Shown here one piece after another: positions 1-64,000 of a DNA stretch of 64,000 nt. Source of the DNA: Planctomycetota bacterium. Lineage in GTDB: Bacteria; Planctomycetota; Planctomycetia; Planctomycetales; Planctomycetaceae. The position numbers and the translations under genes were made by a program. The notes under the pieces were generated by a model, which was not told the DNA's origin, did no database searches, and was given only the letters and a program-made list of their open reading frames with translations. Numbering within the stretch: the first letter of the stretch is position 1; each line of letters begins with the position of its first letter. Location: the NCBI GenBank assembly GCA_003388505.1, contig QQVO01000018.1, forward strand, positions 62,001 to 126,000, given 5' to 3'.

Positions 1-939
1 GAATTCGACAATCCGGGCGGCGGCTTCATTCCCTTCACCCGCGTCGGCGCCGTCCCCTACGAGGAGTCCTCCGGCGTCATCGATACGCTCTTCCCCGGAT
101 CCGGATTCACCGGTTCCACGATGAAGTATGACATCCTCTACCAGGTCGACATCGCCACCCAGGCCGGCGGCGGAAACGTCAATCTTTACCTCGGAGACAT
201 CTACAAGCGGCGCTCGGTCCAGATCAAGTCCTACGTCAGCGCACGCTACCTGTACGTCGACGAGTATTTCCGCTTCCGCGGCATCGACAGCGGCTTCGGT
301 TACGAAATCGAAGAAGAAGACGACGATGAGGCCCCCACCTTCCGGCCTGAAGACGGCACCGTCTCCGGACCGTACTACCCCCTCTTTGAAACCATCGTCC
401 AGTCCGAAAACACCAGCCATCTCGCCGGTCCTGAAATCGGACTCCGCGGCGACCTCGGACGCGGAAAAGGATTCCACGTCTGGTGGCAGGGCAGCGTCGG
501 ACTCCTCGTCAATCACGAAAACCTCAGAGTCCACGGCGTCAACGCCGGCAACGCCCACTTCTTCAACACCAACATCGGCGACCCCACAGACCCCTCCGAC
601 GACACTGGCTTCGGATCACTCTTCGGCCCCGCCTTCGACATGTTCTCGAACGACACCACGTTCGACGACGAAGAGTCCCACACGCACGTCTCACCCATGC
701 TCCAACTCGGGATCAACGCCGAAGTCGACATTCTGGGCAACCTCCCCCTCATCCGTAGAATTCCCCTCGTCGAGGCCGCCAACCTCACCTTCGGATACAA
801 CCTGCTCGTAGTCGGAGAACTCGCCCGGCCGGCCGATACGATCCGCTGGCGGGGCTTCCCCGACTTTCCCTCCGTCCGCACCCGGCGCGACACCTGGGAG
901 ATGCATCAGGGCAGCATCGGTCTGATCTTCGAGAGGTAG
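1..939 (+). CDS. 3' part of a probable outer-membrane beta-barrel protein (5' end outside window)
   Basis: The frame is already open at base 1 and ends with TAG at 937-939, so about 312 C-terminal residues are visible. They consist of many short alternating polar/hydrophobic stretches with frequent Gly, Tyr, Phe and Trp, an acidic loop (IEEEDDDE, near fragment residue 103) and Asp/Asn/Pro-rich loops, a composition typical of barrel strands joined by loops. It reminds me of planctomycete outer-membrane proteins of the BBP7 type, but I see no diagnostic motif. An internal ATG at 121 lacks any sign of being the true start. The next gene converges from the minus strand. The function is an inference from composition. 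Confidence 0.5.
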   Translation, partial: EFDNPGGGFIPFTRVGAVPYEESSGVIDTLFPGSGFTGSTMKYDILYQVDIATQAGGGNVNLYLGDIYKRRSVQIKSYVSARYLYVDEYFRFRGIDSGFGYEIEEEDDDEAPTFRPEDGTVSGPYYPLFETIVQSENTSHLAGPEIGLRGDLGRGKGFHVWWQGSVGLLVNHENLRVHGVNAGNAHFFNTNIGDPTDPSDDTGFGSLFGPAFDMFSNDTTFDDEESHTHVSPMLQLGINAEVDILGNLPLIRRIPLVEAANLTFGYNLLVVGELARPADTIRWRGFPDFPSVRTRRDTWEMHQGSIGLIFER

Positions 940-1151
940 CTTACTCTGTTCCCGGAAGTCGTTGCAGTTGAGTCAAGTTTCAACGACCAACGGAAGCGGT
1001 CCAGGCGAGCGGCGCGGCGTCAACCCGCCGATCCGTCCTGGCCCCAGAACGCGAACAAAGCGCCCAGGCGGCCCGGCACACGATCCGCATCAGCCCGCAG
1101 CGTCCGAGTGAACGGAGGATCTCACTCGCTCGCGCTGCGGGTTTTCTCCTT

Positions 1152-2351
1152 TCAACGCTCGTCGGACCGGGAAGGCCGATTCGCCCCCTCATCGTCAGGC
1201 CGGTCCGGTCGGCGATCTCCGCCGGGAGGGCGGTCTCGGTCCCTCAGTCGATCGCGAGGGCGCGGCCCATCCCGGTCATCGCGTCGATCGCGATCGCCGT
1301 TGCGAAACTGTCCATCCCGTCGCGAACCTCGACGCGGCGGCGGAGGCCACATGTCCGGCGGCAGGGCCTCCATAATGACCCGAAAATCGAGCGCCTGTTG
1401 AGATGCGGCATAAAGACGTTCAACGCGCCTGCGGAAATCTTCCGGTTCCAATTGCATCAGTTCATCGAACTGAGTTGGATCATTCCCTTTCAGTTCGTCG
1501 ACAAACTGCTCCAGTTCGATGTCGGTCGGCCGCCGCTCTCGCCGCTCTCGTTCAAGTTCCATCCGCAGATTGGCCACCAGGTAGAACAGCAGCATTCGCA
1601 GTTTTTGACTGCTCTGCGAAGGCGTATTCAGCCAGTTCCGGATCCGCTCATGCGGGACAGCTTCAATGATCCGTTCGACGTCCGCCGCGTCAATCACGCG
1701 CACGATCGCCTGATCCCCCTGTTCCTTGACGATCTCGAACAACTCGAGATAGCGCTCGATTCCCGACAGCGGTTCCCCTTCCGCCGGGTCCAGACGAGCC
1801 TTCTGCGCCTGCGTCATCGTCACGCTCGCCTCGACTTCCTGCATCACCAGCGCCAGTTCCTCGCTCTTGAGATAAAACTGGCCGAACCGGGAACTCGGAA
1901 AAAACCGGCGAAAATTCTCGTCCCGCATGATCGCCTGCATCTCCGCCTCGGAGTCGCGGTCACGCTGCTGTTCCAGAAACTGTTCCGCGAGCGCCGCCCG
2001 CTGCTCCGGATCGGTCGTCTGCCGCAGTTCCTCGCGCTGATTCTGCGGAAGCGTCGCCAGCCAGGCGTAGTAATCCTCCAGCGCGCGGCTCAGCCGGCCC
2101 CGGCCCTCAGCCGCATCGGCCGTAAGCCGCGCGTGCATGGCCCGATACTTCTCCCGCTCGCTCTCCGGGAGCGCCAGAAAGTCCCGGTACCGCCGCTCCA
2201 AACCGTTGCGTTCCGCCTGCGTCATCAAATTGACGTCCCGCAGGTGCTCATCAAACCCCTCGGGCTGCGCGCGCAGTAACAGCGGCGGGACGGCCAGCGC
2301 CACGGCGATCGAGCCGATCACCCACAACCAGGTCTTAGTCGACTGTTTCAC
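1152..2351 (-). CDS. Membrane-anchored protein with Arg/Asp-rich tail, unknown function
   Basis: 399 residues. A hydrophobic stretch at residues ~6-24 suggests a signal anchor, followed by a long charged, mostly helical region with repeated short helices (L..LPE..R..Y patterns). The last ~60 residues are low complexity, dominated by Arg and Asp with Pro and Gly. I chose the GTG at 2351 because a GGAGGGG sequence lies just upstream and because this start overlaps the last 17 bases of the anti-sigma gene; the longer frame to 2429 runs further into that gene. Third gene of a sigma/anti-sigma operon, so probably part of the same envelope-response module. No family recognised with confidence. Confidence 0.75.
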   Translation of the reverse strand: MKQSTKTWLWVIGSIAVALAVPPLLLRAQPEGFDEHLRDVNLMTQAERNGLERRYRDFLALPESEREKYRAMHARLTADAAEGRGRLSRALEDYYAWLATLPQNQREELRQTTDPEQRAALAEQFLEQQRDRDSEAEMQAIMRDENFRRFFPSSRFGQFYLKSEELALVMQEVEASVTMTQAQKARLDPAEGEPLSGIERYLELFEIVKEQGDQAIVRVIDAADVERIIEAVPHERIRNWLNTPSQSSQKLRMLLFYLVANLRMELERERRERRPTDIELEQFVDELKGNDPTQFDELMQLEPEDFRRRVERLYAASQQALDFRVIMEALPPDMWPPPPRRGSRRDGQFRNGDRDRRDDRDGPRPRDRLRDRDRPPGGDRRPDRPDDEGANRPSRSDER

Positions 2352-2859
2352 GGCCCCTCCGAGTCCGGATGTCGTCCAGCACCGCCCCCTTCGGTCCGCT
2401 GAGGACTTCGAGAAACTCGACGCTGTCAACCTCCCGGTAGACGTCGAGCCGGTCGATCACCTCGAAGTCGCGCACGAAGACGTCGGCGTCGTTATGGACG
2501 AATTTCCGCGTCACCAGAAAACTGACCGACGAAGCAGCCGCCATCACCAGCGTCCACAACAGCAACACCGATCCCCGCCGCGCCCGCCGATACCATTCCG
2601 ACTGCGTAATGTCCGGACGCACGTCCGACATCCGCACCGTCGCCATCGTCCGCTCCGTAAAGTCCTCCGAGGCCTTCGCGCGCGGCAGCAGGTCCAGCAG
2701 GTCGTACGTTCGCGCCAGGTGTTCGACGTCGTTTCGCGCCACCGCGCTGTGCGCCAGCACCGACTCGATCTCGGACGTCTCCGACTCCCCCAACTCGCCG
2801 TCGAGGTAAGCCACGAGGTTCGCCCGCTGCTCGGCCGTTAATCGCGATAACTGGTCCAT
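2335..2859 (-). CDS. Membrane anti-sigma factor (zinc ligands absent)
   Basis: 174 residues. The N-terminal ~60 residues have the helical AYLDGEL pattern of planctomycete anti-sigma domains that bind ECF sigma factors; a single membrane segment lies at residues ~98-118 (LLLWTLVMAAASSVSFL), followed by a ~55-residue C-terminal part expected outside the membrane. Unlike classic ZAS anti-sigma factors there is no HxxxCxxC motif, and no cysteine at all. ATG at 2859 is used; a TTG at 2865 is also possible. It starts 39 bases after the sigma gene and overlaps the next gene by 17 bases, so the three are probably co-transcribed. Role inferred from position and topology. Confidence 0.8.
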   Translation of the reverse strand: MDQLSRLTAEQRANLVAYLDGELGESETSEIESVLAHSAVARNDVEHLARTYDLLDLLPRAKASEDFTERTMATVRMSDVRPDITQSEWYRRARRGSVLLLWTLVMAAASSVSFLVTRKFVHNDADVFVRDFEVIDRLDVYREVDSVEFLEVLSGPKGAVLDDIRTRRGRETVD

Positions 2860-2898
2860 AATCAACTCTCGGCAACTCGACTTCGCTACGGCGGATTG

Positions 2899-3510
2899 CT
2901 ACCGGATCATGTTCTCCAGCCGGGTGCGCAGACTTTCCCTCGCGCGCGACAGCAACGACTTCACCGCTTGCGGCGACAGTTCCATCGCCTCGCCGATGTC
3001 GGCGTAACTCATCCCCTCGAACTTGTGCAGCAGCAGCGCCATCCGCTGCCGCTCGTTCAGCGACTCCAGAGCCTCGCGGACCAGCTTCTGCATCTCCTGC
3101 CGGTCGAACTGCCGCGACGGCATCAGCGACGACTTGTCGGCGAGCAGCTTTTCCGCGGGCCGCACGCCCAGCGGTCCCGACTCACTCGATTTCAGTTGAA
3201 CTTCCTTCCGCCGCCCCTTCGATCGCCGCGAGTTGCTCGCCAGGTTCGCGGCGATACGGAACACCCACGTCGAAAGCTTGGCGTTCGGCTCATAGCCGTG
3301 GCGGGCCCGGTAAATCCTGAGAAACAGATCCTGCGTCAGGTCTTCCGCCGCCTCCTGGTCACCCACCAGGTTGCGAAAAATGCTGATCAGCCGGTCCTGA
3401 TACGTGGTCACGAGCTTGGCGAACGCCGCTTCGTCCCCCTCCTTCACGCGCAGCATCAACTGCACGTCCGGATCACGGAGATAAGGCGATGAGCCGGTGG
3501 TTGTCGCCAC
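2899..3510 (-). CDS. ECF-type RNA polymerase sigma factor
   Basis: 203 residues from the GTG at 3510. Region 2 is near residues 20-90 (DRLISIFRNL, then EDLTQDLFLRIYRA, then STWVFRIAANLA) and region 4 near 140-200 (LNERQRMALLLHKFEGMSYADIG followed by a helix-turn-helix ending in SLLSRARESL). The frame stays open upstream to a TTG at 3648, but sigma factors of this type in planctomycetes begin close to ATTTGSSPYLRDPDV, so I prefer 3510. It heads an operon with a membrane anti-sigma factor and another membrane protein. Sigma factor identity is clear; the signal it answers is unknown. Confidence 0.93.
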   Translation of the reverse strand: MATTTGSSPYLRDPDVQLMLRVKEGDEAAFAKLVTTYQDRLISIFRNLVGDQEAAEDLTQDLFLRIYRARHGYEPNAKLSTWVFRIAANLASNSRRSKGRRKEVQLKSSESGPLGVRPAEKLLADKSSLMPSRQFDRQEMQKLVREALESLNERQRMALLLHKFEGMSYADIGEAMELSPQAVKSLLSRARESLRTRLENMIR

Positions 3511-3872
3511 GTTCGAAACGACCGCTTGCTGGAGAGTCAGAGGGAGGAGGATCGACGGGCGTTTTCGCGCCCCCCGGCATTCGTCTTGAACACCGATCCC
3601 CGCAAGATGTTTCCCCGAATTTGAAGACAGTTCAATGCACTGATTCAAACCCCAGTATAGTGGCCGTCTGCCGTGAACTGTAGAGAGCCGCGCCGCCTCA
3701 CGCGGCCGATTCCACCGGGTTGGTAAATCCAGCCCATCGAAATCTCTCGGGTTGCGCCGTCCTCACGCAAGCGCGAATCCCGCACGGTTCCAGGCTGAAT
3801 TGCGGTCCATGCAACGCGAAAACAAAACACTTACAACTTACGACTGGTTGTTCAATCGTGAATGGACGGGTT

Positions 3873-3948
3873 GGGTGCCACTGGCTCCGCCAGTGCATCG
3901 CGGAGCAGACGCCCTTTTTCGTTCGCACTGGCGGAGCCAGTGGCACCC
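3873..3948. repeat. Perfect 24-bp inverted repeat of a hairpin unit
   Basis: Bases 3873-3896 and 3925-3948 are exact reverse complements separated by 28 bases. Each arm is itself a hairpin (CACTGGC TCC GCCAGTG). It lies in the 462-base gap 3511-3972 between the sigma gene and the small membrane ORF; apart from this repeat I see nothing recognisable in that gap. Similar hairpins are common between planctomycete genes. It could act as a transcription barrier, but there is no T-run. Confidence 0.85.
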
Positions 3949-3972
3949 GTCAAACCAACTTTAAGCATCACA

Positions 3973-4080
3973 CTACGGCTGCACAAACCGCCAGCACAGC
4001 CAGCACAACAACGGCAGCAGCACGAAAATCATCGCGAGTGCGATGAGGGTCGAACGTGTGTTGTCCGGCCAGCGCGCCAT
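3973..4080 (-). CDS. Small single-span membrane protein (possible)
   Basis: 35 codons from ATG 4080. Seven or so charged/polar residues are followed by a strongly hydrophobic segment (ALAMIFVLLPLLCWLCWRF) that would span a membrane. A GAGG sequence lies about 11 bases upstream. It follows the Dabb gene by 47 bases on the same strand. Small ORFs like this are easy to predict by chance; the clean hydrophobic block and operon position are the only support. Confidence 0.4.
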   Translation of the reverse strand: MARWPDNTRSTLIALAMIFVLLPLLCWLCWRFVQP

Positions 4081-4127
4081 GCCCAGTCGATCCTCAGCCG
4101 GGAGATTCGCGAAACGCCGCCTGCTGG

Positions 4128-4436
4128 TTAACCATCGACGATCGAGTCGAACACGCGAACCTGAGACCACGTGTCGCGGTTCTGTTCGATGAACTGCTGA
4201 TGAGAGTCCGACGGCTGGTAGCGATCGTGCGCAGCCCGGTCCTCGAACACAACGTGCAAAGCCACGTGGAAATCGCGATCGTTCACCGGCCGCGCCAGAT
4301 CCTCAGCCAGTGTCCCGGCGGCGAAAAACACGACACCCGGATGATCCTTGAGATGCTTGTGACACGATGCGACGAGCCGGTCAATCGCATCTCCGCTGGG
4401 ATCATTCAGCGAGAAGAAGACATTGTGAGCCAACAT
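4128..4436 (-). CDS. Dabb family protein (stress-responsive A/B barrel domain)
   Basis: 102 residues, full length for a single dimeric alpha/beta-barrel domain. It begins with the typical MLAHNVFFSLND opening, has the 'hPGVVFF..G' middle strand, and ends with a DRYQPSDSHQQFIEQN helix and RVFDSIV strand. Family members are small ferredoxin-like dimers; biochemical role is generally unknown. ATG 4436 is preferred over the upstream in-frame start at 4451 because it matches the family N-terminus. Located 68 bases downstream of the CvpA-like gene on the same strand. Confidence 0.85.
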   Translation of the reverse strand: MLAHNVFFSLNDPSGDAIDRLVASCHKHLKDHPGVVFFAAGTLAEDLARPVNDRDFHVALHVVFEDRAAHDRYQPSDSHQQFIEQNRDTWSQVRVFDSIVDG

Positions 4437-4504
4437 TCGGCAACTCTCCATCGCGGTTCGTCTCGGAGCCCGTCACACGTCGCCGGAGACATCGCGTCGA
4501 CCGG

Positions 4505-5209
4505 TCAGAAACTGGGCGTTGACCCGGTCGGCGCGCTCGGTGTCGGAGGCGGCGCGCCCCCGCCTCCCGGCGGCGGAGCGGCGGAACTGCTGCTCGCACT
4601 TCCCGCCATGAACATCTCCCGCCGCGTCGCATAGCGAATGGGAAACGACGAGAGCGTCATCATCTCCGGTTTCCCCTCGATTCTGGGCAGCGTCACCGCG
4701 TCAAAGGTTCTGCCCGGTCTACTGAGCGACGTCTCGGAAACGTACTGCGTCAACGCCAGCCATTGCCGGTCCGGAGCTGCAATGTCGAACAGATTCTGCC
4801 GTTCCGGCCGGAAGCCGGCGAACTCCCTCGGCAACGGGGCCGTATGCAACGCCGTCAGGCAGAACGCCATCACGACGTATCCTGTCGCCAGCCCCAGGAT
4901 CCAGCGGCCGATGTTGTACGTGAATCCGTCAACGCTCACGTACGTCGGCATCAGATGATCGGTCAGCGCGCGGAATCCGAACACCAGGCCGGCGAACAGT
5001 CCCACGAGCGCGATGATGTCCCAGTAAACAGGCGCGGCCCCGTCGGCGTACATTCCCTGCAAGGTGTTGGCCAGCGGCTCAAACCAGTTCATCGCCAGCA
5101 GACCCGCAAACAGGACCGACAGAAACGTCAGCCCGGCCCCCCACGCGCCCTCGTTGGCCACGAAAAAAGTGACGATGATCAGAATCGCCAGAAGAGCAAA
5201 GTCAATCAT
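4505..5209 (-). CDS. CvpA-like integral membrane protein
   Basis: 234 residues. Residues 1-140 contain four hydrophobic segments (starting at ~4, ~32, ~62 and ~105) in the arrangement of the CvpA/colicin V production family; the C-terminal ~100 residues are soluble and end in a Ser/Pro/Gly/Ala-rich tail. ATG 5209 is the only reasonable start. CvpA proteins affect colicin export and envelope homeostasis in other bacteria; here the tail is longer than usual. The family assignment is by topology and general sequence character rather than a unique motif. Confidence 0.75.
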   Translation of the reverse strand: MIDFALLAILIIVTFFVANEGAWGAGLTFLSVLFAGLLAMNWFEPLANTLQGMYADGAAPVYWDIIALVGLFAGLVFGFRALTDHLMPTYVSVDGFTYNIGRWILGLATGYVVMAFCLTALHTAPLPREFAGFRPERQNLFDIAAPDRQWLALTQYVSETSLSRPGRTFDAVTLPRIEGKPEMMTLSSFPIRYATRREMFMAGSASSSSAAPPPGGGGAPPPTPSAPTGSTPSF

Positions 5210-5389
5210 GGGTATCAGACTGCGACCGAATCGCGTTGAGTTCTTCCATCAAGGCGGGGCCGCCATGACCGCCCCACCCTTCCGGATTTCAATTCATGCC
5301 CGTCCACCGACCGCGAACCAACCACCCCGATGAACAACAGACCCGACTCACCTCACTGACAACTGAAAACTGAAAACTAAAGCTGACAA

Positions 5390-7291
5390 CTACTTCACCA
5401 CACGCATCAGTTCATCCACCGACGTCACGCCGCGCACAACCAGCCGCAGCCCCTCTTCCTTCATATACAGCATTCCGTTCTTGCGGGCCTCCGCGCGGAG
5501 CGTCGACATCGGCGCTTTGTCCCGCACCAGATCCCGCATGCGGTCGTTGACAACCAGCAGCTCAAAACATCCGATCCGCCCCCGGAAGCCGAGTCCGCCG
5601 CAGTGCGTGCAGACTTCCTCGCGTTTCTTCGGCGGGCGGAAGAACTGCTTCACCTTCTCGGGCGGGAGACCCGCCTGCTTCAGCAACTCCGGCTTGGGAC
5701 GATACCCCTCCTTGCAGTGCGGACACAGCCGCCGCGCCAGCCGTTGCCCGAGGATCGCCGACACCGAACTCGACAGCATGAACGGCTCGACGTTGAGATC
5801 GAGCAACCGGTACAGCGCCGTGATCGTGTCGTTGGCGTGCACCGTCGAAAACACCATGTGTCCCGTACTGGCCGCCTGGCAGGCGATCTTGGCCGTTTCC
5901 TCGTCTCGAATCTCGCCGATCATCACGACATCGGGGTCTTGACGCAGCACGCTCCGCAGCGATCCGGCGAATGTCTGGTTCGCCTTCGTGTTGATCTCGA
6001 TCTGCGTCACGCCCGACATCTTGTACTCAATCGGGTCTTCGATCGTGATGATGTTCGACTGGTCGGCGTCGAGACTGTTGAGGCAGGCGTACAGTGTGGT
6101 CGACTTGCCGGCGCCCGTCGGTCCGCAGCAGAGAAACATGCCGTGCGGCTGGTGCGCCACGGCGCGGATCGACTCCTGCATCTGCTTTCGCATCCCGAGC
6201 TGCTCGAGCGAACTGACCGCATTGGCCTGGTCCAGGATGCGGATGCTCAGCTTTTCGCCGAACCGCGTTCCCTGCGAGGCCACGCGGAAATCGACCTCGC
6301 GACCCTCGACGATCGCCCCGAAGCTGCCGTCCTGAGGGCGGCGGCGCTCCGTGATGTCCATCGCGCTGAGGACTTTGAAAATATTGACGATCGCGTCGCC
6401 GATCGGCTTGTCGAAAGGCTCCGTCGGGTACATCACGCCGTCGATCCGGATCCGCGCGCCGGTCTCTTCGTCCTTCGGCTCCAGATGGATGTCGGTCGCT
6501 CTCCGCAGAATGCTGTCGTACACCAGTTCCCGCGCCGCCATGTACCCCTTGGAATTCTCGACCTGCCGCGTCCGCGCCTCGTCACGCTGACCCGTGCGCG
6601 TCTTCCCGATGAACTGGATCGGCGGACCCAGCGTCGACTCCACCACCGACCCGCCGCCGATGTGAATGCCGACCTTCGCCAGCATCCGGATCGCCCAGCC
6701 CTTGATGTGCCGCGGCGTCAGCACCTTCCCCGACTCGGGCACGTGCTGGTTGCGCTCATACACATACAGTCCCGCCACCGTGCCGTACACGCCCAGCATC
6801 ACGATCAGACCGATCAGGTACAGCGGAATCAGCAGCACCGCCAGAAACGCGGCGATCCCGCCGACCAACTGGATCGAGTTCCAGAACTCCGGCCGCAGCT
6901 TGAGCGAATGGCTGTCCTCCGCCACCCAGTAGGACGTGTAGGTCCAGTAGACGAACAGCAACAGCACGGGAAACAGCTTCAGCAGACTGAGATACCAGCC
7001 GCTGATCACGATCGTCGTGGTGCCCTGCCCGAAACGGTTGCCGCGGTCAAACCCGCTCGGATAGGCCGACCAGCGGCCGGAACTGCCGGAGCCGGCCGGC
7101 GTCATGGCCGGTGCGGGAGTTCCTGACGGCGGAGCCGCCCCCGTCGTCGGCGCTTCACCCGGTGCGGGAGGAGTCGGCGGTTGGGCGGCGGCCGGAACAG
7201 ACAACAGACCGATCAGGCCGACCAGCAACGGCGTCCACCACCATGCGCCCCCCCGGGCGGCCCGACCGAAACAGGTTTGCGATGGCTGCAT
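5390..7291 (-). CDS. GspE/PilB-type secretion ATPase with N-terminal membrane region
   Basis: 633 residues. The C-terminal half is a type II secretion/type IV pilus assembly ATPase: Walker A GPTGAGKSTT, Asp box IITIEDPIEY, Walker B GEIRDEETA, His box STVHAND, and a zinc tetracysteine (CPHC ... CTHCGG). The N-terminus is unusual: a probable signal peptide (WWWTPLLVGLIGLLSVPAAA), a Pro/Ala-rich linker, then three hydrophobic segments at ~90-185 instead of the usual soluble N-terminal domain. Start at ATG 7291 chosen because it gives the signal-like N-terminus. It follows the PilT-type gene by 98 bases and probably powers pseudopilus or pilus assembly at the inner membrane. Confidence 0.93.
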   Translation of the reverse strand: MQPSQTCFGRAARGGAWWWTPLLVGLIGLLSVPAAAQPPTPPAPGEAPTTGAAPPSGTPAPAMTPAGSGSSGRWSAYPSGFDRGNRFGQGTTTIVISGWYLSLLKLFPVLLLFVYWTYTSYWVAEDSHSLKLRPEFWNSIQLVGGIAAFLAVLLIPLYLIGLIVMLGVYGTVAGLYVYERNQHVPESGKVLTPRHIKGWAIRMLAKVGIHIGGGSVVESTLGPPIQFIGKTRTGQRDEARTRQVENSKGYMAARELVYDSILRRATDIHLEPKDEETGARIRIDGVMYPTEPFDKPIGDAIVNIFKVLSAMDITERRRPQDGSFGAIVEGREVDFRVASQGTRFGEKLSIRILDQANAVSSLEQLGMRKQMQESIRAVAHQPHGMFLCCGPTGAGKSTTLYACLNSLDADQSNIITIEDPIEYKMSGVTQIEINTKANQTFAGSLRSVLRQDPDVVMIGEIRDEETAKIACQAASTGHMVFSTVHANDTITALYRLLDLNVEPFMLSSSVSAILGQRLARRLCPHCKEGYRPKPELLKQAGLPPEKVKQFFRPPKKREEVCTHCGGLGFRGRIGCFELLVVNDRMRDLVRDKAPMSTLRAEARKNGMLYMKEEGLRLVVRGVTSVDELMRVVK

Positions 7292-7389
7292 GGACTGTCT
7301 GTCTTTCTCGCTTCCGTCAAACGCACCAGGCGGAATCCTGCCGCCAAACGCCGTCACTTCTCCCGGTCACTAATCATCGACCGATCCCG

Positions 7390-8562
7390 CTACAGGATCG
7401 CCGGGCCCTTCACATCGATGCCCTTGATCATCATCTTCAGCTCTTCCACGTTGGGCGACACCTCAAACGCCACCGCCCGGCTCACGTATTCCTTCATCAC
7501 GAAGTAATACAGCGAATCATTAAAGAGCTGCATCCCTTCCTCTTTTCCAATCCGAATCGCCGACGAGAGCTTTTCGTCGTGTTCTTCGAGCACGAGCTTA
7601 CGGACCACCGCGTTAAAGCGCATGATCTCGACAATCGGCACGCGCTTCGGATTGTCAACGATCGTCGGCAGCAGTTTCTGCGCGATGATCGCCCGCATGT
7701 TGAAGCCGAGCGAACTGCGGATCGCCGTGTGCATGTCCTGCGGAAACAGGTCCAGGATACGGCCGATCGTCGACGGCGCCGTCGAAGCGTGAATTGTTCC
7801 GAACACCAGGTGGCCCGTCTCCGCGGCGTGGATGGCCGTCTCGAACGTATCCCGGTCACGCATCTCGCCTACCAGCATGATGTCGGGATCTTCACGAACG
7901 GCGTGCTTCATCGCGATGTGAAAGTCCCGCACGTCCATGCCGAGTTCGCGCTGGTTGATCAGGCACTTGTCCTGCGTGAACACGAATTCGATCGGATCTT
8001 CGATCGTCAGGATGTGCTTGCGGACCTGATGGTTGACCCAGTTGAGCATGGAGGCGATCGTCGTGCTCTTACCGGAACCGGTGACGCCCGCCAGCAGAAT
8101 CATTCCCTGGTCGAACTTGCACAGGTCTTCCATCACCGGCGGCAGGTGCAACCCCTCGAAGTTGGGAATGCTCTGCTCAATCTTTCGAGCCACCATGCCC
8201 GGCATGCCGAGTTGCTTGAACAGATTCACGCGAAACCGCCACTTGTGGCCGTCCGAGTCGGGAACCACGTGCGCCAGGTCGGTCCCGCCGTTCTCCTCGA
8301 AGATCTGCGTGTTGCGGGGGTCCATGATCTCATAGAACATCCGGTACATCACTTCTTCGGTGATCGGCGGCATGTTCAGTTCGCGCAGCGTGCCCCGAAT
8401 TCGCAGAATCGCCGGCTTCCCCACCTGCAGATGCAGGTCGGAGCCGTTGTGCTTGATCTGTTCCCGGAACAGCTTGTTGATCTCCGGGTCGGCCGGCTTG
8501 TCGCCGCCGAGCGGCGGCGCCGTCGATTTGGTCTGGGGAGCGGGAGGTGCTGAGGCGGACAT
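7390..8562 (-). CDS. PilT/PilU-type retraction ATPase
   Basis: 390 residues, normal PilT length. Walker A GVTGSGKSTT, Asp box LTIEDPIEFVF, Walker B LVGEMRDRDTF and His box FGTIHASTA are all present; the N-terminal domain begins at about residue 28 (NKLFREQIKHNGSDLHL). Unlike the neighbour it lacks the tetracysteine zinc site, as expected for PilT. GAGGAG lies 8-13 bases before the ATG at 8562. PilT-family ATPases depolymerise type IV pili. It is the first gene of a two-gene operon with the GspE/PilB-type ATPase. Confidence 0.95.
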   Translation of the reverse strand: MSASAPPAPQTKSTAPPLGGDKPADPEINKLFREQIKHNGSDLHLQVGKPAILRIRGTLRELNMPPITEEVMYRMFYEIMDPRNTQIFEENGGTDLAHVVPDSDGHKWRFRVNLFKQLGMPGMVARKIEQSIPNFEGLHLPPVMEDLCKFDQGMILLAGVTGSGKSTTIASMLNWVNHQVRKHILTIEDPIEFVFTQDKCLINQRELGMDVRDFHIAMKHAVREDPDIMLVGEMRDRDTFETAIHAAETGHLVFGTIHASTAPSTIGRILDLFPQDMHTAIRSSLGFNMRAIIAQKLLPTIVDNPKRVPIVEIMRFNAVVRKLVLEEHDEKLSSAIRIGKEEGMQLFNDSLYYFVMKEYVSRAVAFEVSPNVEELKMMIKGIDVKGPAIL

Positions 8563-8727
8563 TCAGTCGGCTCCTCAAAAACGGGCGAGGTGCGGAATGG
8601 ATCAGAGATGCGATGGTACGCGACAAGCATTCATCATATCAGGCAGACCAGACGATCGGAAACGATTTTGCGTTCGCTTCTCGGTTGTCGCCTCGCAGCC
8701 GACGCGCCGACAGTCAACTCCCCGCAT

Positions 8728-11022
<2,295 letters not shown>

Positions 11023-11169
11023 ACCCGTCGCTTCCTCTACCGATCTTGTTCCGCTTAGCGCAACCGTTTACCGGCGTTAGATTGACATCCCAGACAATAG
11101 AACAATGAAGAGTCGATTGCCCGATTCTCGTCACTCCCCGATCGAAACGCCACGCACCGGAGCATGATG

Positions 11170-11652
11170 ATGAGCGCCAACAGCGGCTGGAGACTCGGAG
11201 GCATCCACCATGTCGGACTCACCGTGAGCGACATTGAAGCGTCCGTCCGTTTCTATCGCGACCTCCTGGGACTCGAACTGATCGGCCGGCGGCCGCGCGT
11301 CACTGCGCCCTACATCGCGCAACAGACCGGGTATAAGGGGGTCGAAATGAGCGTCGCATCGTTCAACGTTTCACGTGAAACGCACATCGGCCTGGAAGTC
11401 GTCCAGTACCTCACGCAATCCGGCGAGACGGCTGATCAATCGACTAACCGGCCCGGCAATTCCCATCTCTGCCTGACGGTCGACAACCTGGTGGAATGCC
11501 ATCGTGATCTGCGGGCCAAAGGAGTGCAGTTCAAATCGGAACCGGTCCCGATCACCGCCGGCCCCAACGAGGGGGGGCTCGTGGTCTACTTCTACGATCC
11601 CGACGGCCACGTGCTGGAGTTGTTCCAACCGCCGGCGCGACAAGGCGACTGA
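11170..11652 (+). CDS. VOC family protein (glyoxalase-like)
   Basis: 160 residues with two beta-alpha-beta-beta-beta modules. Likely metal ligands are the His in HHVGLTVSD (module 1), the Glu in HIGLEVVQY, the His in SHLCLTVDN and the Glu in HVLELFQ (module 2). This resembles glyoxalase I and ring-cleavage dioxygenases; the substrate cannot be told. Three consecutive in-frame ATGs occur at 11164, 11167 and 11170; GGAG at 11158-11161 has the best spacing to the third. Convergent with the PhyH gene. Confidence 0.88.
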   Translation: MSANSGWRLGGIHHVGLTVSDIEASVRFYRDLLGLELIGRRPRVTAPYIAQQTGYKGVEMSVASFNVSRETHIGLEVVQYLTQSGETADQSTNRPGNSHLCLTVDNLVECHRDLRAKGVQFKSEPVPITAGPNEGGLVVYFYDPDGHVLELFQPPARQGD

Positions 11653-11701
11653 CAGGCGATTGGGCGGCAGGGGTATGGCGGGCACACCGCGCCTGCCCTC
11701 T

Positions 11702-12616
11702 TCACGCCAGCGGCTGTGCGCCGCGCATGTCTCCGTAGCCGCCGCCTTTGGAGCCTCTGGGGTCGTCGCCGAAGTAACGCGGGTCGTCGCACGGATCGTC
11801 CGCCGGCTGGAAGCGGACGTCGCACGACAGACGCACGCGGCCGACGGCCGAGTTGTTGTCGAGCGAACCGTGCAGCGTGAAGCCGCCGAAAATAAACACG
11901 TCTCCCGCCCGAAAATCGGTCGAGAGCAGTCGGACGCCCCGTTCACGACAAAAAGTGACAGGGTCCGTGACGTTGACCGCGTCGTAGGCCGCCGTCTGAA
12001 CCTCATCGTTGCTGTGGCTCGAGGCGAAATCGTGGTTGCGCATCGGCTCAATCAGATCGTCGAAGTTCTGCGAGTTTTCGACCACGACCAGCGGCCCGTC
12101 GGAGATCGGCACGTCCCCCAGCGGAACCCATGCCGTATGAATCCGCCGGGAGCGGCCTGCGAAAAACGGAAAGTCGTAATGCAGCCGCGTCACCCGGCCG
12201 GGCGCGGTGGGTCGCAGGTAGATCAGGTCGTGCGGCCGGGCTGCGGTCCCGAGGACGGCGCTCATGAGTTTCCTGATCGGCGGACCGTGAGTGACCCGGC
12301 GCAACTGTTCTCCCTCGCTGACCGACTTCCAGAACTGGTGGAGGTCCGCGTGAGCCTCCGTGCGGCGACTGGTTCCGGTCGCGATCCCGTCAATCGCCGG
12401 CTGGCCGATCTCACCGACTTCGGACAGTCGCTGAAACACCTCGTCCCGCGCCTGGAGCACGTCGTCGCGGTCCAGCGCGGCACGGAGCAGCACATAACCG
12501 TGCCCCGCAAGATGCGATTGCAACGAGGCGGAGTCGTCGTGGTCGCCGTGATACTCGACCATCGATCCCCGTAGCTCATCGGGCAGGGCGTGTTCCTGAA
12601 TCGTGATTCGGCTCAT
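11702..12616 (-). CDS. Phytanoyl-CoA dioxygenase (PhyH) family protein
   Basis: 304 residues. Contains the Fe(II)/2-oxoglutarate facial triad: HxD in RLHYDFPFF (~residues 145-150) and the distal His in FTLHGSLDN, followed by an Arg-rich strand (RVRLSCDVRFQ) expected to bind 2-oxoglutarate. The frame is open much further upstream (to 13213) but that part overlaps the SDR gene; ATG 12616 overlaps the SDR stop codon as ATGA, indicating translational coupling. PhyH-family enzymes hydroxylate diverse small molecules; coupling with an SDR suggests consecutive oxidation steps on one substrate, which is an inference. Confidence 0.9.
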   Translation of the reverse strand: MSRITIQEHALPDELRGSMVEYHGDHDDSASLQSHLAGHGYVLLRAALDRDDVLQARDEVFQRLSEVGEIGQPAIDGIATGTSRRTEAHADLHQFWKSVSEGEQLRRVTHGPPIRKLMSAVLGTAARPHDLIYLRPTAPGRVTRLHYDFPFFAGRSRRIHTAWVPLGDVPISDGPLVVVENSQNFDDLIEPMRNHDFASSHSNDEVQTAAYDAVNVTDPVTFCRERGVRLLSTDFRAGDVFIFGGFTLHGSLDNNSAVGRVRLSCDVRFQPADDPCDDPRYFGDDPRGSKGGGYGDMRGAQPLA

Positions 12617-13422
12617 ACCGGCTCCTCGGAGATGGCGATGACATTGGCGGCTCCGCCGTCGATCGGAATCGTGTGTCCGGTGATGTACCGCGAGGCATCG
12701 CTCGCCAGAAAGACTGCCGCTCCGGCGATGTCCTCGCATTCTCCCCAGCGCCGCAACGGCACCCGTTCGAGGACTCGCGCGGATCGCCCGGGATCGTTCT
12801 GCAGCGCGGTTGTCATGGGCGTGCGGATCCATCCCGGGGCGAGGGCGTTCACGCGGATCGAGTAGCGCCCCCATTCGGCCGCGAGATCCCGTGTGAGAGA
12901 GACGATCCCGCCTTTGGTCATCCCGTAGATTGAACCACCCCGCCCCAGCCCCACGACGCCGCCTCCCAGCGCAGAAAGATTGATGATGCTGCCTGACCGC
13001 TGCGAGATCATCACGTTGCCCACCGCGGAACACATCTGAAAGCTCCCGGTGAGGTTCACGGCGTACAGGTCTTCGAGGTCGCGCGGATTGAAGTCGGTCG
13101 GAGGAACCCGGCGGTGAATTCCGGCATTGTTCACGAGGACGTCGATGCGGCCTTTCGCGGCATGCAGCTCCGAAACTGTCCTCAAGACCTGGTCGTTGTC
13201 GCGGACGTCGCACGCCGTCACGAGTGCGATACGATCGGCCGCCGTTTCAGCGATCCGGCCGGCCGTGTCCTCCGCGGCCGCCTGCTCCATGTCGGTCACT
13301 GCGACGTCCGCTCCCGACGCCGCAAGCGCCTCGGCGATCGCGGCGCCGATGCCCCGTCCCGCGCCGGTCACAATGGCCACCTTCCCTGCGAGATCAAACA
13401 ATCCGTTCGCCGTTTCTGTCAT
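12613..13422 (-). CDS. SDR family oxidoreductase
   Basis: 269 residues. Classical short-chain dehydrogenase: TGAGRGIG nucleotide-binding motif, NNAG, active-site Ser in SIINLSALGG, and YGMTK catalytic Tyr/Lys, then PGWIRTPM and a GHTIPIDGGA C-terminus. The Asp in VTDME after strand 2 favours NAD(H). ATG 13422 is used; a GTG at 13431 is also in frame. The last codons overlap the PhyH start (ATGA). Substrate unknown. Confidence 0.93.
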   Translation of the reverse strand: MTETANGLFDLAGKVAIVTGAGRGIGAAIAEALAASGADVAVTDMEQAAAEDTAGRIAETAADRIALVTACDVRDNDQVLRTVSELHAAKGRIDVLVNNAGIHRRVPPTDFNPRDLEDLYAVNLTGSFQMCSAVGNVMISQRSGSIINLSALGGGVVGLGRGGSIYGMTKGGIVSLTRDLAAEWGRYSIRVNALAPGWIRTPMTTALQNDPGRSARVLERVPLRRWGECEDIAGAAVFLASDASRYITGHTIPIDGGAANVIAISEEPV

Positions 13423-13507
13423 ACGTCTCACGATCGCATTCTTGCGGTGCTGCGAAAACTCTGAACGTGCAGAATCTTGTTGTCCTGTGCAACTCTCTTG
13501 CTTTTCC

Positions 13508-13608
13508 GTAGCGCCCGCTGCCGGCGTGCGTCAACCGCTCTGCGATCAGCGGGACGCACGCAAGGCTGCGTGCGCTACGGGGACGCACACAAGGCTTCGT
13601 GCGCGACG
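13508..13608. repeat. Dispersed hairpin repeat, family B, copy 1 (with partial tandem copy)
   Basis: Contains GCACGCA AGGC TGCGTGC, a perfect hairpin, after GATCAGCGGGAC; the 13508-13579 core recurs at 14646-14718 and 31024-31096. Directly after it (13580-13608) is a diverged second copy of the hairpin (ACGCACACAAGGCTTCGTGC). It fills the middle of the 356-base gap between the SDR and MBL genes, where I see nothing else. Confidence 0.8.
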
Positions 13609-13778
13609 CTGTTGATCCGGGCATGGAACGAGTCGGCCACTCTCTCCTGGTGCTGAATCGTGTTGCGAGAGGCGCTGGAATTGGTGAAGATTGAAACGTC
13701 CTATCAGAAGTTATCGAGGGGCGGTGACCCCCCGCCTCCCGGAATGATCGATCTTCCAGCCGCGAAAGTGACAATTCG

Positions 13779-14540
13779 ATGAAACTGCACTTCCTCGGAA
13801 CCGGAGGATATCACCCGACCGAGCGCAGGCACACCGCGTGCCTGATGCTGCCGGAAATCGGGGTCATCTTCGACGCGGGCACCAGCTTCTATCGCGTCGA
13901 AAAGCTGCGGCAGACCGACCGCGTGCAGATTTTTCTCTCGCACGCGCATCTCGATCACATCGTCGGGCTCACGTATATCCTCGTCCCGCTGCTGCGAGGG
14001 GGGCTGAACCATGCCGACGTGTACGGCTCTGCGGCGACGATCGACGCCGTCCGCCGCCATCTCTTTTCGCCGCCGATGTTTCCGGTCCTGCCCGACTACC
14101 GGTTTCACCTGCTTGAAGAGCATGCGGACATTCCGGTTCCCGGCGACGGCGTTGTGACGCATCAGCCGCTGCCCAGCCACCCGGGAGGATCGACGGCGTT
14201 CCGTCTCGATTTTCCGTCCGTCGGCGACGTGCCGGCGCGATCGCTGGCCTATGTGACCGACACCACCGTCGACGGCACGTACACCGAGTTCATCCGGAGG
14301 GCGGACCTGCTGATTCACGAATGCAATTTTTCCGACGACGAGGCGGAGTGGTGCGACCGGACGGGACACAGCCACACCAGCCAGACGGCGGCCCTGGCCC
14401 GCGCAGCCGGCGTGGGGCGGATGATTCTCCTGCATGTGGACCCGCAACTCGACGGCGACGACCCGCTCGACCTGGCCGTCGCGCGGAGCGTCTTTCCGGA
14501 AACGGAACTTGCCGAAGACGGGGACGTGCGCGAGTTCTGA
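13779..14540 (+). CDS. MBL-fold metal-dependent hydrolase (RNase Z-like)
   Basis: 253 residues. Begins with the LHFLGTGGYHPT strand/loop, has the dinuclear zinc motif SHAHLDH (~residues 62-68), a third His in PSHPGG, the bridging Asp in YVTDTTVD and the final His in GHSHTSQ. The spacing fits the ribonuclease Z/phosphodiesterase branch of the metallo-beta-lactamase fold. It lacks enough specific features to call it tRNase Z. The gene stands alone, followed by ~370 bases of repeats and then the 6S-like RNA. Confidence 0.9.
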   Translation: MKLHFLGTGGYHPTERRHTACLMLPEIGVIFDAGTSFYRVEKLRQTDRVQIFLSHAHLDHIVGLTYILVPLLRGGLNHADVYGSAATIDAVRRHLFSPPMFPVLPDYRFHLLEEHADIPVPGDGVVTHQPLPSHPGGSTAFRLDFPSVGDVPARSLAYVTDTTVDGTYTEFIRRADLLIHECNFSDDEAEWCDRTGHSHTSQTAALARAAGVGRMILLHVDPQLDGDDPLDLAVARSVFPETELAEDGDVREF

Positions 14541-14584
14541 CTCTTTCGTCGGAGGCGGTTCTAAAGATCGTCTTGAATGCAGCC

Positions 14585-14751
14585 CTTTTGTACTTGTGCT
14601 TCTCACCAGCGAAAGTTTGTCGTCCGCAAATTGTCGCGTTCGTCCATAGCGCACGCTGCCAGTGTGCGCCAGCGGCCTTTACGATCAGCGGGACGCACGC
14701 AAGGCTGCGTGCGCTACGTTGTTGGGTTGCGGGCGACGCCGGCGCTGGGAA
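14585..14751. repeat. Dispersed repeat, family B long form, copy 2
   Basis: About 165 bases that align over their whole length with 30963-31129 (shared landmarks: AGTTTGTCGTC, GCGCACGCTGCCAG, GATCAGCGGGACGCACGC, GCGTGCGCTACG, TTGGGTTGCGGGCGACGC). Two hairpins are embedded. No coding potential. Confidence 0.85.
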
Positions 14752-14755
14752 TCCT

Positions 14756-14832
14756 CGTGCCCAAACTTCCGTTTGGGCACACCTGACGCAGATTCTCAAT
14801 CGTTTGCGTTCCCGAACGGAAGTTTGGGAACG
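14756..14832. repeat. Pair of short hairpin repeats, family E
   Basis: 14756-14783 (GTGCCCAAACTTCCGTTTGG...) and 14807-14832 (CGTTCCCGAACGGAAGTTTG...) are variants of one palindrome, 24 bases apart; a third copy is at 39988-40011 (GTGCCCAAACAGAAGTTTGG...). They lie just upstream of the 6S-like RNA promoter. Confidence 0.8.
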
Positions 14833-14872
14833 AGGGGAACAACGCAACGGGCTCTCCTGGGGCCGATTTGTC

Positions 14873-14901
14873 TTGCCGGGACGGTTGGGCAGGCGTAGGA
14901 T
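14873..14901 (+). promoter_or_regulatory. Sigma70-like promoter for the 6S-like RNA
   Basis: TTGCCG at 14873-14878 and TAGGAT at 14896-14901 are 17 bases apart, predicting a start near 14908. That would place a small hairpin (GTCGCAGC TGTGA GGCTGCGAC, 14908-14929) at the very 5' end of the transcript, ahead of the 6S-like fold. Confidence 0.5.
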
Positions 14902-14931
14902 GAGGGCGTCGCAGCTGTGAGGCTGCGACCT

Positions 14932-15125
14932 GCCTCTGCGGTGTTCGAGCCCGGTCTGTACAAATTTGTGGACCCTACATCAGTTCCGCAGGGAGCCGCT
15001 GACACCCCGGCCGCGTGTATATCCGGACGGCTATGCCGGTACCGGCTCACACAACCCGGGGGCGCGGCGCCCACCTGAGATTGCGGGTCTGAACAAAACA
15101 GCCCGAACGGCATTTGCGGAGGTTT
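14932..15125 (+). ncRNA. ssrS: Probable 6S RNA
   Basis: About 190 bases, the usual 6S length. A closing stem is formed by CCTCTGC (14933-14939) and GCGGAGG (15116-15122), continued after a bulge by GTTCG (14943-14947) with CGAAC (15104-15108); then an open middle region bounded by GACCC/GGGTC, and a terminal stem (GAGCCG ... CGGCTC, about 14993-15048). The 5' CTCTG..TGTTCG and 3' CAGCCCGAACGGCATTTGCG segments resemble the conserved ends of the E. coli RNA. 6S RNA mimics an open promoter and binds sigma70-RNA polymerase. It is flanked by a promoter and a strong terminator. Exact ends are estimates. Confidence 0.65.
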
Positions 15126-15139
15126 TGAGTTTCCGAACG

Positions 15140-15178
15140 AACAGAGCCCGCGAACACAGGTTCGCGGGCTCTGTTGTT
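15140..15178 (+). terminator. Strong hairpin terminator after the 6S-like RNA
   Basis: AACAGAGCCCGCGAA (15140-15154) and its exact complement (15161-15175) form a 15-bp stem with a 6-base loop, followed by GTTTG on the plus strand. It is the strongest simple hairpin in this gap and ends the 6S-like transcript; it could also stop transcription arriving from the minus-strand gene at 15339. Confidence 0.75.
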
Positions 15179-15182
15179 TGAT

Positions 15183-15335
15183 GCTGTAGCCGGCCTCATT
15201 GAGGTCGGCCGGTCCGGGCTTGGTGAGCCCGGCTCCAGTGCCTTTTCGCGGCGAATCGCCACGTCGCAGAAGTTGTGAAACTTCCGTCCCGTTCGTGCCA
15301 ATTCGTCCGAAGTCTGACGACTTCGGCTACGAATG
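15183..15335. repeat. Cluster of three palindromic repeats
   Basis: 15189-15212 (GCCGGCCTCATTGAGGTCGG...), 15214-15232 (CCGGGCTTGGTGAGCCCGG) and 15303-15331 (family D, minus strand; second copy at 54979-55010). All are hairpins without coding potential, lined up just downstream of the minus-strand PDZ gene. Confidence 0.75.
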
Positions 15336-15338
15336 TGG

Positions 15339-16601
15339 TTACCGGGGAACTCCCTTGTTGGCGAGGAAGTCGGCGGCCAGGTCGCGGCGGAGACCGCCGG
15401 ACTGCTGCAGTCGCCACACCCAGTAGTCGAGTTCATCCTGCGTCAATTGCCGACCGGTGATCGACTCGCTCATCAACTGGATGAACCGCGCCTCGTCGTG
15501 TTCACAACGATGCCACACCTGGGGATTTGAGAGCAGGTCGGCCTGGACGTCGGCCAGCGTTCGCCCGCGCTCCAGAACCTGCGCAGTCCAGACCGGCATT
15601 TCATCCGGCCTGGGTTCGCGGCCCATGTAGTCGCGGAAGTATTGCACGATCTGCGCCTCGATTTCGGCACGCTGGTCCTCAGCGGTCTGAGCCGGGTTCT
15701 GCGGCGCCTGGACCACCGTGACGGCGGCCGTTTGCCCACGGTTGTTCGTGATGACCGCGTACTGATCGGTCGTCGTGTACAGCGTGCGGCCGTTGGCGGA
15801 GATCGTGGCGTGCACCACGTAAGTCCGCCGCGGATTGATGTCGAGCGGGTCGTATTCGATTTCGTAAGGAATCGGAATCTGACGAATCTCTTCGACCCGC
15901 TGGTCTCCCAGCACGATGCCGGGACCGGTCGTGCGGTGTTCGCGCAACTCAATCAGGGCGACGGCGTTTTGCGGGAGAAAGATGCGGTTGCGGTAGGAGA
16001 TCGTGCCGCTCACCTTCTCCAGCCGCGAATCGAGCTTCACCGGCAGGTTCACCAGTTGCTTGTTGCGGTGGTCCTGGACAAGCAGCTTGACGTTGCCCTG
16101 TGCGTCGGCCCGGTTCTCGAATTCGTAGCCGCAGTCGTAGTGCACGCCGTTGACAATGCCGACCTGATAGCCGGCGACCGCCACGATCAGGTCGTCCTTT
16201 TCGAGTCCGGCCCGCTCGGCCGGGGAACCGGCCACGACGCGGAGGATCTTGACGCCGATGTCGGTGTCCTGCGAGTAAACGCCGAGCCGCCAGCGGGGCG
16301 GCCGGTCGGGAGACGTTCCGCTGCTGGGGGGCGCGATCAGCGCGGCCACATCACCCGGCGTGGGGGCCGGCGCGAGTCGATCGCGGGTCGCACCCGGAGG
16401 CGTTGTGGTCGCCGGTTGCGCCGGCGTGGTTGTCGTCGTGGACGTACTCGTGCCGGGGAGAACGGCCGGTGCGAACGGGTCGTTCGAGGCCGTCGTCGTT
16501 CCACGCGGCGCCTTGCGGGGGTCGACGCCGCGGGCCGTTTCGGGGGCAAGCGTCAGCGCGAGCATCGAGAGCATCGCGCCACTGATCAGCATTTTCTTCA
16601 T
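15339..16601 (-). CDS. Secreted PDZ-domain protein with YbaY-like domain
   Basis: 420 residues. Signal peptide at 1-25 (MLISGAMLSMLALTLAPETARG), a Thr/Pro-rich linker to ~95, a PDZ domain at ~100-180 (LGVYSQDTDIGVKILRVV, AGLEKDDLIVAV), then a beta domain at ~195-290 resembling the YbaY/type III chaperone-lipoprotein fold (LPQNAVALIELREH, RTYVVHATI) and a helical C-terminal ~110 residues reminiscent of DUF4214-type repeats (YFRDYMGREPRPDEM, YWVWRLQQSGG). Extracytoplasmic; function unknown. The multidomain order is unusual to me. Single-gene unit. Confidence 0.8.
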   Translation of the reverse strand: MKKMLISGAMLSMLALTLAPETARGVDPRKAPRGTTTASNDPFAPAVLPGTSTSTTTTTPAQPATTTPPGATRDRLAPAPTPGDVAALIAPPSSGTSPDRPPRWRLGVYSQDTDIGVKILRVVAGSPAERAGLEKDDLIVAVAGYQVGIVNGVHYDCGYEFENRADAQGNVKLLVQDHRNKQLVNLPVKLDSRLEKVSGTISYRNRIFLPQNAVALIELREHRTTGPGIVLGDQRVEEIRQIPIPYEIEYDPLDINPRRTYVVHATISANGRTLYTTTDQYAVITNNRGQTAAVTVVQAPQNPAQTAEDQRAEIEAQIVQYFRDYMGREPRPDEMPVWTAQVLERGRTLADVQADLLSNPQVWHRCEHDEARFIQLMSESITGRQLTQDELDYWVWRLQQSGGLRRDLAADFLANKGVPR

Positions 16602-16786
16602 GATTGGGTCCTTCCGGGATTACAGGCGTCCGGCGTCGTCTCGGAGAATGCCGCCTGAGGCCGTTCCTGGCCGGCGGCAGCCCGCCACGCCGGGTGGCTG
16701 CCAATCCACCCGCACGACAACACGGCGGGAGGCGAGATTGTGGAAAACCGCTTCAATGCACAAATCGATGAAACGCGGGTCGGATG

Positions 16787-17782
16787 CTACTTCGCGGTCC
16801 CCAGTCCGACCGTGTCGAGGGCGGTTTGGGCCGGCCGCGAGGTGACGGGCCGCATCCCGGCTCGGACGACGTCCTGCTGGCCGAATTTGCTGAAGACGTA
16901 CTTGAGAAACTCCGCCTCAATCGCCGGCAGTTTTCCGTCGGCCGGCTGGTTGATCACCAGTTGCAGCGGACGAATCAGCGGATACTGGGCCTGCGCCGGC
17001 TCGGGGGACGTCGGCGAGACGAACGGGCGGCCTTCTTCCAAGGAGAGCGGAATCATCCGCACGCCGGGGAGTTGGTACGAGGTACCGGCGAAGCCGATGG
17101 CGCCGGGCTCGTCGGACACAGCCTGCACGAGGTCCAGATTCTCGCCGTGACTGGTCATGTCGGAGCGAAACGTTCCGCTGCGGAGAGCCATTTCCTGAAA
17201 GTAGACCTGTGAGCCAGTGGCGTCGTTGCGCCCGTGGCAGACAATCGGCACCTTGGCCCAACGGCCGACGACGCCGACATCGCCCCAGGTCATCGCGGTT
17301 TTCTTCGCTCCGCGATGCAAGGTCGTCGAGTAGATGGCGTCGAGGTCGGCCAGGGTCAGCCCCTGGACCGGGTTGTCCTCATGCACGTAGACGGCGATGG
17401 TCTCGTAGGTCGGCGTGAGCACGGTCGGGGGATAACCGAACTTCTTGACGAACGCGTCGACCTCCTGCTGAGTAATGCTGCGGCTGAGCAGGCCGATTTC
17501 GGCTTCGCCGTCGATGACGGAGTTGACCGAGGCCACCGCCCCTTTGACGTGGATGTCGATCTTCGCGTCCGGGTGGAACTGCTTGAAGCCGCTCGCCCAG
17601 ATCGTCGCGACCTGTGCGAGGGTGTTCGATCCGTTGAGGGTCAGCTTGCCGGAGACTTCCTTATTCGGCCGGTACGGCGGAAGCCCGTCGTCAATAGCCG
17701 ATTGTGCACAGGCGGGCCGGCCTGCGGCGGACAGCACGACGGCCGCCGATAGAACAACGATCGCAAATCCCATTCTCTTCAT
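16787..17782 (-). CDS. PstS-like phosphate/anion-binding protein
   Basis: 331 residues from ATG 17782; signal peptide at ~1-25 (GFAIVVLSAAVVLSAAGRPACA). PBP-like domain: LTLNGSNTLAQVATIW at the first ligand-binding loop, AEIGLLSRSITQQEV, then a late DATGSQVYFQEM helix and VRPVTSR-like C-terminus. Such proteins bind phosphate in the periplasm, but no pstCAB genes follow, so it may be a stand-alone PstS/alkaline-phosphatase-like relative. The frame extends upstream to 17884 without signal-peptide sense, hence the inner start. No obvious Pho box seen. Confidence 0.85.
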   Translation of the reverse strand: MKRMGFAIVVLSAAVVLSAAGRPACAQSAIDDGLPPYRPNKEVSGKLTLNGSNTLAQVATIWASGFKQFHPDAKIDIHVKGAVASVNSVIDGEAEIGLLSRSITQQEVDAFVKKFGYPPTVLTPTYETIAVYVHEDNPVQGLTLADLDAIYSTTLHRGAKKTAMTWGDVGVVGRWAKVPIVCHGRNDATGSQVYFQEMALRSGTFRSDMTSHGENLDLVQAVSDEPGAIGFAGTSYQLPGVRMIPLSLEEGRPFVSPTSPEPAQAQYPLIRPLQLVINQPADGKLPAIEAEFLKYVFSKFGQQDVVRAGMRPVTSRPAQTALDTVGLGTAK

Positions 17783-18509
17783 GTCACGAATCCTTTTGGG
17801 TCCTGCGCCCTGTCCGGGCTTTGTTTTCGGATCGGCTGAACGGTGAAGTCGCACAGAGCCTTGCGGGATCCCTGCTCCTGCCACCGCCGCACAACCCGAA
17901 ACATGTGAATTGACGCCCCACAGTGCTGCACGGGCGTCACGACGCTGCGACGTTCCCTCGTGTTGCGTCCACGCTTATTCCTGCGGGGCCTGACTGAATC
18001 GGCCGGCGCGACTCCTGCGGGATGGTGCGCCTGCTCCGCACTGAAGCGGTCCGATGGAGAGACCTGAAGCAGGCCCCCCTCGCTCCCCAGCGGCCGGACA
18101 AACCCCGAACCGGCCCCGTTGCGGGGCGGGAGTATAGGGGCATTCTTCAAATCGAGGAAATAGCGATTTTTCGGCGGGCTCAGGACGCGGTTTCAGGCAC
18201 TCGAATTCGACGCAAAGGCGCGAAGACGCAGAGGGGCGCAAAGGCTCTGGAAGTGACAGGGAACACAAGACGACAGCGCGGTTCGGAAACAATCTTGAGA
18301 CAATGCGAACGCGAGTGAGATGCTGGTCCCCGCCGCGTGGAATTGGAGTCTCCGCTGCGGTGCGGTACAGTCTCTCGCGACGTGCGGCCGGGCCCGTTCC
18401 GCTCGACGCGGAGATCCCGTGCGAGCGGCGAACAACTGGCGCAGCTCTCCCGGAAGTGGTCCGGCATGGGCCAGGAGTTGTTTACGAGCGCCGACAATGA
18501 CAGCCGATC
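17783..18509. other. Non-coding gap of ~730 bases
   Basis: No credible gene. Near 18211-18240 is a GACGCAAAGGCGCGAAGACG stretch of the kind found repeatedly between genes in this group, and GGGGC/GCCCC-rich segments at 18100-18150. Nothing else recognisable. Confidence 0.5.
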
Positions 18510-19283
18510 ATGATTCGCCGTGACGCCGATCGAGACTGGTTGTTGATCGCCCAGGCCGATCACGCGCGGATCGCCGCCGCGATCGCCGGTGCGTGGCGCT
18601 TTCCGCCGGGAGTCCTGGAGTCTCATCGGTCGGAACTGATTGAGGCTGTTCGCGGGCATGATGACGGTTGGCCGGCCTGGGAGGCGTCGCCGACGATCGA
18701 TCCGGAGTCCGGCAAGCCCCGGGAATTCACCGAAATGCCGATGAACGAGGCGACGCGGATCTGGACGGAGAGCATTCGCCAGTGCGGCGAGAGATCCCCC
18801 TGGGGAGGTTTGTGGGTCAGCCGTCACTTCTGCCGGCTGGCGCATCGCGCGTTGGAGAACCGGGAGTCAGCCAGTGACGTTGACGCGCTGCATGCGTTTC
18901 TCGATCAACAAGCGCGGCTGCGTGAGACGCACCGTTCGCGACTCCCGGAAGGGCCGAACGTCACCGACCTCGAAGAGAAGGAAGACGCAGGATTTCTGTG
19001 GGTGCAGTTCTTCGATTTCGTCAGCCTGTGGATCTGTTGTGCTGAACGAACCCAACCCCATTCGTTTTCGGTTCCCGGCGGCGACTCGGCCACGGCAATT
19101 CCGGAGCCGGGGGGCGCCATTCGCCTCGACGGCGATCGATTGTCGTGGAGTCCCGTGACGCTGGAGACCAAGGCGATCCGGATTCCCGCACAGAGTTTCG
19201 ACAGCGACGAGGACTTTCGATCCGCATTGCGGAATGCGGACCGCGCCTCTCTGACCTGGAATCTGGTCTGCGAACACGATTGA
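18510..19283 (+). CDS. DUF3891 family protein
   Basis: 257 residues, full family length. Characteristic features are the N-terminal WLLIAQADHARIAAAIA segment with Asp/His, AVRGHDDGW, and the FFDFVSLWICC helix, ending with a beta-rich C-terminus (ATLET.. type strands). The conserved His/Asp pattern resembles an HD-like metal site, but the family is uncharacterised. ATG 18510 matches the family start. Stands alone, followed by a copy of the ~290-bp repeat. Confidence 0.85.
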   Translation: MIRRDADRDWLLIAQADHARIAAAIAGAWRFPPGVLESHRSELIEAVRGHDDGWPAWEASPTIDPESGKPREFTEMPMNEATRIWTESIRQCGERSPWGGLWVSRHFCRLAHRALENRESASDVDALHAFLDQQARLRETHRSRLPEGPNVTDLEEKEDAGFLWVQFFDFVSLWICCAERTQPHSFSVPGGDSATAIPEPGGAIRLDGDRLSWSPVTLETKAIRIPAQSFDSDEDFRSALRNADRASLTWNLVCEHD

Positions 19284-19346
19284 CTCTTCGCAACGGAACA
19301 GTTTGACTTCCAAGATGCTGCGAGGGCTGAGGGAAGCGTGCAGACG

Positions 19347-19642
19347 CCTGTCGTTTACACACATCGCTCGATCCTCGATTGAGTGACTCTCCGAGAGTTG
19401 CGAATGGAACGCGGATGGCCACGGATGGGACCGATTTTCGCTGGTTGCTTTCTGTGGAGCGTAGAGTGTTCACGCCTGGGTCGATGCGGTCTCGCCGCTG
19501 CCGCGTCTAGAAGGAATTCCCCGTAAGATCCGTGCTGATCCGCCAAATCCGCGAAAATCTGTGTCCTGTTCGAGAATCCCGAGAATCCCTTGCGCCCGGT
19601 TGGTCGCGGCTGGGCCCAATCCGAGTTGTGTATAATTGACAG
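19347..19642. repeat. ~290-bp MITE-like repeat (family A), copy 1
   Basis: Starts with CCTGTCGTTTACACAC and ends with an inverted relative (GTGTATAATTGACAG). Inside are GAATGGAACGCGGATGGCC, GATTTTCGCTGG and near the end GTGCTGATCCGCC and GCGAAAATCTGTGTCCTGTT. Aligns end to end with 32126-32412 and 54671-54958. No open frame of its own. Fills most of the gap 19284-19711. Confidence 0.9.
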
Positions 19643-19711
19643 TCCCAGACGCCTCATGACCCGAATCGCGATGAGGTCCGTTGAACCAAACTTGCGGGAG
19701 GAGCGGTCCCA

Positions 19712-20506
19712 GTGATGACACCCAACGATCTCTCCGGACGAACGGCCGTCGTCACCGGCGGCGCAAGCGGCATCGGGCGCGCGACGGCGGTGGCGCTGGC
19801 CGAGGCGGGCGCCCGGGTGTTCATCGGGGACGTCCAGTTGCGGACCGAGAATGAGGAACGGTTTCAGACTCTCTCGATTGAACAGTCGGTCTGCGACGTG
19901 ACCGATCTCGGGCAACTCCGGTCGCTGATTGACGGCGCAGCCGAGTCGACCGGACGGCTTGACATTCTGGTCAACAACGCGGGGGTGGTGCTGGTGGGTC
20001 AGGCGGATGAAATCGGCGAGTCCGAATGGGACCGGTGCCTCGACACGAACCTCAAGGCCGTTTTCTTCGGAGTCAAATTCGCGCTGCCGCACATGCGGCG
20101 GAGCGGGGGAGGCGCGATCGTGAACACGGCGAGTAACGCGGGATTGCTGCCGCGGGCTCACGATCCGGTCTATTCGATCAGCAAGCAGGCGGTGGTCGGC
20201 CTGACACGGAGTCTCGCGCTGTGTCATTCGAAGGATCGGATTCGCATCAACTGCGTCTGCCCCGGCCCGGTCAGCGAGACAGAGATCATGGACAGCGATT
20301 TGCGATCGCAGGCCGACCCCTCCGCCGCCGCGGAGCGGGTGATCGCCGCCAGCCCGCTGGCTGCGGCGCTTGGCCGCATGGTGTCGCCCGAGGAGGTCGC
20401 CGCGGCGGTGGTGTACCTGGCCGGAGACGCGGCGATGATGGTCACGGGGACTGCGATTGCAATCGACGGCGGGAAATCGCTCGGCGTCCCGCCGGCGATG
20501 ACGTGA
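19712..20506 (+). CDS. SDR family oxidoreductase
   Basis: 264 residues. TGGASGIG nucleotide motif, NNAG, active-site Ser in NTASNAG, YSISK catalytic Tyr/Lys, CPGPV and a C-terminal IDGGKS. The Asp in IGDVQ suggests NAD(H) preference. Substrate unknown; no partner enzyme nearby. GGGAGGAG sits 8 bases before the GTG at 19712 and 11 before the ATG at 19715, so either can be the start. Confidence 0.92.
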   Translation: MMTPNDLSGRTAVVTGGASGIGRATAVALAEAGARVFIGDVQLRTENEERFQTLSIEQSVCDVTDLGQLRSLIDGAAESTGRLDILVNNAGVVLVGQADEIGESEWDRCLDTNLKAVFFGVKFALPHMRRSGGGAIVNTASNAGLLPRAHDPVYSISKQAVVGLTRSLALCHSKDRIRINCVCPGPVSETEIMDSDLRSQADPSAAAERVIAASPLAAALGRMVSPEEVAAAVVYLAGDAAMMVTGTAIAIDGGKSLGVPPAMT

Positions 20507-20793
20507 AATCCATTGGCCGGAATTCGTGAGACTCCGGTCAGAGCCAATCGCTCTACCATGTGTCCGCGTCGAGCGGTGTTCGGACTATCGAGGACGAGAA
20601 TCCGCGAGACAGATCGCCAACACTGATTCGCAAAGCGCTATCAATCTGCTTTTGCCGTGCGCTGCGTTGAGAAGCATTGTGCGACCGCCGGCTGAATGTG
20701 AACCTCCGGACGCGAGTTGAGCGCGGATTGCAAGACATGTGACGGATGTGACTGCGGGGCGGTTGCCTGCGGCGCGCGATTGACGAGATGTGT

Positions 20794-20822
20794 TTGACAC
20801 GCCACGCCCGCCTGCCTACATT
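20794..20822 (+). promoter_or_regulatory. Sigma70-like promoter upstream of the FHA gene
   Basis: Consensus TTGACA (20794-20799), 17-base spacer, TACATT (20817-20822). Predicted start near 20829, giving a leader of ~107 bases before the ATG at 20936. It is the best promoter match I see in the window. The rest of the 429-base gap 20507-20935 shows nothing recognisable. Confidence 0.6.
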
Positions 20823-20935
20823 CAAGCATCGCGATTCTGCTAAATTCATTCGTCCCATCCGATTCATTTTGCGGTATTTCTACGACGGCCGGCTGAGGCC
20901 GATCGCCACGAGACCGCCGATTCCAGAAGCAACTG

Positions 20936-21445
20936 ATGCCGATCACGGACCAGTATTCCATGCTGGGAGAGTTGGTTCCCTGCGGAGGCGGGGATCCGAT
21001 TCCGCTGCTGAAACCGAAACTCCTGATTGGACGCCGCAGCAACTGCGACATCGTTCTCGAGTTCCCGAACATCTCAGGCAATCACTGCCTGCTCGAACTG
21101 CTCAACGGGTACTGGTTCGTGCGGGATTTGCGGAGCCGGAACGGGATCAAGGTGAACTCCCAACGCTGCGAGTCGAAATGGCTGCTGCCCGGCGATCAGT
21201 TGTCGATCGCCAAACACCGCTACGACGTCAGTTACGAGCCGGCTCACGACGCGCCTCCGCCCGAGGAGGAGGATCCGTTCGCGGTCAGCCTGCTGGAGAA
21301 AGCCGGGCTGGCGCGTCGCGACCAGCAGGACCGCGAGCCGCGTCTGCCGCCGCCCGCCCGCCCTCTCCAACGCGACTCCGATGCCCAGTCGTTCTCTCCC
21401 GAAGAGGAGCAGGCGATGGAGTGGCTGAACGGCGACGACCACTGA
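20936..21445 (+). CDS. FHA domain protein
   Basis: 169 residues. FHA phosphothreonine-binding domain at ~10-95 with GRRSNCDIVL, NISGNHCLLEL and RDLRSRNGIKVN, i.e. the conserved GR, SxxH-like and NG positions (the usual Ser-x-x-His reads SGNHC). The C-terminal ~70 residues are acidic/Pro-rich and unstructured. One base separates its stop from the rsgA GTG, so the two are probably translated together. FHA proteins read Ser/Thr kinase signals, plentiful in this phylum. Confidence 0.9.
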   Translation: MPITDQYSMLGELVPCGGGDPIPLLKPKLLIGRRSNCDIVLEFPNISGNHCLLELLNGYWFVRDLRSRNGIKVNSQRCESKWLLPGDQLSIAKHRYDVSYEPAHDAPPPEEEDPFAVSLLEKAGLARRDQQDREPRLPPPARPLQRDSDAQSFSPEEEQAMEWLNGDDH

Positions 21446-21446
21446 C

Positions 21447-22595
21447 GTGAGCGGCAAACGCAAGAGAAAAGTTCGCGTCGCATTCTCGAAGAACCGTACC
21501 AAGCGGACTCGATCTCAGGATCTGACGCGACGGGCGCTCCGCGACATAGAGTCGGTGGAGGATCTGACCACAGAAGAGCGCGTCTCCGGCAAAGGGGATC
21601 TGACGCGGCGGCGGACGGTGATCGCCTCGGGCGATTCGACCGCAGACACCGACCAACCGGTGATCGACGTCGACGAAACGGAATGCCGTCGCGGGCGGGT
21701 GCTGTACGTCATCGGGGCGAACCGCTGCCGGGTGCGGATGGACGAGACAGGAGAAATCGATTGCACCGTCCGCCGGCGAGTGCGGACGATGGCTCGCGAC
21801 GCGCGGAACGCCGTGGTCGCGGGAGACCGGGTGACGCTGCGGATCGTCGACGACGGATCGGGCGTCATCGAACGGGTGGAGTCCCGCACAACGGCGCTGT
21901 CTCGCGTCAGCGGCCGCCGGGAACACGTCATCGCCGCCAACGTCGATCTGGCGGTCATTGTCGTCTCGGCGGCCGACCCACCGTTGAAACCTGGTTTGAT
22001 CGACCGTTTCATCGTCAGCGCGGAGCAGGGCGATCTGAAACCGGTGGTCTGCATCAACAAGGTGGATCTCGACGACCCGGTCCGCTTGCAGCCGATCGTC
22101 GGCACGTACGCCCGGCTCGGCTACCACGTCGTGCTCGCGAGCGCGGCGACGCGGCGGGGACTTTCCCGCCTCAAGCAGATTCTCTGCGGGCGCCAGGCTG
22201 TTCTGACAGGGCAGAGCGGGGTCGGCAAGACATCGTTGCTGAACGCGCTGCAGCCGGAGCTTCGCCGCCGCACGCGGGAAGTGAGCGCGGACTCCGGGAA
22301 GGGGCGACACACAACGCGCGTGGCGGAGATGATTCCACTTGCAACGGGAGGGGCGGTCGTCGACACGCCGGGCATTCGCCAGCTTGAACTGTGGGACGTC
22401 GAGGCGGGCGAAGTGGAAGCGTATTTTCGCGAGTTTCGCCCGTTTGTCGCGCGGTGCCGATACCCGAGTTGTCTGCATCTGCACGAAACGGAGTGCGCCG
22501 TTCGGGATGCCGTGAGGGATGGTTCTATCAGCGTCTCGCGTTACACAAGTTACGTGAGAATCATCGGCGACGAAGACGGGGCGACCGGCGAGTGA
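21447..22595 (+). CDS. rsgA: Ribosome small subunit-dependent GTPase RsgA
   Basis: 382 residues from GTG 21447. Circularly permuted GTPase: G4 NKVDL (~210) precedes G1 GQSGVGKTSLLNAL (~258) and G3 DTPGIRQ (~315); a zinc site (CRYPSCLHLHETEC) follows at ~340. An OB fold lies at ~85-155. The first ~75 residues are a basic, low-complexity extension not usual in the family. RsgA helps mature the 30S subunit. Directly downstream of the FHA gene, an association also implying co-expression. Confidence 0.94.
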   Translation: MSGKRKRKVRVAFSKNRTKRTRSQDLTRRALRDIESVEDLTTEERVSGKGDLTRRRTVIASGDSTADTDQPVIDVDETECRRGRVLYVIGANRCRVRMDETGEIDCTVRRRVRTMARDARNAVVAGDRVTLRIVDDGSGVIERVESRTTALSRVSGRREHVIAANVDLAVIVVSAADPPLKPGLIDRFIVSAEQGDLKPVVCINKVDLDDPVRLQPIVGTYARLGYHVVLASAATRRGLSRLKQILCGRQAVLTGQSGVGKTSLLNALQPELRRRTREVSADSGKGRHTTRVAEMIPLATGGAVVDTPGIRQLELWDVEAGEVEAYFREFRPFVARCRYPSCLHLHETECAVRDAVRDGSISVSRYTSYVRIIGDEDGATGE

Positions 22596-22850
22596 TGGGG
22601 CCGGTTTGGCGTTCCTTGCGTCGCCGGCGGCGGGAACTCGTGCGGTGACGCGGGTTTGGGTTGGCACTCGACAATTCAATCGGTTAACGTGAGTGTTGAT
22701 GCGTCTGTACTGCGTCGCGCCGGCGCGAAATCGGGGCCATCCGCCGGTTGTCGTGCCGGCAGATGGTGTTTCAGACAAACAGACCATTTCGCAGCGCAAT
22801 GCGTCGCTGATCTCAAGACGCCCGCACATTCGCTCGTTTGGAGGGGAACC

Positions 22851-23834
22851 ATGCTCGTCGATCGCTTTCCACGCCGGAGTCGATTCTCCCACGGCCTGCT
22901 GGCCGGCCTGTTGTGCCTGCTGACGGCCGGTTGTGGGATCTCGTTGCCCACTGCGACGTCCGACGCCGATTCGTCCGATGAGGAGGGATCGATCGCCTCC
23001 ACGACCGATCCGGCAGCGATGCCGGGCACTCCGGCAGGTATGCCTGGCATGCCGGCGGCCACTCCCGGCGCGCCGGCGGGGATGCCGGCCGCGACTCCCG
23101 GCGCGATGCCGGCCGGCACTCCCGGCGCCCCCGCGGCCATGCCGGCTGTGACTCCGGGCGCGACGCCCGGCGCCCCCGCGTTGACCCCCGGCGCGACGCC
23201 CGGCCCTGCGATGGAACAACCGCCGCTTGCGGCCGACCCCGCGTTGAATCTGGCGAATCCGGCGGCAACTCCTGGTGCACCGGCCGGTCTTCCCGGAGCG
23301 GCGCCTGCCGCAGCAGCGAATCCGGCAGCGGTTGCTAATCCCGCAGCGGGCGCCAATCCGGCAGCGGCTGCCAATCCCGCCGCCGTGAATCCGGGGGCGC
23401 GTCCGGCTGGCGCGGCTGATCCGGCGCGGGGGGCTCTGCCGGGCGGCGCCAACCCGGACGGCGAATCGGAGGGATCGAACCGAGCCGCTGAGTTCGAGGC
23501 CGGTTCCGCGGAGTACGCGATCATGACGTTCGTCGACGGCATCGAGATCGGCGACCTCGAGATGGCCGCCGAAGTCATCAGCGATCGCGCGTCCGGCGGC
23601 ACTCTGTTGGCCGTCAAGAACCAAACGCTGAGCGAGAATGAACTGGATAAGCTGCGGGCCTACACCGAAACCCTCGAGATCGTGGGCAAACCCCGGAACT
23701 CAGGCCGGACGTTGACCTACTCCTTTAACGGAGGGTCCAATCAGGTTCTTCGGTTCGAGGTGGAAAAGACCGGGACCGAATTCCAGATCAAGAATCTCAC
23801 AATTCGCAGCGCCGGCAGAAACCGCGGACGCTAG
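22851..23834 (+). CDS. Lipoprotein with Pro/Ala/Gly-rich repeats
   Basis: 327 residues from ATG 22851, preceded by GGAGGGG. Lipobox LTAGC at ~25-29, so a membrane-anchored lipoprotein. Residues ~55-200 are degenerate repeats of the type MPGxPAG / TPGAPA / NPAA, likely an extended spacer. The last ~110 residues form a compact domain (YAIMTFVDGIEIGDLEMAAEV ... ending in a basic tail). Start chosen by ribosome site and signal peptide; the open frame continues upstream to 22656. Function unknown; the folded domain may face the periplasm at a distance from the membrane. Confidence 0.8.
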   Translation: MLVDRFPRRSRFSHGLLAGLLCLLTAGCGISLPTATSDADSSDEEGSIASTTDPAAMPGTPAGMPGMPAATPGAPAGMPAATPGAMPAGTPGAPAAMPAVTPGATPGAPALTPGATPGPAMEQPPLAADPALNLANPAATPGAPAGLPGAAPAAAANPAAVANPAAGANPAAAANPAAVNPGARPAGAADPARGALPGGANPDGESEGSNRAAEFEAGSAEYAIMTFVDGIEIGDLEMAAEVISDRASGGTLLAVKNQTLSENELDKLRAYTETLEIVGKPRNSGRTLTYSFNGGSNQVLRFEVEKTGTEFQIKNLTIRSAGRNRGR

Positions 23835-23866
23835 ACCGATCACTGCTCCGACTGAACGTCGATTTC

Positions 23867-23898
23867 GCAGGCCCGTGGACTCTGGCCCACGGGCCTGC
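23867..23898 (+). terminator. Hairpin after the lipoprotein gene
   Basis: GCAGGCCCGTGG (23867-23878) pairs perfectly with 23887-23898 around an 8-base loop, 32 bases after the stop codon. Only TT follows, so termination is likely but not a textbook intrinsic signal. Confidence 0.55.
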
Positions 23899-24035
23899 TT
23901 CACGCGCCGTCCGGTGGGCGAACATCCGCGGCCGGGAGCATTGTCTCAGCCCCGCGTTCCCGGAGCGTAACCGGTTTGAGTTGCAGTAAGGATGCTGCGA
24001 CGCAGACATCACGCCAACCGATCGATGGCATCAAC

Positions 24036-24572
24036 ATGGAAAACGCTGCAGATCGTGTCGCGAGGCAGTTGGCGAGCGCCCTGACCGCTTCCAGGCGGCG
24101 CATCGTCTTCGCCGAGAGTTGCACGGCGGGGTTGGCGGCCTCGCTGATGGCCGACATCCCGGGCGTCTCGGAGTGCTTCTGCGGATCGGCCGTCGTCTAT
24201 CGCAACGCGACGAAACAGGCCTGGCTGGGAATTCGTCCCGACTGGCTGGCCGACCCGGACATCGGTCCGGTCAGCCGCGAGGTCGCCGATGCAATGGCCG
24301 TGGGGGCGCTGGAATCGACGCCGGAAGCCGATGTTTCGGCGGCCGTCACCGGACACTTGGGTCCGGACGCGCCGCCTGCGCTGGACGGCGTGGTGTGTCT
24401 CGCAGTTGCGGTGAGGAATCGAGCGGGGGGCGAGGGGCCGGCGGTCGTTGCTTCCCGAAGAATCCAACTCCAGTCAAGGGACGACGATCGATTGAAGCTG
24501 CGCGCTCTGCGGCGCGGCGACGCGACGCGGCTGCTGCTCGAGGCGGCGTTGCACGTCGTTCAGGCGGATTGA
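24036..24572 (+). CDS. CinA-type NMN amidohydrolase-like protein
   Basis: 178 residues, the length of stand-alone CinA C-terminal domains (PncC). The opening helix VARQLASALTASRRRIVFAESCTAGLAA carries the family ESCTGG-like motif (here ESCTAG), followed by FCGSAVVYRNATKQ and the AVTGHLGPD loop that replaces the common GIAGPGG. PncC deamidates nicotinamide mononucleotide in NAD recycling; the altered loop makes the activity uncertain. ATG 24036 preferred over a TTG at 23976. Convergent with the prepilin peptidase gene. Confidence 0.85.
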   Translation: MENAADRVARQLASALTASRRRIVFAESCTAGLAASLMADIPGVSECFCGSAVVYRNATKQAWLGIRPDWLADPDIGPVSREVADAMAVGALESTPEADVSAAVTGHLGPDAPPALDGVVCLAVAVRNRAGGEGPAVVASRRIQLQSRDDDRLKLRALRRGDATRLLLEAALHVVQAD

Positions 24573-24605
24573 CGAGCCGCAGCCAGAGTCGAGCGGCGGG
24601 TATTT

Positions 24606-24674
24606 CGAACGGGTTCCACGCCGATGTCACGTCAACGGTGACGCACGCTGGCAGCGTACGCTACGAAGAATCCG
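24606..24674. repeat. Dispersed repeat, family C, copy 1
   Basis: CGATGTCACGTCAACGGTGA followed by CGCACGCTGGCAGCGTACGC and GAAGAATCCG. A near-identical copy is at 28539-28608. The core matches the reverse of family B's hairpin (CGCACGCTGCCAG), so B and C are probably related. Both C copies lie just beyond the 3' end of minus-strand genes. Confidence 0.8.
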
Positions 24675-24692
24675 GGCCAGCGCCTCGTTCCG

Positions 24693-26030
24693 TCAGCGAC
24701 CGGTTGGTCGCGCGTTGCCGTTCGTTCCCGACCGCCACTGGTCGAAATGACGGCGGCCCTGGCCGGAGGCCTGGCCGGGCCACTGCTCGCGCCGCCACCG
24801 GCCGAACGCGGGATCGGCGTTCTCGCCGGCCAGGTAGTGGTTCTGATCGGCGCCGGTCCACTCCATGATGAACTCCTGGGGAGACTCCCGCAGGCCGAAC
24901 AGGCGTTTCACGATCTGTACGAGCATGAGGGTGACCACGAAGAGCACGAGCATCACGCCGAAGACGAGGGGCAGCATCGGCCCCAGCGCAAAGACGCGGG
25001 ACGCTCCGGCCCAGGGCCCCGCACCGTTCCAGATCGGCTGCCAGGCGAGCATCACCAGCAGGGCCGCCCCGCTCAAATACGGTCCGTAGGGGATGTAGCG
25101 ACCTCGATCGAAGAACATCTGAACCGGCAACAGAACCAGGGCCAGGGCCGGCGCGACGAAGAACGCCAGCACCGAGGCCTGCCAGCCGAGGAAACTGCCG
25201 ATCAGCGCCATCAGAATCACGTCGCCGAAGCCCATCGCCTCCCGTCTGAGCACCCAGAATCCGATCAGCCGCACCAGCCAGGTGAGTCCGCCGGCGACCA
25301 CCAGTCCGGCCGCGCTCACCAGCAGCCCGTGCAGATGGGGATACGTGCTGAACCAGGCCGGGACGTCGTTGAACTGGTCGATCCGCACGTCGGGCCGGAT
25401 CAACCGCGTGAACGAAAAGACCAGGTTGGAATTCTGCGACCAGGCGGGCACGATGTGCACGCGGCCGACCAACAGCGCGGCGAGCAGTCCGACCGCCATG
25501 GCGGGCAGGGTGGATGCATCCGGGATTTCGCGGCGATCGAGATCGATGAAGGAGGCGACCAGCAAAGCTTCGATCAGCACGAGGTGATAGAAGTACCTCA
25601 CATGCAGGAACGTCACCGCCGACATGCCGCCCAGGCCGGGAACGGCCTGTGGTCCGTCGGCCGCATACAGACAACTGGATGCGACCGACGGCGGCCAATC
25701 GGGCGGAACCTCCATCCAGTAGATGAGGACGAACAGCAGGGCGTTCAGCAGTTCCACTGCCGGATAACGCGCCGAAATCCACATGCGACAGTGGCGGCAC
25801 CGGCCGCGCAGGAAGATCCAACTGATCAGGGGGATATTGTCATGCCAGGCGATGTCGGTTCTGCAGCGCGGGCAGCGGGACGGCGGATGCCACAGGCCCT
25901 TGAGCGCAGCCACCAGCCCCGGCGGCTGCTGAATGCGGTGGATGCAGACGTTCAGAAAGCTGCCGACAATCGCGCCGAGTACGAACAGAAAGGAAACCGC
26001 CAGCCAGTAGGGCAGGTCGAAGAGACTCAT
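24693..26030 (-). CDS. Prepilin peptidase (A24 family)
   Basis: 445 residues, longer than usual (~290). N-terminal zinc/tetracysteine domain (CPRCRTDIAWHDNIPLISW, then RCRHCRMW), then eight or so membrane segments. The aspartyl catalytic residues are in FIDLDRREIPD (~190) and GFGDVILMAL (~290). A long loop separates the two halves and the C-terminal ~75 residues are soluble and basic. It cleaves and methylates type IV prepilin leaders, fitting the GspE/PilT genes elsewhere in the window. Its ATG at 26030 overlaps the aroK stop as ATGA. Confidence 0.93.
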   Translation of the reverse strand: MSLFDLPYWLAVSFLFVLGAIVGSFLNVCIHRIQQPPGLVAALKGLWHPPSRCPRCRTDIAWHDNIPLISWIFLRGRCRHCRMWISARYPAVELLNALLFVLIYWMEVPPDWPPSVASSCLYAADGPQAVPGLGGMSAVTFLHVRYFYHLVLIEALLVASFIDLDRREIPDASTLPAMAVGLLAALLVGRVHIVPAWSQNSNLVFSFTRLIRPDVRIDQFNDVPAWFSTYPHLHGLLVSAAGLVVAGGLTWLVRLIGFWVLRREAMGFGDVILMALIGSFLGWQASVLAFFVAPALALVLLPVQMFFDRGRYIPYGPYLSGAALLVMLAWQPIWNGAGPWAGASRVFALGPMLPLVFGVMLVLFVVTLMLVQIVKRLFGLRESPQEFIMEWTGADQNHYLAGENADPAFGRWRREQWPGQASGQGRRHFDQWRSGTNGNARPTGR

Positions 26031-26560
26031 CGGCCCTGCTCCCCGGCCGCGCCGAGTTGCGCTCGGATCTCCTCAGCGATTTCCGCCGGCGAGCGATCGT
26101 CGGTCGCGACAGTGATCGTCGCCGCTGCCTGATAGCGGGGCGTCCGGGCGGTGAGGACTTGCTCGACTTCTGCGCGCTGATCGTGATCGGTGAGGGCGGG
26201 CCGGCGGGAGCGGGTCGCCGCGTCCGATTCCAGCCGCCGGAGGATCGTGTCGACCGACGCGGTCAGCCAGACGATTTCACCGGCCCGAACGGCATCGGCC
26301 AGGGTTTCGTCGTTGAGAATCGCTCCTCCTCCGGCGGCGACGACCGTCGATTCGCGGGTGAGCAATTCGCGCATCACGTCCCGTTCCAGCCGGCGGAATT
26401 CGGATTCTCCGTCGATATCGAAGATTTCACGAATCGTGCGGCCCACCCGGCGCTCGATCTCGTCGTCGGCATCGACGACGCTCCAACCGAGCATCGCCGC
26501 GAGTTCCTGCGCCACGACGCTTTTTCCGGTGCCTCGGTATCCGATGAGCGTCACGACCAT
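26027..26560 (-). CDS. aroK: Shikimate kinase
   Basis: 177 residues. Walker A GYRGTGKS at ~7-14, shikimate-binding DADDEIE (~35), RRLERDVM and GGGAI (~80), lid Arg residues near 120. Catalyses ATP-dependent phosphorylation of shikimate in aromatic amino acid synthesis. The open frame runs upstream to 26767 but ATG 26560 gives the exact family N-terminus (MVVTLIGYRG). 86 bases after aroDE and overlapping the prepilin peptidase by 4 bases. Confidence 0.94.
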   Translation of the reverse strand: MVVTLIGYRGTGKSVVAQELAAMLGWSVVDADDEIERRVGRTIREIFDIDGESEFRRLERDVMRELLTRESTVVAAGGGAILNDETLADAVRAGEIVWLTASVDTILRRLESDAATRSRRPALTDHDQRAEVEQVLTARTPRYQAAATITVATDDRSPAEIAEEIRAQLGAAGEQGR

Positions 26561-26646
26561 TGCACAGATTGCGGCAGACGACGGACAGGGAGCGTTCGAA
26601 ATCAGACCTGAACAGCGGCCGGCGACATCTCCGGCCCCAGGGAACG

Positions 26647-28173
26647 TTAACTTGCCGACTCGGACCTGGCGTCGGGGCCGGGAACGGGGAGATTGCGGAT
26701 GGGCGAGATCGCGCGGCGCAGGGCGTCGCGCATGACTTCGACGTCGGCCGGCCGGCCGGTGAAGCATTCATATTGGGCGGCCGCCTGCCGGATGAACATG
26801 TCGAGACCGCTCACCGTCGTACAATTCCGCTCGCGGGCCTCTTTGAGCAGCAGGGTGTTTTCCGGATTGTAGATGGTGTCGAACACGAGCATACCTTCCC
26901 GCAGCCAGTGGGCGGGGAAGGGAGTCTCGTCCATTTCGGGGAACATTCCGACCGGCGTGCAGTTGACCAGGACGTCGGCGAATGAACTCCCACGGTTCTC
27001 CCAGTTGATAAACTTGCAGTTGAGTTGTTCGGCCAGCGCCTTCGCGCGGGGTTTGCTGCGGTTGCAGACCGTGACCTCCGCGTCGGCGCGCACGGCCGCC
27101 AGTCCGACCGCTTTGGCCACGCCACCGGCGCCGAGAATCAGCACCTTGAGCCCTGCCAGCCGCTCGTCTCCCCGCTCCTGCAGACCGGCCCGCAGCGATC
27201 CGAGCGCCGCTTCGTAGTCTGTATTCGCGGCGTACCAGCGGCCGCGGTCGTCCCGGTAGAGCGTATTGGCCGCGCCGATGTTCTTGACGGCGTCGTCGGG
27301 ATACGTGGCCAGTCCCACGACCTGCTCCTTGTGAGGAATCGTCACGCTGTAGCCCTGGACATCGACCGCCGCCAGCGCCTGGAGCGAGTCCTGCAGGTCG
27401 TCGGCGGGAACGCGAATCGGCAGGTAGACTGCGTTCTCTCCCTCCTTCCGGAACACCGCATTGTGAATTCGCGGGCTGTAACTGTGCGCGATCGGATCGC
27501 CGATCACCCCGTAGACGCGCGTGTCAGCGTCGATTTCGTTGTAGCGATAGAGATCCCGCATCTCGCCGAACTCGATCTGACCGGGGGCCATTTCCCGGTC
27601 GCGGCTGAACGTCGTGTAGGTGAACGGCGACCCGTATTTGCCGCACAGGACCCGGCTCACGAGGCCCAGATCGCCCATGCAGAACCCGATCATCGGCACA
27701 TCGGACTCGGCCACCAGTTTCAACAGCTTCACATTGTCGGCCGGCGACTCGGCCATTGTGACCAGCTTGATGTAATCGGGGTCGAGTTCTCTCAGGCGCG
27801 CGTAAGTCTCTTCGAGGTCGTCCGGCGTGGTCTCGAAATTGTGATAGCTGACGATCCGCTTCGTGGTCCCGTAGCGGGGAATCTTGCCGGCGACGTCCTC
27901 CTCGAGGTCGACGTACTCCACACCGTCGACGATCGCCTGGCGGAGCAGCATCTGTCGCTGCTCTTCGGTTCCCCTCCAACGGCCGCCGTCATCGGGCCGC
28001 CGGCAAGTGATGATCGTCGGCCCCGGCCGGTCGTGGACGAGCCGCCCGAGATCGGGCAGGTTGCGGAGCCAGTCGAGCCGCAACTCCACCACGTCGGCCC
28101 CGCGCTCGACGAGCGCGCGGTGATCGGCGACCATCATCTTGTGTCGGGTGCGACCGAGAGTGACGCAAATCAT
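26647..28173 (-). CDS. aroDE: Bifunctional 3-dehydroquinate dehydratase / shikimate dehydrogenase
   Basis: 508 residues. Residues 1-~215 are type I dehydroquinase with the Schiff-base Lys in DYIKLVTMA and the catalytic His in SYHNFETT; residues ~225-500 are AroE with the shikimate site SYSPRIHN, catalytic Lys in VTIPHKEQ, ANTLYR and the NADP motif GAGGVAKA. Carries out two consecutive steps of the shikimate pathway, the next step being AroK encoded downstream. The fusion is common in planctomycetes and plants. Start ATG 28173 matches MICVTLGR of the family; upstream frame to 28254 rejected. Confidence 0.95.
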   Translation of the reverse strand: MICVTLGRTRHKMMVADHRALVERGADVVELRLDWLRNLPDLGRLVHDRPGPTIITCRRPDDGGRWRGTEEQRQMLLRQAIVDGVEYVDLEEDVAGKIPRYGTTKRIVSYHNFETTPDDLEETYARLRELDPDYIKLVTMAESPADNVKLLKLVAESDVPMIGFCMGDLGLVSRVLCGKYGSPFTYTTFSRDREMAPGQIEFGEMRDLYRYNEIDADTRVYGVIGDPIAHSYSPRIHNAVFRKEGENAVYLPIRVPADDLQDSLQALAAVDVQGYSVTIPHKEQVVGLATYPDDAVKNIGAANTLYRDDRGRWYAANTDYEAALGSLRAGLQERGDERLAGLKVLILGAGGVAKAVGLAAVRADAEVTVCNRSKPRAKALAEQLNCKFINWENRGSSFADVLVNCTPVGMFPEMDETPFPAHWLREGMLVFDTIYNPENTLLLKEARERNCTTVSGLDMFIRQAAAQYECFTGRPADVEVMRDALRRAISPIRNLPVPGPDARSESAS

Positions 28174-28324
28174 CGTATCTGTTCGTTGAGAGTCCGCGCC
28201 GGAGGGAAGTTTCGATCCTGCGCGATGCGGCCCGATTGCGGCGTGTTCGCCCACCCACTGTATCCGCCCCGTGAACCGGTCTCAATGAGCGCACGCCCGA
28301 GAGTGCGGCGGCGCAACAGCCTGT

Positions 28325-28637
28325 GGAGTGCGACGACCTGTCGCCGCTTGGGGACGATCACGGCGTCGTGCCCCGCAGTGGTCAGGCGCGACGATTCCGA
28401 ACACAACACCCCACTTTCTCGACGCGACTGATAACGCGGACATCCGAAAAGCGGATTATTCATGACAAGCGCGCGGCTCACCGTAAGTGGTTGCCAAACA
28501 TCCGGATATCGAAAAGCTGTGCAAAGCGCAGCGCTTTTCGAACGGATTGCACCCCGATGTCACGTCAACGGTGACGCGCGCTGGCAGCGCGCGCTCCGAA
28601 GAATCCGTCCGAAAGCGGCGACAGGTCGCCGCACTCC
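28325..28637. repeat. Inverted pair of 25-bp repeats flanking ~260 bases
   Basis: 28325-28349 (GGAGTGCGACGACCTGTCGC...) and 28613-28637 are reverse complements with one mismatch; each contains a GGCGACCTGTCGCC-type palindrome. They enclose family C copy 2 and a GAAAAGC...GCTTTTC hairpin (28511-28540). All lie within the 484-base gap 28174-28657 between aroDE and mutL; no gene seen there. Confidence 0.7.
28539..28608. repeat. Dispersed repeat, family C, copy 2
   Basis: Contains GATGTCACGTCAACGGTGAC, GCGCGCTGGCAGCGCGCG and GAAGAATCCG, matching 24606-24674 with few changes. Lies 50 bases beyond the mutL stop codon. Confidence 0.8.
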
Positions 28638-28657
28638 GAAAGAGCCGGTTGGTCGCG

Positions 28658-30595
28658 TTAGCCGAGGCGTCCGAACTGGCGGTCGAGTTCGGCGCGGGAG
28701 AGGGTGAGGGCGGTGGGGCGGCCGTGCGGACAGTGATGGTGATCGTCGACCAGATGCCGCTGGGCCAGCAGGCTCTCGATCTCTTCGGCGCTCAGCCGCT
28801 GTCCGGCCTTGATGGCGGCTTTGCAGGACATCATGTGCAGCAGGCTGTCGAGCAGATCCCGGCGATCGACGCGGCGGCCGGTCGATTCCAACTGTTCGAT
28901 CACGGCGCGAATCAACTCCGTCGGATCGGCCCGGCGGAGCATGACCGGATAGCCGGTGATCGCCAGCGTCTGTCCGCCGAAGTCTTCGACGAGCAGCCCG
29001 AGTTCGGCCAGCACCTCGACCTGGTCGAGCACGAGCGACGCTTCTTTCGCGGTCAGTTCGATCGTGACCGGCATCAGCAACCGCTGCACTTCGACGTTGC
29101 CGGCGAGGACTCTGCGGCGGAGGTGTTCGTACAGAATCCGCTCGTGCAGGGCGTGCTGGTCGATGACGGTCAGACCCTCGCCCGACTCCGCCACGAGATA
29201 GCAGTCGAGAATCTGCATGGCCCGCAATCCGCCGGCTGTCGAGGCCGGGCGCGGCGGGGCGTCCGAACCGGGCCCCGGGGCGTCTGCCGGCGCTCGTTCC
29301 GCAGTGTCGTCGGCAGCGGCGTCGAACGGTGCAGATTCCTCATTGACGAATCGATCCGGTCCGCCGGCGTTGGTTGGCGTCTGATCGGCCAACGCCTCGC
29401 GCCGTTCCAACTCCTCCGCGGCCGCCTCCAGATCCGAGAGATCGGTGTTGGGCTGCCAGTTCGAAAGCTGCTCCCGGGCCCAGACCGCGAGTTCCTGCTG
29501 CGACCGGGCGATCTGCTCGGCCGAGACGGCCGACGACCGGCCGGCCGGGGGGGAAGCGGGCTTCCGGTCGACGTCGAGCGGTGCGCCGAACTCCATGCTG
29601 AGGAATTTTGAGCGAAGCGTGGAGAGCAGTTGCCGATAGAGCTGCTGGCCGTCCTGAAAGCGAACTTCACTCTTCGTTGGATGGACATTGACGTCGACCA
29701 GTTCGGGTGGGACTTCCAGAAACAGCACCGCGACCGGATACCGCCCCACCATCAACAGACCGCGGTAGGCCTCCCCCAGGGCGTGCTGCAGCGAACGGTC
29801 CTGAATCCACCGACCGTTCAGATAGAGATACTGCCCTTTGCGGGAGCCCTTGCTGTGCGACGGCTCGGCGACGTACCCCCACAGCCGGACGCCGTGATGT
29901 TCGGAGTCGACCGGGATCATCGCGTCCGCCAGTTCGCTTCCAAAGAAGAGCGAGAGTCTGTCGGTGAGAGACTCTGTGGCCGGGAGTTCGTAAACGGTCT
30001 TCCCGTTATGCCGCAGTACAAGATGCAGCCGCGGGTGGGCGAGCGCAATGCGGGTGAACTGCTCCGCGACGTGCCCGAACTCGGTGGCCTGCGTTTTGAG
30101 GAATTTCCGCCGGACCGGCGTATTGAGGAACAACTGCCGCACTTCCACCAGCGTCCCCGGCGGACAACCGCACGGCCGCGGCGCCTTGGCGATGCCGCCT
30201 TCGACGTCGAGTTCCATCCCCTGCGGCTCATCGTGCGGACGGCTGCGCAGCCGGAACCGCGAGACCTCGGCGATCGAGGCCAGCGCCTCGCCGCGAAAGC
30301 CCATCGTCGCCACGCGGAAGAGATCGTCCGCATCGGCGATCTTGCTGGTGGCGTGGCTGGCGACCGCCAGTTCGAGATCGTCGCCGCGGATCCCTTCGCC
30401 GTCGTCGACGACGCGGATCAGTTCCGCGCCCCCCTGTTCCACGTCGACCTCGATCCGCGTCGCCAGGGCGTCGACGCAGTTTTCGAGCAGTTCCTTGACC
30501 ACGCTCGCCGGCCGCTCGATCACCTCGCCGGCCGCGATCTTGTTCACGACCGCCGGCGAGAGCTGCTGAATGCGGGCTGCAACATCCGTGTGCAT
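28658..30595 (-). CDS. mutL: DNA mismatch repair protein MutL
   Basis: 645 residues. GHKL ATPase at ~1-340: KELLENCVDA (motif I), DDGEGI (motif II), GFRGEALASI (motif III). A Pro/Ala/Asp-rich linker spans ~350-445. The C-terminal domain carries the endonuclease motif DQHALHERILYE (DQHA-x2-E-x4-E) and CPHGRPT, so this is the nicking type of MutL used in bacteria without MutH. Motif I has ENC VDA instead of the usual ENSLDA. Start ATG 30595 matches the family. Divergent or isolated; 770-base repeat-bearing gap upstream. Confidence 0.96.
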   Translation of the reverse strand: MHTDVAARIQQLSPAVVNKIAAGEVIERPASVVKELLENCVDALATRIEVDVEQGGAELIRVVDDGEGIRGDDLELAVASHATSKIADADDLFRVATMGFRGEALASIAEVSRFRLRSRPHDEPQGMELDVEGGIAKAPRPCGCPPGTLVEVRQLFLNTPVRRKFLKTQATEFGHVAEQFTRIALAHPRLHLVLRHNGKTVYELPATESLTDRLSLFFGSELADAMIPVDSEHHGVRLWGYVAEPSHSKGSRKGQYLYLNGRWIQDRSLQHALGEAYRGLLMVGRYPVAVLFLEVPPELVDVNVHPTKSEVRFQDGQQLYRQLLSTLRSKFLSMEFGAPLDVDRKPASPPAGRSSAVSAEQIARSQQELAVWAREQLSNWQPNTDLSDLEAAAEELERREALADQTPTNAGGPDRFVNEESAPFDAAADDTAERAPADAPGPGSDAPPRPASTAGGLRAMQILDCYLVAESGEGLTVIDQHALHERILYEHLRRRVLAGNVEVQRLLMPVTIELTAKEASLVLDQVEVLAELGLLVEDFGGQTLAITGYPVMLRRADPTELIRAVIEQLESTGRRVDRRDLLDSLLHMMSCKAAIKAGQRLSAEEIESLLAQRHLVDDHHHCPHGRPTALTLSRAELDRQFGRLG

Positions 30596-30748
30596 AAGGG
30601 GGAGTTGTTGGTTGTCGGTTATCAGTTGTCAGTCAACGACCGTGTCAACTCGCGCCGTCGCCGGATGAGAGATTGACCGTCGCTCAGGCAGGCGCCTCAT
30701 CAGGAACTGTAAGCTCAAGACCGGCAACTGAAAACTCAAGGCCGGATT

Positions 30749-30778
30749 ATTCACCACGGAGACACGGAGAGACGGAGG
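30749..30778. repeat. Short dispersed repeat (CACGGAGACACGGAG type)
   Basis: TTCACCACGGAGACACGGAG, the reverse of a second copy at 38421-38449. It lies in the 773-base gap 30596-31368, which also has AACTGAAAACTC-type stretches at ~30606, 30703-30740 and 31225-31265 (similar to 5345-5392 before the GspE gene) and the family B copy at 30963-31129. No gene seen in this gap. Confidence 0.7.
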
Positions 30779-30962
30779 AGGTTGATCGCGCTCCTTACAG
30801 TCACGGCGTCGTATGACGCACGCATGTCCTGCGATGATGAAGAAATCGTGGCGATTCGTCACCGAGCGGCCGCGCCGAATTGCGAGATTAACTTCACCAG
30901 GATTCCAGCGCAGGCAGCGCCCAGTGTCGAACTTGCTGCGCCTGAAACTTCTCCGTAAGTCC

Positions 30963-31129
30963 TTTTTTCTGTGCTACGCACTGGCGAGAGTTTGTCGTCC
31001 CGCGGAAATTGCGGCGTTTGTCCGCAGCGCACGCTGCCAGCGTGCGCCCGTGGTTTTTGCGATCAGCGGGACGCACGCAAGGCTGCGTGCGCTACGTGGT
31101 TGGGTTGCGGGCGACGCCCGCGCTGGGTC
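30963..31129. repeat. Dispersed repeat, family B long form, copy 3
   Basis: Aligns across ~165 bases with 14585-14751, including two hairpins (GCGCACGCTGCCAGCGTGCGC and GCACGCAAGGCTGCGTGC). Same orientation as copy 2. Confidence 0.85.
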
Positions 31130-31368
31130 CTCCGCGTCTGTGGTGAAATCTCTGGTGAATAATCCGGGCCACCACGTCTGAGCGTTGCCCCGTGGCGTCC
31201 TGAAATCCATTCGTGGGGAGACCTCCAACGAACTGTAAACTTGAACCTGACCACTGAAAACTCTCCCGCCTCTTCACCCACTGCCGCACGCCGTTGTCCC
31301 ACTTCAACTCCGCTCGTCTCTGCCTTCCCTTGCGACTTTGCGTTGAAACAAGAACGCGGCTCAGCAGT

Positions 31369-32076
31369 TCACGCTCGACCCTCCCCGGAAGATTCCACCG
31401 CCTCGCCTTTCGTCTCTTCCAACTGAAACTCGTCAATCAACTCCTTCCTCCGCTCCGCGACTTCTTCGTCGAAGCGGGCCAGGACGTCTTTGGCGCGGTC
31501 CCGTGACGTGACGAGGCCGATGATGAGGTACTGCAATACGGCCATTCCGTAACAGACCCAGCCGACAGTCCCCCCGAGGATGACGGCGATGATCGCGAAC
31601 ACCGGCGACGAACGGTTGAGATGCTGGCACAGCAGCCCGCGGACGAGCGGGCGGACGTATTTCTTCAGGCTCGGCCACAGGCCCTGCTCGCGGTCGTATT
31701 CGAATTTCGGCGGGCCGGGGTGGATCAGGCTGAACAGTTCCTGGTCGGGCATCGCCTCGATCACGGCGATCGCCAGCAACAGCCGGCCCGCAAAGAGAAT
31801 CCAGTTCTGCTCCGAAATGGCGTAGTCGAACCGGATGGCCAAAAGGCTGCCGATCCATAGCTCGAAGTTCTTCGTCGCGGTCAGCAACAGCAGCGATCCG
31901 CGAAACCACTCCTCGATGTCCTTTTCCAGTTCCCGGTCGTGATCCTGGGGAACGAGGTAGGGCACCCGCCGCCTGAGAAAGCGATAACCGGGCACGGCAA
32001 CGGTCCGCACGGTGTACCGCGTCAGCGGACGTACGATCGGCGAGAGGATCGGATCCAGAATTGCACGTTTGAACAC
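31369..32076 (-). CDS. Membrane protein of unknown function
   Basis: 235 residues from GTG 32076. Two hydrophobic regions (~85-115, LLAIRFDYAISEQNWILFAGRLLLAIAV broken by polar residues; ~165-200, SSPVFAIIAVILGG and YLIIGLVTS) separated by a basic, charged stretch; both ends are charged. The frame continues upstream to 32379 straight through repeat A copy 2, which is why I do not use that longer start; GTG 32088 is an alternative. No family recognised. Confidence 0.65.
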   Translation of the reverse strand: MFKRAILDPILSPIVRPLTRYTVRTVAVPGYRFLRRRVPYLVPQDHDRELEKDIEEWFRGSLLLLTATKNFELWIGSLLAIRFDYAISEQNWILFAGRLLLAIAVIEAMPDQELFSLIHPGPPKFEYDREQGLWPSLKKYVRPLVRGLLCQHLNRSSPVFAIIAVILGGTVGWVCYGMAVLQYLIIGLVTSRDRAKDVLARFDEEVAERRKELIDEFQLEETKGEAVESSGEGRA

Positions 32077-32125
32077 GCCGCCCGGCACGCCTGGTCCCTT
32101 TCCCGTCCGTATGCCAGGTTTCCAA

Positions 32126-32412
32126 CCCTGACGTTTACACACGTCTCTCGATCCCCGTTCGAGCGACTCTCCGAGAGATTCGAATGGAACGCGGATGACC
32201 ACGGATTGGACCGATTTTCGCTGATTGCTGTCTTGCGTGTCGACGCCATGCGAGCCGGACCGATGCGGTCTCGCCGGTGCCGCCTTTTGAAGGAATTCCC
32301 TGAAAAACCGTGCTGATCCGCCGAATCCGTGAAAATCTGTGTCCTGTTCGGGAACCCCCTGGGCCCGGTGTCTCGGCACCGGGCACGAGACGAGTCTTGC
32401 GTTACTGACAGG
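32126..32412. repeat. ~290-bp MITE-like repeat (family A), copy 2
   Basis: CCCTGACGTTTACACAC at the left end, TTACTGACAGG at the right. Shares with the other copies CGAATGGAACGCGGATGACC, GATTTTCGCTGATTG, GATGCGGTCTCGCC, GTGCTGATCCGCCGAATCC and AAAATCTGTGTCCTGTTC. Occupies most of the gap 32077-32470. Confidence 0.9.
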
Positions 32413-32470
32413 TTTTCAACCGGTCCAAACCAGCTCCGTTTGGTGTTTCCACTCTCGAAGACTCCATCGC

Positions 32471-33550
32471 TCAATCTTCATCGAGCGCCGCACGATGGGC
32501 GGACGTCACTTCTATCAGCCTGGCTTGATCCTCGAACGGCACGTACGTGGCGCGCATTACGAAGCCGTAGGATTCGCCGACCTGGCCGTCCGGGATGAAC
32601 CACTGAAAGTCCCACGCCGGGTTGCCCTGGCCGCCGCCGCTGGGCGATTGCGCCAGCCAGATCGAGTCTCGTGGACGGAACATCAGAGCCAACGCCATCT
32701 TGTGACTCACTCCGTAGTACCACGGCTGTGTGTATACGTACGGGGAGCGGCCCCGGACCAGTGTTAACGGAAAATCGGCGTCGATTTCCGGAAACAGGAG
32801 TGGCTCGGCCGGAGGATGCGTGGCGTTCGTTCCGTGCTGGGGGGAGACGCAGTGAATCCAGTCTCCCCGTTCGTGCTCGGCGGTTGTGGGATGCCCCACA
32901 AAGTGAATTCCGCCATCCTCCGGTTGCTGGATATAGCTGGCCCAGAACAGGCCGATGAAGCCTTGCGAAAACGTGTCGCCGCGCGGGATGCATTCGAACG
33001 TGTACTCGATTGTGCCGTCGTCCAGCAGTTGATACCGGCCGCAGCTTTCCAGGCGGAAGTGAGGCGTGGGCGGCTGGTAGAGTTCGACGGTCGCTTCATC
33101 GACGACCCGCAGTTCCATCGGGCTCGTCCGCGGCTCGAACTTCTCGACCAGCCCCTGCGTCGTGCCGTCGTGGATGTGCTCGAAGTTCAATCCGGCGTAC
33201 GTGGGCACGAACAGGTTCTCACTCCGTTCTGTGTGCGTGAGTGACGCCACCCCGTTGTAGCCGGCCCTGTGACCGGGCAACTCGGGCACATCGACCGCCG
33301 CGTTATCGACAATCACGGCGGTCACATCGCCCCGTCGCAGCGCGACGAAATGCTCTTCGGGGACGCGGTATTCGACCGAGTTGTCAGTCAGACTCGTCAC
33401 GCCGGGCGCGGAGAGCGGATGTTCCGCCAGCAGCGACCCTTCCATTGTCGTAACCGCCGCTGCGCCGGCGATCCAGAGCAGCAGCAGTCGCGCCCGCCGG
33501 GAAGCGGGTGTGCTCGACCGTAGACGAAATTGTTGCCACTGACTCTTCAT
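32471..33550 (-). CDS. Secreted protein of unknown function
   Basis: 359 residues. Basic N-terminus, then a hydrophobic segment ([15 protein letters not shown], ~22-36) with a plausible cleavage after it. The rest is beta-rich with many Tyr, Trp and His (for example [46 protein letters not shown]), suggesting a beta-sandwich or lectin-like fold. I do not recognise a catalytic motif. It is followed by a repeat and preceded by another minus-strand gene 34 bases upstream, so the two may be co-transcribed. Confidence 0.75.
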
Positions 33551-33584
33551 CGTTCAATCTCCCGTTTCACGTCTGCGCCCAACG

Positions 33585-34409
33585 TCATGTGATTGCCTGA
33601 TTGGTCGCCATGATGGCACTGCAGACGGGACACATCTCAAAGACGATTTCAATGTCGCTGCAAGGAAGATCACATCGCTCTCCCCAGGGCGAAAACACAT
33701 CCAGTGTGTCGTGCTCAACACAGTCTCCGAATGGATAGGCCGGCACAATCGCAATGATCTGCATCGACCTGGGCACTGTATGATTCGAACACTCAGGGTT
33801 GGGGCAGACGCTCGCCGGGTGGCCCTGGCACGATGGACCTGATGCAGTCAACTGCAACTCTTCATCTGTTGCGCGCGAAATTCCGCCGACCGAAGGATCA
33901 CGTTCGTTTCGGAGATCCCTGATCAACGCCCTCTGATCCTGCGGACTGAGTGATTCAATTCCGAACACATCGATGTATTCGCGAACGTGTTCGCGATTGA
34001 GCGGGTCGAACGGAGATCGCTCGGCAACCACTGCGCGAAATTCGAACTGATCGGGAAACCTGTCATACGGATATTCCGGGTTTTCGCCAACCGAGTTCTC
34101 CTGATGCAGATCGAGTCGGAATGTCTCAATCCGGCTCTCTGAGTCGATTCGGTAACCTACCCGCATTCGCGAGCGGAGATCGAAGCAATAGTAGAGCGGC
34201 AAGTACCGGATGCCGGGGATCGTAATCGGGATCTCCGGATCCTGCGTGTTGATCAGGTACAGCAAGTGCAACGGGCTGCGGGTTCTTTCGAGCAGTGCGC
34301 CATGATGTTGCACAGGGCCTCCAAATGAGTGCCCGTAACGGCTCTCCTCGGCCTCGAAGAGTTCCGCAACAAACCACCGGCCGTACAGTTCCGTTCTACG
34401 GAGATGCAT
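33585..34409 (-). CDS. Unknown protein with Cys/His clusters
   Basis: 274 residues from ATG 34409 (MHLRRTELYGRWFVAELFE); ATG 34478 would add 23 residues but leave only 40 bases to the divergent DUF1549 gene. The middle contains LHLLYLINTQDPEIPITIPG and an acidic/aromatic stretch. The C-terminal third has Cys/His groups (CPNPECSNH, ERCDLPCSD, FEMCPVCSAIM) that could bind zinc. No family recognised. Probably cytoplasmic; no signal or membrane segment. Confidence 0.7.
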   Translation of the reverse strand: MHLRRTELYGRWFVAELFEAEESRYGHSFGGPVQHHGALLERTRSPLHLLYLINTQDPEIPITIPGIRYLPLYYCFDLRSRMRVGYRIDSESRIETFRLDLHQENSVGENPEYPYDRFPDQFEFRAVVAERSPFDPLNREHVREYIDVFGIESLSPQDQRALIRDLRNERDPSVGGISRATDEELQLTASGPSCQGHPASVCPNPECSNHTVPRSMQIIAIVPAYPFGDCVEHDTLDVFSPWGERCDLPCSDIEIVFEMCPVCSAIMATNQAIT

Positions 34410-34518
34410 CTCACGGACTTTGAAACGATGGAATTGTATCGACCGCGGCTGATATGATACGCGTTGGAGTCTATCCATCCATCGTCCCCCGCCACAGCCC
34501 CCACCTGCGGAGGAATTC

Positions 34519-37500
34519 ATGCTGCATCGTCTGCTTCCTCTGGTCGCGCTGGCTCTCGCACCAGCGACGTGCGTGGCCGACGCCAACTATGAGAGCGACA
34601 TCAAGCCGCTTTTCGCCAAGAAGTGCGGCGCGTGCCACTCCGCGCTGGAGCAGGAGGCGGACCTGCGGCTGGATGCGGGAACGCTGATCCATCAGGGGGG
34701 CGGCTCCGGAGCGGTCATCATCCCCGGTGACGCGGACGGCAGTCTGCTGTTCGAGCGCATCACGGCCGAAGACCCGGCTGATCGCATGCCTCCCGAAGGG
34801 GAGGGGGAGCCGCTCACGCCGGAACAGATCGATCTGGTGCGATCGTGGATCAACGGCGGCGCGGAATACCCGGCCGATGAGACAATCCCGGCCGACCCCC
34901 GCGAACACTGGGCCTATCAGGTTCCGCAGCGACCGGCTGTCCCGCAGGTTGACGCGGCAGAGTGGTCGGCCCATCCGATTGATGCGTTTCTCGCCGCGAA
35001 GCATCAGGAGGCCGGCGTGACGCCGGTGGGCCTTGCCGATCGTCGCACGCTTCTGCGGCGGCTCTATCTCGACCTCGTCGGACTGCCGCCGTCGCGCGAG
35101 GAGCAGCAGGCATTTCTGGCGGACGACTCCGAGGACGCCTGGGAACGGACGGTCGAGCGGTTGCTGGCATCCCCCGAGCACGCGGAGCGCTGGGCGCGGC
35201 ACTGGATGGACGTGTGGCGCTACAGCGACTGGGACGGGTATCGCGAGGAAGTCCGCGGCAGCCACAAGCACATCTGGCGGTGGCGGGAATGGATCATCGA
35301 GTCGCTGCTGGCCGACAAGCCGTACGACCGGATGATTCTTGAGATGCTGGCGGCTGATGAACTTGCACCCGGCGATGAAGACGCCGTTCGCGCCACCGGT
35401 TTTCTGGTGCGGAACTATCACGTTTACAACCGCGACCTGTGGATGGACCGCACCGTCGAGCACACGGCGAAGGCGTTCCTCGGCGTCACGATGAACTGCT
35501 CGAAATGCCACGCCCACAAGTACGATCCGCTGCCGCAGTTGGACTACTATGCGATGCGGGCGATCTTTGAGCCGTACAAGGTCCGCATCGACCGGCTGCC
35601 GGGTGAGCCGGACCTTAACCAGGACGGTCTCGTGCGGGCCTATGACGCTGAACTTGAGACACCCACATACGTCTACCTCCGCGGCAACGAGAAGCATCCC
35701 GACAAGGAGCACCCGGTCACCCCGGCTCTCCCCGAGATCTTCGCAGACAGTCTCGAAGTCGCTGCCGTGGATTTGCCGGTCTCGGCCTGGTATCCCGATC
35801 TGGCGGAGGAGCGGTCCTCTCAGATCCTCGCGGCGGCGGCGGGCCGGATTACGGAGGCGAAAGCAGCTCTGGCCAAAGCAGAGAGCGAGCATGAACAGGC
35901 GTCGCTGCAGGTCGCGCGACTGGAAGCCGCAGAGGAGACGGAACCCGGAGTCGTGACGTCGGGAGACGCCGCTGCCGTTCTTGACGACCGTTTCACCGAA
36001 GAGCGACCTGATCTCTGGAAGCGAGCCAGCGGGGAGTGGGAGTATGCCGACGGCCGGTTGCGACAGACTGAGGTTTCGCAGCAGAAGAGTGAGCTGGTCG
36101 CCCTGGTTGAACAGCCGCAGGACTTCCGGGCGGAGTTTCAGTTCCGGATCCTGGGGGGCGGCACCTATCACTCCGTCGGACTCAGCTTCGACCGCACCGA
36201 ATCCGGCGACAGCGAGGGGGTCTACCTCAGCGCGCACGGGCCCAGGCCGAAGGTGCAGATCGTCCACACGCGCGGCGGGCAGGCGAGCTATCCCGCGAAC
36301 GGTGCAAAGCCGCTGCCGATCGAACTGAACCGGGACTACCGGCTGGCCGTCGCGGTGAGGGACCAACTGGTCAACGTCTTCGTCGATGACGTGCTGGTGC
36401 TGGCCTACACGCTGCCGGAAGAGCGCCGCGAAGGGGGGTTTTCGCTGTGGGCGTTCGACGCGCAGGCGGAGTTCGTCTCCGCCCGGCTGGCGGAATTGGC
36501 GGAAGAGGCGGTATTGGCGGAAAGCGTCGACAGTCAGCAGCCAATGACGGTCGAGCAGGCCCGGCAGACTGTTGAGGCACAGTCCGTCCGGGTCGAACTG
36601 GCTCGTCAGAAACTGGCGGCTGAGCAGGCCGCACTGCACTCGCTCGAAGCGCGTCTCGCCGCCGACCGGGCGAAATACTCCGATCCGCCGACAGACGATT
36701 CGTCGGAACTGGCAGCAGCAGCAGCGAAGGCGGAACGGCAGCATCGCTACGAGCAGGCACAACTCGCCGTCACAGAGGCGAAGCTGAATCTCCTGCTGGA
36801 GCAACACAAGCAGAACGGTGCAGAGAACGCCGAGGCGACGCTCGAACCGCTGCAGAAGAAACTCACCGAAGCGGAGGAGAAACTCGCGGAGGCGACAGCA
36901 GCCCTGGACGGAGACGGGGCCGAGTACCGCCCGTTTTCAACGCAGTTTCCGAAGACCAGCACGGGCCGCCGGCTGGCGTTCGCTCGCTGGGTCGCTTCGC
37001 CCGACAATCCGCTGACGGCGCGGGTGGCGGTCAACCACATCTGGCTGCGGCACTTCGGGACGCCGCTGGTCGACAACGTCTTCGACTTCGGCCTCCGGTC
37101 GCCGCAGCCGCTGCACCACGACCTGCTCGACTGGCTCGCGGTCGAACTGATCGAGAACAACTGGAGCATGCGGCACGTGCACCGGTTGATTGTGACGTCG
37201 CGGGCCTATCGGCTGGCGTCGTCGACCAACGCGCCTGACGCCCACGGGTTGCAACCCGTGGGCTTTGAAATCGATCCCGAGAACGCCTATTACTGGCGGG
37301 CCAACGTCCGCCGGCTGGATGCGGAGGCGGTCCGCGACAGCGTCCTCGCCGTCGCCGGGTCGCTCGACCTCTCCCGCGGCGGGCCGGACATCGACTACAG
37401 CGCAGGCGAGACTGTTTTCCGCCGCAGCCTCTACTTCCGGCACGCCTACGAGAAGCAGATGCGGTTTCTGGTGCTGTTCGACGCGGCCAGTCCCAATGAG

Positions 37501-37875
37501 TGCTATCGACGCAGCGCGAGCATCGTCCCACAGCAGGCGCTGGCGCTCGTCAACAGTTCGCTGTCGATTTCGCAGTCGCGGGTGCTGGCCCGTTCGCTGA
37601 CGGACGAGGTCGGCGCGGGACAAGAGTTCGATGACGCCTTTCTGACCGCCGCCTTCGAGCAGATCCTCTGCCGCCCGCCCAGTGATGACGAACGGGCCGC
37701 CTGCCGGGAGTTTCTCGCGTCGCAGGCGGAGCAACTGGCCGCGCCCGACACGCTGACGGCAGCCGTGAACGGGGCCGACGTCCCGGTGGCGGCCTCGGCG
37801 GACGCCGGCCAGCGGGCGCGGGAAAACCTGGTCCACGTGCTGATGAATCACAACGATTTTGTCACCGTGCGGTAG
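34519..37875 (+). CDS. DUF1549/DUF1553 protein with cytochrome c domain and inserted glucanase-like domain
   Basis: 1118 residues. Signal peptide 1-20; planctomycete cytochrome C domain with heme motif CGACH (~36-40) to ~118; DUF1549 at ~150-345 including a second CSKCH; coiled coil ~430-480; a beta domain at ~490-660 resembling DUF1080/LamG (DFRAEFQFRILGGGTYHSVG); a long Ala/Glu-rich coiled coil ~680-800; DUF1553 at ~800-1115 (FARWVASPDNPLTARVAVNH, RRSLYFRHAYEKQMRF). GGAGG precedes the ATG. These proteins occur next to DUF1501 genes and are thought to act on polysaccharides or sulfated sugars; exact role unknown. A 24-bp palindrome is embedded in frame at codons 908-915. Confidence 0.93.
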   Translation: MLHRLLPLVALALAPATCVADANYESDIKPLFAKKCGACHSALEQEADLRLDAGTLIHQGGGSGAVIIPGDADGSLLFERITAEDPADRMPPEGEGEPLTPEQIDLVRSWINGGAEYPADETIPADPREHWAYQVPQRPAVPQVDAAEWSAHPIDAFLAAKHQEAGVTPVGLADRRTLLRRLYLDLVGLPPSREEQQAFLADDSEDAWERTVERLLASPEHAERWARHWMDVWRYSDWDGYREEVRGSHKHIWRWREWIIESLLADKPYDRMILEMLAADELAPGDEDAVRATGFLVRNYHVYNRDLWMDRTVEHTAKAFLGVTMNCSKCHAHKYDPLPQLDYYAMRAIFEPYKVRIDRLPGEPDLNQDGLVRAYDAELETPTYVYLRGNEKHPDKEHPVTPALPEIFADSLEVAAVDLPVSAWYPDLAEERSSQILAAAAGRITEAKAALAKAESEHEQASLQVARLEAAEETEPGVVTSGDAAAVLDDRFTEERPDLWKRASGEWEYADGRLRQTEVSQQKSELVALVEQPQDFRAEFQFRILGGGTYHSVGLSFDRTESGDSEGVYLSAHGPRPKVQIVHTRGGQASYPANGAKPLPIELNRDYRLAVAVRDQLVNVFVDDVLVLAYTLPEERREGGFSLWAFDAQAEFVSARLAELAEEAVLAESVDSQQPMTVEQARQTVEAQSVRVELARQKLAAEQAALHSLEARLAADRAKYSDPPTDDSSELAAAAAKAERQHRYEQAQLAVTEAKLNLLLEQHKQNGAENAEATLEPLQKKLTEAEEKLAEATAALDGDGAEYRPFSTQFPKTSTGRRLAFARWVASPDNPLTARVAVNHIWLRHFGTPLVDNVFDFGLRSPQPLHHDLLDWLAVELIENNWSMRHVHRLIVTSRAYRLASSTNAPDAHGLQPVGFEIDPENAYYWRANVRRLDAEAVRDSVLAVAGSLDLSRGGPDIDYSAGETVFRRSLYFRHAYEKQMRFLVLFDAASPNECYRRSASIVPQQALALVNSSLSISQSRVLARSLTDEVGAGQEFDDAFLTAAFEQILCRPPSDDERAACREFLASQAEQLAAPDTLTAAVNGADVPVAASADAGQRARENLVHVLMNHNDFVTVR
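37240..37263. repeat. Perfect 24-bp palindrome inside the DUF1553 coding region
   Basis: GCCCACGGGTTG followed by its exact reverse complement. Read in frame it encodes A-H-G-L-Q-P-V-G (residues 908-915) between NAPD and FEIDPEN, in a place where relatives usually have a short loop. Such a CCCACGGGTTGCAACC-type palindrome is an intergenic repeat in planctomycetes; here it has been tolerated inside a gene. Confidence 0.85.
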
Positions 37876-37927
37876 AATCTGGTTTCGGGCGAATCACCAG
37901 TGTAGAAGACCGTTCCCGGACGATTCG

Positions 37928-38149
37928 ATGACGACGCCAAATAGAACTCTCGAAACCCGATTGAGCGCTGTTGAACAGGCGGTCGCTGACTTACGGCAGC
38001 GACTCGACGCAATGCGAGAAGCACCGTCCTGGCTGGATCGCATGACGGGCGCATTCGCGGAGTTTCCCGAATTCGAGGATGTGATTCGGTACGGGAGGCA
38101 GACTCGCGAATCCGAACGCTCGGACAACGGGGATGAGGAGAATTGGTGA
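37928..38149 (+). CDS. VapB/antitoxin-like small protein
   Basis: 73 residues. An N-terminal amphipathic coiled-coil (LETRLSAVEQAVADLRQRLD), then APSWLDRMTGAFAEFPEFEDVIRYGRQTRESE and an acidic tail. This pattern (short heptad coil, then F.E.P.FEEVLRLGRE.R) belongs to small proteins encoded directly upstream of PIN-domain toxins. Its TGA overlaps a GTG that opens with a PIN-like N-terminus (next feature). Sits between the DUF1549/1553 and DUF1501 genes, 52 bases after the former. Antitoxin role inferred from context. Confidence 0.65.
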   Translation: MTTPNRTLETRLSAVEQAVADLRQRLDAMREAPSWLDRMTGAFAEFPEFEDVIRYGRQTRESERSDNGDEENW

Positions 38150-38199
38150 CGTACTTGCTCGATGCAGGACTCAGGTATGGCAGACCGGAAAACAGATGA
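38146..38199 (+). pseudogene. Remnant of a VapC-type PIN toxin
   Basis: GTG at 38146 overlaps the upstream stop codon (GTGA) exactly as in vapBC operons. It encodes VTYLLDA, the usual first strand of PIN toxins (MTYLLDTN, with the first catalytic Asp), but after seven matching residues the sequence diverges and stops at TGA 38197, only 17 codons long. The remaining ~120 codons of a PIN domain are missing and the HicB gene starts inside the remnant. Confidence 0.55.
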
Positions 38200-38398
38200 A
38201 TTGATGCGGCAGGTTGTGATTTACCCCGACCGGGAGGACGGCGGCTGGGTGGCCGAAGTCCCCAGCCTGCCGGGCTGCATCACGCAGGGCGACACACGGG
38301 CCGATGTGCTGAGGAATGCGCGAGATGCCATCGAGACCTCGATCGACGGGGCCCGCAAGAGTGGACTTCGTCCACTTGGACACGATGATGGGAATTAA
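38177..38398 (+). CDS. HicB-family antitoxin-like protein (orphan)
   Basis: 73 residues from ATG 38177 (AGGA ~8 bases upstream; an in-frame ATG at 38162 lacks a ribosome site). Core is the HicB fold: QVVIYPDREDGGWVAEVPSL, PGCITQGDTRADVLRNARDAI, then ETSIDGARKSGLRPL. It has no DNA-binding domain at the C-terminus and no hicA gene on either side, so it is either an orphan or acts on a distant partner. It replaces most of a PIN toxin gene. Confidence 0.85.
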   Translation: MADRKTDELMRQVVIYPDREDGGWVAEVPSLPGCITQGDTRADVLRNARDAIETSIDGARKSGLRPLGHDDGN

Positions 38399-38420
38399 TG
38401 TTCGATGACGGACGGCGAAT

Positions 38421-38449
38421 TCCTCTGTGTCTCCGTGCCTCCGTGGTAA
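38421..38449. repeat. Short dispersed repeat (CACGGAG type), second copy
   Basis: TCTGTGTCTCCGTGCCTCCG followed by TGGTAA, reverse of 30749-30778. Lies between hicB and the DUF1501 gene. Confidence 0.7.
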
Positions 38450-38490
38450 ACAATCGCGGCGGACATTTTTTCAGAAAAGCCGGCAGTTCC

Positions 38491-39939
38491 ATGACCAACG
38501 ACTCCCGACGCACGTTCCTCTCCAACACCGGCCTCGGCTGTGGATCGCTGGCCCTCTCGGCGATGCTGCACGCCGACGGGCTGCTGGCGGCCGGTCCGGA
38601 GGACGCCGACGGCAGGCCGCACCATGCGCCGAAAGCCAAGAGCGTGATCTGGCTCTTCATGGTGGGCGGAACATCGCACATGGAGAGCTTCGACCCCAAG
38701 CCGGCCCTCAACGAGTACGCCGGGAAGACGATCGAAGAGACCCCCTACAAGGACGTGCTCGAGTCGCCGTTCCTGGAGAACGAGCGGATCGTCGTCCCCG
38801 ACGCCAACGGGCTGATTCGTACCGAGGTCTATCCCCTGCAGGTCGGCTACAAGCAGCACGGGGAGAGCGGGCTGGAAATCTCCGACTGGTTCCCGCACGT
38901 CGCCCGGCAAGCCGACGACCTCTGTCTCATCCGGTCGATGTGGACCGAGGACAGCAATCACGGCGCGCAACTGCAGTTCCACACCGGGCGGCATCTGCTG
39001 GACGGGTTTCACCCCACGATCGGCGCGTGGGCGAGTTACGGACTCGGTTCGCTCAACGAGAACCTGCCGGAGTTCGTCGTCCTCGGCACTCCGCTGGCCG
39101 ACTGCTGCGGCGGCATGGAAGGGCACCGCGCCTCCTATCTGGGACCGCAGTACGACGGCGTCCCGCTCAACGTCGACCCGGCCGATCCGCTTCCCTACGC
39201 CCGTCCGCCGGCCGGCACCTACCGGGAAGAGCAGGCCGCGCAGTTCGAACTGATGCGCCAGCTCAACGGTCTCACAGCCGAGCAGCACCCGCATGACGAG
39301 AAGATCCGGGCCCGCATCAAGTCGTACGAACTCGCCTACCGGATGCAGACGGCCGTTCCCGAAGCGGTCCGGTTTGACGACGAGACGGCCGGGACGCAGG
39401 AGCAGTACGGGCTCAACGAGGACGCCACCCGCGACTTCGGCCGTCAGATGCTCGCCGCCCGCCGGCTGGTCGAACGGGGCGTCCGTTTCGTGCAGGTCTT
39501 CCACGGCTCCAACGGCGGGGCCGGAAGCTGGGACGCGCACAGCAACCTGCAGAGCGGACACTCCAACCTCTGCAAGCAGACCGATCAGCCGATCGGCGCG
39601 CTGCTGGCCGACCTCAAGCAACGCGGACTGCTCGACGAGACAATCGTCGTGTGGGCCACCGAATTCGGCCGCACGCCGGGCAACCAGAACGCCAATGGCC
39701 GCGATCACCACCCCTACGGCTTCACCGTCTGGATGGCGGGCGGGGGCATCCGGGGAGGCATGGCGCACGGCAAGACCGACGAACTCGGCTTTCACGCCGT
39801 CGAGCACCGGCACTACGTCAGCGACATCCACGCCACCGTGCTGCACCAGCTCGGCCTCGACTCGCGGCGGCTGTCGCTGCCGGGCCGCGTGCGGCTGGAG
39901 AAGGAATACGGGCACGTGATCCGGGAAGTGATCGCGTGA
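38491..39939 (+). CDS. DUF1501 family protein (Tat-exported)
   Basis: 482 residues from ATG 38491. Twin-arginine signal SRRTFLSNTG at the N-terminus, then VIWLFMVGGTSHMESFDPKP and a long DUF1501 domain (PDANG.. IRSMWTEDSNHG, HTGRH, FGRTPG ... HHPYGF, LHQLGLDS near the end). Secreted protein usually adjacent to DUF1549/DUF1553 genes; sulfatase-like fold is suspected for the family. The frame extends upstream to 38398 through the repeat, which I exclude. Here its partner gene is separated from it by an antitoxin cassette. Confidence 0.95.
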   Translation: MTNDSRRTFLSNTGLGCGSLALSAMLHADGLLAAGPEDADGRPHHAPKAKSVIWLFMVGGTSHMESFDPKPALNEYAGKTIEETPYKDVLESPFLENERIVVPDANGLIRTEVYPLQVGYKQHGESGLEISDWFPHVARQADDLCLIRSMWTEDSNHGAQLQFHTGRHLLDGFHPTIGAWASYGLGSLNENLPEFVVLGTPLADCCGGMEGHRASYLGPQYDGVPLNVDPADPLPYARPPAGTYREEQAAQFELMRQLNGLTAEQHPHDEKIRARIKSYELAYRMQTAVPEAVRFDDETAGTQEQYGLNEDATRDFGRQMLAARRLVERGVRFVQVFHGSNGGAGSWDAHSNLQSGHSNLCKQTDQPIGALLADLKQRGLLDETIVVWATEFGRTPGNQNANGRDHHPYGFTVWMAGGGIRGGMAHGKTDELGFHAVEHRHYVSDIHATVLHQLGLDSRRLSLPGRVRLEKEYGHVIREVIA

Positions 39940-39987
39940 TTCTCCATCGCCGCTCGCGGATTCGCCTCTCATACCCCCAGCGAAGGT

Positions 39988-40011
39988 GTGCCCAAACAGA
40001 AGTTTGGGCAC
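39988..40011. repeat. Hairpin repeat, family E, copy 3
   Basis: GTGCCCAAAC AGAA GTTTGGGCAC, matching the two hairpins at 14756-14832. Located between the converging DUF1501 and DUF1571 genes. Confidence 0.75.
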
Positions 40012-40050
40012 GAGGTCATGCTGACGACGACGGCGGGACGACGAAAACGA

Positions 40051-40081
40051 AAAAAGCCCGCAAGCGAATTGCCTGCGGGCT
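40051..40081 (-). terminator. Intrinsic terminator of the DUF1571 gene
   Basis: On the minus strand AGCCCGCAGGCAAT TCGCTTGCGGGCT is followed by six T, 24 bases after the stop codon at 40105. The stem GCCCGCA...TGCGGGC (40056-40080) plus T-run is the clearest Rho-independent terminator in the window. Confidence 0.88.
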
Positions 40082-40104
40082 TATGGTTTTCGGAATCGCG
40101 GGCA

Positions 40105-41100
40105 CTACCTCCGCATCCGGTATTTCCGGTTGCCGGCGTCGAAGTCGGGGTCGGCCAGTTCGATGCCCGTTTCGATGTCCGAGTAGCTGTAGAATTCGAT
40201 CAGCGTCTGCTCGTCGAGCTTTTCCGGGTCGGCATCGACCGCCCAGGTGTAGTTCCGCACGCAGACCGGCAGCGAGAGTTCCTTGTCGACGTAGAGCATC
40301 GACTTGCGGTAGGTCTCGCTGTAGTCGGGCGAATCGTAGGTCGTCACGAACAGGTAGCAGGGACGATCGTTGAGCATCTGGTCGTCGTGCACCTCGCAGT
40401 GGACGCCTTCGCAGTTGTTCGCAAGATCGCGCTCGCGGTGCTGGAGAATCTTGCGGGCCATGTTCAAGAGGCCCGCTCCCGTGATGGGATACCGCGACTC
40501 TTTTTTCGACTGCGCGCCGTTGGGGTCGATCTGCAGCACGCCGAGCAGCCGCCCTTTCACGCCGCCGAGCTGAATCAGCATGTTGCCGTCGTTCTGACCG
40601 TCGACGTAGATCAACTGCCGGCCGCGATCGCCGGTCAGCCATTTCATGTAAACGCTGAACGGCTCGTGACGCACCTTGAGTTGCGTCGTCTGGCCTTCGC
40701 CCAGTTCGCCGCCGATTCGTTCCTGCTTGTAGAGCGTCGCGCGGTAATCATTGACCTTCTCGAATCGCTCGCAGCCGTTCTTGAGCAGCATCACGTTGAA
40801 CAGCATCGCCCAGCGGCCGGTGAGCACGTTGGGATCGATGGGCGCAGCCGCCGTGACAGCCTCCGCATCTCCCTCTGCCGCTTCCTTCGACGCCGGGAGC
40901 GAAACGGGGGAGACCGGGACCGGCGGGAGCGAGAGTTCCGGCGGTCCGATCACCGCCTGGGCGTCGGCGGCCGGCTCCGTTCCGGAAATCACCGGATCGG
41001 TGTTCAGATAGACATACCCGACGACCGCCGTCGAAACGATCAGCGCCATCAGGTTGGGGCCTCGGGAAGTTCGCCTGGCAGTGCGATCAGCGCGCGTCAT
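40105..41100 (-). CDS. DUF1571 protein (LolA-like, membrane-anchored)
   Basis: 331 residues from ATG 41100. A signal-anchor (NLMALIVSTAVVGYVYL, ~17-33), a Pro/Ser/Ala-rich stretch to ~85, then the DUF1571 domain: DYRATLYKQERIGGEL, VYMKWLTGDRGRQLIYV, DVHCEVHDDQMLN-like region with YCEVH, FVTTYDSP, and an end resembling YSYSDIETGIELAD.DFD. DUF1571 has a LolA/LolB-like fold, so a role in lipoprotein or lipid handling is possible. The frame open to 41286 lacks a credible start further out. Followed by a good terminator. Confidence 0.9.
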   Translation of the reverse strand: MTRADRTARRTSRGPNLMALIVSTAVVGYVYLNTDPVISGTEPAADAQAVIGPPELSLPPVPVSPVSLPASKEAAEGDAEAVTAAAPIDPNVLTGRWAMLFNVMLLKNGCERFEKVNDYRATLYKQERIGGELGEGQTTQLKVRHEPFSVYMKWLTGDRGRQLIYVDGQNDGNMLIQLGGVKGRLLGVLQIDPNGAQSKKESRYPITGAGLLNMARKILQHRERDLANNCEGVHCEVHDDQMLNDRPCYLFVTTYDSPDYSETYRKSMLYVDKELSLPVCVRNYTWAVDADPEKLDEQTLIEFYSYSDIETGIELADPDFDAGNRKYRMRR

Positions 41101-41538
41101 GCGTCGGTCCTCAGCGAATTGCGGGGTCAGGAACGGCCCGGGCGGACAGTGGAGGGAGCGCGATTCCGGAAAGCTTTCCCGTCGCCGCGACCTGCAGATT
41201 CCGCAGGTTGGTAGAATTGGGATCGGAGGAGCGGCGGGGCGGTTGTGAAAGTTTCGAGTGGGGCACGCACATCCGGTGCGGTGCATGCATCACGGTTTCA
41301 CGGCATTCGCCGACGATGCCCCAATCTCAGCGCAGATTGCCCAGGCTTCCGCGGGCGATCGCTGCGAGCCGTATCTGTCGCCCGGAGAGAGACTTTCAGC
41401 TCCGGGAGATCTGCGGACTGTGGAGGCGCGTCCGCCGGTCGCATCAGCCGGCTCCAAGGCGTCAGACCGGAAACGCCGGAGGGCTTGCGCAACCGGTCGA
41501 CTCTGCCGCATCGCTCGTGGGGAGCAAGGCGCGTGGAC
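41101..41538. other. Non-coding gap of ~440 bases
   Basis: Contains CCTGCAGATTCCGCAGG (41191-41207), a short palindrome. I see no gene; short frames in it look like chance. Confidence 0.45.
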
Positions 41539-43413
41539 TCAATCCCGCAGCGCCGCCACATAGCCGCGGGCGAGGGCGTTCAGATCCGCGTTGTAGACGT
41601 TGCGGACGGCGGCCGCTGTGTCCTGTCCGTCCTGCAGCAGTCGCATGAAGCGGGCAAACTTTGCCGACCCCCCGGCGTCGATCATGTAGTCCACCAGCGT
41701 CAGCCCGACCGGTCCGATCGTCGCGGGGGAGAAGGTGCCGTCGGCGAAGACGTCCTGCGGATTGTTCAACGTCAGCACGTTCTGCTGCGCGACCTGCGGC
41801 AGTGTTCTCAGATACGGGTCGCCCGGCAGCGCCTGGGCCGCCAGGGCCAGGCCTGTGCCGCGGAGCACCCAGTCCGGCAACTCGGCCCCGTCCCGTTCGA
41901 GATATGCTCCGGTCAGATGGTCGATCAGGTTGACGCGCAGCGCCGGCGCCTCCTCGCCACCTTCATCGCCGACATCCTGCAAGACGATGTAGGCGTCTTC
42001 ATAAGTCGGCGTGACGACCGAATGGGCGGTCATCTCCCGCGGCGCCTCCCGCCGGTTGACGACCAGGTTGAACTCGTCATAGCCGAACCGGTCTTTGAAG
42101 ACGAAAATCGCCAATCGGCCTTTCCACGCCTGGTCTTCGCTGCCGCCGAACAGCTTCTTCAGATTCCCCAGGTGGTTTTGCGACCATTCGTCGACCTGCC
42201 GCAGACGCTCTGCATTCACATTGCCGATGAGGTAAAACTCCTCGCTCTGCAGCGTGTTGAAGGCGTCGTTCGGCAGCGCCCGCTTGAACTGGTCCTCGGT
42301 CCGATCGATCCGCAGCTTGTTGAATTCTTCTGCGGAGAGATTGGCGAACTTCTCCGCCTCCATTTCGGCTTCCGTCCGCACGAACTCGCGCAGCGGCGTC
42401 TTCGGATCGTCGCCGTCGTAGGTGTTGCCTTCGATGAACCACTGCTTGAGGTCTTCGTAATTCTTGCGGGTGATGCGGGCCTGCCCCTGCGGCATCCGCG
42501 GGTTCTCGAGTCCCCCCACGAGGCGGAACAGACGGCTCCCCTCGAGGTTTCCGGGCAGAATCACGCGGCCGCTGTCGCCCCCCTTCATGATGTCATAGAA
42601 ACTGACGACCGACAGGCCGCCCGAGCGGCGGTTGTTGTTGTGACAGCCGGTGCAGAGATTGGCCATAAAGGGCGCGATGTCCTTCGTGAACGAGACTGTC
42701 TCGTCGCCGGTCGGTTCGGGAATGACGACGGTGGGGTCGTCCTCCATCTCGGCCGCTTCCGCCAGATCGGCCAGCGCCGTATCGTCCGATGCGCCGTCAA
42801 ACTTTGCGCCCTGGTTGATCCAGGCGGTGATTGCCCGCAACTGGTCGTTGGAGAGCGGATCCCCGTTTCGCGGCATGCGCTGGTTGGCATTGGGCGCGGT
42901 CAACCGCGCCATCAGCAGGCTGTTACGCGCATTGCCCGCCGCGAGCAGCGGTCCGGACCGCCCGCCGCGTTTCCAGCCGGCGAAGGTGTCCAGCCGCAGA
43001 TTGGCTCTCGGGTTGTTTTCGCCGTGACATCGCAGGCAGGCGTCAGCAATGATCGGCGCCACATGTTTGGAGAAGCTGACGCCGTCGTCGTTTCCTCCGC
43101 GATTCATCTGCTTGTCGAGCGCTTCGCGCTGCCGCTCGATCAACCGCGCGACGCCTTGCAGCGACCGGTCGGTCAGTTCGACGCCCGCATCAGCAGCAAT
43201 CGATTGCAACGTCGACGCGGCGGTGTTGAGCAATTCGTCCGCTTCGTCCAGCTTCTTCTGACGAATCAATGCCGGGACGGTCGCCACTTCGCGGCGAAGC
43301 TTCGTCAATTCCCGCCGTTGCTCCGTGGTGACCTGCCCGATCCCGCTGCGGGAGCCCGCTGACAGTAGGAGGAGAGCGACCACAAAACAGAGAAGTTGTC
43401 GAACTGAATGCAT
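41539..43413 (-). CDS. Secreted protein with two cytochrome c domains and a peptidase-like C-terminus
   Basis: 624 residues from ATG 43413. Signal peptide ~1-25 (LLCFVVALLLLSAGS). A helical region to ~105 is followed by two planctomycete-type heme domains: CLRCHGE (~125) and CTGCHNN (~255), each with nearby MP-rich ligand loops (QRMPRNGD, PRMPQGQ). The C-terminal ~290 residues contain LPDWVLRGTGLALAAQ, reminiscent of peptidase-MA-like proteins where a Zn-binding HExxH is normally found; here no HExxH is seen, so it may be inactive. Redox partner and role unknown. Divergent from the ABC exporter gene. Confidence 0.88.
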   Translation of the reverse strand: MHSVRQLLCFVVALLLLSAGSRSGIGQVTTEQRRELTKLRREVATVPALIRQKKLDEADELLNTAASTLQSIAADAGVELTDRSLQGVARLIERQREALDKQMNRGGNDDGVSFSKHVAPIIADACLRCHGENNPRANLRLDTFAGWKRGGRSGPLLAAGNARNSLLMARLTAPNANQRMPRNGDPLSNDQLRAITAWINQGAKFDGASDDTALADLAEAAEMEDDPTVVIPEPTGDETVSFTKDIAPFMANLCTGCHNNNRRSGGLSVVSFYDIMKGGDSGRVILPGNLEGSRLFRLVGGLENPRMPQGQARITRKNYEDLKQWFIEGNTYDGDDPKTPLREFVRTEAEMEAEKFANLSAEEFNKLRIDRTEDQFKRALPNDAFNTLQSEEFYLIGNVNAERLRQVDEWSQNHLGNLKKLFGGSEDQAWKGRLAIFVFKDRFGYDEFNLVVNRREAPREMTAHSVVTPTYEDAYIVLQDVGDEGGEEAPALRVNLIDHLTGAYLERDGAELPDWVLRGTGLALAAQALPGDPYLRTLPQVAQQNVLTLNNPQDVFADGTFSPATIGPVGLTLVDYMIDAGGSAKFARFMRLLQDGQDTAAAVRNVYNADLNALARGYVAALRD

Positions 43414-43744
43414 TTTCCAACCTCGATCGGCGACAGCGAATGCAGCGCAACACAATGCCACGGAGAATTTTGCAACCAATTGGCGGACGGCGAACTCGCC
43501 GGACGAAGAGCGTTCCGCACTATCGTTCAACCCCGCGCCGCTGCAATATGTTCGGCGGAAATTGAGTATACCGCCGGGCCTGCGAAGCGCGAAGGCCTTT
43601 GCGCAAAACATGTTACGGCCGTCGCTCATCGCCCCGAGGGTGAATAATATCGCGGAGAACTCCACGCCGTCGGCTCTCGTGGCCCGAACACACCCTATAA
43701 TCCCGCATCTCCGCTCCCGTTGAACCAGCGTTTGAACTTTGCGA
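43414..43744. other. Divergent intergenic region
   Basis: 331 bases between the minus-strand cytochrome gene and the plus-strand ABC gene. TATAAT at 43696-43701 is a possible -10 for the ABC gene, but no matching -35 is seen. No gene or repeat recognised. Confidence 0.4.
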
Positions 43745-45721
43745 ATGAACCGCGCCCTCCGACCCAGCCGACAGCTTTTCGACGAGTACCGTGAGGCCGC
43801 TGCGCACCGCGCCCGGTCTCCAGCTCACCCCGATCTGCACGAGTCCCGCAAGCGGCAGGGGCGAAGCTCAACCCGCCTGCGTCCCGCATCGGAACTGCTT
43901 CGAGAATTCTGGGCCATGCTCGGTCCCGAGCGTCCCGCCGTGCTCCTTGCGCTGGGGACGCTCACCGTCGCCACGCTGCTGGCGCTGATCCCGCCCGCCG
44001 CGACGAAGTTCGTCGTTGACTACGTGCTGGACGACAAACCGTTCCCCCGCTGGATGCAGGAACACCTGCCGATCGTTGAGTCGCGGTGGGAACTGCTGGT
44101 CGCGATTGTGGCCGTCGTCATCGCGGTCTCACTGGCCAAGATCGCCCTGCACATCTGGGGGCGGTGGTACGCCACCCGCGCCACCAAGCGGCTGCAATTG
44201 CGGATGCGCCGCCGGGTGTTCCAGCACGCCGCCCGCCTGCCTCTGCAGCGCGTGTATGAACTGCGTTCCGGCGGCGTGGCCAGCCTTTTGCGTGAAGACG
44301 CCGGCAGCGTCGGCGAACTCATCTTCGGACTCCTCTACAACCCTTGGCGGGCCGTGATCCAGCTTCTGGGAAGCCTCTGTATCCTGGCCTGGGTCGACTG
44401 GCGACTGCTGCTGGGGGCACTGATCGTTGTTCCCGCCGTCTTTGTGACGCATCGCACGTGGATCAGCCGCATCCGCCCCCGATATCGCGATATCCGCGCG
44501 AAGCGGCAGGAGATCGACGCCCACGCGACCGAGGCGTTCGGCGGCATGCGGGTGGTGCGGGCCTTCAGCCGCCAGCGGACGGAAACGCGGCGGTTCATGA
44601 CCAGCAACGACCTGATGGCGCGGCAGGAACTTTCGGTCTGGTGGTGGGCGCGGACGGTGGAAATGATCTGGGAGGCGGCGATCCCGCTCGCATCAGCCGC
44701 ACTGTTGCTCTACGGAGGGTCCGCCGTCCTCGACGGGAGACTGACCGTCGGCGACCTGATGATGTTTCTGGCCTACCTGCTGATGCTGCTCGGCCCGCTG
44801 GCCACCCTCGCGGAGAGCGCGACCGCTCTGCAGAACAATCTCTCCGCTCTGGATCGCGTACTCGATCTTCTGGGCGAGCCTCGCGAAATGCCCTCCGGCC
44901 CGGATTCGCGCCGACTCAGCAAGAGCGACGTTCACGGCCGCATCGCGCTGGAGGACGTCACGTTTCGCTATTCGAGCGACGCCTCATTCGCACTCGACGA
45001 CATCAGCATCGAAGTCCGGCCGGGCGAGACGCTTGCTCTGGTCGGCCCCAGCGGCGCGGGCAAGACGACGCTCTGCAACCTGGTGGCCCGTTTTTACGAC
45101 CCGGTCTCCGGCCGCGTCCTGCTCGACGGCATCGACCTGCGTGAGATCGACGTCGAGAGCTACCGTTCGCTGCTGGGAGTGGTCGAGCAGGATGTCTTCC
45201 TGTTTGACGGCACGATCGTGGAGAACATCGCGTATGCCAACCGGGACGCCGACGATGAGCAGATTCTTCACGCCGCACGCGTGGCCAACGCCGACCGCTT
45301 TATCCGGGACCTTTCCGACGGTTACGACTCGCTGATCGGCGAGCGGGGCGTTAAACTCAGCGGTGGCCAGCGGCAGCGGATCGCCATCGCCCGCGCGATC
45401 CTGGCCGACCCGAAGATCCTCATTCTCGACGAAGCGACCAGCAACCTCGACAGCGAGAGCGAGCGACTGATCCAGCAGAGCCTCGGAACACTCATGGCGG
45501 GCCGCACCTGCTTTGTGATCGCTCACCGCCTCAGCACCATCCGCCACGCCGACCAGATCGCCGTCCTTGAAGCCGGCCGCATCATCGAACGGGGCACGCA
45601 CGAGGAACTCCTCGATCGAGGCCAACGCTACGCCGAAATGGTCCAGGCGCAACTGATCGGCGCCGACGTACTGGCATCAGATTCAGCAATCACCGATCCG
45701 CTCGGAGTCAATCGGCTGTAG
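43745..45721 (+). CDS. ABC exporter (MsbA/lipid A type)
   Basis: 658 residues from ATG 43745 (a TTG at 43739 is also in frame). Six hydrophobic segments at ~70-350, nucleotide-binding domain ~400-640: Walker A GPSGAGKTTL, Q loop VEQDVF, signature LSGGQRQRIAIARAIL, Walker B ILILDEATSNLD, switch IAHRLST. Fused permease-ATPase half-transporter of the lipid flippase/multidrug type. Substrate cannot be determined. The 3' end overlaps the converging truA gene by 14 bases. Confidence 0.94.
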   Translation: MNRALRPSRQLFDEYREAAAHRARSPAHPDLHESRKRQGRSSTRLRPASELLREFWAMLGPERPAVLLALGTLTVATLLALIPPAATKFVVDYVLDDKPFPRWMQEHLPIVESRWELLVAIVAVVIAVSLAKIALHIWGRWYATRATKRLQLRMRRRVFQHAARLPLQRVYELRSGGVASLLREDAGSVGELIFGLLYNPWRAVIQLLGSLCILAWVDWRLLLGALIVVPAVFVTHRTWISRIRPRYRDIRAKRQEIDAHATEAFGGMRVVRAFSRQRTETRRFMTSNDLMARQELSVWWWARTVEMIWEAAIPLASAALLLYGGSAVLDGRLTVGDLMMFLAYLLMLLGPLATLAESATALQNNLSALDRVLDLLGEPREMPSGPDSRRLSKSDVHGRIALEDVTFRYSSDASFALDDISIEVRPGETLALVGPSGAGKTTLCNLVARFYDPVSGRVLLDGIDLREIDVESYRSLLGVVEQDVFLFDGTIVENIAYANRDADDEQILHAARVANADRFIRDLSDGYDSLIGERGVKLSGGQRQRIAIARAILADPKILILDEATSNLDSESERLIQQSLGTLMAGRTCFVIAHRLSTIRHADQIAVLEAGRIIERGTHEELLDRGQRYAEMVQAQLIGADVLASDSAITDPLGVNRL

Positions 45722-46541
45722 CCGGATTCTTCCGTTCCTCGTAATTCACCCGCACCAGGTACAACCCGCGAGCCGGCGCGGTTTCGCCGGCGTGGGCGCG
45801 GTCCTGTGAGGCGATGATTGTCTGCATCCGATCGGCCGGCCAGCGGCCGCGGCCGATGTCGTACAGCGTCCCCACGATCGCCCGGACCATGTTGTACAGA
45901 AACCCGTCCGCCTCGATCTCGAAACAGAGGAACTCTCCGTTCGCCGTTTCGTTCGGACCGTCAACGTCGAGCGGCTCAGCCGACCAGGCAGGCCAGCGAT
46001 CGCAGCGGGTCCATCGTGCCTCCAGAACGGTCCGCACGCTGGTCGCCTTGTTGGGCCACTGCGACTCAAAACAGCGAAAGTCGTGCGTCCCGAGCAAGGC
46101 CTGCGAAGCCGACTGCATTTGTGCAAAATCGAGCGACACACCGACGCGCCAGGCGAATCGCGCGAAAAACGGGTCGTCGACCTCCGCGCAGCGGATGACG
46201 TAACGATACCGCTTCGAGACCGCCGAGTAGGTCGCATGGAAGTCGCCCGCCGCCTCGGCGCTCTCCAGCACGACGACGTCGCCCGGCAGGCGCGGCTGCA
46301 GGGCCGCCGCAAACTTCCTAGCCGGAATCGTGGAACTCGTCGGAAAACTGACGACCTGCCCCAACGCATGGACGCCGGCGTCCGTCCGCCCGGCGCACAT
46401 TGCGCGGACATCCTCACCGGTCAGCGAACGAATCGCCTTTTCCAGCACTTCCTGCACCGTGCGAGTCCCCGGTTGGACCTGCCAACCGAAATACCCGGAA
46501 CCGTCGTAAGCCAGTCGCAGCCGGATATTGCGGGTCGACAT
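45708..46541 (-). CDS. truA: tRNA pseudouridine(38-40) synthase TruA
   Basis: 277 residues. Catalytic Asp in AGRTDAGVHALGQV (~55), YDGSGYFGWQ at the start, TFDF-like TH DFRCFESQ, and MVRAIVGTLYDIGRG in the C-terminal half. Modifies U38-U40 in tRNA anticodon arms. ATG 46541 is used; a start at 46565 would add eight residues. 45 bases downstream of the MFS gene; its end overlaps the ABC gene end. Confidence 0.95.
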   Translation of the reverse strand: MSTRNIRLRLAYDGSGYFGWQVQPGTRTVQEVLEKAIRSLTGEDVRAMCAGRTDAGVHALGQVVSFPTSSTIPARKFAAALQPRLPGDVVVLESAEAAGDFHATYSAVSKRYRYVIRCAEVDDPFFARFAWRVGVSLDFAQMQSASQALLGTHDFRCFESQWPNKATSVRTVLEARWTRCDRWPAWSAEPLDVDGPNETANGEFLCFEIEADGFLYNMVRAIVGTLYDIGRGRWPADRMQTIIASQDRAHAGETAPARGLYLVRVNYEERKNPATAD

Positions 46542-46586
46542 GATCTCTTGCTCGCAGGCGTGCATTGCCCGGCAAAATGACGCCGC

Positions 46587-47936
46587 TCACTCGTCGAGTT
46601 GACGCGCCGACATCGGCGGCGCCAGCACGATCGCGACCATGCCGACGGCATAGATGAATCCCGTGACCTGACCCACCGTCGCGTATTGGCCGGCGAACGC
46701 TTCCCGCAAGGCCGCTGCTGACGCCAACACACCGATTCCTGTCACAATGCGCCCCCAGTTGAAACTCACGCCCGCCCCGGTCGAACGAACGCGTGTGGGA
46801 AACAGTTCCGGCAGACAGAGCGGCAGCCATCCGAAAAAGAAGCCGCTGAAAAATCCCAGAGCGCCGGTCCAGAACAGAAATCCGTCGCTGCGGGGGTTGT
46901 CCAGCCGGAACAGCATCTGTGCCGACACAAACGCGCAGACGCACAGCAGAAAATACATCCGCTTACGACCCAGGTAGAACGCGAGTGCGCCGCCCAGCAG
47001 GCTGCTGATCGAACCTGGCAACGACCGGGAGATGACGAACTTCGACTTGAGAGTCGGGTCGGGCGTTTCATCCGGCTGCTCGTCCTCACCGCTGTCGGTT
47101 TCCGGAGTCTCAGCGGAAGACGCCGTCGCTGTATCACCCGCCTCGCTCGACCAGGCGGCCGCCCAATTGCTCACACCCCAGCCGCCGAAAAGGGGAATCG
47201 TCCCCAGCAGGATTCCGAACAGCGTCGTCTTGAGAATGGGGGGCCGGAAGATCTCGCCCAAGCCGACCTTGTTCGCTGCAAGAACTGCTTCATCCGACGA
47301 GTCGGACTTTTGCGCCGCCAGCCAGCGCGGCGATTCCGGCACGAAGGCAAACGAGATCAACCCCAGCAGGATCGGGCACGCTCCAACCAACATCGTCCAT
47401 CTCCAGTCGCCGGGAGTGACGAACCAGAACAGGGTGAGCGATGCAAAGCAGAGAATTCCGATGTTGGCCGCCGTCCCCATGATCCCTGCCAGGATCGGCC
47501 GCGCCACTCCGGACCAGGCTTCGGACAGCAGAGCGATCCCGGTCGGCCACATCCCGCCGATCCCCATGCAGGTCAGGAACCTGAGCGCGAGAAGCTGCCA
47601 CGTGTCCCCGGCAAAGTACGACAGACCGGAAAAAATCGAATAACAGCAGATGCTCGTCGCCATCGCCCGCGACCGGCCGATGCGGTCGCCGATCAGTCCG
47701 AACAGATACCCGCCTGCCGCCGCTCCGAACAGGAACGCGCACACGTACCAGCCAAACCACTCTCCAATCGCTCCCTCCGACGCTCCGGCGGGTAACAGGT
47801 CAGCCGCCGCCACGCGCATCACCAGGCTCGTGATCGACATGTGCACACCGGCGAAGAACCAGCCGAAGAAGGCGACGAACAGAATCAGGTACTTCGCTGT
47901 CGGCGAGAGGGGCGGGGGGGCGTTCGGTTCGCTCAC
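46587..47936 (-). CDS. MFS transporter
   Basis: 449 residues with 12 predicted membrane segments. The conserved MFS loop motif between helices 2 and 3 is visible as GLIGDRIGRSRAM. A hydrophilic, acidic insert (DTATASSAETPETDSGEDEQ, ~270-300) interrupts the central loop and would face the cytoplasm. Substrate unknown. Upstream of truA on the same strand. Confidence 0.93.
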   Translation of the reverse strand: MSEPNAPPPLSPTAKYLILFVAFFGWFFAGVHMSITSLVMRVAAADLLPAGASEGAIGEWFGWYVCAFLFGAAAGGYLFGLIGDRIGRSRAMATSICCYSIFSGLSYFAGDTWQLLALRFLTCMGIGGMWPTGIALLSEAWSGVARPILAGIMGTAANIGILCFASLTLFWFVTPGDWRWTMLVGACPILLGLISFAFVPESPRWLAAQKSDSSDEAVLAANKVGLGEIFRPPILKTTLFGILLGTIPLFGGWGVSNWAAAWSSEAGDTATASSAETPETDSGEDEQPDETPDPTLKSKFVISRSLPGSISSLLGGALAFYLGRKRMYFLLCVCAFVSAQMLFRLDNPRSDGFLFWTGALGFFSGFFFGWLPLCLPELFPTRVRSTGAGVSFNWGRIVTGIGVLASAAALREAFAGQYATVGQVTGFIYAVGMVAIVLAPPMSARQLDE

Positions 47937-48088
47937 AAAATCATTCCGTGGCGAGAAAGGGCAGGGCAGGACGGCCTACCTTGACGCGCCGACGGGGCGG
48001 ATGTCAATCGTCGCAGGAAACGAACCAAGGCTCCCGCTGCACGAGCAGTCTGAGACCTCTTCCAGCCGACAGGCGTCCTCCACCACGG

Positions 48089-49060
48089 TCAGACCCCCTC
48101 CAGCAGTGAGAGGACGTCTTCAGACAACGGCCCGGCGGCGAGCGACGCCACCGCTTCGTCGATGTGCGACGGCTCTCCAAAGCCGATGATCGCTGACGTG
48201 ACCTGCGCATGGCTCAGCACGAATCGCACCGCCGTCTCCCTGGTGTTCGCTCCCTCGGGCAATCTTTGTGCGATCTCGCGGCAGCGCTCCTGATCGCGGA
48301 CGTACAAATCGAGCGGAAAGAACTTCGTCGTGTGCGTATGACGGCTGGGCGGCTGACCGGCCAGCGCCCCGCCCGCGAAGACGCGGATCGCAAACACTCC
48401 CATGCCGTGCTCGGCAGCGGCCGCGATGATGTTGCCGTAATCGGTCTCCGGGAAGTCCGCCGCGACGTCCTGTCCGGCGCTGGGATTGAGCAGGTTGTAT
48501 GGAACCTGGATCGTCGCGAACTCACCGGTGGAGATAACCTCTTTCATCGCCGCCGGCTGGCCGAGAGCGGTCAGGCCGATGTGCTCGACGACGCCGTCCG
48601 CCTGCAACCGTTGAAATGACTCCAGCACGCCGCCCGCGCCGAGGATGTCGGCCGGCGTCACCGACGTCGGCTCGTCGCCCCGCTTTGCCGTCATCGAGTT
48701 ATGAAGCTGCACGAGCGTCACTCGCCGGCACTGCAGCCGCTGCAGGCTGCCTGCCATCGATCGCTCGATCGCGCCGGGAATGTCGTCCAGATCCTCCGGA
48801 GCAAGCCGCACCTTTGTCGCGATGTGCACCTGCTCCCGCTCCGGAATCCGGCTCAGCGCGGCCCCCAGTCCCGCTTCCGAGGATCCGTTCCCGTAGGTGG
48901 CCGCCGTATCGAACCAGTTGATCCCGGCGGCAATCGCATGCCGCACCACCGCCGTGCGGCGCGCCTGGTCGTCCCCCGTCATCAACTCGGGGACGGGCCC
49001 GGCGCCGAACGCAATGGCCGACACGTTAACGCCGGTCTTTCCCAGAGGACGGTACAGCAA
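48089..49060 (-). CDS. Aldo/keto reductase
   Basis: 323 residues. AKR fold: MLYRPLGKTGVNVSAIAFG, catalytic Asp/Tyr in FDTAATYGNGSSE, Lys in ATKVRL and His in LVQLHNS (substituting for the usual His near the YxxH position). Late HAQVTSAIIGF is the NADPH-binding end. Reduces aldehydes or ketones; substrate unknown. Six bases after panB, so in the same operon. Confidence 0.93.
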   Translation of the reverse strand: MLYRPLGKTGVNVSAIAFGAGPVPELMTGDDQARRTAVVRHAIAAGINWFDTAATYGNGSSEAGLGAALSRIPEREQVHIATKVRLAPEDLDDIPGAIERSMAGSLQRLQCRRVTLVQLHNSMTAKRGDEPTSVTPADILGAGGVLESFQRLQADGVVEHIGLTALGQPAAMKEVISTGEFATIQVPYNLLNPSAGQDVAADFPETDYGNIIAAAAEHGMGVFAIRVFAGGALAGQPPSRHTHTTKFFPLDLYVRDQERCREIAQRLPEGANTRETAVRFVLSHAQVTSAIIGFGEPSHIDEAVASLAAGPLSEDVLSLLEGV

Positions 49061-49066
49061 TTTGCT

Positions 49067-49870
49067 CTATTGACCGTGGCTGTGAGCCGCGTCCGGAAAC
49101 GCGCCCTGTTGCACTTCTTCGACGTACTGCCTGGCCGCCGTGACCGCAGCCTCGCGGATGTCTGCGTAGCGTTTGAGGTATTTCGGATTGAACCCGGCCG
49201 TCAGTCCCAGCATGTCGGGAGTGACCAGCACCTGACCGTCGCAGTCGGGGCCAGCGCCGATGCCGATCGTCGGAATCGAAAGCTCCGCCGTAATGTCGCG
49301 GGCGATCTCGCGCGGGATCAACTCCAGCACGATCGCGAACGCTCCCGCCTGTTCGGCGGCGATCGCGTCCTGCATCAGTTGTTGGGCGTTGCGTTGGATC
49401 GCTGACATTTTCCCGTACTTCCGCACCGATTGCGGCCGCATTCCGACATGCGCCATCACGGGCAGATCGACCCCCGCCAGGGCCTCAATCGTGCTGGCCT
49501 GCCGGGCGCCGCTCTCCAGCTTGACCGCCGCCGCGCCGGTCTCCTTCAGGATGCGGCCCGCGTTTCGCACGGCTTGCCGCGGGCTGACCTGAAACGTCAT
49601 GAACGGCAGGTCGACCACCACCAGCGCCCGCTTCGTCCCGCGCACGACCATCTCGGCGTGATAGATGATCTGCTTTAGGGTGACGGGCAGTGTGCTCTCG
49701 CGTCCCTGCACCACCATCCCGAGCGTGTCACCGACCAGCAGGCCGTCGACGCCCGTTTCGTCGAGCAGCGTCGCCCACAGCCAGTCGTAGGCGGTCAGCA
49801 TCGTCAGCTTCCGACCCTCCGCTTTGGCATCGCGGAAGGCAGGAACAGTCATTGCCCGTTGAGTCGTCAC
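49067..49870 (-). CDS. panB: 3-methyl-2-oxobutanoate hydroxymethyltransferase
   Basis: 267 residues. Family motifs: KLTMLTAYD near the N-terminus, LLVGDTLGMVVQG metal/substrate site, VMAHVGMRPQS and IPTIGIGAGP. Transfers a hydroxymethyl group from methylenetetrahydrofolate to 2-oxoisovalerate, the first committed step of pantothenate synthesis. GTG 49870 gives a normal N-terminus; ATG 49852 is the alternative. First gene of a pair with the aldo/keto reductase; panC is not in the window. Confidence 0.95.
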   Translation of the reverse strand: MTTQRAMTVPAFRDAKAEGRKLTMLTAYDWLWATLLDETGVDGLLVGDTLGMVVQGRESTLPVTLKQIIYHAEMVVRGTKRALVVVDLPFMTFQVSPRQAVRNAGRILKETGAAAVKLESGARQASTIEALAGVDLPVMAHVGMRPQSVRKYGKMSAIQRNAQQLMQDAIAAEQAGAFAIVLELIPREIARDITAELSIPTIGIGAGPDCDGQVLVTPDMLGLTAGFNPKYLKRYADIREAAVTAARQYVEEVQQGAFPDAAHSHGQ

Positions 49871-49963
49871 ACCGCCGCCTGTTCGCTGGCAAGTTCCGGA
49901 AGATTCGTAACACACCGCGGCCCGGCAGAATCGCGAGATCCCATCGGCCTACCCCCAATAGTA

Positions 49964-49998
49964 AGACTCCGACGGCGGACGGGCCACCATCGGAGTCT
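49964..49998 (-). terminator. Possible terminator downstream of the DUF1573 gene
   Basis: AGACTCCGA (49964-49972) pairs with TCGGAGTCT (49990-49998) around a 17-base loop, 34 bases after the stop at 50033. No T-run follows on the minus strand. Confidence 0.4.
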
Positions 49999-50032
49999 CC
50001 AGGCTTTGCGTCTTGCGAGACAACAACAGTCG

Positions 50033-51070
50033 CTATGTTCCCTGGCTGACGACCGTGCCCTTGGCGTAGAACTCGACCGGTTCTTCTCGGCCGGAAATCG
50101 TCAGGTAGAACTTCTCCTTCAGGTCGCCCGGTTCCATCGGGGCCGTCACCGTCAGCGGGACGACATGCACGTTCCGCACATCTTTGCCGAGACGCACCTT
50201 GAAGCAGTCCTGCTCCGATTCGCATTCAATCTTGTCGATCGAAAAGGGCCGCCGCCCACGCACGACGACGCTCATGGTTCTGGACGAACCCGGCGCGAGG
50301 TCGCCGATGTCCAGCGTCGTCGGATTGACGATGATGTCGGGAACCACTTCGCCCTGCACGAGCACGGCGACTTCCGGACTCCGTTCATCGTTGGTCGAGA
50401 GAATCACCTGGCTGCGAATCGCGCCCTGCGGCGCCTCGGGCGAAAGGTTGAGCGTCAATTGATAACTGACGCGGCCGCTGCTGCGGGAAGTCTCCTCAAT
50501 CTCGGCGAGGACCAGGTCGCTCTGCGACTCGACGCCCGTCACGGCCCAGCCGTCGCGACCGGCATACGCCACTCGAATCCGCTTCTCGCCCCCCCGGCCG
50601 ACTTCGACCGAACCGAAGTCCGCCCGGCCGGGATCGAGCACGACGTCCGGCCGGATATAGGCCCGGATCGGAATGCGGACCGTTTTGAAATCCCGGTTGT
50701 TGAACGTCAGAGTGACGTCGACATTCGAGTTCTTTTCTTTCTGGAACTTGACGGTGTTCATCACCACTTCGATGTAGGCCGTCTCGCCGGTCGCCAGCAC
50801 CTTGCGATCCGGTTCGGCCGCCGCGCAGCCGCACGTCGTCTTCACGTTCGTGATGTGAATCGTCTCTTCGTAAAGGTTCTTGACGGCGATCTTGTGCCGC
50901 ACGTCCGCGCCGCGAGCGACGTTTCCGAAGTCGTGCTCCAGTTCCGAGAACATCTTCCTGGCCCAGTCGTCGCCGTCGTCCGCGACGCGATCCTGTGCCG
51001 AAGCGGCGCTGGCAAGGACGGCAAGGACGGCCCAAGCCATCAACTGTCGAATTCCAATCGTCTTACGCAT
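50033..51070 (-). CDS. DUF1573 protein
   Basis: 345 residues from ATG 51070. Signal peptide ~1-26 (LMAWAVLAVLASAASA), then Ig-like DUF1573 domain (EHDFGNVARGADVRHKI, NVKTTCGCAAAEPDR with the conserved Cys-Gly-Cys) and two further Ig-like repeats (VVLDPGRADFGSVEVGRG, IIVNPTTLDIGDLAPGSS). Extracytoplasmic. CGC motif can bind copper or form a disulfide in relatives. The frame upstream to 51223 lacks a signal and is rejected. Confidence 0.92.
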   Translation of the reverse strand: MRKTIGIRQLMAWAVLAVLASAASAQDRVADDGDDWARKMFSELEHDFGNVARGADVRHKIAVKNLYEETIHITNVKTTCGCAAAEPDRKVLATGETAYIEVVMNTVKFQKEKNSNVDVTLTFNNRDFKTVRIPIRAYIRPDVVLDPGRADFGSVEVGRGGEKRIRVAYAGRDGWAVTGVESQSDLVLAEIEETSRSSGRVSYQLTLNLSPEAPQGAIRSQVILSTNDERSPEVAVLVQGEVVPDIIVNPTTLDIGDLAPGSSRTMSVVVRGRRPFSIDKIECESEQDCFKVRLGKDVRNVHVVPLTVTAPMEPGDLKEKFYLTISGREEPVEFYAKGTVVSQGT

Positions 51071-51637
51071 GTCTCTCCTCGATTGCCTGGCGACCTTCGG
51101 TACCGCCCCCGTCGCGCGCAGTGGCAGGACGGGCGGCCGAGCGGGCGGCGCTGCATCCAGCCGGGTGACGACGTGGGATTGTACGGTTTTGGAGGCGGAT
51201 CCGTCCAGAAGATTGGGAAACACCGACGTCCTGAGGGAGTTTCCGCAGCCTCAGGGCTCGATTTCGCCGGTCGAAGTCCCGACGCCTCAACATCAGGGAA
51301 GGAGGGGAGTCGGCCCGGATCGAACCTGCAGTGGTTGCTGCATCAGAATGTGCCCCCAAATCCAGTCACAATCAAATCTTGGAGCGAGAGATCGACCCTT
51401 TTCGATGCATTCGCAAACCGGTCACAAGAGCCGCATCAATCGGCGAAACTTCGGCGCATTGCCCAACCTGGTCGACTGCGTTCACCTTTCCGAATGCTCC
51501 GGCCGCAATCCCTCCGCCGCGACGCTCCGGGCAACCGTCCGAGAACGCCCGATGTTTTGCGTTCGCGCCCGCTGTGCTAGAGTGATTTCACTGCACACAC
51601 CGACTTGAAAATCGGGACGCCACCAGGAGAACAATCG
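51071..51637. other. Divergent intergenic region of ~570 bases
   Basis: Separates DUF1573 (minus) from the thioredoxin/NHL gene (plus). TGCTAGAGT at 51575-51583 could be an extended -10 for the plus-strand gene. No gene, repeat or RNA recognised. Confidence 0.4.
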
Positions 51638-53725
51638 ATGCCGCGGATGCACGACGCTGAACACCGACCGACCGCTTGGAACGTAACGGCCTGGGCGCTG
51701 CCTGCCGCGTTCCTGTTCGCCATCGCTGCGGCGCTCCCGGCGCAGGACTCCGACGACTCCCCCGCTGACCCGGACCCGGCGGAAGCGGAAACCAAAGAGA
51801 ACCCGTTCCCCGGCCGCTTTCCGGCCCCCAGCCTCGACGGCGGAACCGAATGGTTCAATACGTCCGCTCCGATCAGCCTGCGGGAACTTCGCGGCAAGGT
51901 CGTCGTCCTCGACTTCTGGACCTACTGCTGCATCAACTGCATCCACGTGCTGCCCGACCTGAAGTACCTCGAAAAAAAATACGCCGACCAGTTGGTCGTC
52001 ATCGGCGTCCACGCCGCCAAGTTCGACAACGAAAAAGACTCGGAGAACATCCGCAACGCCATCCTCCGCTACGAAATCGAACACCCGGTCGTCAACGACG
52101 CCAACGACGTGATTGCTGCGAAATACCAGTTTCGCGCGTGGCCGCAGCTTGTCATCATCGACCCCGAGGGCAAATACGTCGGTTATCACACCGGCGAAGG
52201 CATCCGTGATTTCTTCGACTCGGTCATCGGCAAGATGGTCGACTACCACCGCGAGAAGGGAACGCTGGATGAGACCCCCGTCCGCTTCGATCTGGAACGC
52301 GACGATGTCCAGCCCGGCCCGCTGAGATACCCCGGCAAGCTTCTCGCCGACGAAGCCGGCGGACGTCTCTTCATTTCGGACAGCAACCACAACCGCATCG
52401 TCGTCAGTTCGATGGACGGCAAGCTGCTGGACGTCATCGGCACGGGCGCCATCGGCGCCGACGACGGCCCGTATGATGAGGCCACCTTCGATCATCCCCA
52501 GGGCATGGAACTGGTGGGCGAGACCCTGTACGTCGCCGACACCGAAAATCACCTCATCCGCACCATCGACCTGCAGCAGCGCACCGTGGCCACGCTCGCC
52601 GGCACCGGCGTGCAGTCCCGCCGCAGGCTGCTCGGAGGACCGCTCCGGCAGACCGCTCTCAACAGTCCCTGGGCGCTGCGTCACCTGAACGGCGTCCTCT
52701 ACATCGCAATGGCCGGCCCGCACCAGTTGTGGAAGCATGAGCTCGGCGGTGAGACGGTCGAGGTTTTCGCCGGCACCGGCGCCGAAGACATCGTCGACGG
52801 GCCGTTGGAACTCTCCGCGCTGGCCCAACCTTCCGGAATCACCACCGACGGCGAAGTCCTCTATCACGTCGACAGTGAAGGCTCGGCCGTCCGCAAGGTC
52901 ACTCTCGGCGACGACGGCGAAGTCACCACGATCGTCGGACCGCACGATGTTCCCCGCGCTCTGTTCGAATTCGGCGACGTCGACGGCGTCGGCGATGAGG
53001 TCCGGTTGCAGCATCCGATCGGACTCGTCTACCACGACGGCTTCATCTACGTCGCCGACACGTACAACCACCGCATCAAGCGCGTCGACCCCGAGACTCG
53101 CACGTGCGAAGCCTGGCTCGGCACCGGGGAATCCGGGGCGTCGCTTGAGCCGACCCAGTTGTTCGAACCGTCCGGGCTCGCAGCGGCCGGCGACACCCTC
53201 TTCATCGCCGACACCAACAACCACCGCATTCTCGCCGCCGACATCGAAACCGCCGCTGCCCGGGAATTCACCGTCGAAGGCCTTGAGCCGCCCGCCCCGG
53301 TCAAACCGAGTCCGCGCGAATCCAGCGAACCGGACGCGGTCGAAGTCGCCGCCCGGCAGGTGAAGCCGGGAGAGGCGCTCCGCTTCCATATCAGCTTCGA
53401 GCTTCCCGAAGGATTCAAGCTGAACAAACTCGGCCCGGTGGGCTACACCGTCCGCGCCGGCGAAGATCAGCAACTCGTTGCAGTGGACCACCTCGACGCC
53501 CGCAATGAAGCCGAGAAAGGGGAGATGGAAGCGACCATCGACGTCCCACTCGCCGCCGCCGAAGGCAAAGGGACATTCGAACTGCTCCTCACCTACACCT
53601 ACTGCCGCGAAGGAACCGGCGGCGTCTGCCGCTTCGCACAGCAGAAGTGGAGCATCCCCGTCGAAGTGACGCCCGACGCCGCCGCGGAAGAAGTCAAGCT
53701 GACCGCCTCCCCGGGAGGGGAGTAG
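51638..53725 (+). CDS. Thioredoxin-like/NHL-repeat protein (NHLRC2 type)
   Basis: 695 residues from ATG 51638 (AGGAG ~10 bases upstream). N-terminal signal (AWALPAAFLFAIAAALPA), a thioredoxin/TlpA-like domain at ~70-215 with the redox motif WTYCCINC and FRAWPQLVIID, then five to six NHL beta-propeller repeats at ~230-550 (PQGMELVGETLYVADTENHL, IGLVYHDGFIYVADTYNHRI and similar) and a C-terminal beta domain with FHISFELPEGFKLNK. Same architecture as eukaryotic NHLRC2. Extracytoplasmic redox or scaffold role inferred. Confidence 0.92.
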   Translation: MPRMHDAEHRPTAWNVTAWALPAAFLFAIAAALPAQDSDDSPADPDPAEAETKENPFPGRFPAPSLDGGTEWFNTSAPISLRELRGKVVVLDFWTYCCINCIHVLPDLKYLEKKYADQLVVIGVHAAKFDNEKDSENIRNAILRYEIEHPVVNDANDVIAAKYQFRAWPQLVIIDPEGKYVGYHTGEGIRDFFDSVIGKMVDYHREKGTLDETPVRFDLERDDVQPGPLRYPGKLLADEAGGRLFISDSNHNRIVVSSMDGKLLDVIGTGAIGADDGPYDEATFDHPQGMELVGETLYVADTENHLIRTIDLQQRTVATLAGTGVQSRRRLLGGPLRQTALNSPWALRHLNGVLYIAMAGPHQLWKHELGGETVEVFAGTGAEDIVDGPLELSALAQPSGITTDGEVLYHVDSEGSAVRKVTLGDDGEVTTIVGPHDVPRALFEFGDVDGVGDEVRLQHPIGLVYHDGFIYVADTYNHRIKRVDPETRTCEAWLGTGESGASLEPTQLFEPSGLAAAGDTLFIADTNNHRILAADIETAAAREFTVEGLEPPAPVKPSPRESSEPDAVEVAARQVKPGEALRFHISFELPEGFKLNKLGPVGYTVRAGEDQQLVAVDHLDARNEAEKGEMEATIDVPLAAAEGKGTFELLLTYTYCREGTGGVCRFAQQKWSIPVEVTPDAAAEEVKLTASPGGE

Positions 53726-53903
53726 TGGGCCGCCCGTTCAGGGTCTTGGGTTGGAGGGTTCTCTCGGGAGCACGAATCCCGCAGGGTTTTCTGTGGATTT
53801 GCAGTTCGACCAACCCCAGGAAAGAGCCCTGACAGAGCAGTCGGATGACGATTCACGAATCGGCCGATCTCGAACTTCTCCTCAGACTACGCCAAGAGAC
53901 TCC

Positions 53904-54521
53904 ATGCCGACCTCGGAGGAGAGTTCCTCAACTTCGATCTCGCTGATCGAACGGGCCCGCGACTCCGATCCCGAGGCCTGGCGCAGGCTGTGCCTCGTTT
54001 ACGGTCCGCTCGTTTATCGCTGGGCACGCGTCGTCGGTTTGCAGGACAGCGACGCCGCCGACCTGGGGCAGGAGGTCTTCCGGACCGTGGCTGCGCGGCT
54101 GGCGAGCTTCGAGAAGGACCGGCCCGGATCGACGTTTCGCGGTTGGCTCAAAAAGATCACCCGCAACAAGATCGGCGACCATCTCCGCCGACGGGAGAGA
54201 CACGCCCAGCCGGTCGGCGGGACAACCGCCGTTGGTCTTTGGCAACAGATTCCCGAAGACCTGCCGGACGCATCCACCAGCGACGGTCCCTTCGACGCCG
54301 AACGGGTCACGCTCCACCGACTGCTGGAGACGATCCGGCTGGAGTTTGAACAAAGCACCTGGCGGGCGTTCTGGCTGACCACGGTCGAAGACCGGCCGAC
54401 CGATGAAGTGGCGGAAGAACTCGGCCTGACCCGGCCCGCCGTGCGGCAAGCCAAGTACCGCGTCCTCCGCCGGTTGCGGACCGAGATCGGATCGCACGAC
54501 GGTTCAGGGAACAGCGTGTAA
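53904..54521 (+). CDS. ECF sigma factor paired with a Ser/Thr kinase
   Basis: 205 residues from ATG 53904. Region 2: LIERARDSDPEAWRRL, YGPLVYRWARVVGLQDSDAADLGQEVFRTV, FRGWLKKITRNKIGDHLRRRE; region 4: STWRAFWLTTVEDRPTDEVAEELGLTRPAVRQAKYRVLRRL. This fits the planctomycete ECF groups encoded beside Ser/Thr kinases. The kinase gene follows, but the ~720-base gap between them (54522-55238) is occupied by repeat A copy 3 and other hairpins. Confidence 0.93.
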   Translation: MPTSEESSSTSISLIERARDSDPEAWRRLCLVYGPLVYRWARVVGLQDSDAADLGQEVFRTVAARLASFEKDRPGSTFRGWLKKITRNKIGDHLRRRERHAQPVGGTTAVGLWQQIPEDLPDASTSDGPFDAERVTLHRLLETIRLEFEQSTWRAFWLTTVEDRPTDEVAEELGLTRPAVRQAKYRVLRRLRTEIGSHDGSGNSV

Positions 54522-54644
54522 CCTGACAATGACACACGTCTCGCGCGAGCGATGGCGGCTTGCTGCGCTGCGCTCAGTCCAGCCGCGGCCACCCGATCGA
54601 TTCGCCATTCGGAGTGCGTCGTCCCACTGCGGCCACTCGGTCAA

Positions 54645-54690
54645 GATGTGTGTAACTGACAGGTTTCCAACCCTGTCGTTTACACACATC
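54645..54690. repeat. Palindromic junction of family A end sequences
   Basis: GATGTGTGTAACTGACAGG (54645-54663) and 54672-54690 are 17/19 complementary. The left arm is the right-end sequence of a family A element, the right arm is the left end of copy 3, so a solo right end lies back to back with a complete copy. Confidence 0.75.
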
Positions 54691-54958
54691 TCTCGATCCC
54701 CGATCGAGTGACTCTTCGAGAGATTCGAATGGAACGCGGATGACCACGGATGGGACCGATTTTCGCTGATTGTTTTCTTGCGTGTCGACGTCCTGCGCGC
54801 CCGAATCGATGCGGTCTCGGTGCTGCCGCCTCGTGAGGAACACCCGACGAAATCCGTGCTGATCCGCCGAATCCGCGAAAATCTGTGTCCTGTTCAAGAA
54901 TCCCTGGGCCCAGTTTCTCGGGGCCGGGCCCCAGCCGAGTTGTGTGTAACTGACAGGG
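54671..54958. repeat. ~290-bp MITE-like repeat (family A), copy 3
   Basis: Left end CCCTGTCGTTTACACAC, right end GTGTGTAACTGACAGGG. Same internal landmarks as copies 1 and 2 (GAATGGAACGCGGATGACC, GATTTTCGCTGATTG, GTGCTGATCCGCCGAATCC, GCGAAAATCTGTGTCCTGTT). Located between the ECF sigma gene and its kinase. Confidence 0.9.
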
Positions 54959-54978
54959 TTCAAAACCTGTTCTACGGG

Positions 54979-55010
54979 GCTGTAGCCGAAGTCGTGAGAC
55001 TTCGGACGAA
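54979..55010 (+). repeat. Hairpin repeat, family D
   Basis: GTAGCCGAAGTCGTGAGACT then TCGGACGAA; the stem is CCGAAGTC/GACTTCGG. The opposite-strand copy is at 15303-15331. Confidence 0.75.
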
Positions 55011-55238
55011 CACCGAAAGACCCCTCGGAATTCTCACGACGCCCGCTACGCCGCCGGGCTCCGCGTGCGCGGGCAGGATCGTAATCTGTTATGCACACAC
55101 AGGTTGCGTCATGCAGCGGCCCCCGAACTGTCTTCCTGAGAAAAAACCGTGTGACGCGCTCACAATCTTACCTATGGCCGCACGAGAAACCCCGGCACCT
55201 CACGCCGCTCGCGCCGCCGCTCACCCGGAGTCGCTGCG

Positions 55239-58200
55239 ATGCACCCCAGCCGAGAAGAACTCGCAAACTACCTCCTGGGCAAACTTCCCGAGGATCAGGC
55301 GGAGTCGGTGATCGCGCACCTGGAGGGATGCGTCGCCTGCGACGACACGATGCAGTCCCTGCAGCCCGCGCCCGACACGGTGATCGAGAAGCTGCACGGC
55401 GGGCCGCCGGCCGATCCACTCGCGGAGGAATCAAGCTGCCGCGACATGGTCCAGAGGATCAGTGAACTGGGCCACCCGTCCGCCGGGGGCGGCCCGAATC
55501 CCGACGCGGAAAGCCGGACGCTCCAACTCGAAGAGACCGCCGCCGTCCGCGAGTACCGGCTGCTCGAAAAACTCGGAGAGGGCGGCATGGGCGCCGTCTA
55601 CAAGGCGCTGCACACCAAGCTCGACAAGACGGTCGCCATCAAGCTGCTGCCGGCCCATCGCATGGAAGACGCCGCCAGCGTCGCCCGCTTCGAACGAGAG
55701 ATGAAGGCGGTCGGCAAAATGGAGCACCCGCACATCGTCGGCGCGCGCGACGCCGGGGAAGCCAACGGCACGCACTACCTGGTGATGGAACTGGTCGAAG
55801 GCGAAGACCTGGCCAATCTCTCGAAGCGGTTCGGCGCCTTGCCGGTTGCGGAAGCGTGCGAGTTGATCCGGCAGGCGGCGCTCGGCTTGCAGCACGCCCA
55901 CGAACGGGGCACGGTCCACCGTGACGTGAAACCGTCGAACCTGATGCTGGCCAAGGGGCCGCCCGCAACCGTCAAGATTCTCGATCTGGGACTGGCCTTG
56001 CTCGAAGAGGGTCCGGTGACGGACGGACGGGAACTCACTTCCACCGGCCAGCTCATGGGCACGATCGATTACATGGCGCCCGAGCAGGGAGTCAGCACGC
56101 ACGACGTCGACGTGCGGGCCGACATCTACAGCCTGGGGGCCACGCTCTACCGTTTGCTCGCCGGCCGCGCGCCGTTCGGCGGAGCGGGATTCGAGACTGC
56201 GATGAAAAAGCTCGCCGCGCTCGCCGGTGAACAACCGCAATCGCTCCGGGAACTCCGGTCCGACCTGCCGCACGAACTGGCGGCGATCGTCCACCGCATG
56301 CTGGCCAAGAACCCCAACGATCGCCCGTCAAGTGCGGACGAAGTCGCCCGCTTGCTCGAACCGTTCGCCGCGGAGGCCGACCTCGCGTCCCTCTTCGGCG
56401 ACCCACCGCCCGCCGCGAAACAGCCGCGACCGCCCGGAAGCGGGACGTCCACCCGGCCGGCTGAAGATCGGCCGCTCGCTCGCGGGGCCGCAGCGCAGCG
56501 ACGCGGGCACTCGATCGTCGCCGGCGGCATCCTCGCGCTCGTTGCGCTGCTCGGCTTCGCGGTCTTCAAATTCACCACCCGCGACGGGACAGTCATCGTC
56601 CAGCTCGACGCCGAACGGGACATCACCTCGATCGAAGTCGACGGGACAGGCGTCGAATGGACGCTTGCCGGGGACGACCGTACGTATCGCTTCGACGTCG
56701 AACCGGGGCCGGTTTTTTCGATTGTCCTCAACACCGCCGACGGCGCGACGATTCACGCCGAGATTCCTGCCGACGGACTCACGATCCACGCCGGCCAGCC
56801 GTATCAGTTGACGGCCGCCGTGGTTTCGGACTCCGAGCCCGGGCCGGCCCCGCAGCTCACAGTCGCCGAGCGCGAGCGGGCGGTGATCGATTGGGTCCGC
56901 TCCCTCTCGGGAACGATCGGCGGCGGCAATCCGCAGATCGGGTACGTGGTCGTCCCCCCGGAAGACCCGCTGCCCGAAGGACGATTCGACCTCGTGACGG
57001 TCGATCTGCAACGGCAATCCATCACCGACGCCGACCTCAAGCGATTCGACGACCTGCCATTCTTCACCACGCTGATTCTCACCGGGACTCCGGTCACCGA
57101 TGAGGGACTCGCCAATCTGGGCGAGCTGCCGGAACTCCTGGGCCTGTTCCTCAGCGAGACCGAAATTGCCGACGCCGGTCTGGCCCAACTGAGCCGCTAT
57201 CCCAAACTCGAAACGCTCCACGTCGGACAGACGCATGTCACCGACCGAGGCCTCGAGTCCCTGCGAAAGTGCCCCAGGATGCAGTGGCTCTTCCTTTCCG
57301 GCTGTGACGTCACCGACGACGGCCTCCAAGTCCTGGCCGAACTTCCGAAGCTGCGGCACCTGCACCTGGTCGACACCCATGTTTCTCGCTCCGGCGTCGA
57401 ACGGTTGCGGGAAGCGCTCCCCCAATGCCGGATCGAATCGAACTTCGGCGACTTCAGGCCTTCGACCAGTCCCGACCGCGCCGTCGCCGAGTGGGCCCAC
57501 GCGCTGGGCGGGACGGTCGGACTGGGCGGGTCGTCGGTCGGTTACGTCACGGTCGGGCCGGACGACGAACTGCCGGACGGAGACTTCTCGCTCATTGTCC
57601 TCGACGTGTCCGGACAGCCGATAGCCGATTCGGACCTGGCCCGCTTCGACGGCCTCAACGAGTTCTCGACGTTGATTCTCGGCGGAACCCCGATCAGCGA
57701 TCAGGGCGTCGCGCTGCTCGGCGATCTGCCCAATCTCATGGGCGTCTACCTCGGCGGCTCGAATCTGACCGATGCGGGCCTCATGGATTTGGCGGAACGC
57801 TATCCGAAAATCCGCGCCTTCCACGCCGGTGGGACCAACATCACCGACGCCGGCATCCCGGCATTGCTGCTGTGGGACGACCTCCTCGAACTCCGCATGG
57901 AAAACCCCGCCGTCACCGACGCGGCGATCGACACGCTGGTGCAGATCCCGTACCTCCGCGCGGTCTACTTGAAAGGCAGCGGAGTCACCGAGCAGGGGGT
58001 CAACCGGCTGCACGCCGCCAAACCGTGGTGCGAAATTCACTCGGATTTCGCAAGCTTTCCCGAGCCGCCCATCGAGGGCCGCGCCTCCCTCCGGTTCAGC
58101 GGCATCCACAGTCACGTCGACATCCCCACGCTCCGCTACGACGCCACGCATCCGATCACGATCGAAGCCAGCGTCCGCCGCGAACCGCCGCTCGGCGAAT

Positions 58201-58712
58201 ACGCCGAACTCATCACCAACGGCATGACGACCGAAGGACCGCCCTGCGCCGTGCTCAACTGGAACCGCGAGTCGGGCTGGCTGTTCACCGTGATGGCCGA
58301 CGAACCCCAATCGGCCTCCCACCCGGAGCCGGCCCCCGGACCGCTGCGGATCGCCGGTGTCTGGGACGGCTCACAGTTGTCGCTCTACTTCGACGGCCAA
58401 CTGGTCTCGCGCCGTGAGTACAGCGCCACGCCCGACGACGACCGCCAGCCGGGCCACTTCGTCATCGGCGCGGAACAGACCCTCAATGGCATCGACCGCT
58501 ACTTCCACTTCCTCGGCGTCATCGACGAAGTCCGCATTTCGAGCGTCGCCCGCTACGCAGACGATTACACCCCGGTCGATCGGTTCGAAACCGACCGCCA
58601 CACAATGGCCCTCTATCACTTCGACGAAGGCCAGGGCGACGTGTTAATCGACTCCTCCGGCAACAACCACCACGGCCGCATCATCGGCGGCGTCTGGATC
58701 ACCCGCGAATGA
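55239..58712 (+). CDS. Ser/Thr protein kinase with zinc-finger, LRR and LamG-like modules
   Basis: 1157 residues. Residues 1-40 carry HLEGCVAC, a ZAS-like HxxxCxxC site (H27, C31, C34). Kinase domain ~106-385: GEGGMGAVYKA, catalytic Lys in AIKLLP (135), HRDVKPSNLML (227-229), DLGLALLE, TIDYMAPEQ. Membrane segment ~425-445. Outside: beta domain, leucine-rich-type repeats ~588-933 (T.VTDEGLANLGELPELLGLFLSETEI pattern, two blocks) and a LamG-like domain ~948-1150 ending TMALYHFDEGQGDV. A receptor kinase whose cytoplasmic side could hold the ECF sigma factor through the ZAS-like site; that link is inference. Confidence 0.94.
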   Translation: MHPSREELANYLLGKLPEDQAESVIAHLEGCVACDDTMQSLQPAPDTVIEKLHGGPPADPLAEESSCRDMVQRISELGHPSAGGGPNPDAESRTLQLEETAAVREYRLLEKLGEGGMGAVYKALHTKLDKTVAIKLLPAHRMEDAASVARFEREMKAVGKMEHPHIVGARDAGEANGTHYLVMELVEGEDLANLSKRFGALPVAEACELIRQAALGLQHAHERGTVHRDVKPSNLMLAKGPPATVKILDLGLALLEEGPVTDGRELTSTGQLMGTIDYMAPEQGVSTHDVDVRADIYSLGATLYRLLAGRAPFGGAGFETAMKKLAALAGEQPQSLRELRSDLPHELAAIVHRMLAKNPNDRPSSADEVARLLEPFAAEADLASLFGDPPPAAKQPRPPGSGTSTRPAEDRPLARGAAAQRRGHSIVAGGILALVALLGFAVFKFTTRDGTVIVQLDAERDITSIEVDGTGVEWTLAGDDRTYRFDVEPGPVFSIVLNTADGATIHAEIPADGLTIHAGQPYQLTAAVVSDSEPGPAPQLTVAERERAVIDWVRSLSGTIGGGNPQIGYVVVPPEDPLPEGRFDLVTVDLQRQSITDADLKRFDDLPFFTTLILTGTPVTDEGLANLGELPELLGLFLSETEIADAGLAQLSRYPKLETLHVGQTHVTDRGLESLRKCPRMQWLFLSGCDVTDDGLQVLAELPKLRHLHLVDTHVSRSGVERLREALPQCRIESNFGDFRPSTSPDRAVAEWAHALGGTVGLGGSSVGYVTVGPDDELPDGDFSLIVLDVSGQPIADSDLARFDGLNEFSTLILGGTPISDQGVALLGDLPNLMGVYLGGSNLTDAGLMDLAERYPKIRAFHAGGTNITDAGIPALLLWDDLLELRMENPAVTDAAIDTLVQIPYLRAVYLKGSGVTEQGVNRLHAAKPWCEIHSDFASFPEPPIEGRASLRFSGIHSHVDIPTLRYDATHPITIEASVRREPPLGEYAELITNGMTTEGPPCAVLNWNRESGWLFTVMADEPQSASHPEPAPGPLRIAGVWDGSQLSLYFDGQLVSRREYSATPDDDRQPGHFVIGAEQTLNGIDRYFHFLGVIDEVRISSVARYADDYTPVDRFETDRHTMALYHFDEGQGDVLIDSSGNNHHGRIIGGVWITRE

Positions 58713-58718
58713 CTTGTC

Positions 58719-58784
58719 GTAGGGCCGGCTGTGCCGGCCGCGATCGAATGACCAACAACCATCGGCCGGCACAGCCGGCCCTAC
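58719..58784. repeat. Perfect 22-bp inverted repeat after the kinase gene
   Basis: GTAGGGCCGGCTGTGCCGGC.. (58719-58740) and its exact reverse complement (58763-58784), 22 bases apart; each arm is also a hairpin (GGCCGGC TGT GCCGGCC). Seven bases after the kinase stop, so it probably serves as a terminator or mRNA end-stabiliser. Confidence 0.85.
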
Positions 58785-58889
58785 AACTAGCTGGCACGTT
58801 CGAATCCGTATTCCAATCGATTGAGATGAAAGTCTGAATCGACGGACCATTAGATTAACAACACGACCGAGGCCCAGCCTATGAAATGC

Positions 58890-58919
58890 TTGACAACGAA
58901 CACGCCCGCAGGAGAGAAT
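58890..58919 (+). promoter_or_regulatory. Candidate sigma70-like promoter
   Basis: TTGACA (58890-58895), 18-base spacer, GAGAAT (58914-58919). Predicted start ~58926 lies downstream of the ATG at 58881 and 150 bases before the ATG at 59079, supporting the latter as the real start of the next gene. The leader contains GCGGCGGC GCCA GTGCCGCCG, a hairpin. Confidence 0.45.
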
Positions 58920-59078
58920 TTTTCGCAGCGTCGCCCCGTCGGGCGCCGTCCGTGGCGCAGCAGTTTCAGTTTTCCTGAGGCGTCGGTCAGACGCCCGTCA
59001 TCGTCAACTCTTCACACCAGCGGGCCGGCCCGCCGCAGCGGCGGCGCCAGTGCCGCCGTTTCTCAGGGAGAAACCGGC

Positions 59079-61176
59079 ATGAACGTCTCCTTTCGTCGTC
59101 AGCAGGTCGGCAGCGCTCCACAAACCGGCAACGGAACTGAGTCCGTACCGCCTCCGCAGCGGATTCTGATTCCTCATCCTCGTGCAGTCTCCGTCTTGGC
59201 AATCGGACTCGTCTTGTGTGTCGCACTGTCGATGCGGCCCGCAACGGGATGTCCTTCCCCGGACGATCCCACAACGCCGTTCTGGAGCGTGTCCGAGAAC
59301 AAGGACAGGTCCGAAGTTGCAGTCTTCAACCTGCTCACGGGAGAAGGGGCGGTGCTCGAGGATACCTCGGGGCAAGGTTTCGCCGGCTCCTGGTACGACG
59401 TGAAGGAAAATGCCCTGTACACGCTCCTCAAAGGATCAAAAGAAGTTCAATGCCACGAGAACTTCGTGGATTGCCCGCCGACGAACGCTCCCACTGCGTT
59501 GATCTCCGCGCAGGCGAGCGATCCGCCAGTGGACGGCGTCGTGACGATTCCCTTGTCGAATGTTCCCGATCGACTCTGCTTCACGTGTGACGGCGCATTC
59601 ATCGTTGCGGGAGGGAGCAGTTTCGACACCCCGGCCAACGCCGATTTCGCTCGTCGATCGAGCGTCGGCGTGTGAAGTTGACACGTTCGCCACCGACCAG
59701 TTGCTCACCGGCCTCGCCTGCTGCGACGACAGCCGCACGGTGCTGGTGACCCTGGTCACGAATGTCGAGGGAGGAACCGGCGAAGTGCGCAAGCTGCGGA
59801 TCGATGGTTCCGGCGCGACGGCCGTCCTCACGGATGCCGGGTCGCTTCTATTCTCAGGCGACGTCGATGAGTTCGCCGCCGTCAGGCAGGTGGTCTGTCT
59901 GCCGGGGTCGCAGTTCGGCATGGCGCTTGTCGCGATCGGGAACGGCCCGTTTGAACTGGTCTCCTTCTCGCTGGACGACATGCAGGTGGCCGATCGCGTG
60001 CCGCTGCAGGGCAAGACCGGCATCGGCATCGCCGCGTGCTGCGAGGCGAATCGAATCTATGTGCGGAGCGGGAACAATTTTGTCGACGACTATCTGGAAT
60101 GCTTCACTTACAACGTTGAAACGGGGGAGATTGGAGACGCCCCCGAATGGACCGCACGACTGCGGCACGTTGCCCCCAACTTTCTCCGCAATCCCCTGAT
60201 CGTCACAGCCGACTGCGCGCACGTGATCGCGATCGAGGACGATCCCGCCGCGTTCCGCGTGTTCGACGCGAATACCGGGGAGGATGTCGGGACAGACACG
60301 TTCCCGGGCCTCGCGGAAGTCGAAGAGCCGGATACGATCACTTCCGTTTCCTGCTGTCTGGATCTCTCGGACCCGCCGCCGCCGGACGACGACGATGACG
60401 ACGACGAAGACCTGTTTGTCAAGGAGATCATCGACGGCCCCGATCGCAACAACGACGGCGAGATCGACCGCGCCATCGACGTCAAGAGCCGCACTCCGAG
60501 CGAGTTCACGTTCCGCATCACCTTCCGCCAGTCGCACCTCCCCGAAGGCGCCGTCTGCATCGAGGACTGCGTCCCCTGGCCGTGGGAAGTGGTCGAGTGC
60601 GTCTCCGACGATCCTGACGGCGACCTGATTCTCGTGTTCCCGGCGGGCAAGTATCACGACGAAGACGAGGACCTCGAACGCCGCCACGCGCCGCAGGCCG
60701 TCGAGGCGCAGGCGAGCCGCCCCAAACGCCGCCGCGGGAAACGCGGCCTGCGGGACACGGTCATCCAGTGGTATCCCTCGACCAACGACGCCACGCTCAC
60801 CTGCACCATCCGCACCCGGCCCAAGTCGAAGAGCAGGAGGAAGTTCCTGCCCAGAAAATGCGGCTGCCTGCTGATCAATAAGGGCGCCCGCGCCATCGAC
60901 ACCTCCACCAGCAATCCCCTCCTCGACGCCGACGGCCTCCCGCTCAAATCCAACGACCTGTTCGTTGCCGCGATGAAGGACAAGGACGGGGACAAACGGA
61001 TCGACTACACCGGCAACGGCGACGAAGACGAAGACGGCCTCACCGACTACGAAGAATGCGAACGCGGCACCGACCCCTGCGACAAGGACACCGACGGCGA
61101 CAAGGTCAAAGACGGCCAGGATCCCGACCCGCTCGACAAGAACGTCCCCGGACGAAAGCGCCGACGAGGACGTTAA
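59079..61176 (+). pseudogene. Secreted calcium-binding-type protein, frameshifted
   Basis: ATG 59079 with AGGGAGA upstream begins a signal-like N-terminus (VLAIGLVLCVALSMRPATGC) and a propeller-like region in one frame, which stops at TGA 59673-59675. A second frame takes over between ~59620 and 59655 and continues the same kind of sequence (LVDRASACEVDTFATDQL...) to 61176. Length 2098 bases is three times 699 plus one, i.e. one extra base. The second part has a DDDDDDDED stretch and ends in thrombospondin-3/EF-like DxDxDG repeats (DKDGDKRID, DEDGLTDYE, DKDTDGDKVKDGQD). Intact it would be ~698 residues. Sequencing error or real mutation cannot be told apart. Confidence 0.75.
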
Positions 61177-61228
61177 TCTGTGTGTCGCGGTTCCCGCAGT
61201 GTCAGTTCCAAACGGAATGGAGAGACAG

Positions 61229-62452
61229 ATGTTCAAACACGTCTCCTGCGGCGTATGCGTCGGGCTCCTCCTCGTCTGCTGCCGCAGCCCGGCGCGGGCC
61301 CAGTCGTACGCAGAGTCGCAGACGATCGTCGCGGACGACGGCGAGCGCGCGGACCTGTTCGGCAGTGCGGTCTCGCTCTCCGGACGACGCGCTTTGATCG
61401 GGGCGGGCTACGACGATGAAGGCAAGAAAAACACCGGATCAGCCTACCTGTTTGAGCGTAGCTCAGACGGGACGTGGCGGCGGATCCGGAAACTGACCGC
61501 GAGTGACGCGGGAGAGAACGATCAGTTCGGCTACGGTTCGGTATCCCTCTCCGGCGACCGCGCCCTGATCGGGGCCGCCAACGCCGATGAAGAAGCCGGC
61601 GCCGCGTATCTCTTTGAACCGGGTGAAAACGGCGAATGGACCGAAGTCCACAAATTCACGGCCGGTGACGGGGAACCGGGGGACTCGTTCGGCGCGTCCG
61701 TCGCCGTTTCCGGAGAATGGATTCTGATCGGAGCCAACAACAACAAGGCGAAAACCGGCGCGGCCTACCTGTTCGCCCGGAATCACCACGGCGAGTGGAC
61801 CGAAGTTCAGAAGCTGACGGCGGCCGACGCGCGAGGCGGCGATCAGTTCGGCTGGTCGGTCGCCCTCTCCGGAAACCGCGCCCTGATCGGATCTCGTTTC
61901 GACGACGTCGGGAAATCGAACACCGGCTCGGCCTATCTGTTCGAGCGAGAAGGCGATGGTGTCTGGAGGGAGACGCAGAAGCTGTCCGCGAGCGACGCTG
62001 AACGGTCCGATCTGTTCGGCTGGTCCGTCGCGCTCTCCGGAGACTTCGCACTCGTCGGCGCCACGCGCGACGACGTGGGGGACCAGAGAGACTGCGGGTC
62101 GGTGTCCCTGTACCGGCGCACGAACAGCGGTCAGTGGACTGAGGTCGTGCGGCTCACTGCGAGCGACGCCGATTTCAACGACAGTTTCGGAAACTCGGTC
62201 GCACTGTCCGACTCCGTCGCCGTCGTCGGCGCCGTCGACCACAACTTGAAAGCCGGGGCGGCCTACGTCTTTGAACGAACCCCGGGCGGAGACTGGAAGC
62301 AGATTGCCAAGCTTACGCACAGCGACTCGGAATTGGCCGACATGTTCGGTTGCTCCGTCGCAGTTTCCGATGATGTGGTTCTCATCGGCGCGTTCCGCGA
62401 TGACGCAGTCGATCGCGACGCCGGCTCGGCGGTCTTCTTTGAACGCCGCTGA
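61229..62452 (+). CDS. Secreted FG-GAP repeat protein
   Basis: 407 residues from ATG 61229 (GGAGAG 5 bases before; GTG 61199 and ATG 61217 are in frame). Signal peptide ~1-22, then about eight repeats of ~50 residues, each with DLFGxSVALSG(D/N)RALIGA, TGSAYLFER and W.E.QKLTASDA, typical of FG-GAP beta-propeller blades. Likely secreted; adhesion or binding role inferred from the fold. 52 bases after the preceding gene. Confidence 0.9.
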   Translation: MFKHVSCGVCVGLLLVCCRSPARAQSYAESQTIVADDGERADLFGSAVSLSGRRALIGAGYDDEGKKNTGSAYLFERSSDGTWRRIRKLTASDAGENDQFGYGSVSLSGDRALIGAANADEEAGAAYLFEPGENGEWTEVHKFTAGDGEPGDSFGASVAVSGEWILIGANNNKAKTGAAYLFARNHHGEWTEVQKLTAADARGGDQFGWSVALSGNRALIGSRFDDVGKSNTGSAYLFEREGDGVWRETQKLSASDAERSDLFGWSVALSGDFALVGATRDDVGDQRDCGSVSLYRRTNSGQWTEVVRLTASDADFNDSFGNSVALSDSVAVVGAVDHNLKAGAAYVFERTPGGDWKQIAKLTHSDSELADMFGCSVAVSDDVVLIGAFRDDAVDRDAGSAVFFERR

Positions 62453-62474
62453 AGCGCGACGTATTCGTCAATTG

Positions 62475-63794
62475 TCACCCGCCGATGTCGGCTTCGGCGT
62501 CCTGCCCGATGCAGTACAGCCTTTCCTGTCGTCCGCCGCGGAGGCTCTCCGCCACGCGGAAGTAGATCCGCCCGCCGCAGATCGTCGGGGTCGCGAACAC
62601 TTCGTTGCCGAGCCTGTTCTCCGCCACCAGCTCGAACCCGCTCCCGACGGCCCGAAAGACGTAGCAGGTTCCGCCTTCGTTCACGGCGTAGATATTGCCG
62701 CCCGCCAGGACCGGGGAGGCGCTGAACTTGCCGCCGGCCCGGCCCCGCCACTGCTCCTCCCCCGTCGCCGAGTTCCAGCAGAATACGCCGTTGTTCGTGA
62801 CGGCGAACAGCAGACCATCGCTGACGAGCATCGACTGCTCGTAGCATTTCTGCGCCGTGCTCCAGACTTCCTTACCGCTCGCGGCGTCCACCGCAATCGT
62901 CTGGGCCCCCGGATATCCCCCGCTCGCGAAAAAGCGTTCACTGTCCCAGACCGCCGTGCCACACGTCGCCTTCGTCGTTCCCGGGCAGGTCCACACTTCC
63001 TCACCGCTGACGGGATCATAGGCGGCCACCATGTCGCAGCCGCTGATGACGAGCAGATCCCGACCGCCGACCGTCGCCACGACCGGCGAGGAGAACGTCG
63101 CCTCGGCCGGCCGCTGCTTCCGCCACACGATGTCTCCGCTTTCGCGGTCAATCGCCGCCAGATAGCCGCCGCCTTTGTTGTCCGCCGCGATAATCACCAC
63201 GGACTTGTAGACGACCGGTGACGGCGCATACCCGTAAACGGACACGAATCTTCCCGCCGTCGTGTTCCACAACTGTTCCCCCTCCATGCTGAGGGCGTAG
63301 ACGTGCACCTGGTCGTGGTGCAGGAAGACGGCAAACAGCCGCTCTCCGTCGCAAGCGACGGTCGAGTTCGCGTGCGTGCTGTTCTGATGCATCGCGGTGG
63401 GAAAGCCTCCCTGGCTGAGTTGCGTTTCCCACGCGGCATCGCCCGTCCGGCGATCGAACGCCACGACCGACTGCGTCTGCTGCCCCTCGTCAGCGGTCGC
63501 CAGAAAGACCCGGTCTCCCACGACGGTCGGCGCCGCATGCCCCCGTCCCGGTACGTCGGTCCTCCACACCACGTTCTGCGACTCGCTCCACTCCACCGGC
63601 GCCGACTCTGACGGCGAATGCCCATCCCGATTCGGCCCCCGCCACCACGGCCAGTCTTCCGGCGGAAACTGAGGCGTCTGTGCATCGGCAATCACCGCGC
63701 CCGACGGCACACTGATCTCCTCCACCGGCGTCACCTTCGTGCATCCCGTGGCGGCCAGCAGAGCCAGCATCCAGATCGACAGCCGGTTCGTCAT
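62475..63794 (-). CDS. PQQ-binding-like beta-propeller lipoprotein
   Basis: 439 residues. Lipobox LAATGC at ~14-18. WPWWRGPNRDGHSPSE marks the start of the planctomycete PQQ-like family, followed by repeated propeller blades (VVAFDRRTGDAAWETQL, LAAIDRESGDIVWRKQ, MVAAYDPVSGEEVWTCPG, TIAVDAASGKEVWSTA, CWNSATGEEQWRG). Membrane-anchored outside the cytoplasm; a BamB-like or oxidoreductase-scaffold role is possible. Its ATG overlaps the stop codon of an upstream gene (ATGA). Confidence 0.92.
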   Translation of the reverse strand: MTNRLSIWMLALLAATGCTKVTPVEEISVPSGAVIADAQTPQFPPEDWPWWRGPNRDGHSPSESAPVEWSESQNVVWRTDVPGRGHAAPTVVGDRVFLATADEGQQTQSVVAFDRRTGDAAWETQLSQGGFPTAMHQNSTHANSTVACDGERLFAVFLHHDQVHVYALSMEGEQLWNTTAGRFVSVYGYAPSPVVYKSVVIIAADNKGGGYLAAIDRESGDIVWRKQRPAEATFSSPVVATVGGRDLLVISGCDMVAAYDPVSGEEVWTCPGTTKATCGTAVWDSERFFASGGYPGAQTIAVDAASGKEVWSTAQKCYEQSMLVSDGLLFAVTNNGVFCWNSATGEEQWRGRAGGKFSASPVLAGGNIYAVNEGGTCYVFRAVGSGFELVAENRLGNEVFATPTICGGRIYFRVAESLRGGRQERLYCIGQDAEADIGG

Positions 63795-64000
63795 GATTGC
63801 GTCTCCGATTTCCGGGGCTCACAATGGCCCCCGACGAGTTCCAGGATGAAATCATCAACGGTCGGGACTCGCGCCGCTCGAGAAACCGCGATTCGAAAGG
63901 CCTGCCGTGTCATCACCGCTGAAAGTTCCTGCACCATCGCCAAAGCTGCAAGCGCTGTCAATTGCGGTCGCAGCCGTGACAGTCGCAATCGCAGGAATCG
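63791..64000 (-). CDS. 3' end of an unidentified gene (5' end outside window)
   Basis: Open from the window edge to TGA 63791-63793; ~69 residues visible, with a short hydrophobic patch (TALAALAMVQELSAVM) and a polar end (DDFILELVGGHCEPRKSE). The stop overlaps the ATG of the PQQ-like gene by the ATGA pattern, which argues that it is a real, translationally coupled upstream gene rather than a chance frame. Family not recognised. Confidence 0.4.
   Translation of the reverse strand, partial: RFLRLRLSRLRPQLTALAALAMVQELSAVMTRQAFRIAVSRAARVPTVDDFILELVGGHCEPRKSETQS

Follow-up and report, generated by a model that had tools for sequence, protein, structure and literature searches.

A putative ZAS-type anti-sigma domain in a receptor-like Ser/Thr kinase linked to an ECF sigma factor

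Comparison with known anti-sigma factors supports the assignment of the N-terminus of a receptor-like Ser/Thr kinase as a class I (ASDI) zinc-form, ZAS-type anti-sigma domain. The kinase is probably a membrane receptor and at the same time the anti-sigma factor for the adjoining ECF sigma factor, which a signal at the ectodomain would cause to be released. The pair lies in a window of 64,000 nucleotides of planctomycete DNA (the whole stretch that was analyzed) in the order 205-aa ECF sigma factor, 717-bp spacer, and 1157-aa kinase, and both open reading frames are present at the coordinates that a preliminary description had claimed (Table 1). The general part of the result is the recurring arrangement of sigma factor and ZAS kinase; the repeat DNA in the spacer is a side issue.

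Domain content of the kinase

The HxxxCxxC motif of the kinase reads HLEGCVAC (residues 27-34) and spans helices 2 and 3 of the AF2 model (residues 18-28 and 32-41); H27, C31, and C34 are each conserved in at least 90% of alignment A1, and H2, upstream of the motif, is a possible fourth zinc ligand. The zf-HC2 model scored 24.7 bits against the whole kinase and 26.7 bits against residues 1-100 (cut-off 22.2), and at an E-value of 0.01 it matched 42 of the 67 A1 members. The A1 (ZAS) profile retrieved several known anti-sigma factors, specifically DdvA (1.7e-6), ChrR (3.1e-6, profile 1-98), RslA (3hug; 1.4e-4), and RsiW (7.2e-4). Foldseek on the domain model returned sigma/anti-sigma complexes in the best 20 of 23 rows, at weak E-values (best 0.34), and structural alignment with ChrR paired residues 1-54 with 5-58, an offset of 4 at both match ends, at a Z of 7.2, which is below safe separation for small helical bundles. 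These matches agree with the ZAS-like HxxxCxxC noted in the preliminary description, and the cytoplasmic location given there is likewise predicted here. The domain resembles the class I ZAS anti-sigma factors ChrR, RslA, RsiW, and DdvA in its helix bundle with Hx3Cx2C and in a gene that adjoins an ECF sigma gene, but, unlike them, shares one chain with a Hanks-type kinase and a receptor ectodomain; in classic ZAS anti-sigma proteins, the output partners are other modules. By analogy with ASDI helix 4 (PMC7406223), the helix at residues 65-78 is a candidate sigma2-binding helix.

By its residues, the kinase domain qualifies as a complete Hanks-type Ser/Thr kinase, with the catalytic Lys and the HRD and DFG/DLG Asp; K135, E154, H227, D229, K231, N234, and D249 are invariant in the 66 sequences of alignment A2. 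The single hydrophobic helix at 425-443 would place the ZAS and kinase domains in the cytoplasm and the LRR and LamG units outside, and a transmembrane helix passed the hydropathy cut in only 35 of the 50 ZAS kinases with enough sequence. The domain content therefore agrees with the earlier suggestion that kinase and anti-sigma activities may be combined in one 1157-residue protein with external LRR and LamG-like sensors, a membrane protein by prediction.

Table 1. Features of the sigma factor/kinase locus (positions in the window)
Feature	Position	Strand	Evidence or detail
ECF sigma factor, 205 aa	53904..54521	+	Sigma70_r2 and Sigma70_r4_2 above Pfam cut-offs; TIGR02937 above cut-off
Imperfect target duplication, left copy GGTTTCCAACC	54662..54672	.	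By eye; right copy GGTTCAAAACC at 54957-54967, 8/11 identical
MITE copy, 284 bp, ends CTGTCGTTTACACACATCT...AGTTGTGTGTAACTGACAG, inverted ends	54673..54956	+	Repeat search, genome copies
Imperfect inverted repeat beside MITE, 75% complementary	54975..55056	.	Repeat I2
Candidate kinase promoter element AAAAAACCGTGTGACGCGCTCA, tentative	55141..55162	+	3' of MITE; matrix score 16.3
Receptor-like Ser/Thr kinase, 1157 aa, putative anti-sigma domain at N-terminus	55239..58712	+	ORF and Pfam matches
ZAS three-helix bundle, residues 1-41, likely ligands H2, H27, C31, C34	55239..55361	+	zf-HC2; A1 profile; AF2 pLDDT 95-97 (residues 1-40)
Further helix, residues 65-78; low-confidence linker follows to about 98	55431..55472	+	AF2 models
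Hanks-type kinase domain, residues 106-366	55554..56336	+	PF00069, 167 bits
Predicted transmembrane helix, residues 425-443	56511..56567	+	Hydropathy 2.51, simple hydropathy window
Two LRR-like units of the ectodomain, residues ~559-739 and ~759-940	56913..58058	+	43% mutual identity over 182 positions; LRR_6
LamG/ConA-like domain, residues 957-1108	58107..58562	+	Laminin_G_3 (PF13385), 43.8 bits

Linkage and co-variation with the sigma factor

Adjacency of the two genes, held in the preliminary description to be typical of planctomycetes, proved to be the usual state among the sampled relatives: an HxxxCxxC kinase adjoins the sigma gene in 71 of 91 homologous sigma loci, downstream in tandem at 60 loci and otherwise arranged at 11, with divergent and reversed orders among these. 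A domain HMM matched all 71 of these kinases, and the 11 in other gene orders, which were outside its training set, scored 31-49 bits. Relatives with unlinked genes, which had been named as evidence against the proposal, were found in a minority only, the kinase being missing from the examined flanks in 11 of 91 sigma loci and, after a more sensitive scan, in 6 of 91; at these six, neither a kinase nor a ZAS domain was seen, the downstream sequence examined being just 1.4-1.7 kb in five of them. Additionally, HxxxCxxC was absent from seven kinases in tandem with this sigma type, and the domain HMM matched none of them even when run without filters, suggesting that some partners manage without the ZAS domain, and one HxxxCxxC kinase (L135) had no sigma gene within 2 kb upstream. 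About six motif-less kinases that by eye seemed to carry the domain in degenerate or zinc-free form were rejected as such, since none matches the domain HMM. Sigma-kinase fusions, considered from long sigma frames at two loci (L009 and L017), were rejected because the kinase is on the opposite strand.

In the window's own genome, HxxxCxxC was present in 4 of 55 kinases, exactly the four beside this sigma type's four members, and in 0 of the remaining 51, including seven beside other sigma types (Fisher 2.9e-6); the ZAS domain, which here marks exactly four pairs, may thus tell which kinase controls which sigma factor in genomes rich in both. This census replaced a control of 40 unlinked kinases (one with the motif), which was biased because its members had been selected by BLAST matches that began no earlier than residue 57. 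A scan of the genome contigs with the sigma factor alone gave six loci, at three of which a ZAS kinase adjoins the sigma gene; its patterns were derived from one sequence, and linkage was instead surveyed by sequence search across genomes.

Among 63 pairs, the ZAS domain co-varies more strongly with the sigma factor than with the kinase domain of the same protein (ZAS-sigma given kinase 0.37; ZAS-kinase given sigma 0.13), in a mirror-tree test that handled relatedness by partial correlation and permutation and nothing further. Six equal-length kinase segments gave the reverse pattern, with values of 0.01-0.24 for sigma against 0.64-0.79 for the remaining kinase sequence.

Control of the sigma factor and comparison with known systems

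In the proposed resting state, the N-terminal ZAS domain would keep the sigma factor at the membrane. Ligand binding or surface contact by the LRR/LamG ectodomain would activate the tethered kinase domain, which may then phosphorylate either the ZAS-linker region or the captured sigma factor (candidate sites T10 and S13), leading to release of the latter. The sigma2.2 region reads DAADLGQEVF and keeps D50 and D53, and because these acidic residues are intact, the freed sigma factor should bind RNA polymerase. The sigma factor scored below the curated cut-offs of the NCBI planctomycete sigma subfamilies TIGR02984 (35.1 bits, cut-off 183.75) and TIGR02989 (34.3 bits, cut-off 124.55).

RsbW, a partner-switching protein of the GHKL fold, differs from the window's kinase, which is Hanks-type, predicted to be membrane-bound, and has an ECF partner. 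The two are alike in that a single protein joins anti-sigma with kinase activity, in the window's kinase by domain content; RsbW has sigmaB as its target and the anti-anti-sigma factor RsbV as its phosphorylation substrate (excerpts of PMC4598750). In the ECF43 pairs EcfP/PknT and EcfK/PknS, an ECF sigma gene also adjoins a Ser/Thr kinase gene. In EcfP, STTA replaces DAED and phosphorylation is required (excerpts of PMC8999054), whereas loss of the DAED acids, the ECF43 hallmark, was not found in the window's sigma factor, which keeps two acids, and the window's kinase bears an anti-sigma domain. The gene pairing is also shared with ECF59, 61, 62, and 217, which are STPK-linked with planctomycete examples, as compared by description.

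A switch of the EcfP/PknT type, in which the sigma factor is inactive until phosphorylated by the kinase and the ZAS domain is a mere docking site bringing one to the other, is the alternative that draws on this literature, as ECF groups linked to STPKs, several of which include planctomycete examples, are placed under activation by phosphorylation in excerpted sections of two reviews (PMC8999054, PMC8103513). It is also in line with T10, which is Ser/Thr in 72 of 72 sigma members, and S13 (92%), and with a kinase-sigma co-variation given ZAS of 0.54 (63 pairs), which is above the ZAS-sigma value and fits direct phosphorylation. However, T10 and S13 may serve to cap helices, and of 72 aligned members 97% have acidic residues at sigma2.2 positions 50 and 53 and none has Ser/Thr there; with these acids kept, the missing-charge logic of EcfP is inapplicable, and such a switch is considered unlikely. 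The ZAS domain might alternatively have lost sigma binding, either persisting as a vestigial or structural zinc finger or sensing redox state for the kinase in the cytoplasm, and the seven motif-less, HMM-negative tandem kinases would suit this reading; it is nonetheless quite improbable given that the domain tracks sigma, not the kinase, in both linkage and co-variation.

As far as the excerpted 2022 review goes, DAED or similar acids are retained in the STPK-linked groups outside ECF43, whose mechanism may differ, and the control of those with acidic sigma2.2 residues was left open (PMC8999054). Release of sigma from a conserved anti-sigma domain within the partner kinase would be a direct, testable answer for these acid-keeping ECFs, and would unite sequestration and phosphorylation, two textbook sigma controls, in one receptor. 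On balance, it seems plausible that planctomycetes have an entire class of receptor kinases, linked to ECFs, that are one-protein transmembrane anti-sigma factors with sequestering, catalytic, and sensor parts, and that ECFs classed as phosphorylation-activated with no anti-sigma factor are held and released by their kinase. The ZAS-kinase arrangement has possibly been mentioned in earlier ECF classification literature.

The spacer and its repeat element

The MITE-like copy that the preliminary description had placed between the genes is a real MITE that occupies 284 of the 717 bp; it is short, with terminal inverted repeats, target duplications, and many copies, its own duplication being imperfect. 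Apart from the locus itself, the genome holds at least 39 copies at 84-92% identity and nine short matches (40 of 279 candidates scored, the locus included), and the MITE end, at up to three mismatches, had 88 matches genome-wide vs 0 for a reversed control. Exact target duplications of 10-11 bp were seen in 3 (L108, L114, and L120) of 22 copies read by eye, and imperfect ones in others. The ends share 16 and 15 of 19 bases with the Tn5 mosaic end. DDE_Tnp_1 had five matches in the genome, and MITE-like ends were not seen in their examined flanks. Beside the MITE, pieces of about 54981-55049 matched three other genome places (short matches on C24 and C3).

That the insertion uncoupled the pair, leaving the kinase no longer co-expressed with its sigma factor in this strain, is highly improbable. 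A scan of 58 relatives showed no complete copy of the element (12 or fewer candidates scored per genome), and the distance from sigma stop to ZAS histidine is the second longest among 63 tandem motif pairs (70 to 1586 bp, median 207), both as uncoupling would have it. However, the distance without the MITE is about 510 bp and still ranks 59 of 63, so that the element accounts for part of the long gap only; other gene orders, divergent included, occur in relatives; a simple scan found no terminator-like site within the spacer; and a tentative promoter element lies between the MITE and the kinase. A repeat insertion is thus present as described earlier and explains the gap in part, but the same range of distances and orders, together with the tentative promoter element, speaks against calling the pair split in any meaningful way. 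The MITE would instead be a lineage-specific insertion of little effect.

The score of the candidate promoter, from a matrix built without it, was equalled or exceeded in 1 of 2000 shuffled versions of the stretch; the matrix sites were picked after a motif search that had included the window's element. Position 21467 of the window has an equal score, and other window scores were 12-15.5, three of them inside MITE copies. At 8 bits or more, the matrix matched 13 of 30 kinase upstreams (most of them used to build it), 4 of 30 in a reverse-complement control, and 6 of 62 sigma upstreams. Word counts upstream of the sigma and kinase genes gave nothing usable. The 22-base motif upstream of 30 long-gap kinases scored 99.6 vs 67-77 in shuffles, the search having used 40 random starts on the real data and 15 on each of six shuffles.

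Linkage of the sigma factor and the motif-bearing kinase

Both reading frames were found exactly where the preliminary description had placed them (see table). The 205-aa sigma factor is of the ECF type, with regions 2 and 4 recognized by domain models; it passed the general sigma70-ECF model and did not reach the curated cut-offs of planctomycete subfamilies TIGR02984 and TIGR02989. Domain models also found LRR matches in the kinase, the ectodomain of which includes two copies of an LRR-like unit with 43% identity between copies over 182 positions.

Features of the sigma factor and kinase genes, the spacer, and related sites in the window
Feature	Position	Remarks
Thioredoxin-like and NHL-repeat protein	51605-53725	immediately upstream of sigma factor gene, same strand
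ECF sigma factor	53904-54521 (+)
MITE	54673-54956	284 bp, inverted ends
Candidate promoter element	55141-55162	tentative; between MITE and kinase
Ser/Thr kinase	55239-58712 (+)	1157 aa
zf-HC2	kinase residues 5-34
Pkinase	kinase residues 106-366
Hydrophobic helix	kinase residues 425-443	single
Laminin_G_3	kinase residues 957-1108
Other MITE-family site	32128-32415
MITE end match	near 19353

The genome containing the window and 58 relatives were searched with the sigma factor, and 91 distinct loci were examined as a sample of the nearer homologues, comprising the window, 29 top matches, one locus from the kinase search, and 60 lower-ranked matches taken with a few rows skipped. The expectation that such pairs are normally adjacent was borne out at 71 of the 91 loci, where a kinase with the zinc motif HxxxCxxC adjoined the sigma factor gene (60 in tandem downstream, seven divergent, two upstream on the same strand, and two on the opposite strand), but not at 11 loci with no kinase in the examined flanks; the remainder had a tandem kinase without the motif (seven) or a kinase with its N-terminus cut (two). 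A rescan of the 11 kinase-less loci found the zinc-type anti-sigma (ZAS) domain at L050, L059, and L063 and kinase pieces at L006 and L096, leaving six. An HMM trained on the domain as it occurs in 63 tandem pairs matched all 71 kinases, including 11 non-tandem ones absent from the HMM (31-49 bits), and none of the nine kinases lacking the N-terminus or the motif. Among distinct tandem pairs, with a few loci added from other searches and L186 removed, the motif was present in 63 of the 72 that have this sigma type and in none of the eight that have a different one (Fisher test, 8e-7).

The seven tandem kinases without the motif (L042, L021, L054, L022, L093, L095, and L043), none matched by the HMM, include five that, judged by eye, seem to have preserved something resembling the DPL.EESSC stretch found in the window kinase. 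At L063, the strand opposite the sigma factor gene carries a 121-aa frame (5302-5664) that includes the ZAS motif; no kinase was found nearby, and the frame is possibly a separate anti-sigma factor. At L135 (G051:C173), the kinase N-terminus is ZAS-like (37 bits) and no sigma factor gene was found within 2 kb upstream.

In the genome containing the window, 61 PF00069 matches corresponded to 55 genes once six split ones were joined. All 55 were read, and four carried the motif: the window kinase and those on contigs C2, C14, and C27. These four adjoin the four sigma factors nearest that of the window (E 1e-31 or better; next sigma factor, 2e-7). The motif was absent from the other 51 kinases, for a few of which only 0.3-0.6 kb upstream was examined. 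Because seven kinases beside other sigma types (L172, L169, L188, L195, L197, L198, and L217) have other N-termini without the motif, more than one type of ECF-kinase module coexists in this genome. On C27 (L058 1590-3130), the sigma factor and kinase genes stand ∼1.5 kb apart, and the interval contains two frames (113 and 230 aa); a 28-base sequence (26/28 identical) precedes both the first frame and the kinase and is perhaps a shared promoter.

Across the phylum, 155 of the 195 genomes had a match to the domain profile, a count that includes short, probably stand-alone anti-sigma frames. In the ten top genomes, five of which, the window's included, had contributed to the profile, the best match was always inside a kinase, and in nine of them a sigma factor of this type lay no more than 1.5 kb away. 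A sigma-only scan found the arrangement at three of six loci, in Stieleria tagensis, a Gemmataceae MAG, and a Verrucomicrobiia MAG.

Sequence and predicted fold of the anti-sigma domain

The preliminary reading of the kinase N-terminus as ZAS-like was upheld by the zf-HC2 match, the HxxxCxxC motif, and the profile matches. H27, C31, and C34 were kept at ≥90% in an alignment of 67 kinase N-termini that included some without the motif. Against the PDB, the N-termini profile matched DdvA, ChrR, and RslA best, followed by a CHAT-domain protein (8rot) and RsiW; matches below RsiW (E 0.13 and worse) were unrelated proteins. Residues 1-42 of the CHAT-domain protein (8rot/8rw5) match the profile at E 1.7e-4, making it another protein with a possible built-in anti-sigma domain.

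An AlphaFold model contained confident helices at residues 5-12, 18-28, and 32-41 (pLDDT 95-97 across residues 1-40), beyond which came one short helix and another at 65-78. A second model (residues 1-387) reproduced these helices and was confident over the kinase domain; the linker between them, at ∼78-98, had low confidence. The best 20 of 23 Foldseek rows belonged to five sigma/anti-sigma pairs (SigE-ChrR, SigL-RslA, AlgU-MucA, SigW-RsiW, and SigK with its anti-sigma), every E value being weak (best 0.34). VIA-align placed kinase residues 1-54 onto ChrR 5-58 (Z 7.2, 52 residues, 2.9 Å). Provided that this offset of 4 applies along the whole match, H2, H27, C31, and C34 would correspond to ChrR 6, 31, 35, and 38, the zinc ligands of ChrR. 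In class I anti-sigma domains, as described in PMC7406223, helix 1 binds sigma4 and helix 4 binds sigma2.

ECF-kinase pairing in planctomycetes is already known. The main text of a 2024 planctomycete kinase study contains no mention of zf-HC2, zinc, or anti-sigma (PMC11032199), and no statement of a kinase fused to an anti-sigma domain was found in the passages of the literature searched, which lay outside the main ECF classification papers.

The spacer and its MITE

The preliminary description attributed the separation of the pair to a repeat insertion; the MITE is real, but the gap is not due to it alone. From the sigma factor stop to the ZAS histidine, 63 tandem pairs with the motif spanned 70-1586 bp (median 207). 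The window, at 798 bp, ranked 62 of 63, and at ∼510 bp without the MITE would still rank 59. Out of 279 candidate sites across the genome, the 40 that were scored comprised the window locus and 39 further copies (84-92% identity), and a 20-base pattern taken from one end, with ≤3 mismatches, matched 88 times genome-wide versus 0 for a reversed control. Among 22 copies compared side by side by eye (20 from elsewhere in the genome and two in the window), exact 10-11 bp target duplications occurred at L108, L114, and L120, and imperfect ones at others. No full copy was found in the 58 relatives, with ≤12 candidates scored per genome; only short matches of 23-45 bases occurred, in four of them. 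Given these copies, end matches, duplications, and relatives, the insertion is real and was observed in this lineage only.

The two MITE ends share 16/19 and 15/19 bases with the Tn5 mosaic end. A reading frame through the ends gives PVSYTHLD, a string familiar from adapter contamination, so the MITE could be mistaken for adapter; its end sequences are not those of the adapter, and target duplications flank some of the copies.

Co-variation and a possible mechanism

Across 63 pairs, distance-matrix correlations were 0.53 for sigma-ZAS, 0.64 for sigma-kinase, and 0.42 for ZAS-kinase. The partial correlation of ZAS with sigma given kinase was 0.37 (largest of 500 permutations, 0.195), compared with 0.13 for ZAS-kinase given sigma and 0.54 for kinase-sigma given ZAS, and six kinase segments of ZAS length had the opposite pattern. 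These values suggest that the domain tracks the product of the neighbouring gene more closely than it tracks the rest of the kinase, as expected of a binding partner, an order that held in 98.5% of 200 half-sample draws, although relatedness and the shortness of the domain make this supportive only.

In EcfP, according to PMC8999054 and PMC8103513, STTA replaces the acidic DAED and the charge is restored by phosphorylation. Here, by contrast, 97% of the 72 members of this sigma type have acids at positions 50 and 53; the sigma factor should thus be able to bind polymerase and need holding back, for which the ZAS domain would be the natural means. Catalytic residues are invariant in all 66 aligned kinases, and catalysis is therefore presumably in use; its target might be the sigma factor or the ZAS-kinase linker. 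Sigma factor position T10 is Ser/Thr in 72 of 72 members, and position S13 is Ser/Thr in 92%.
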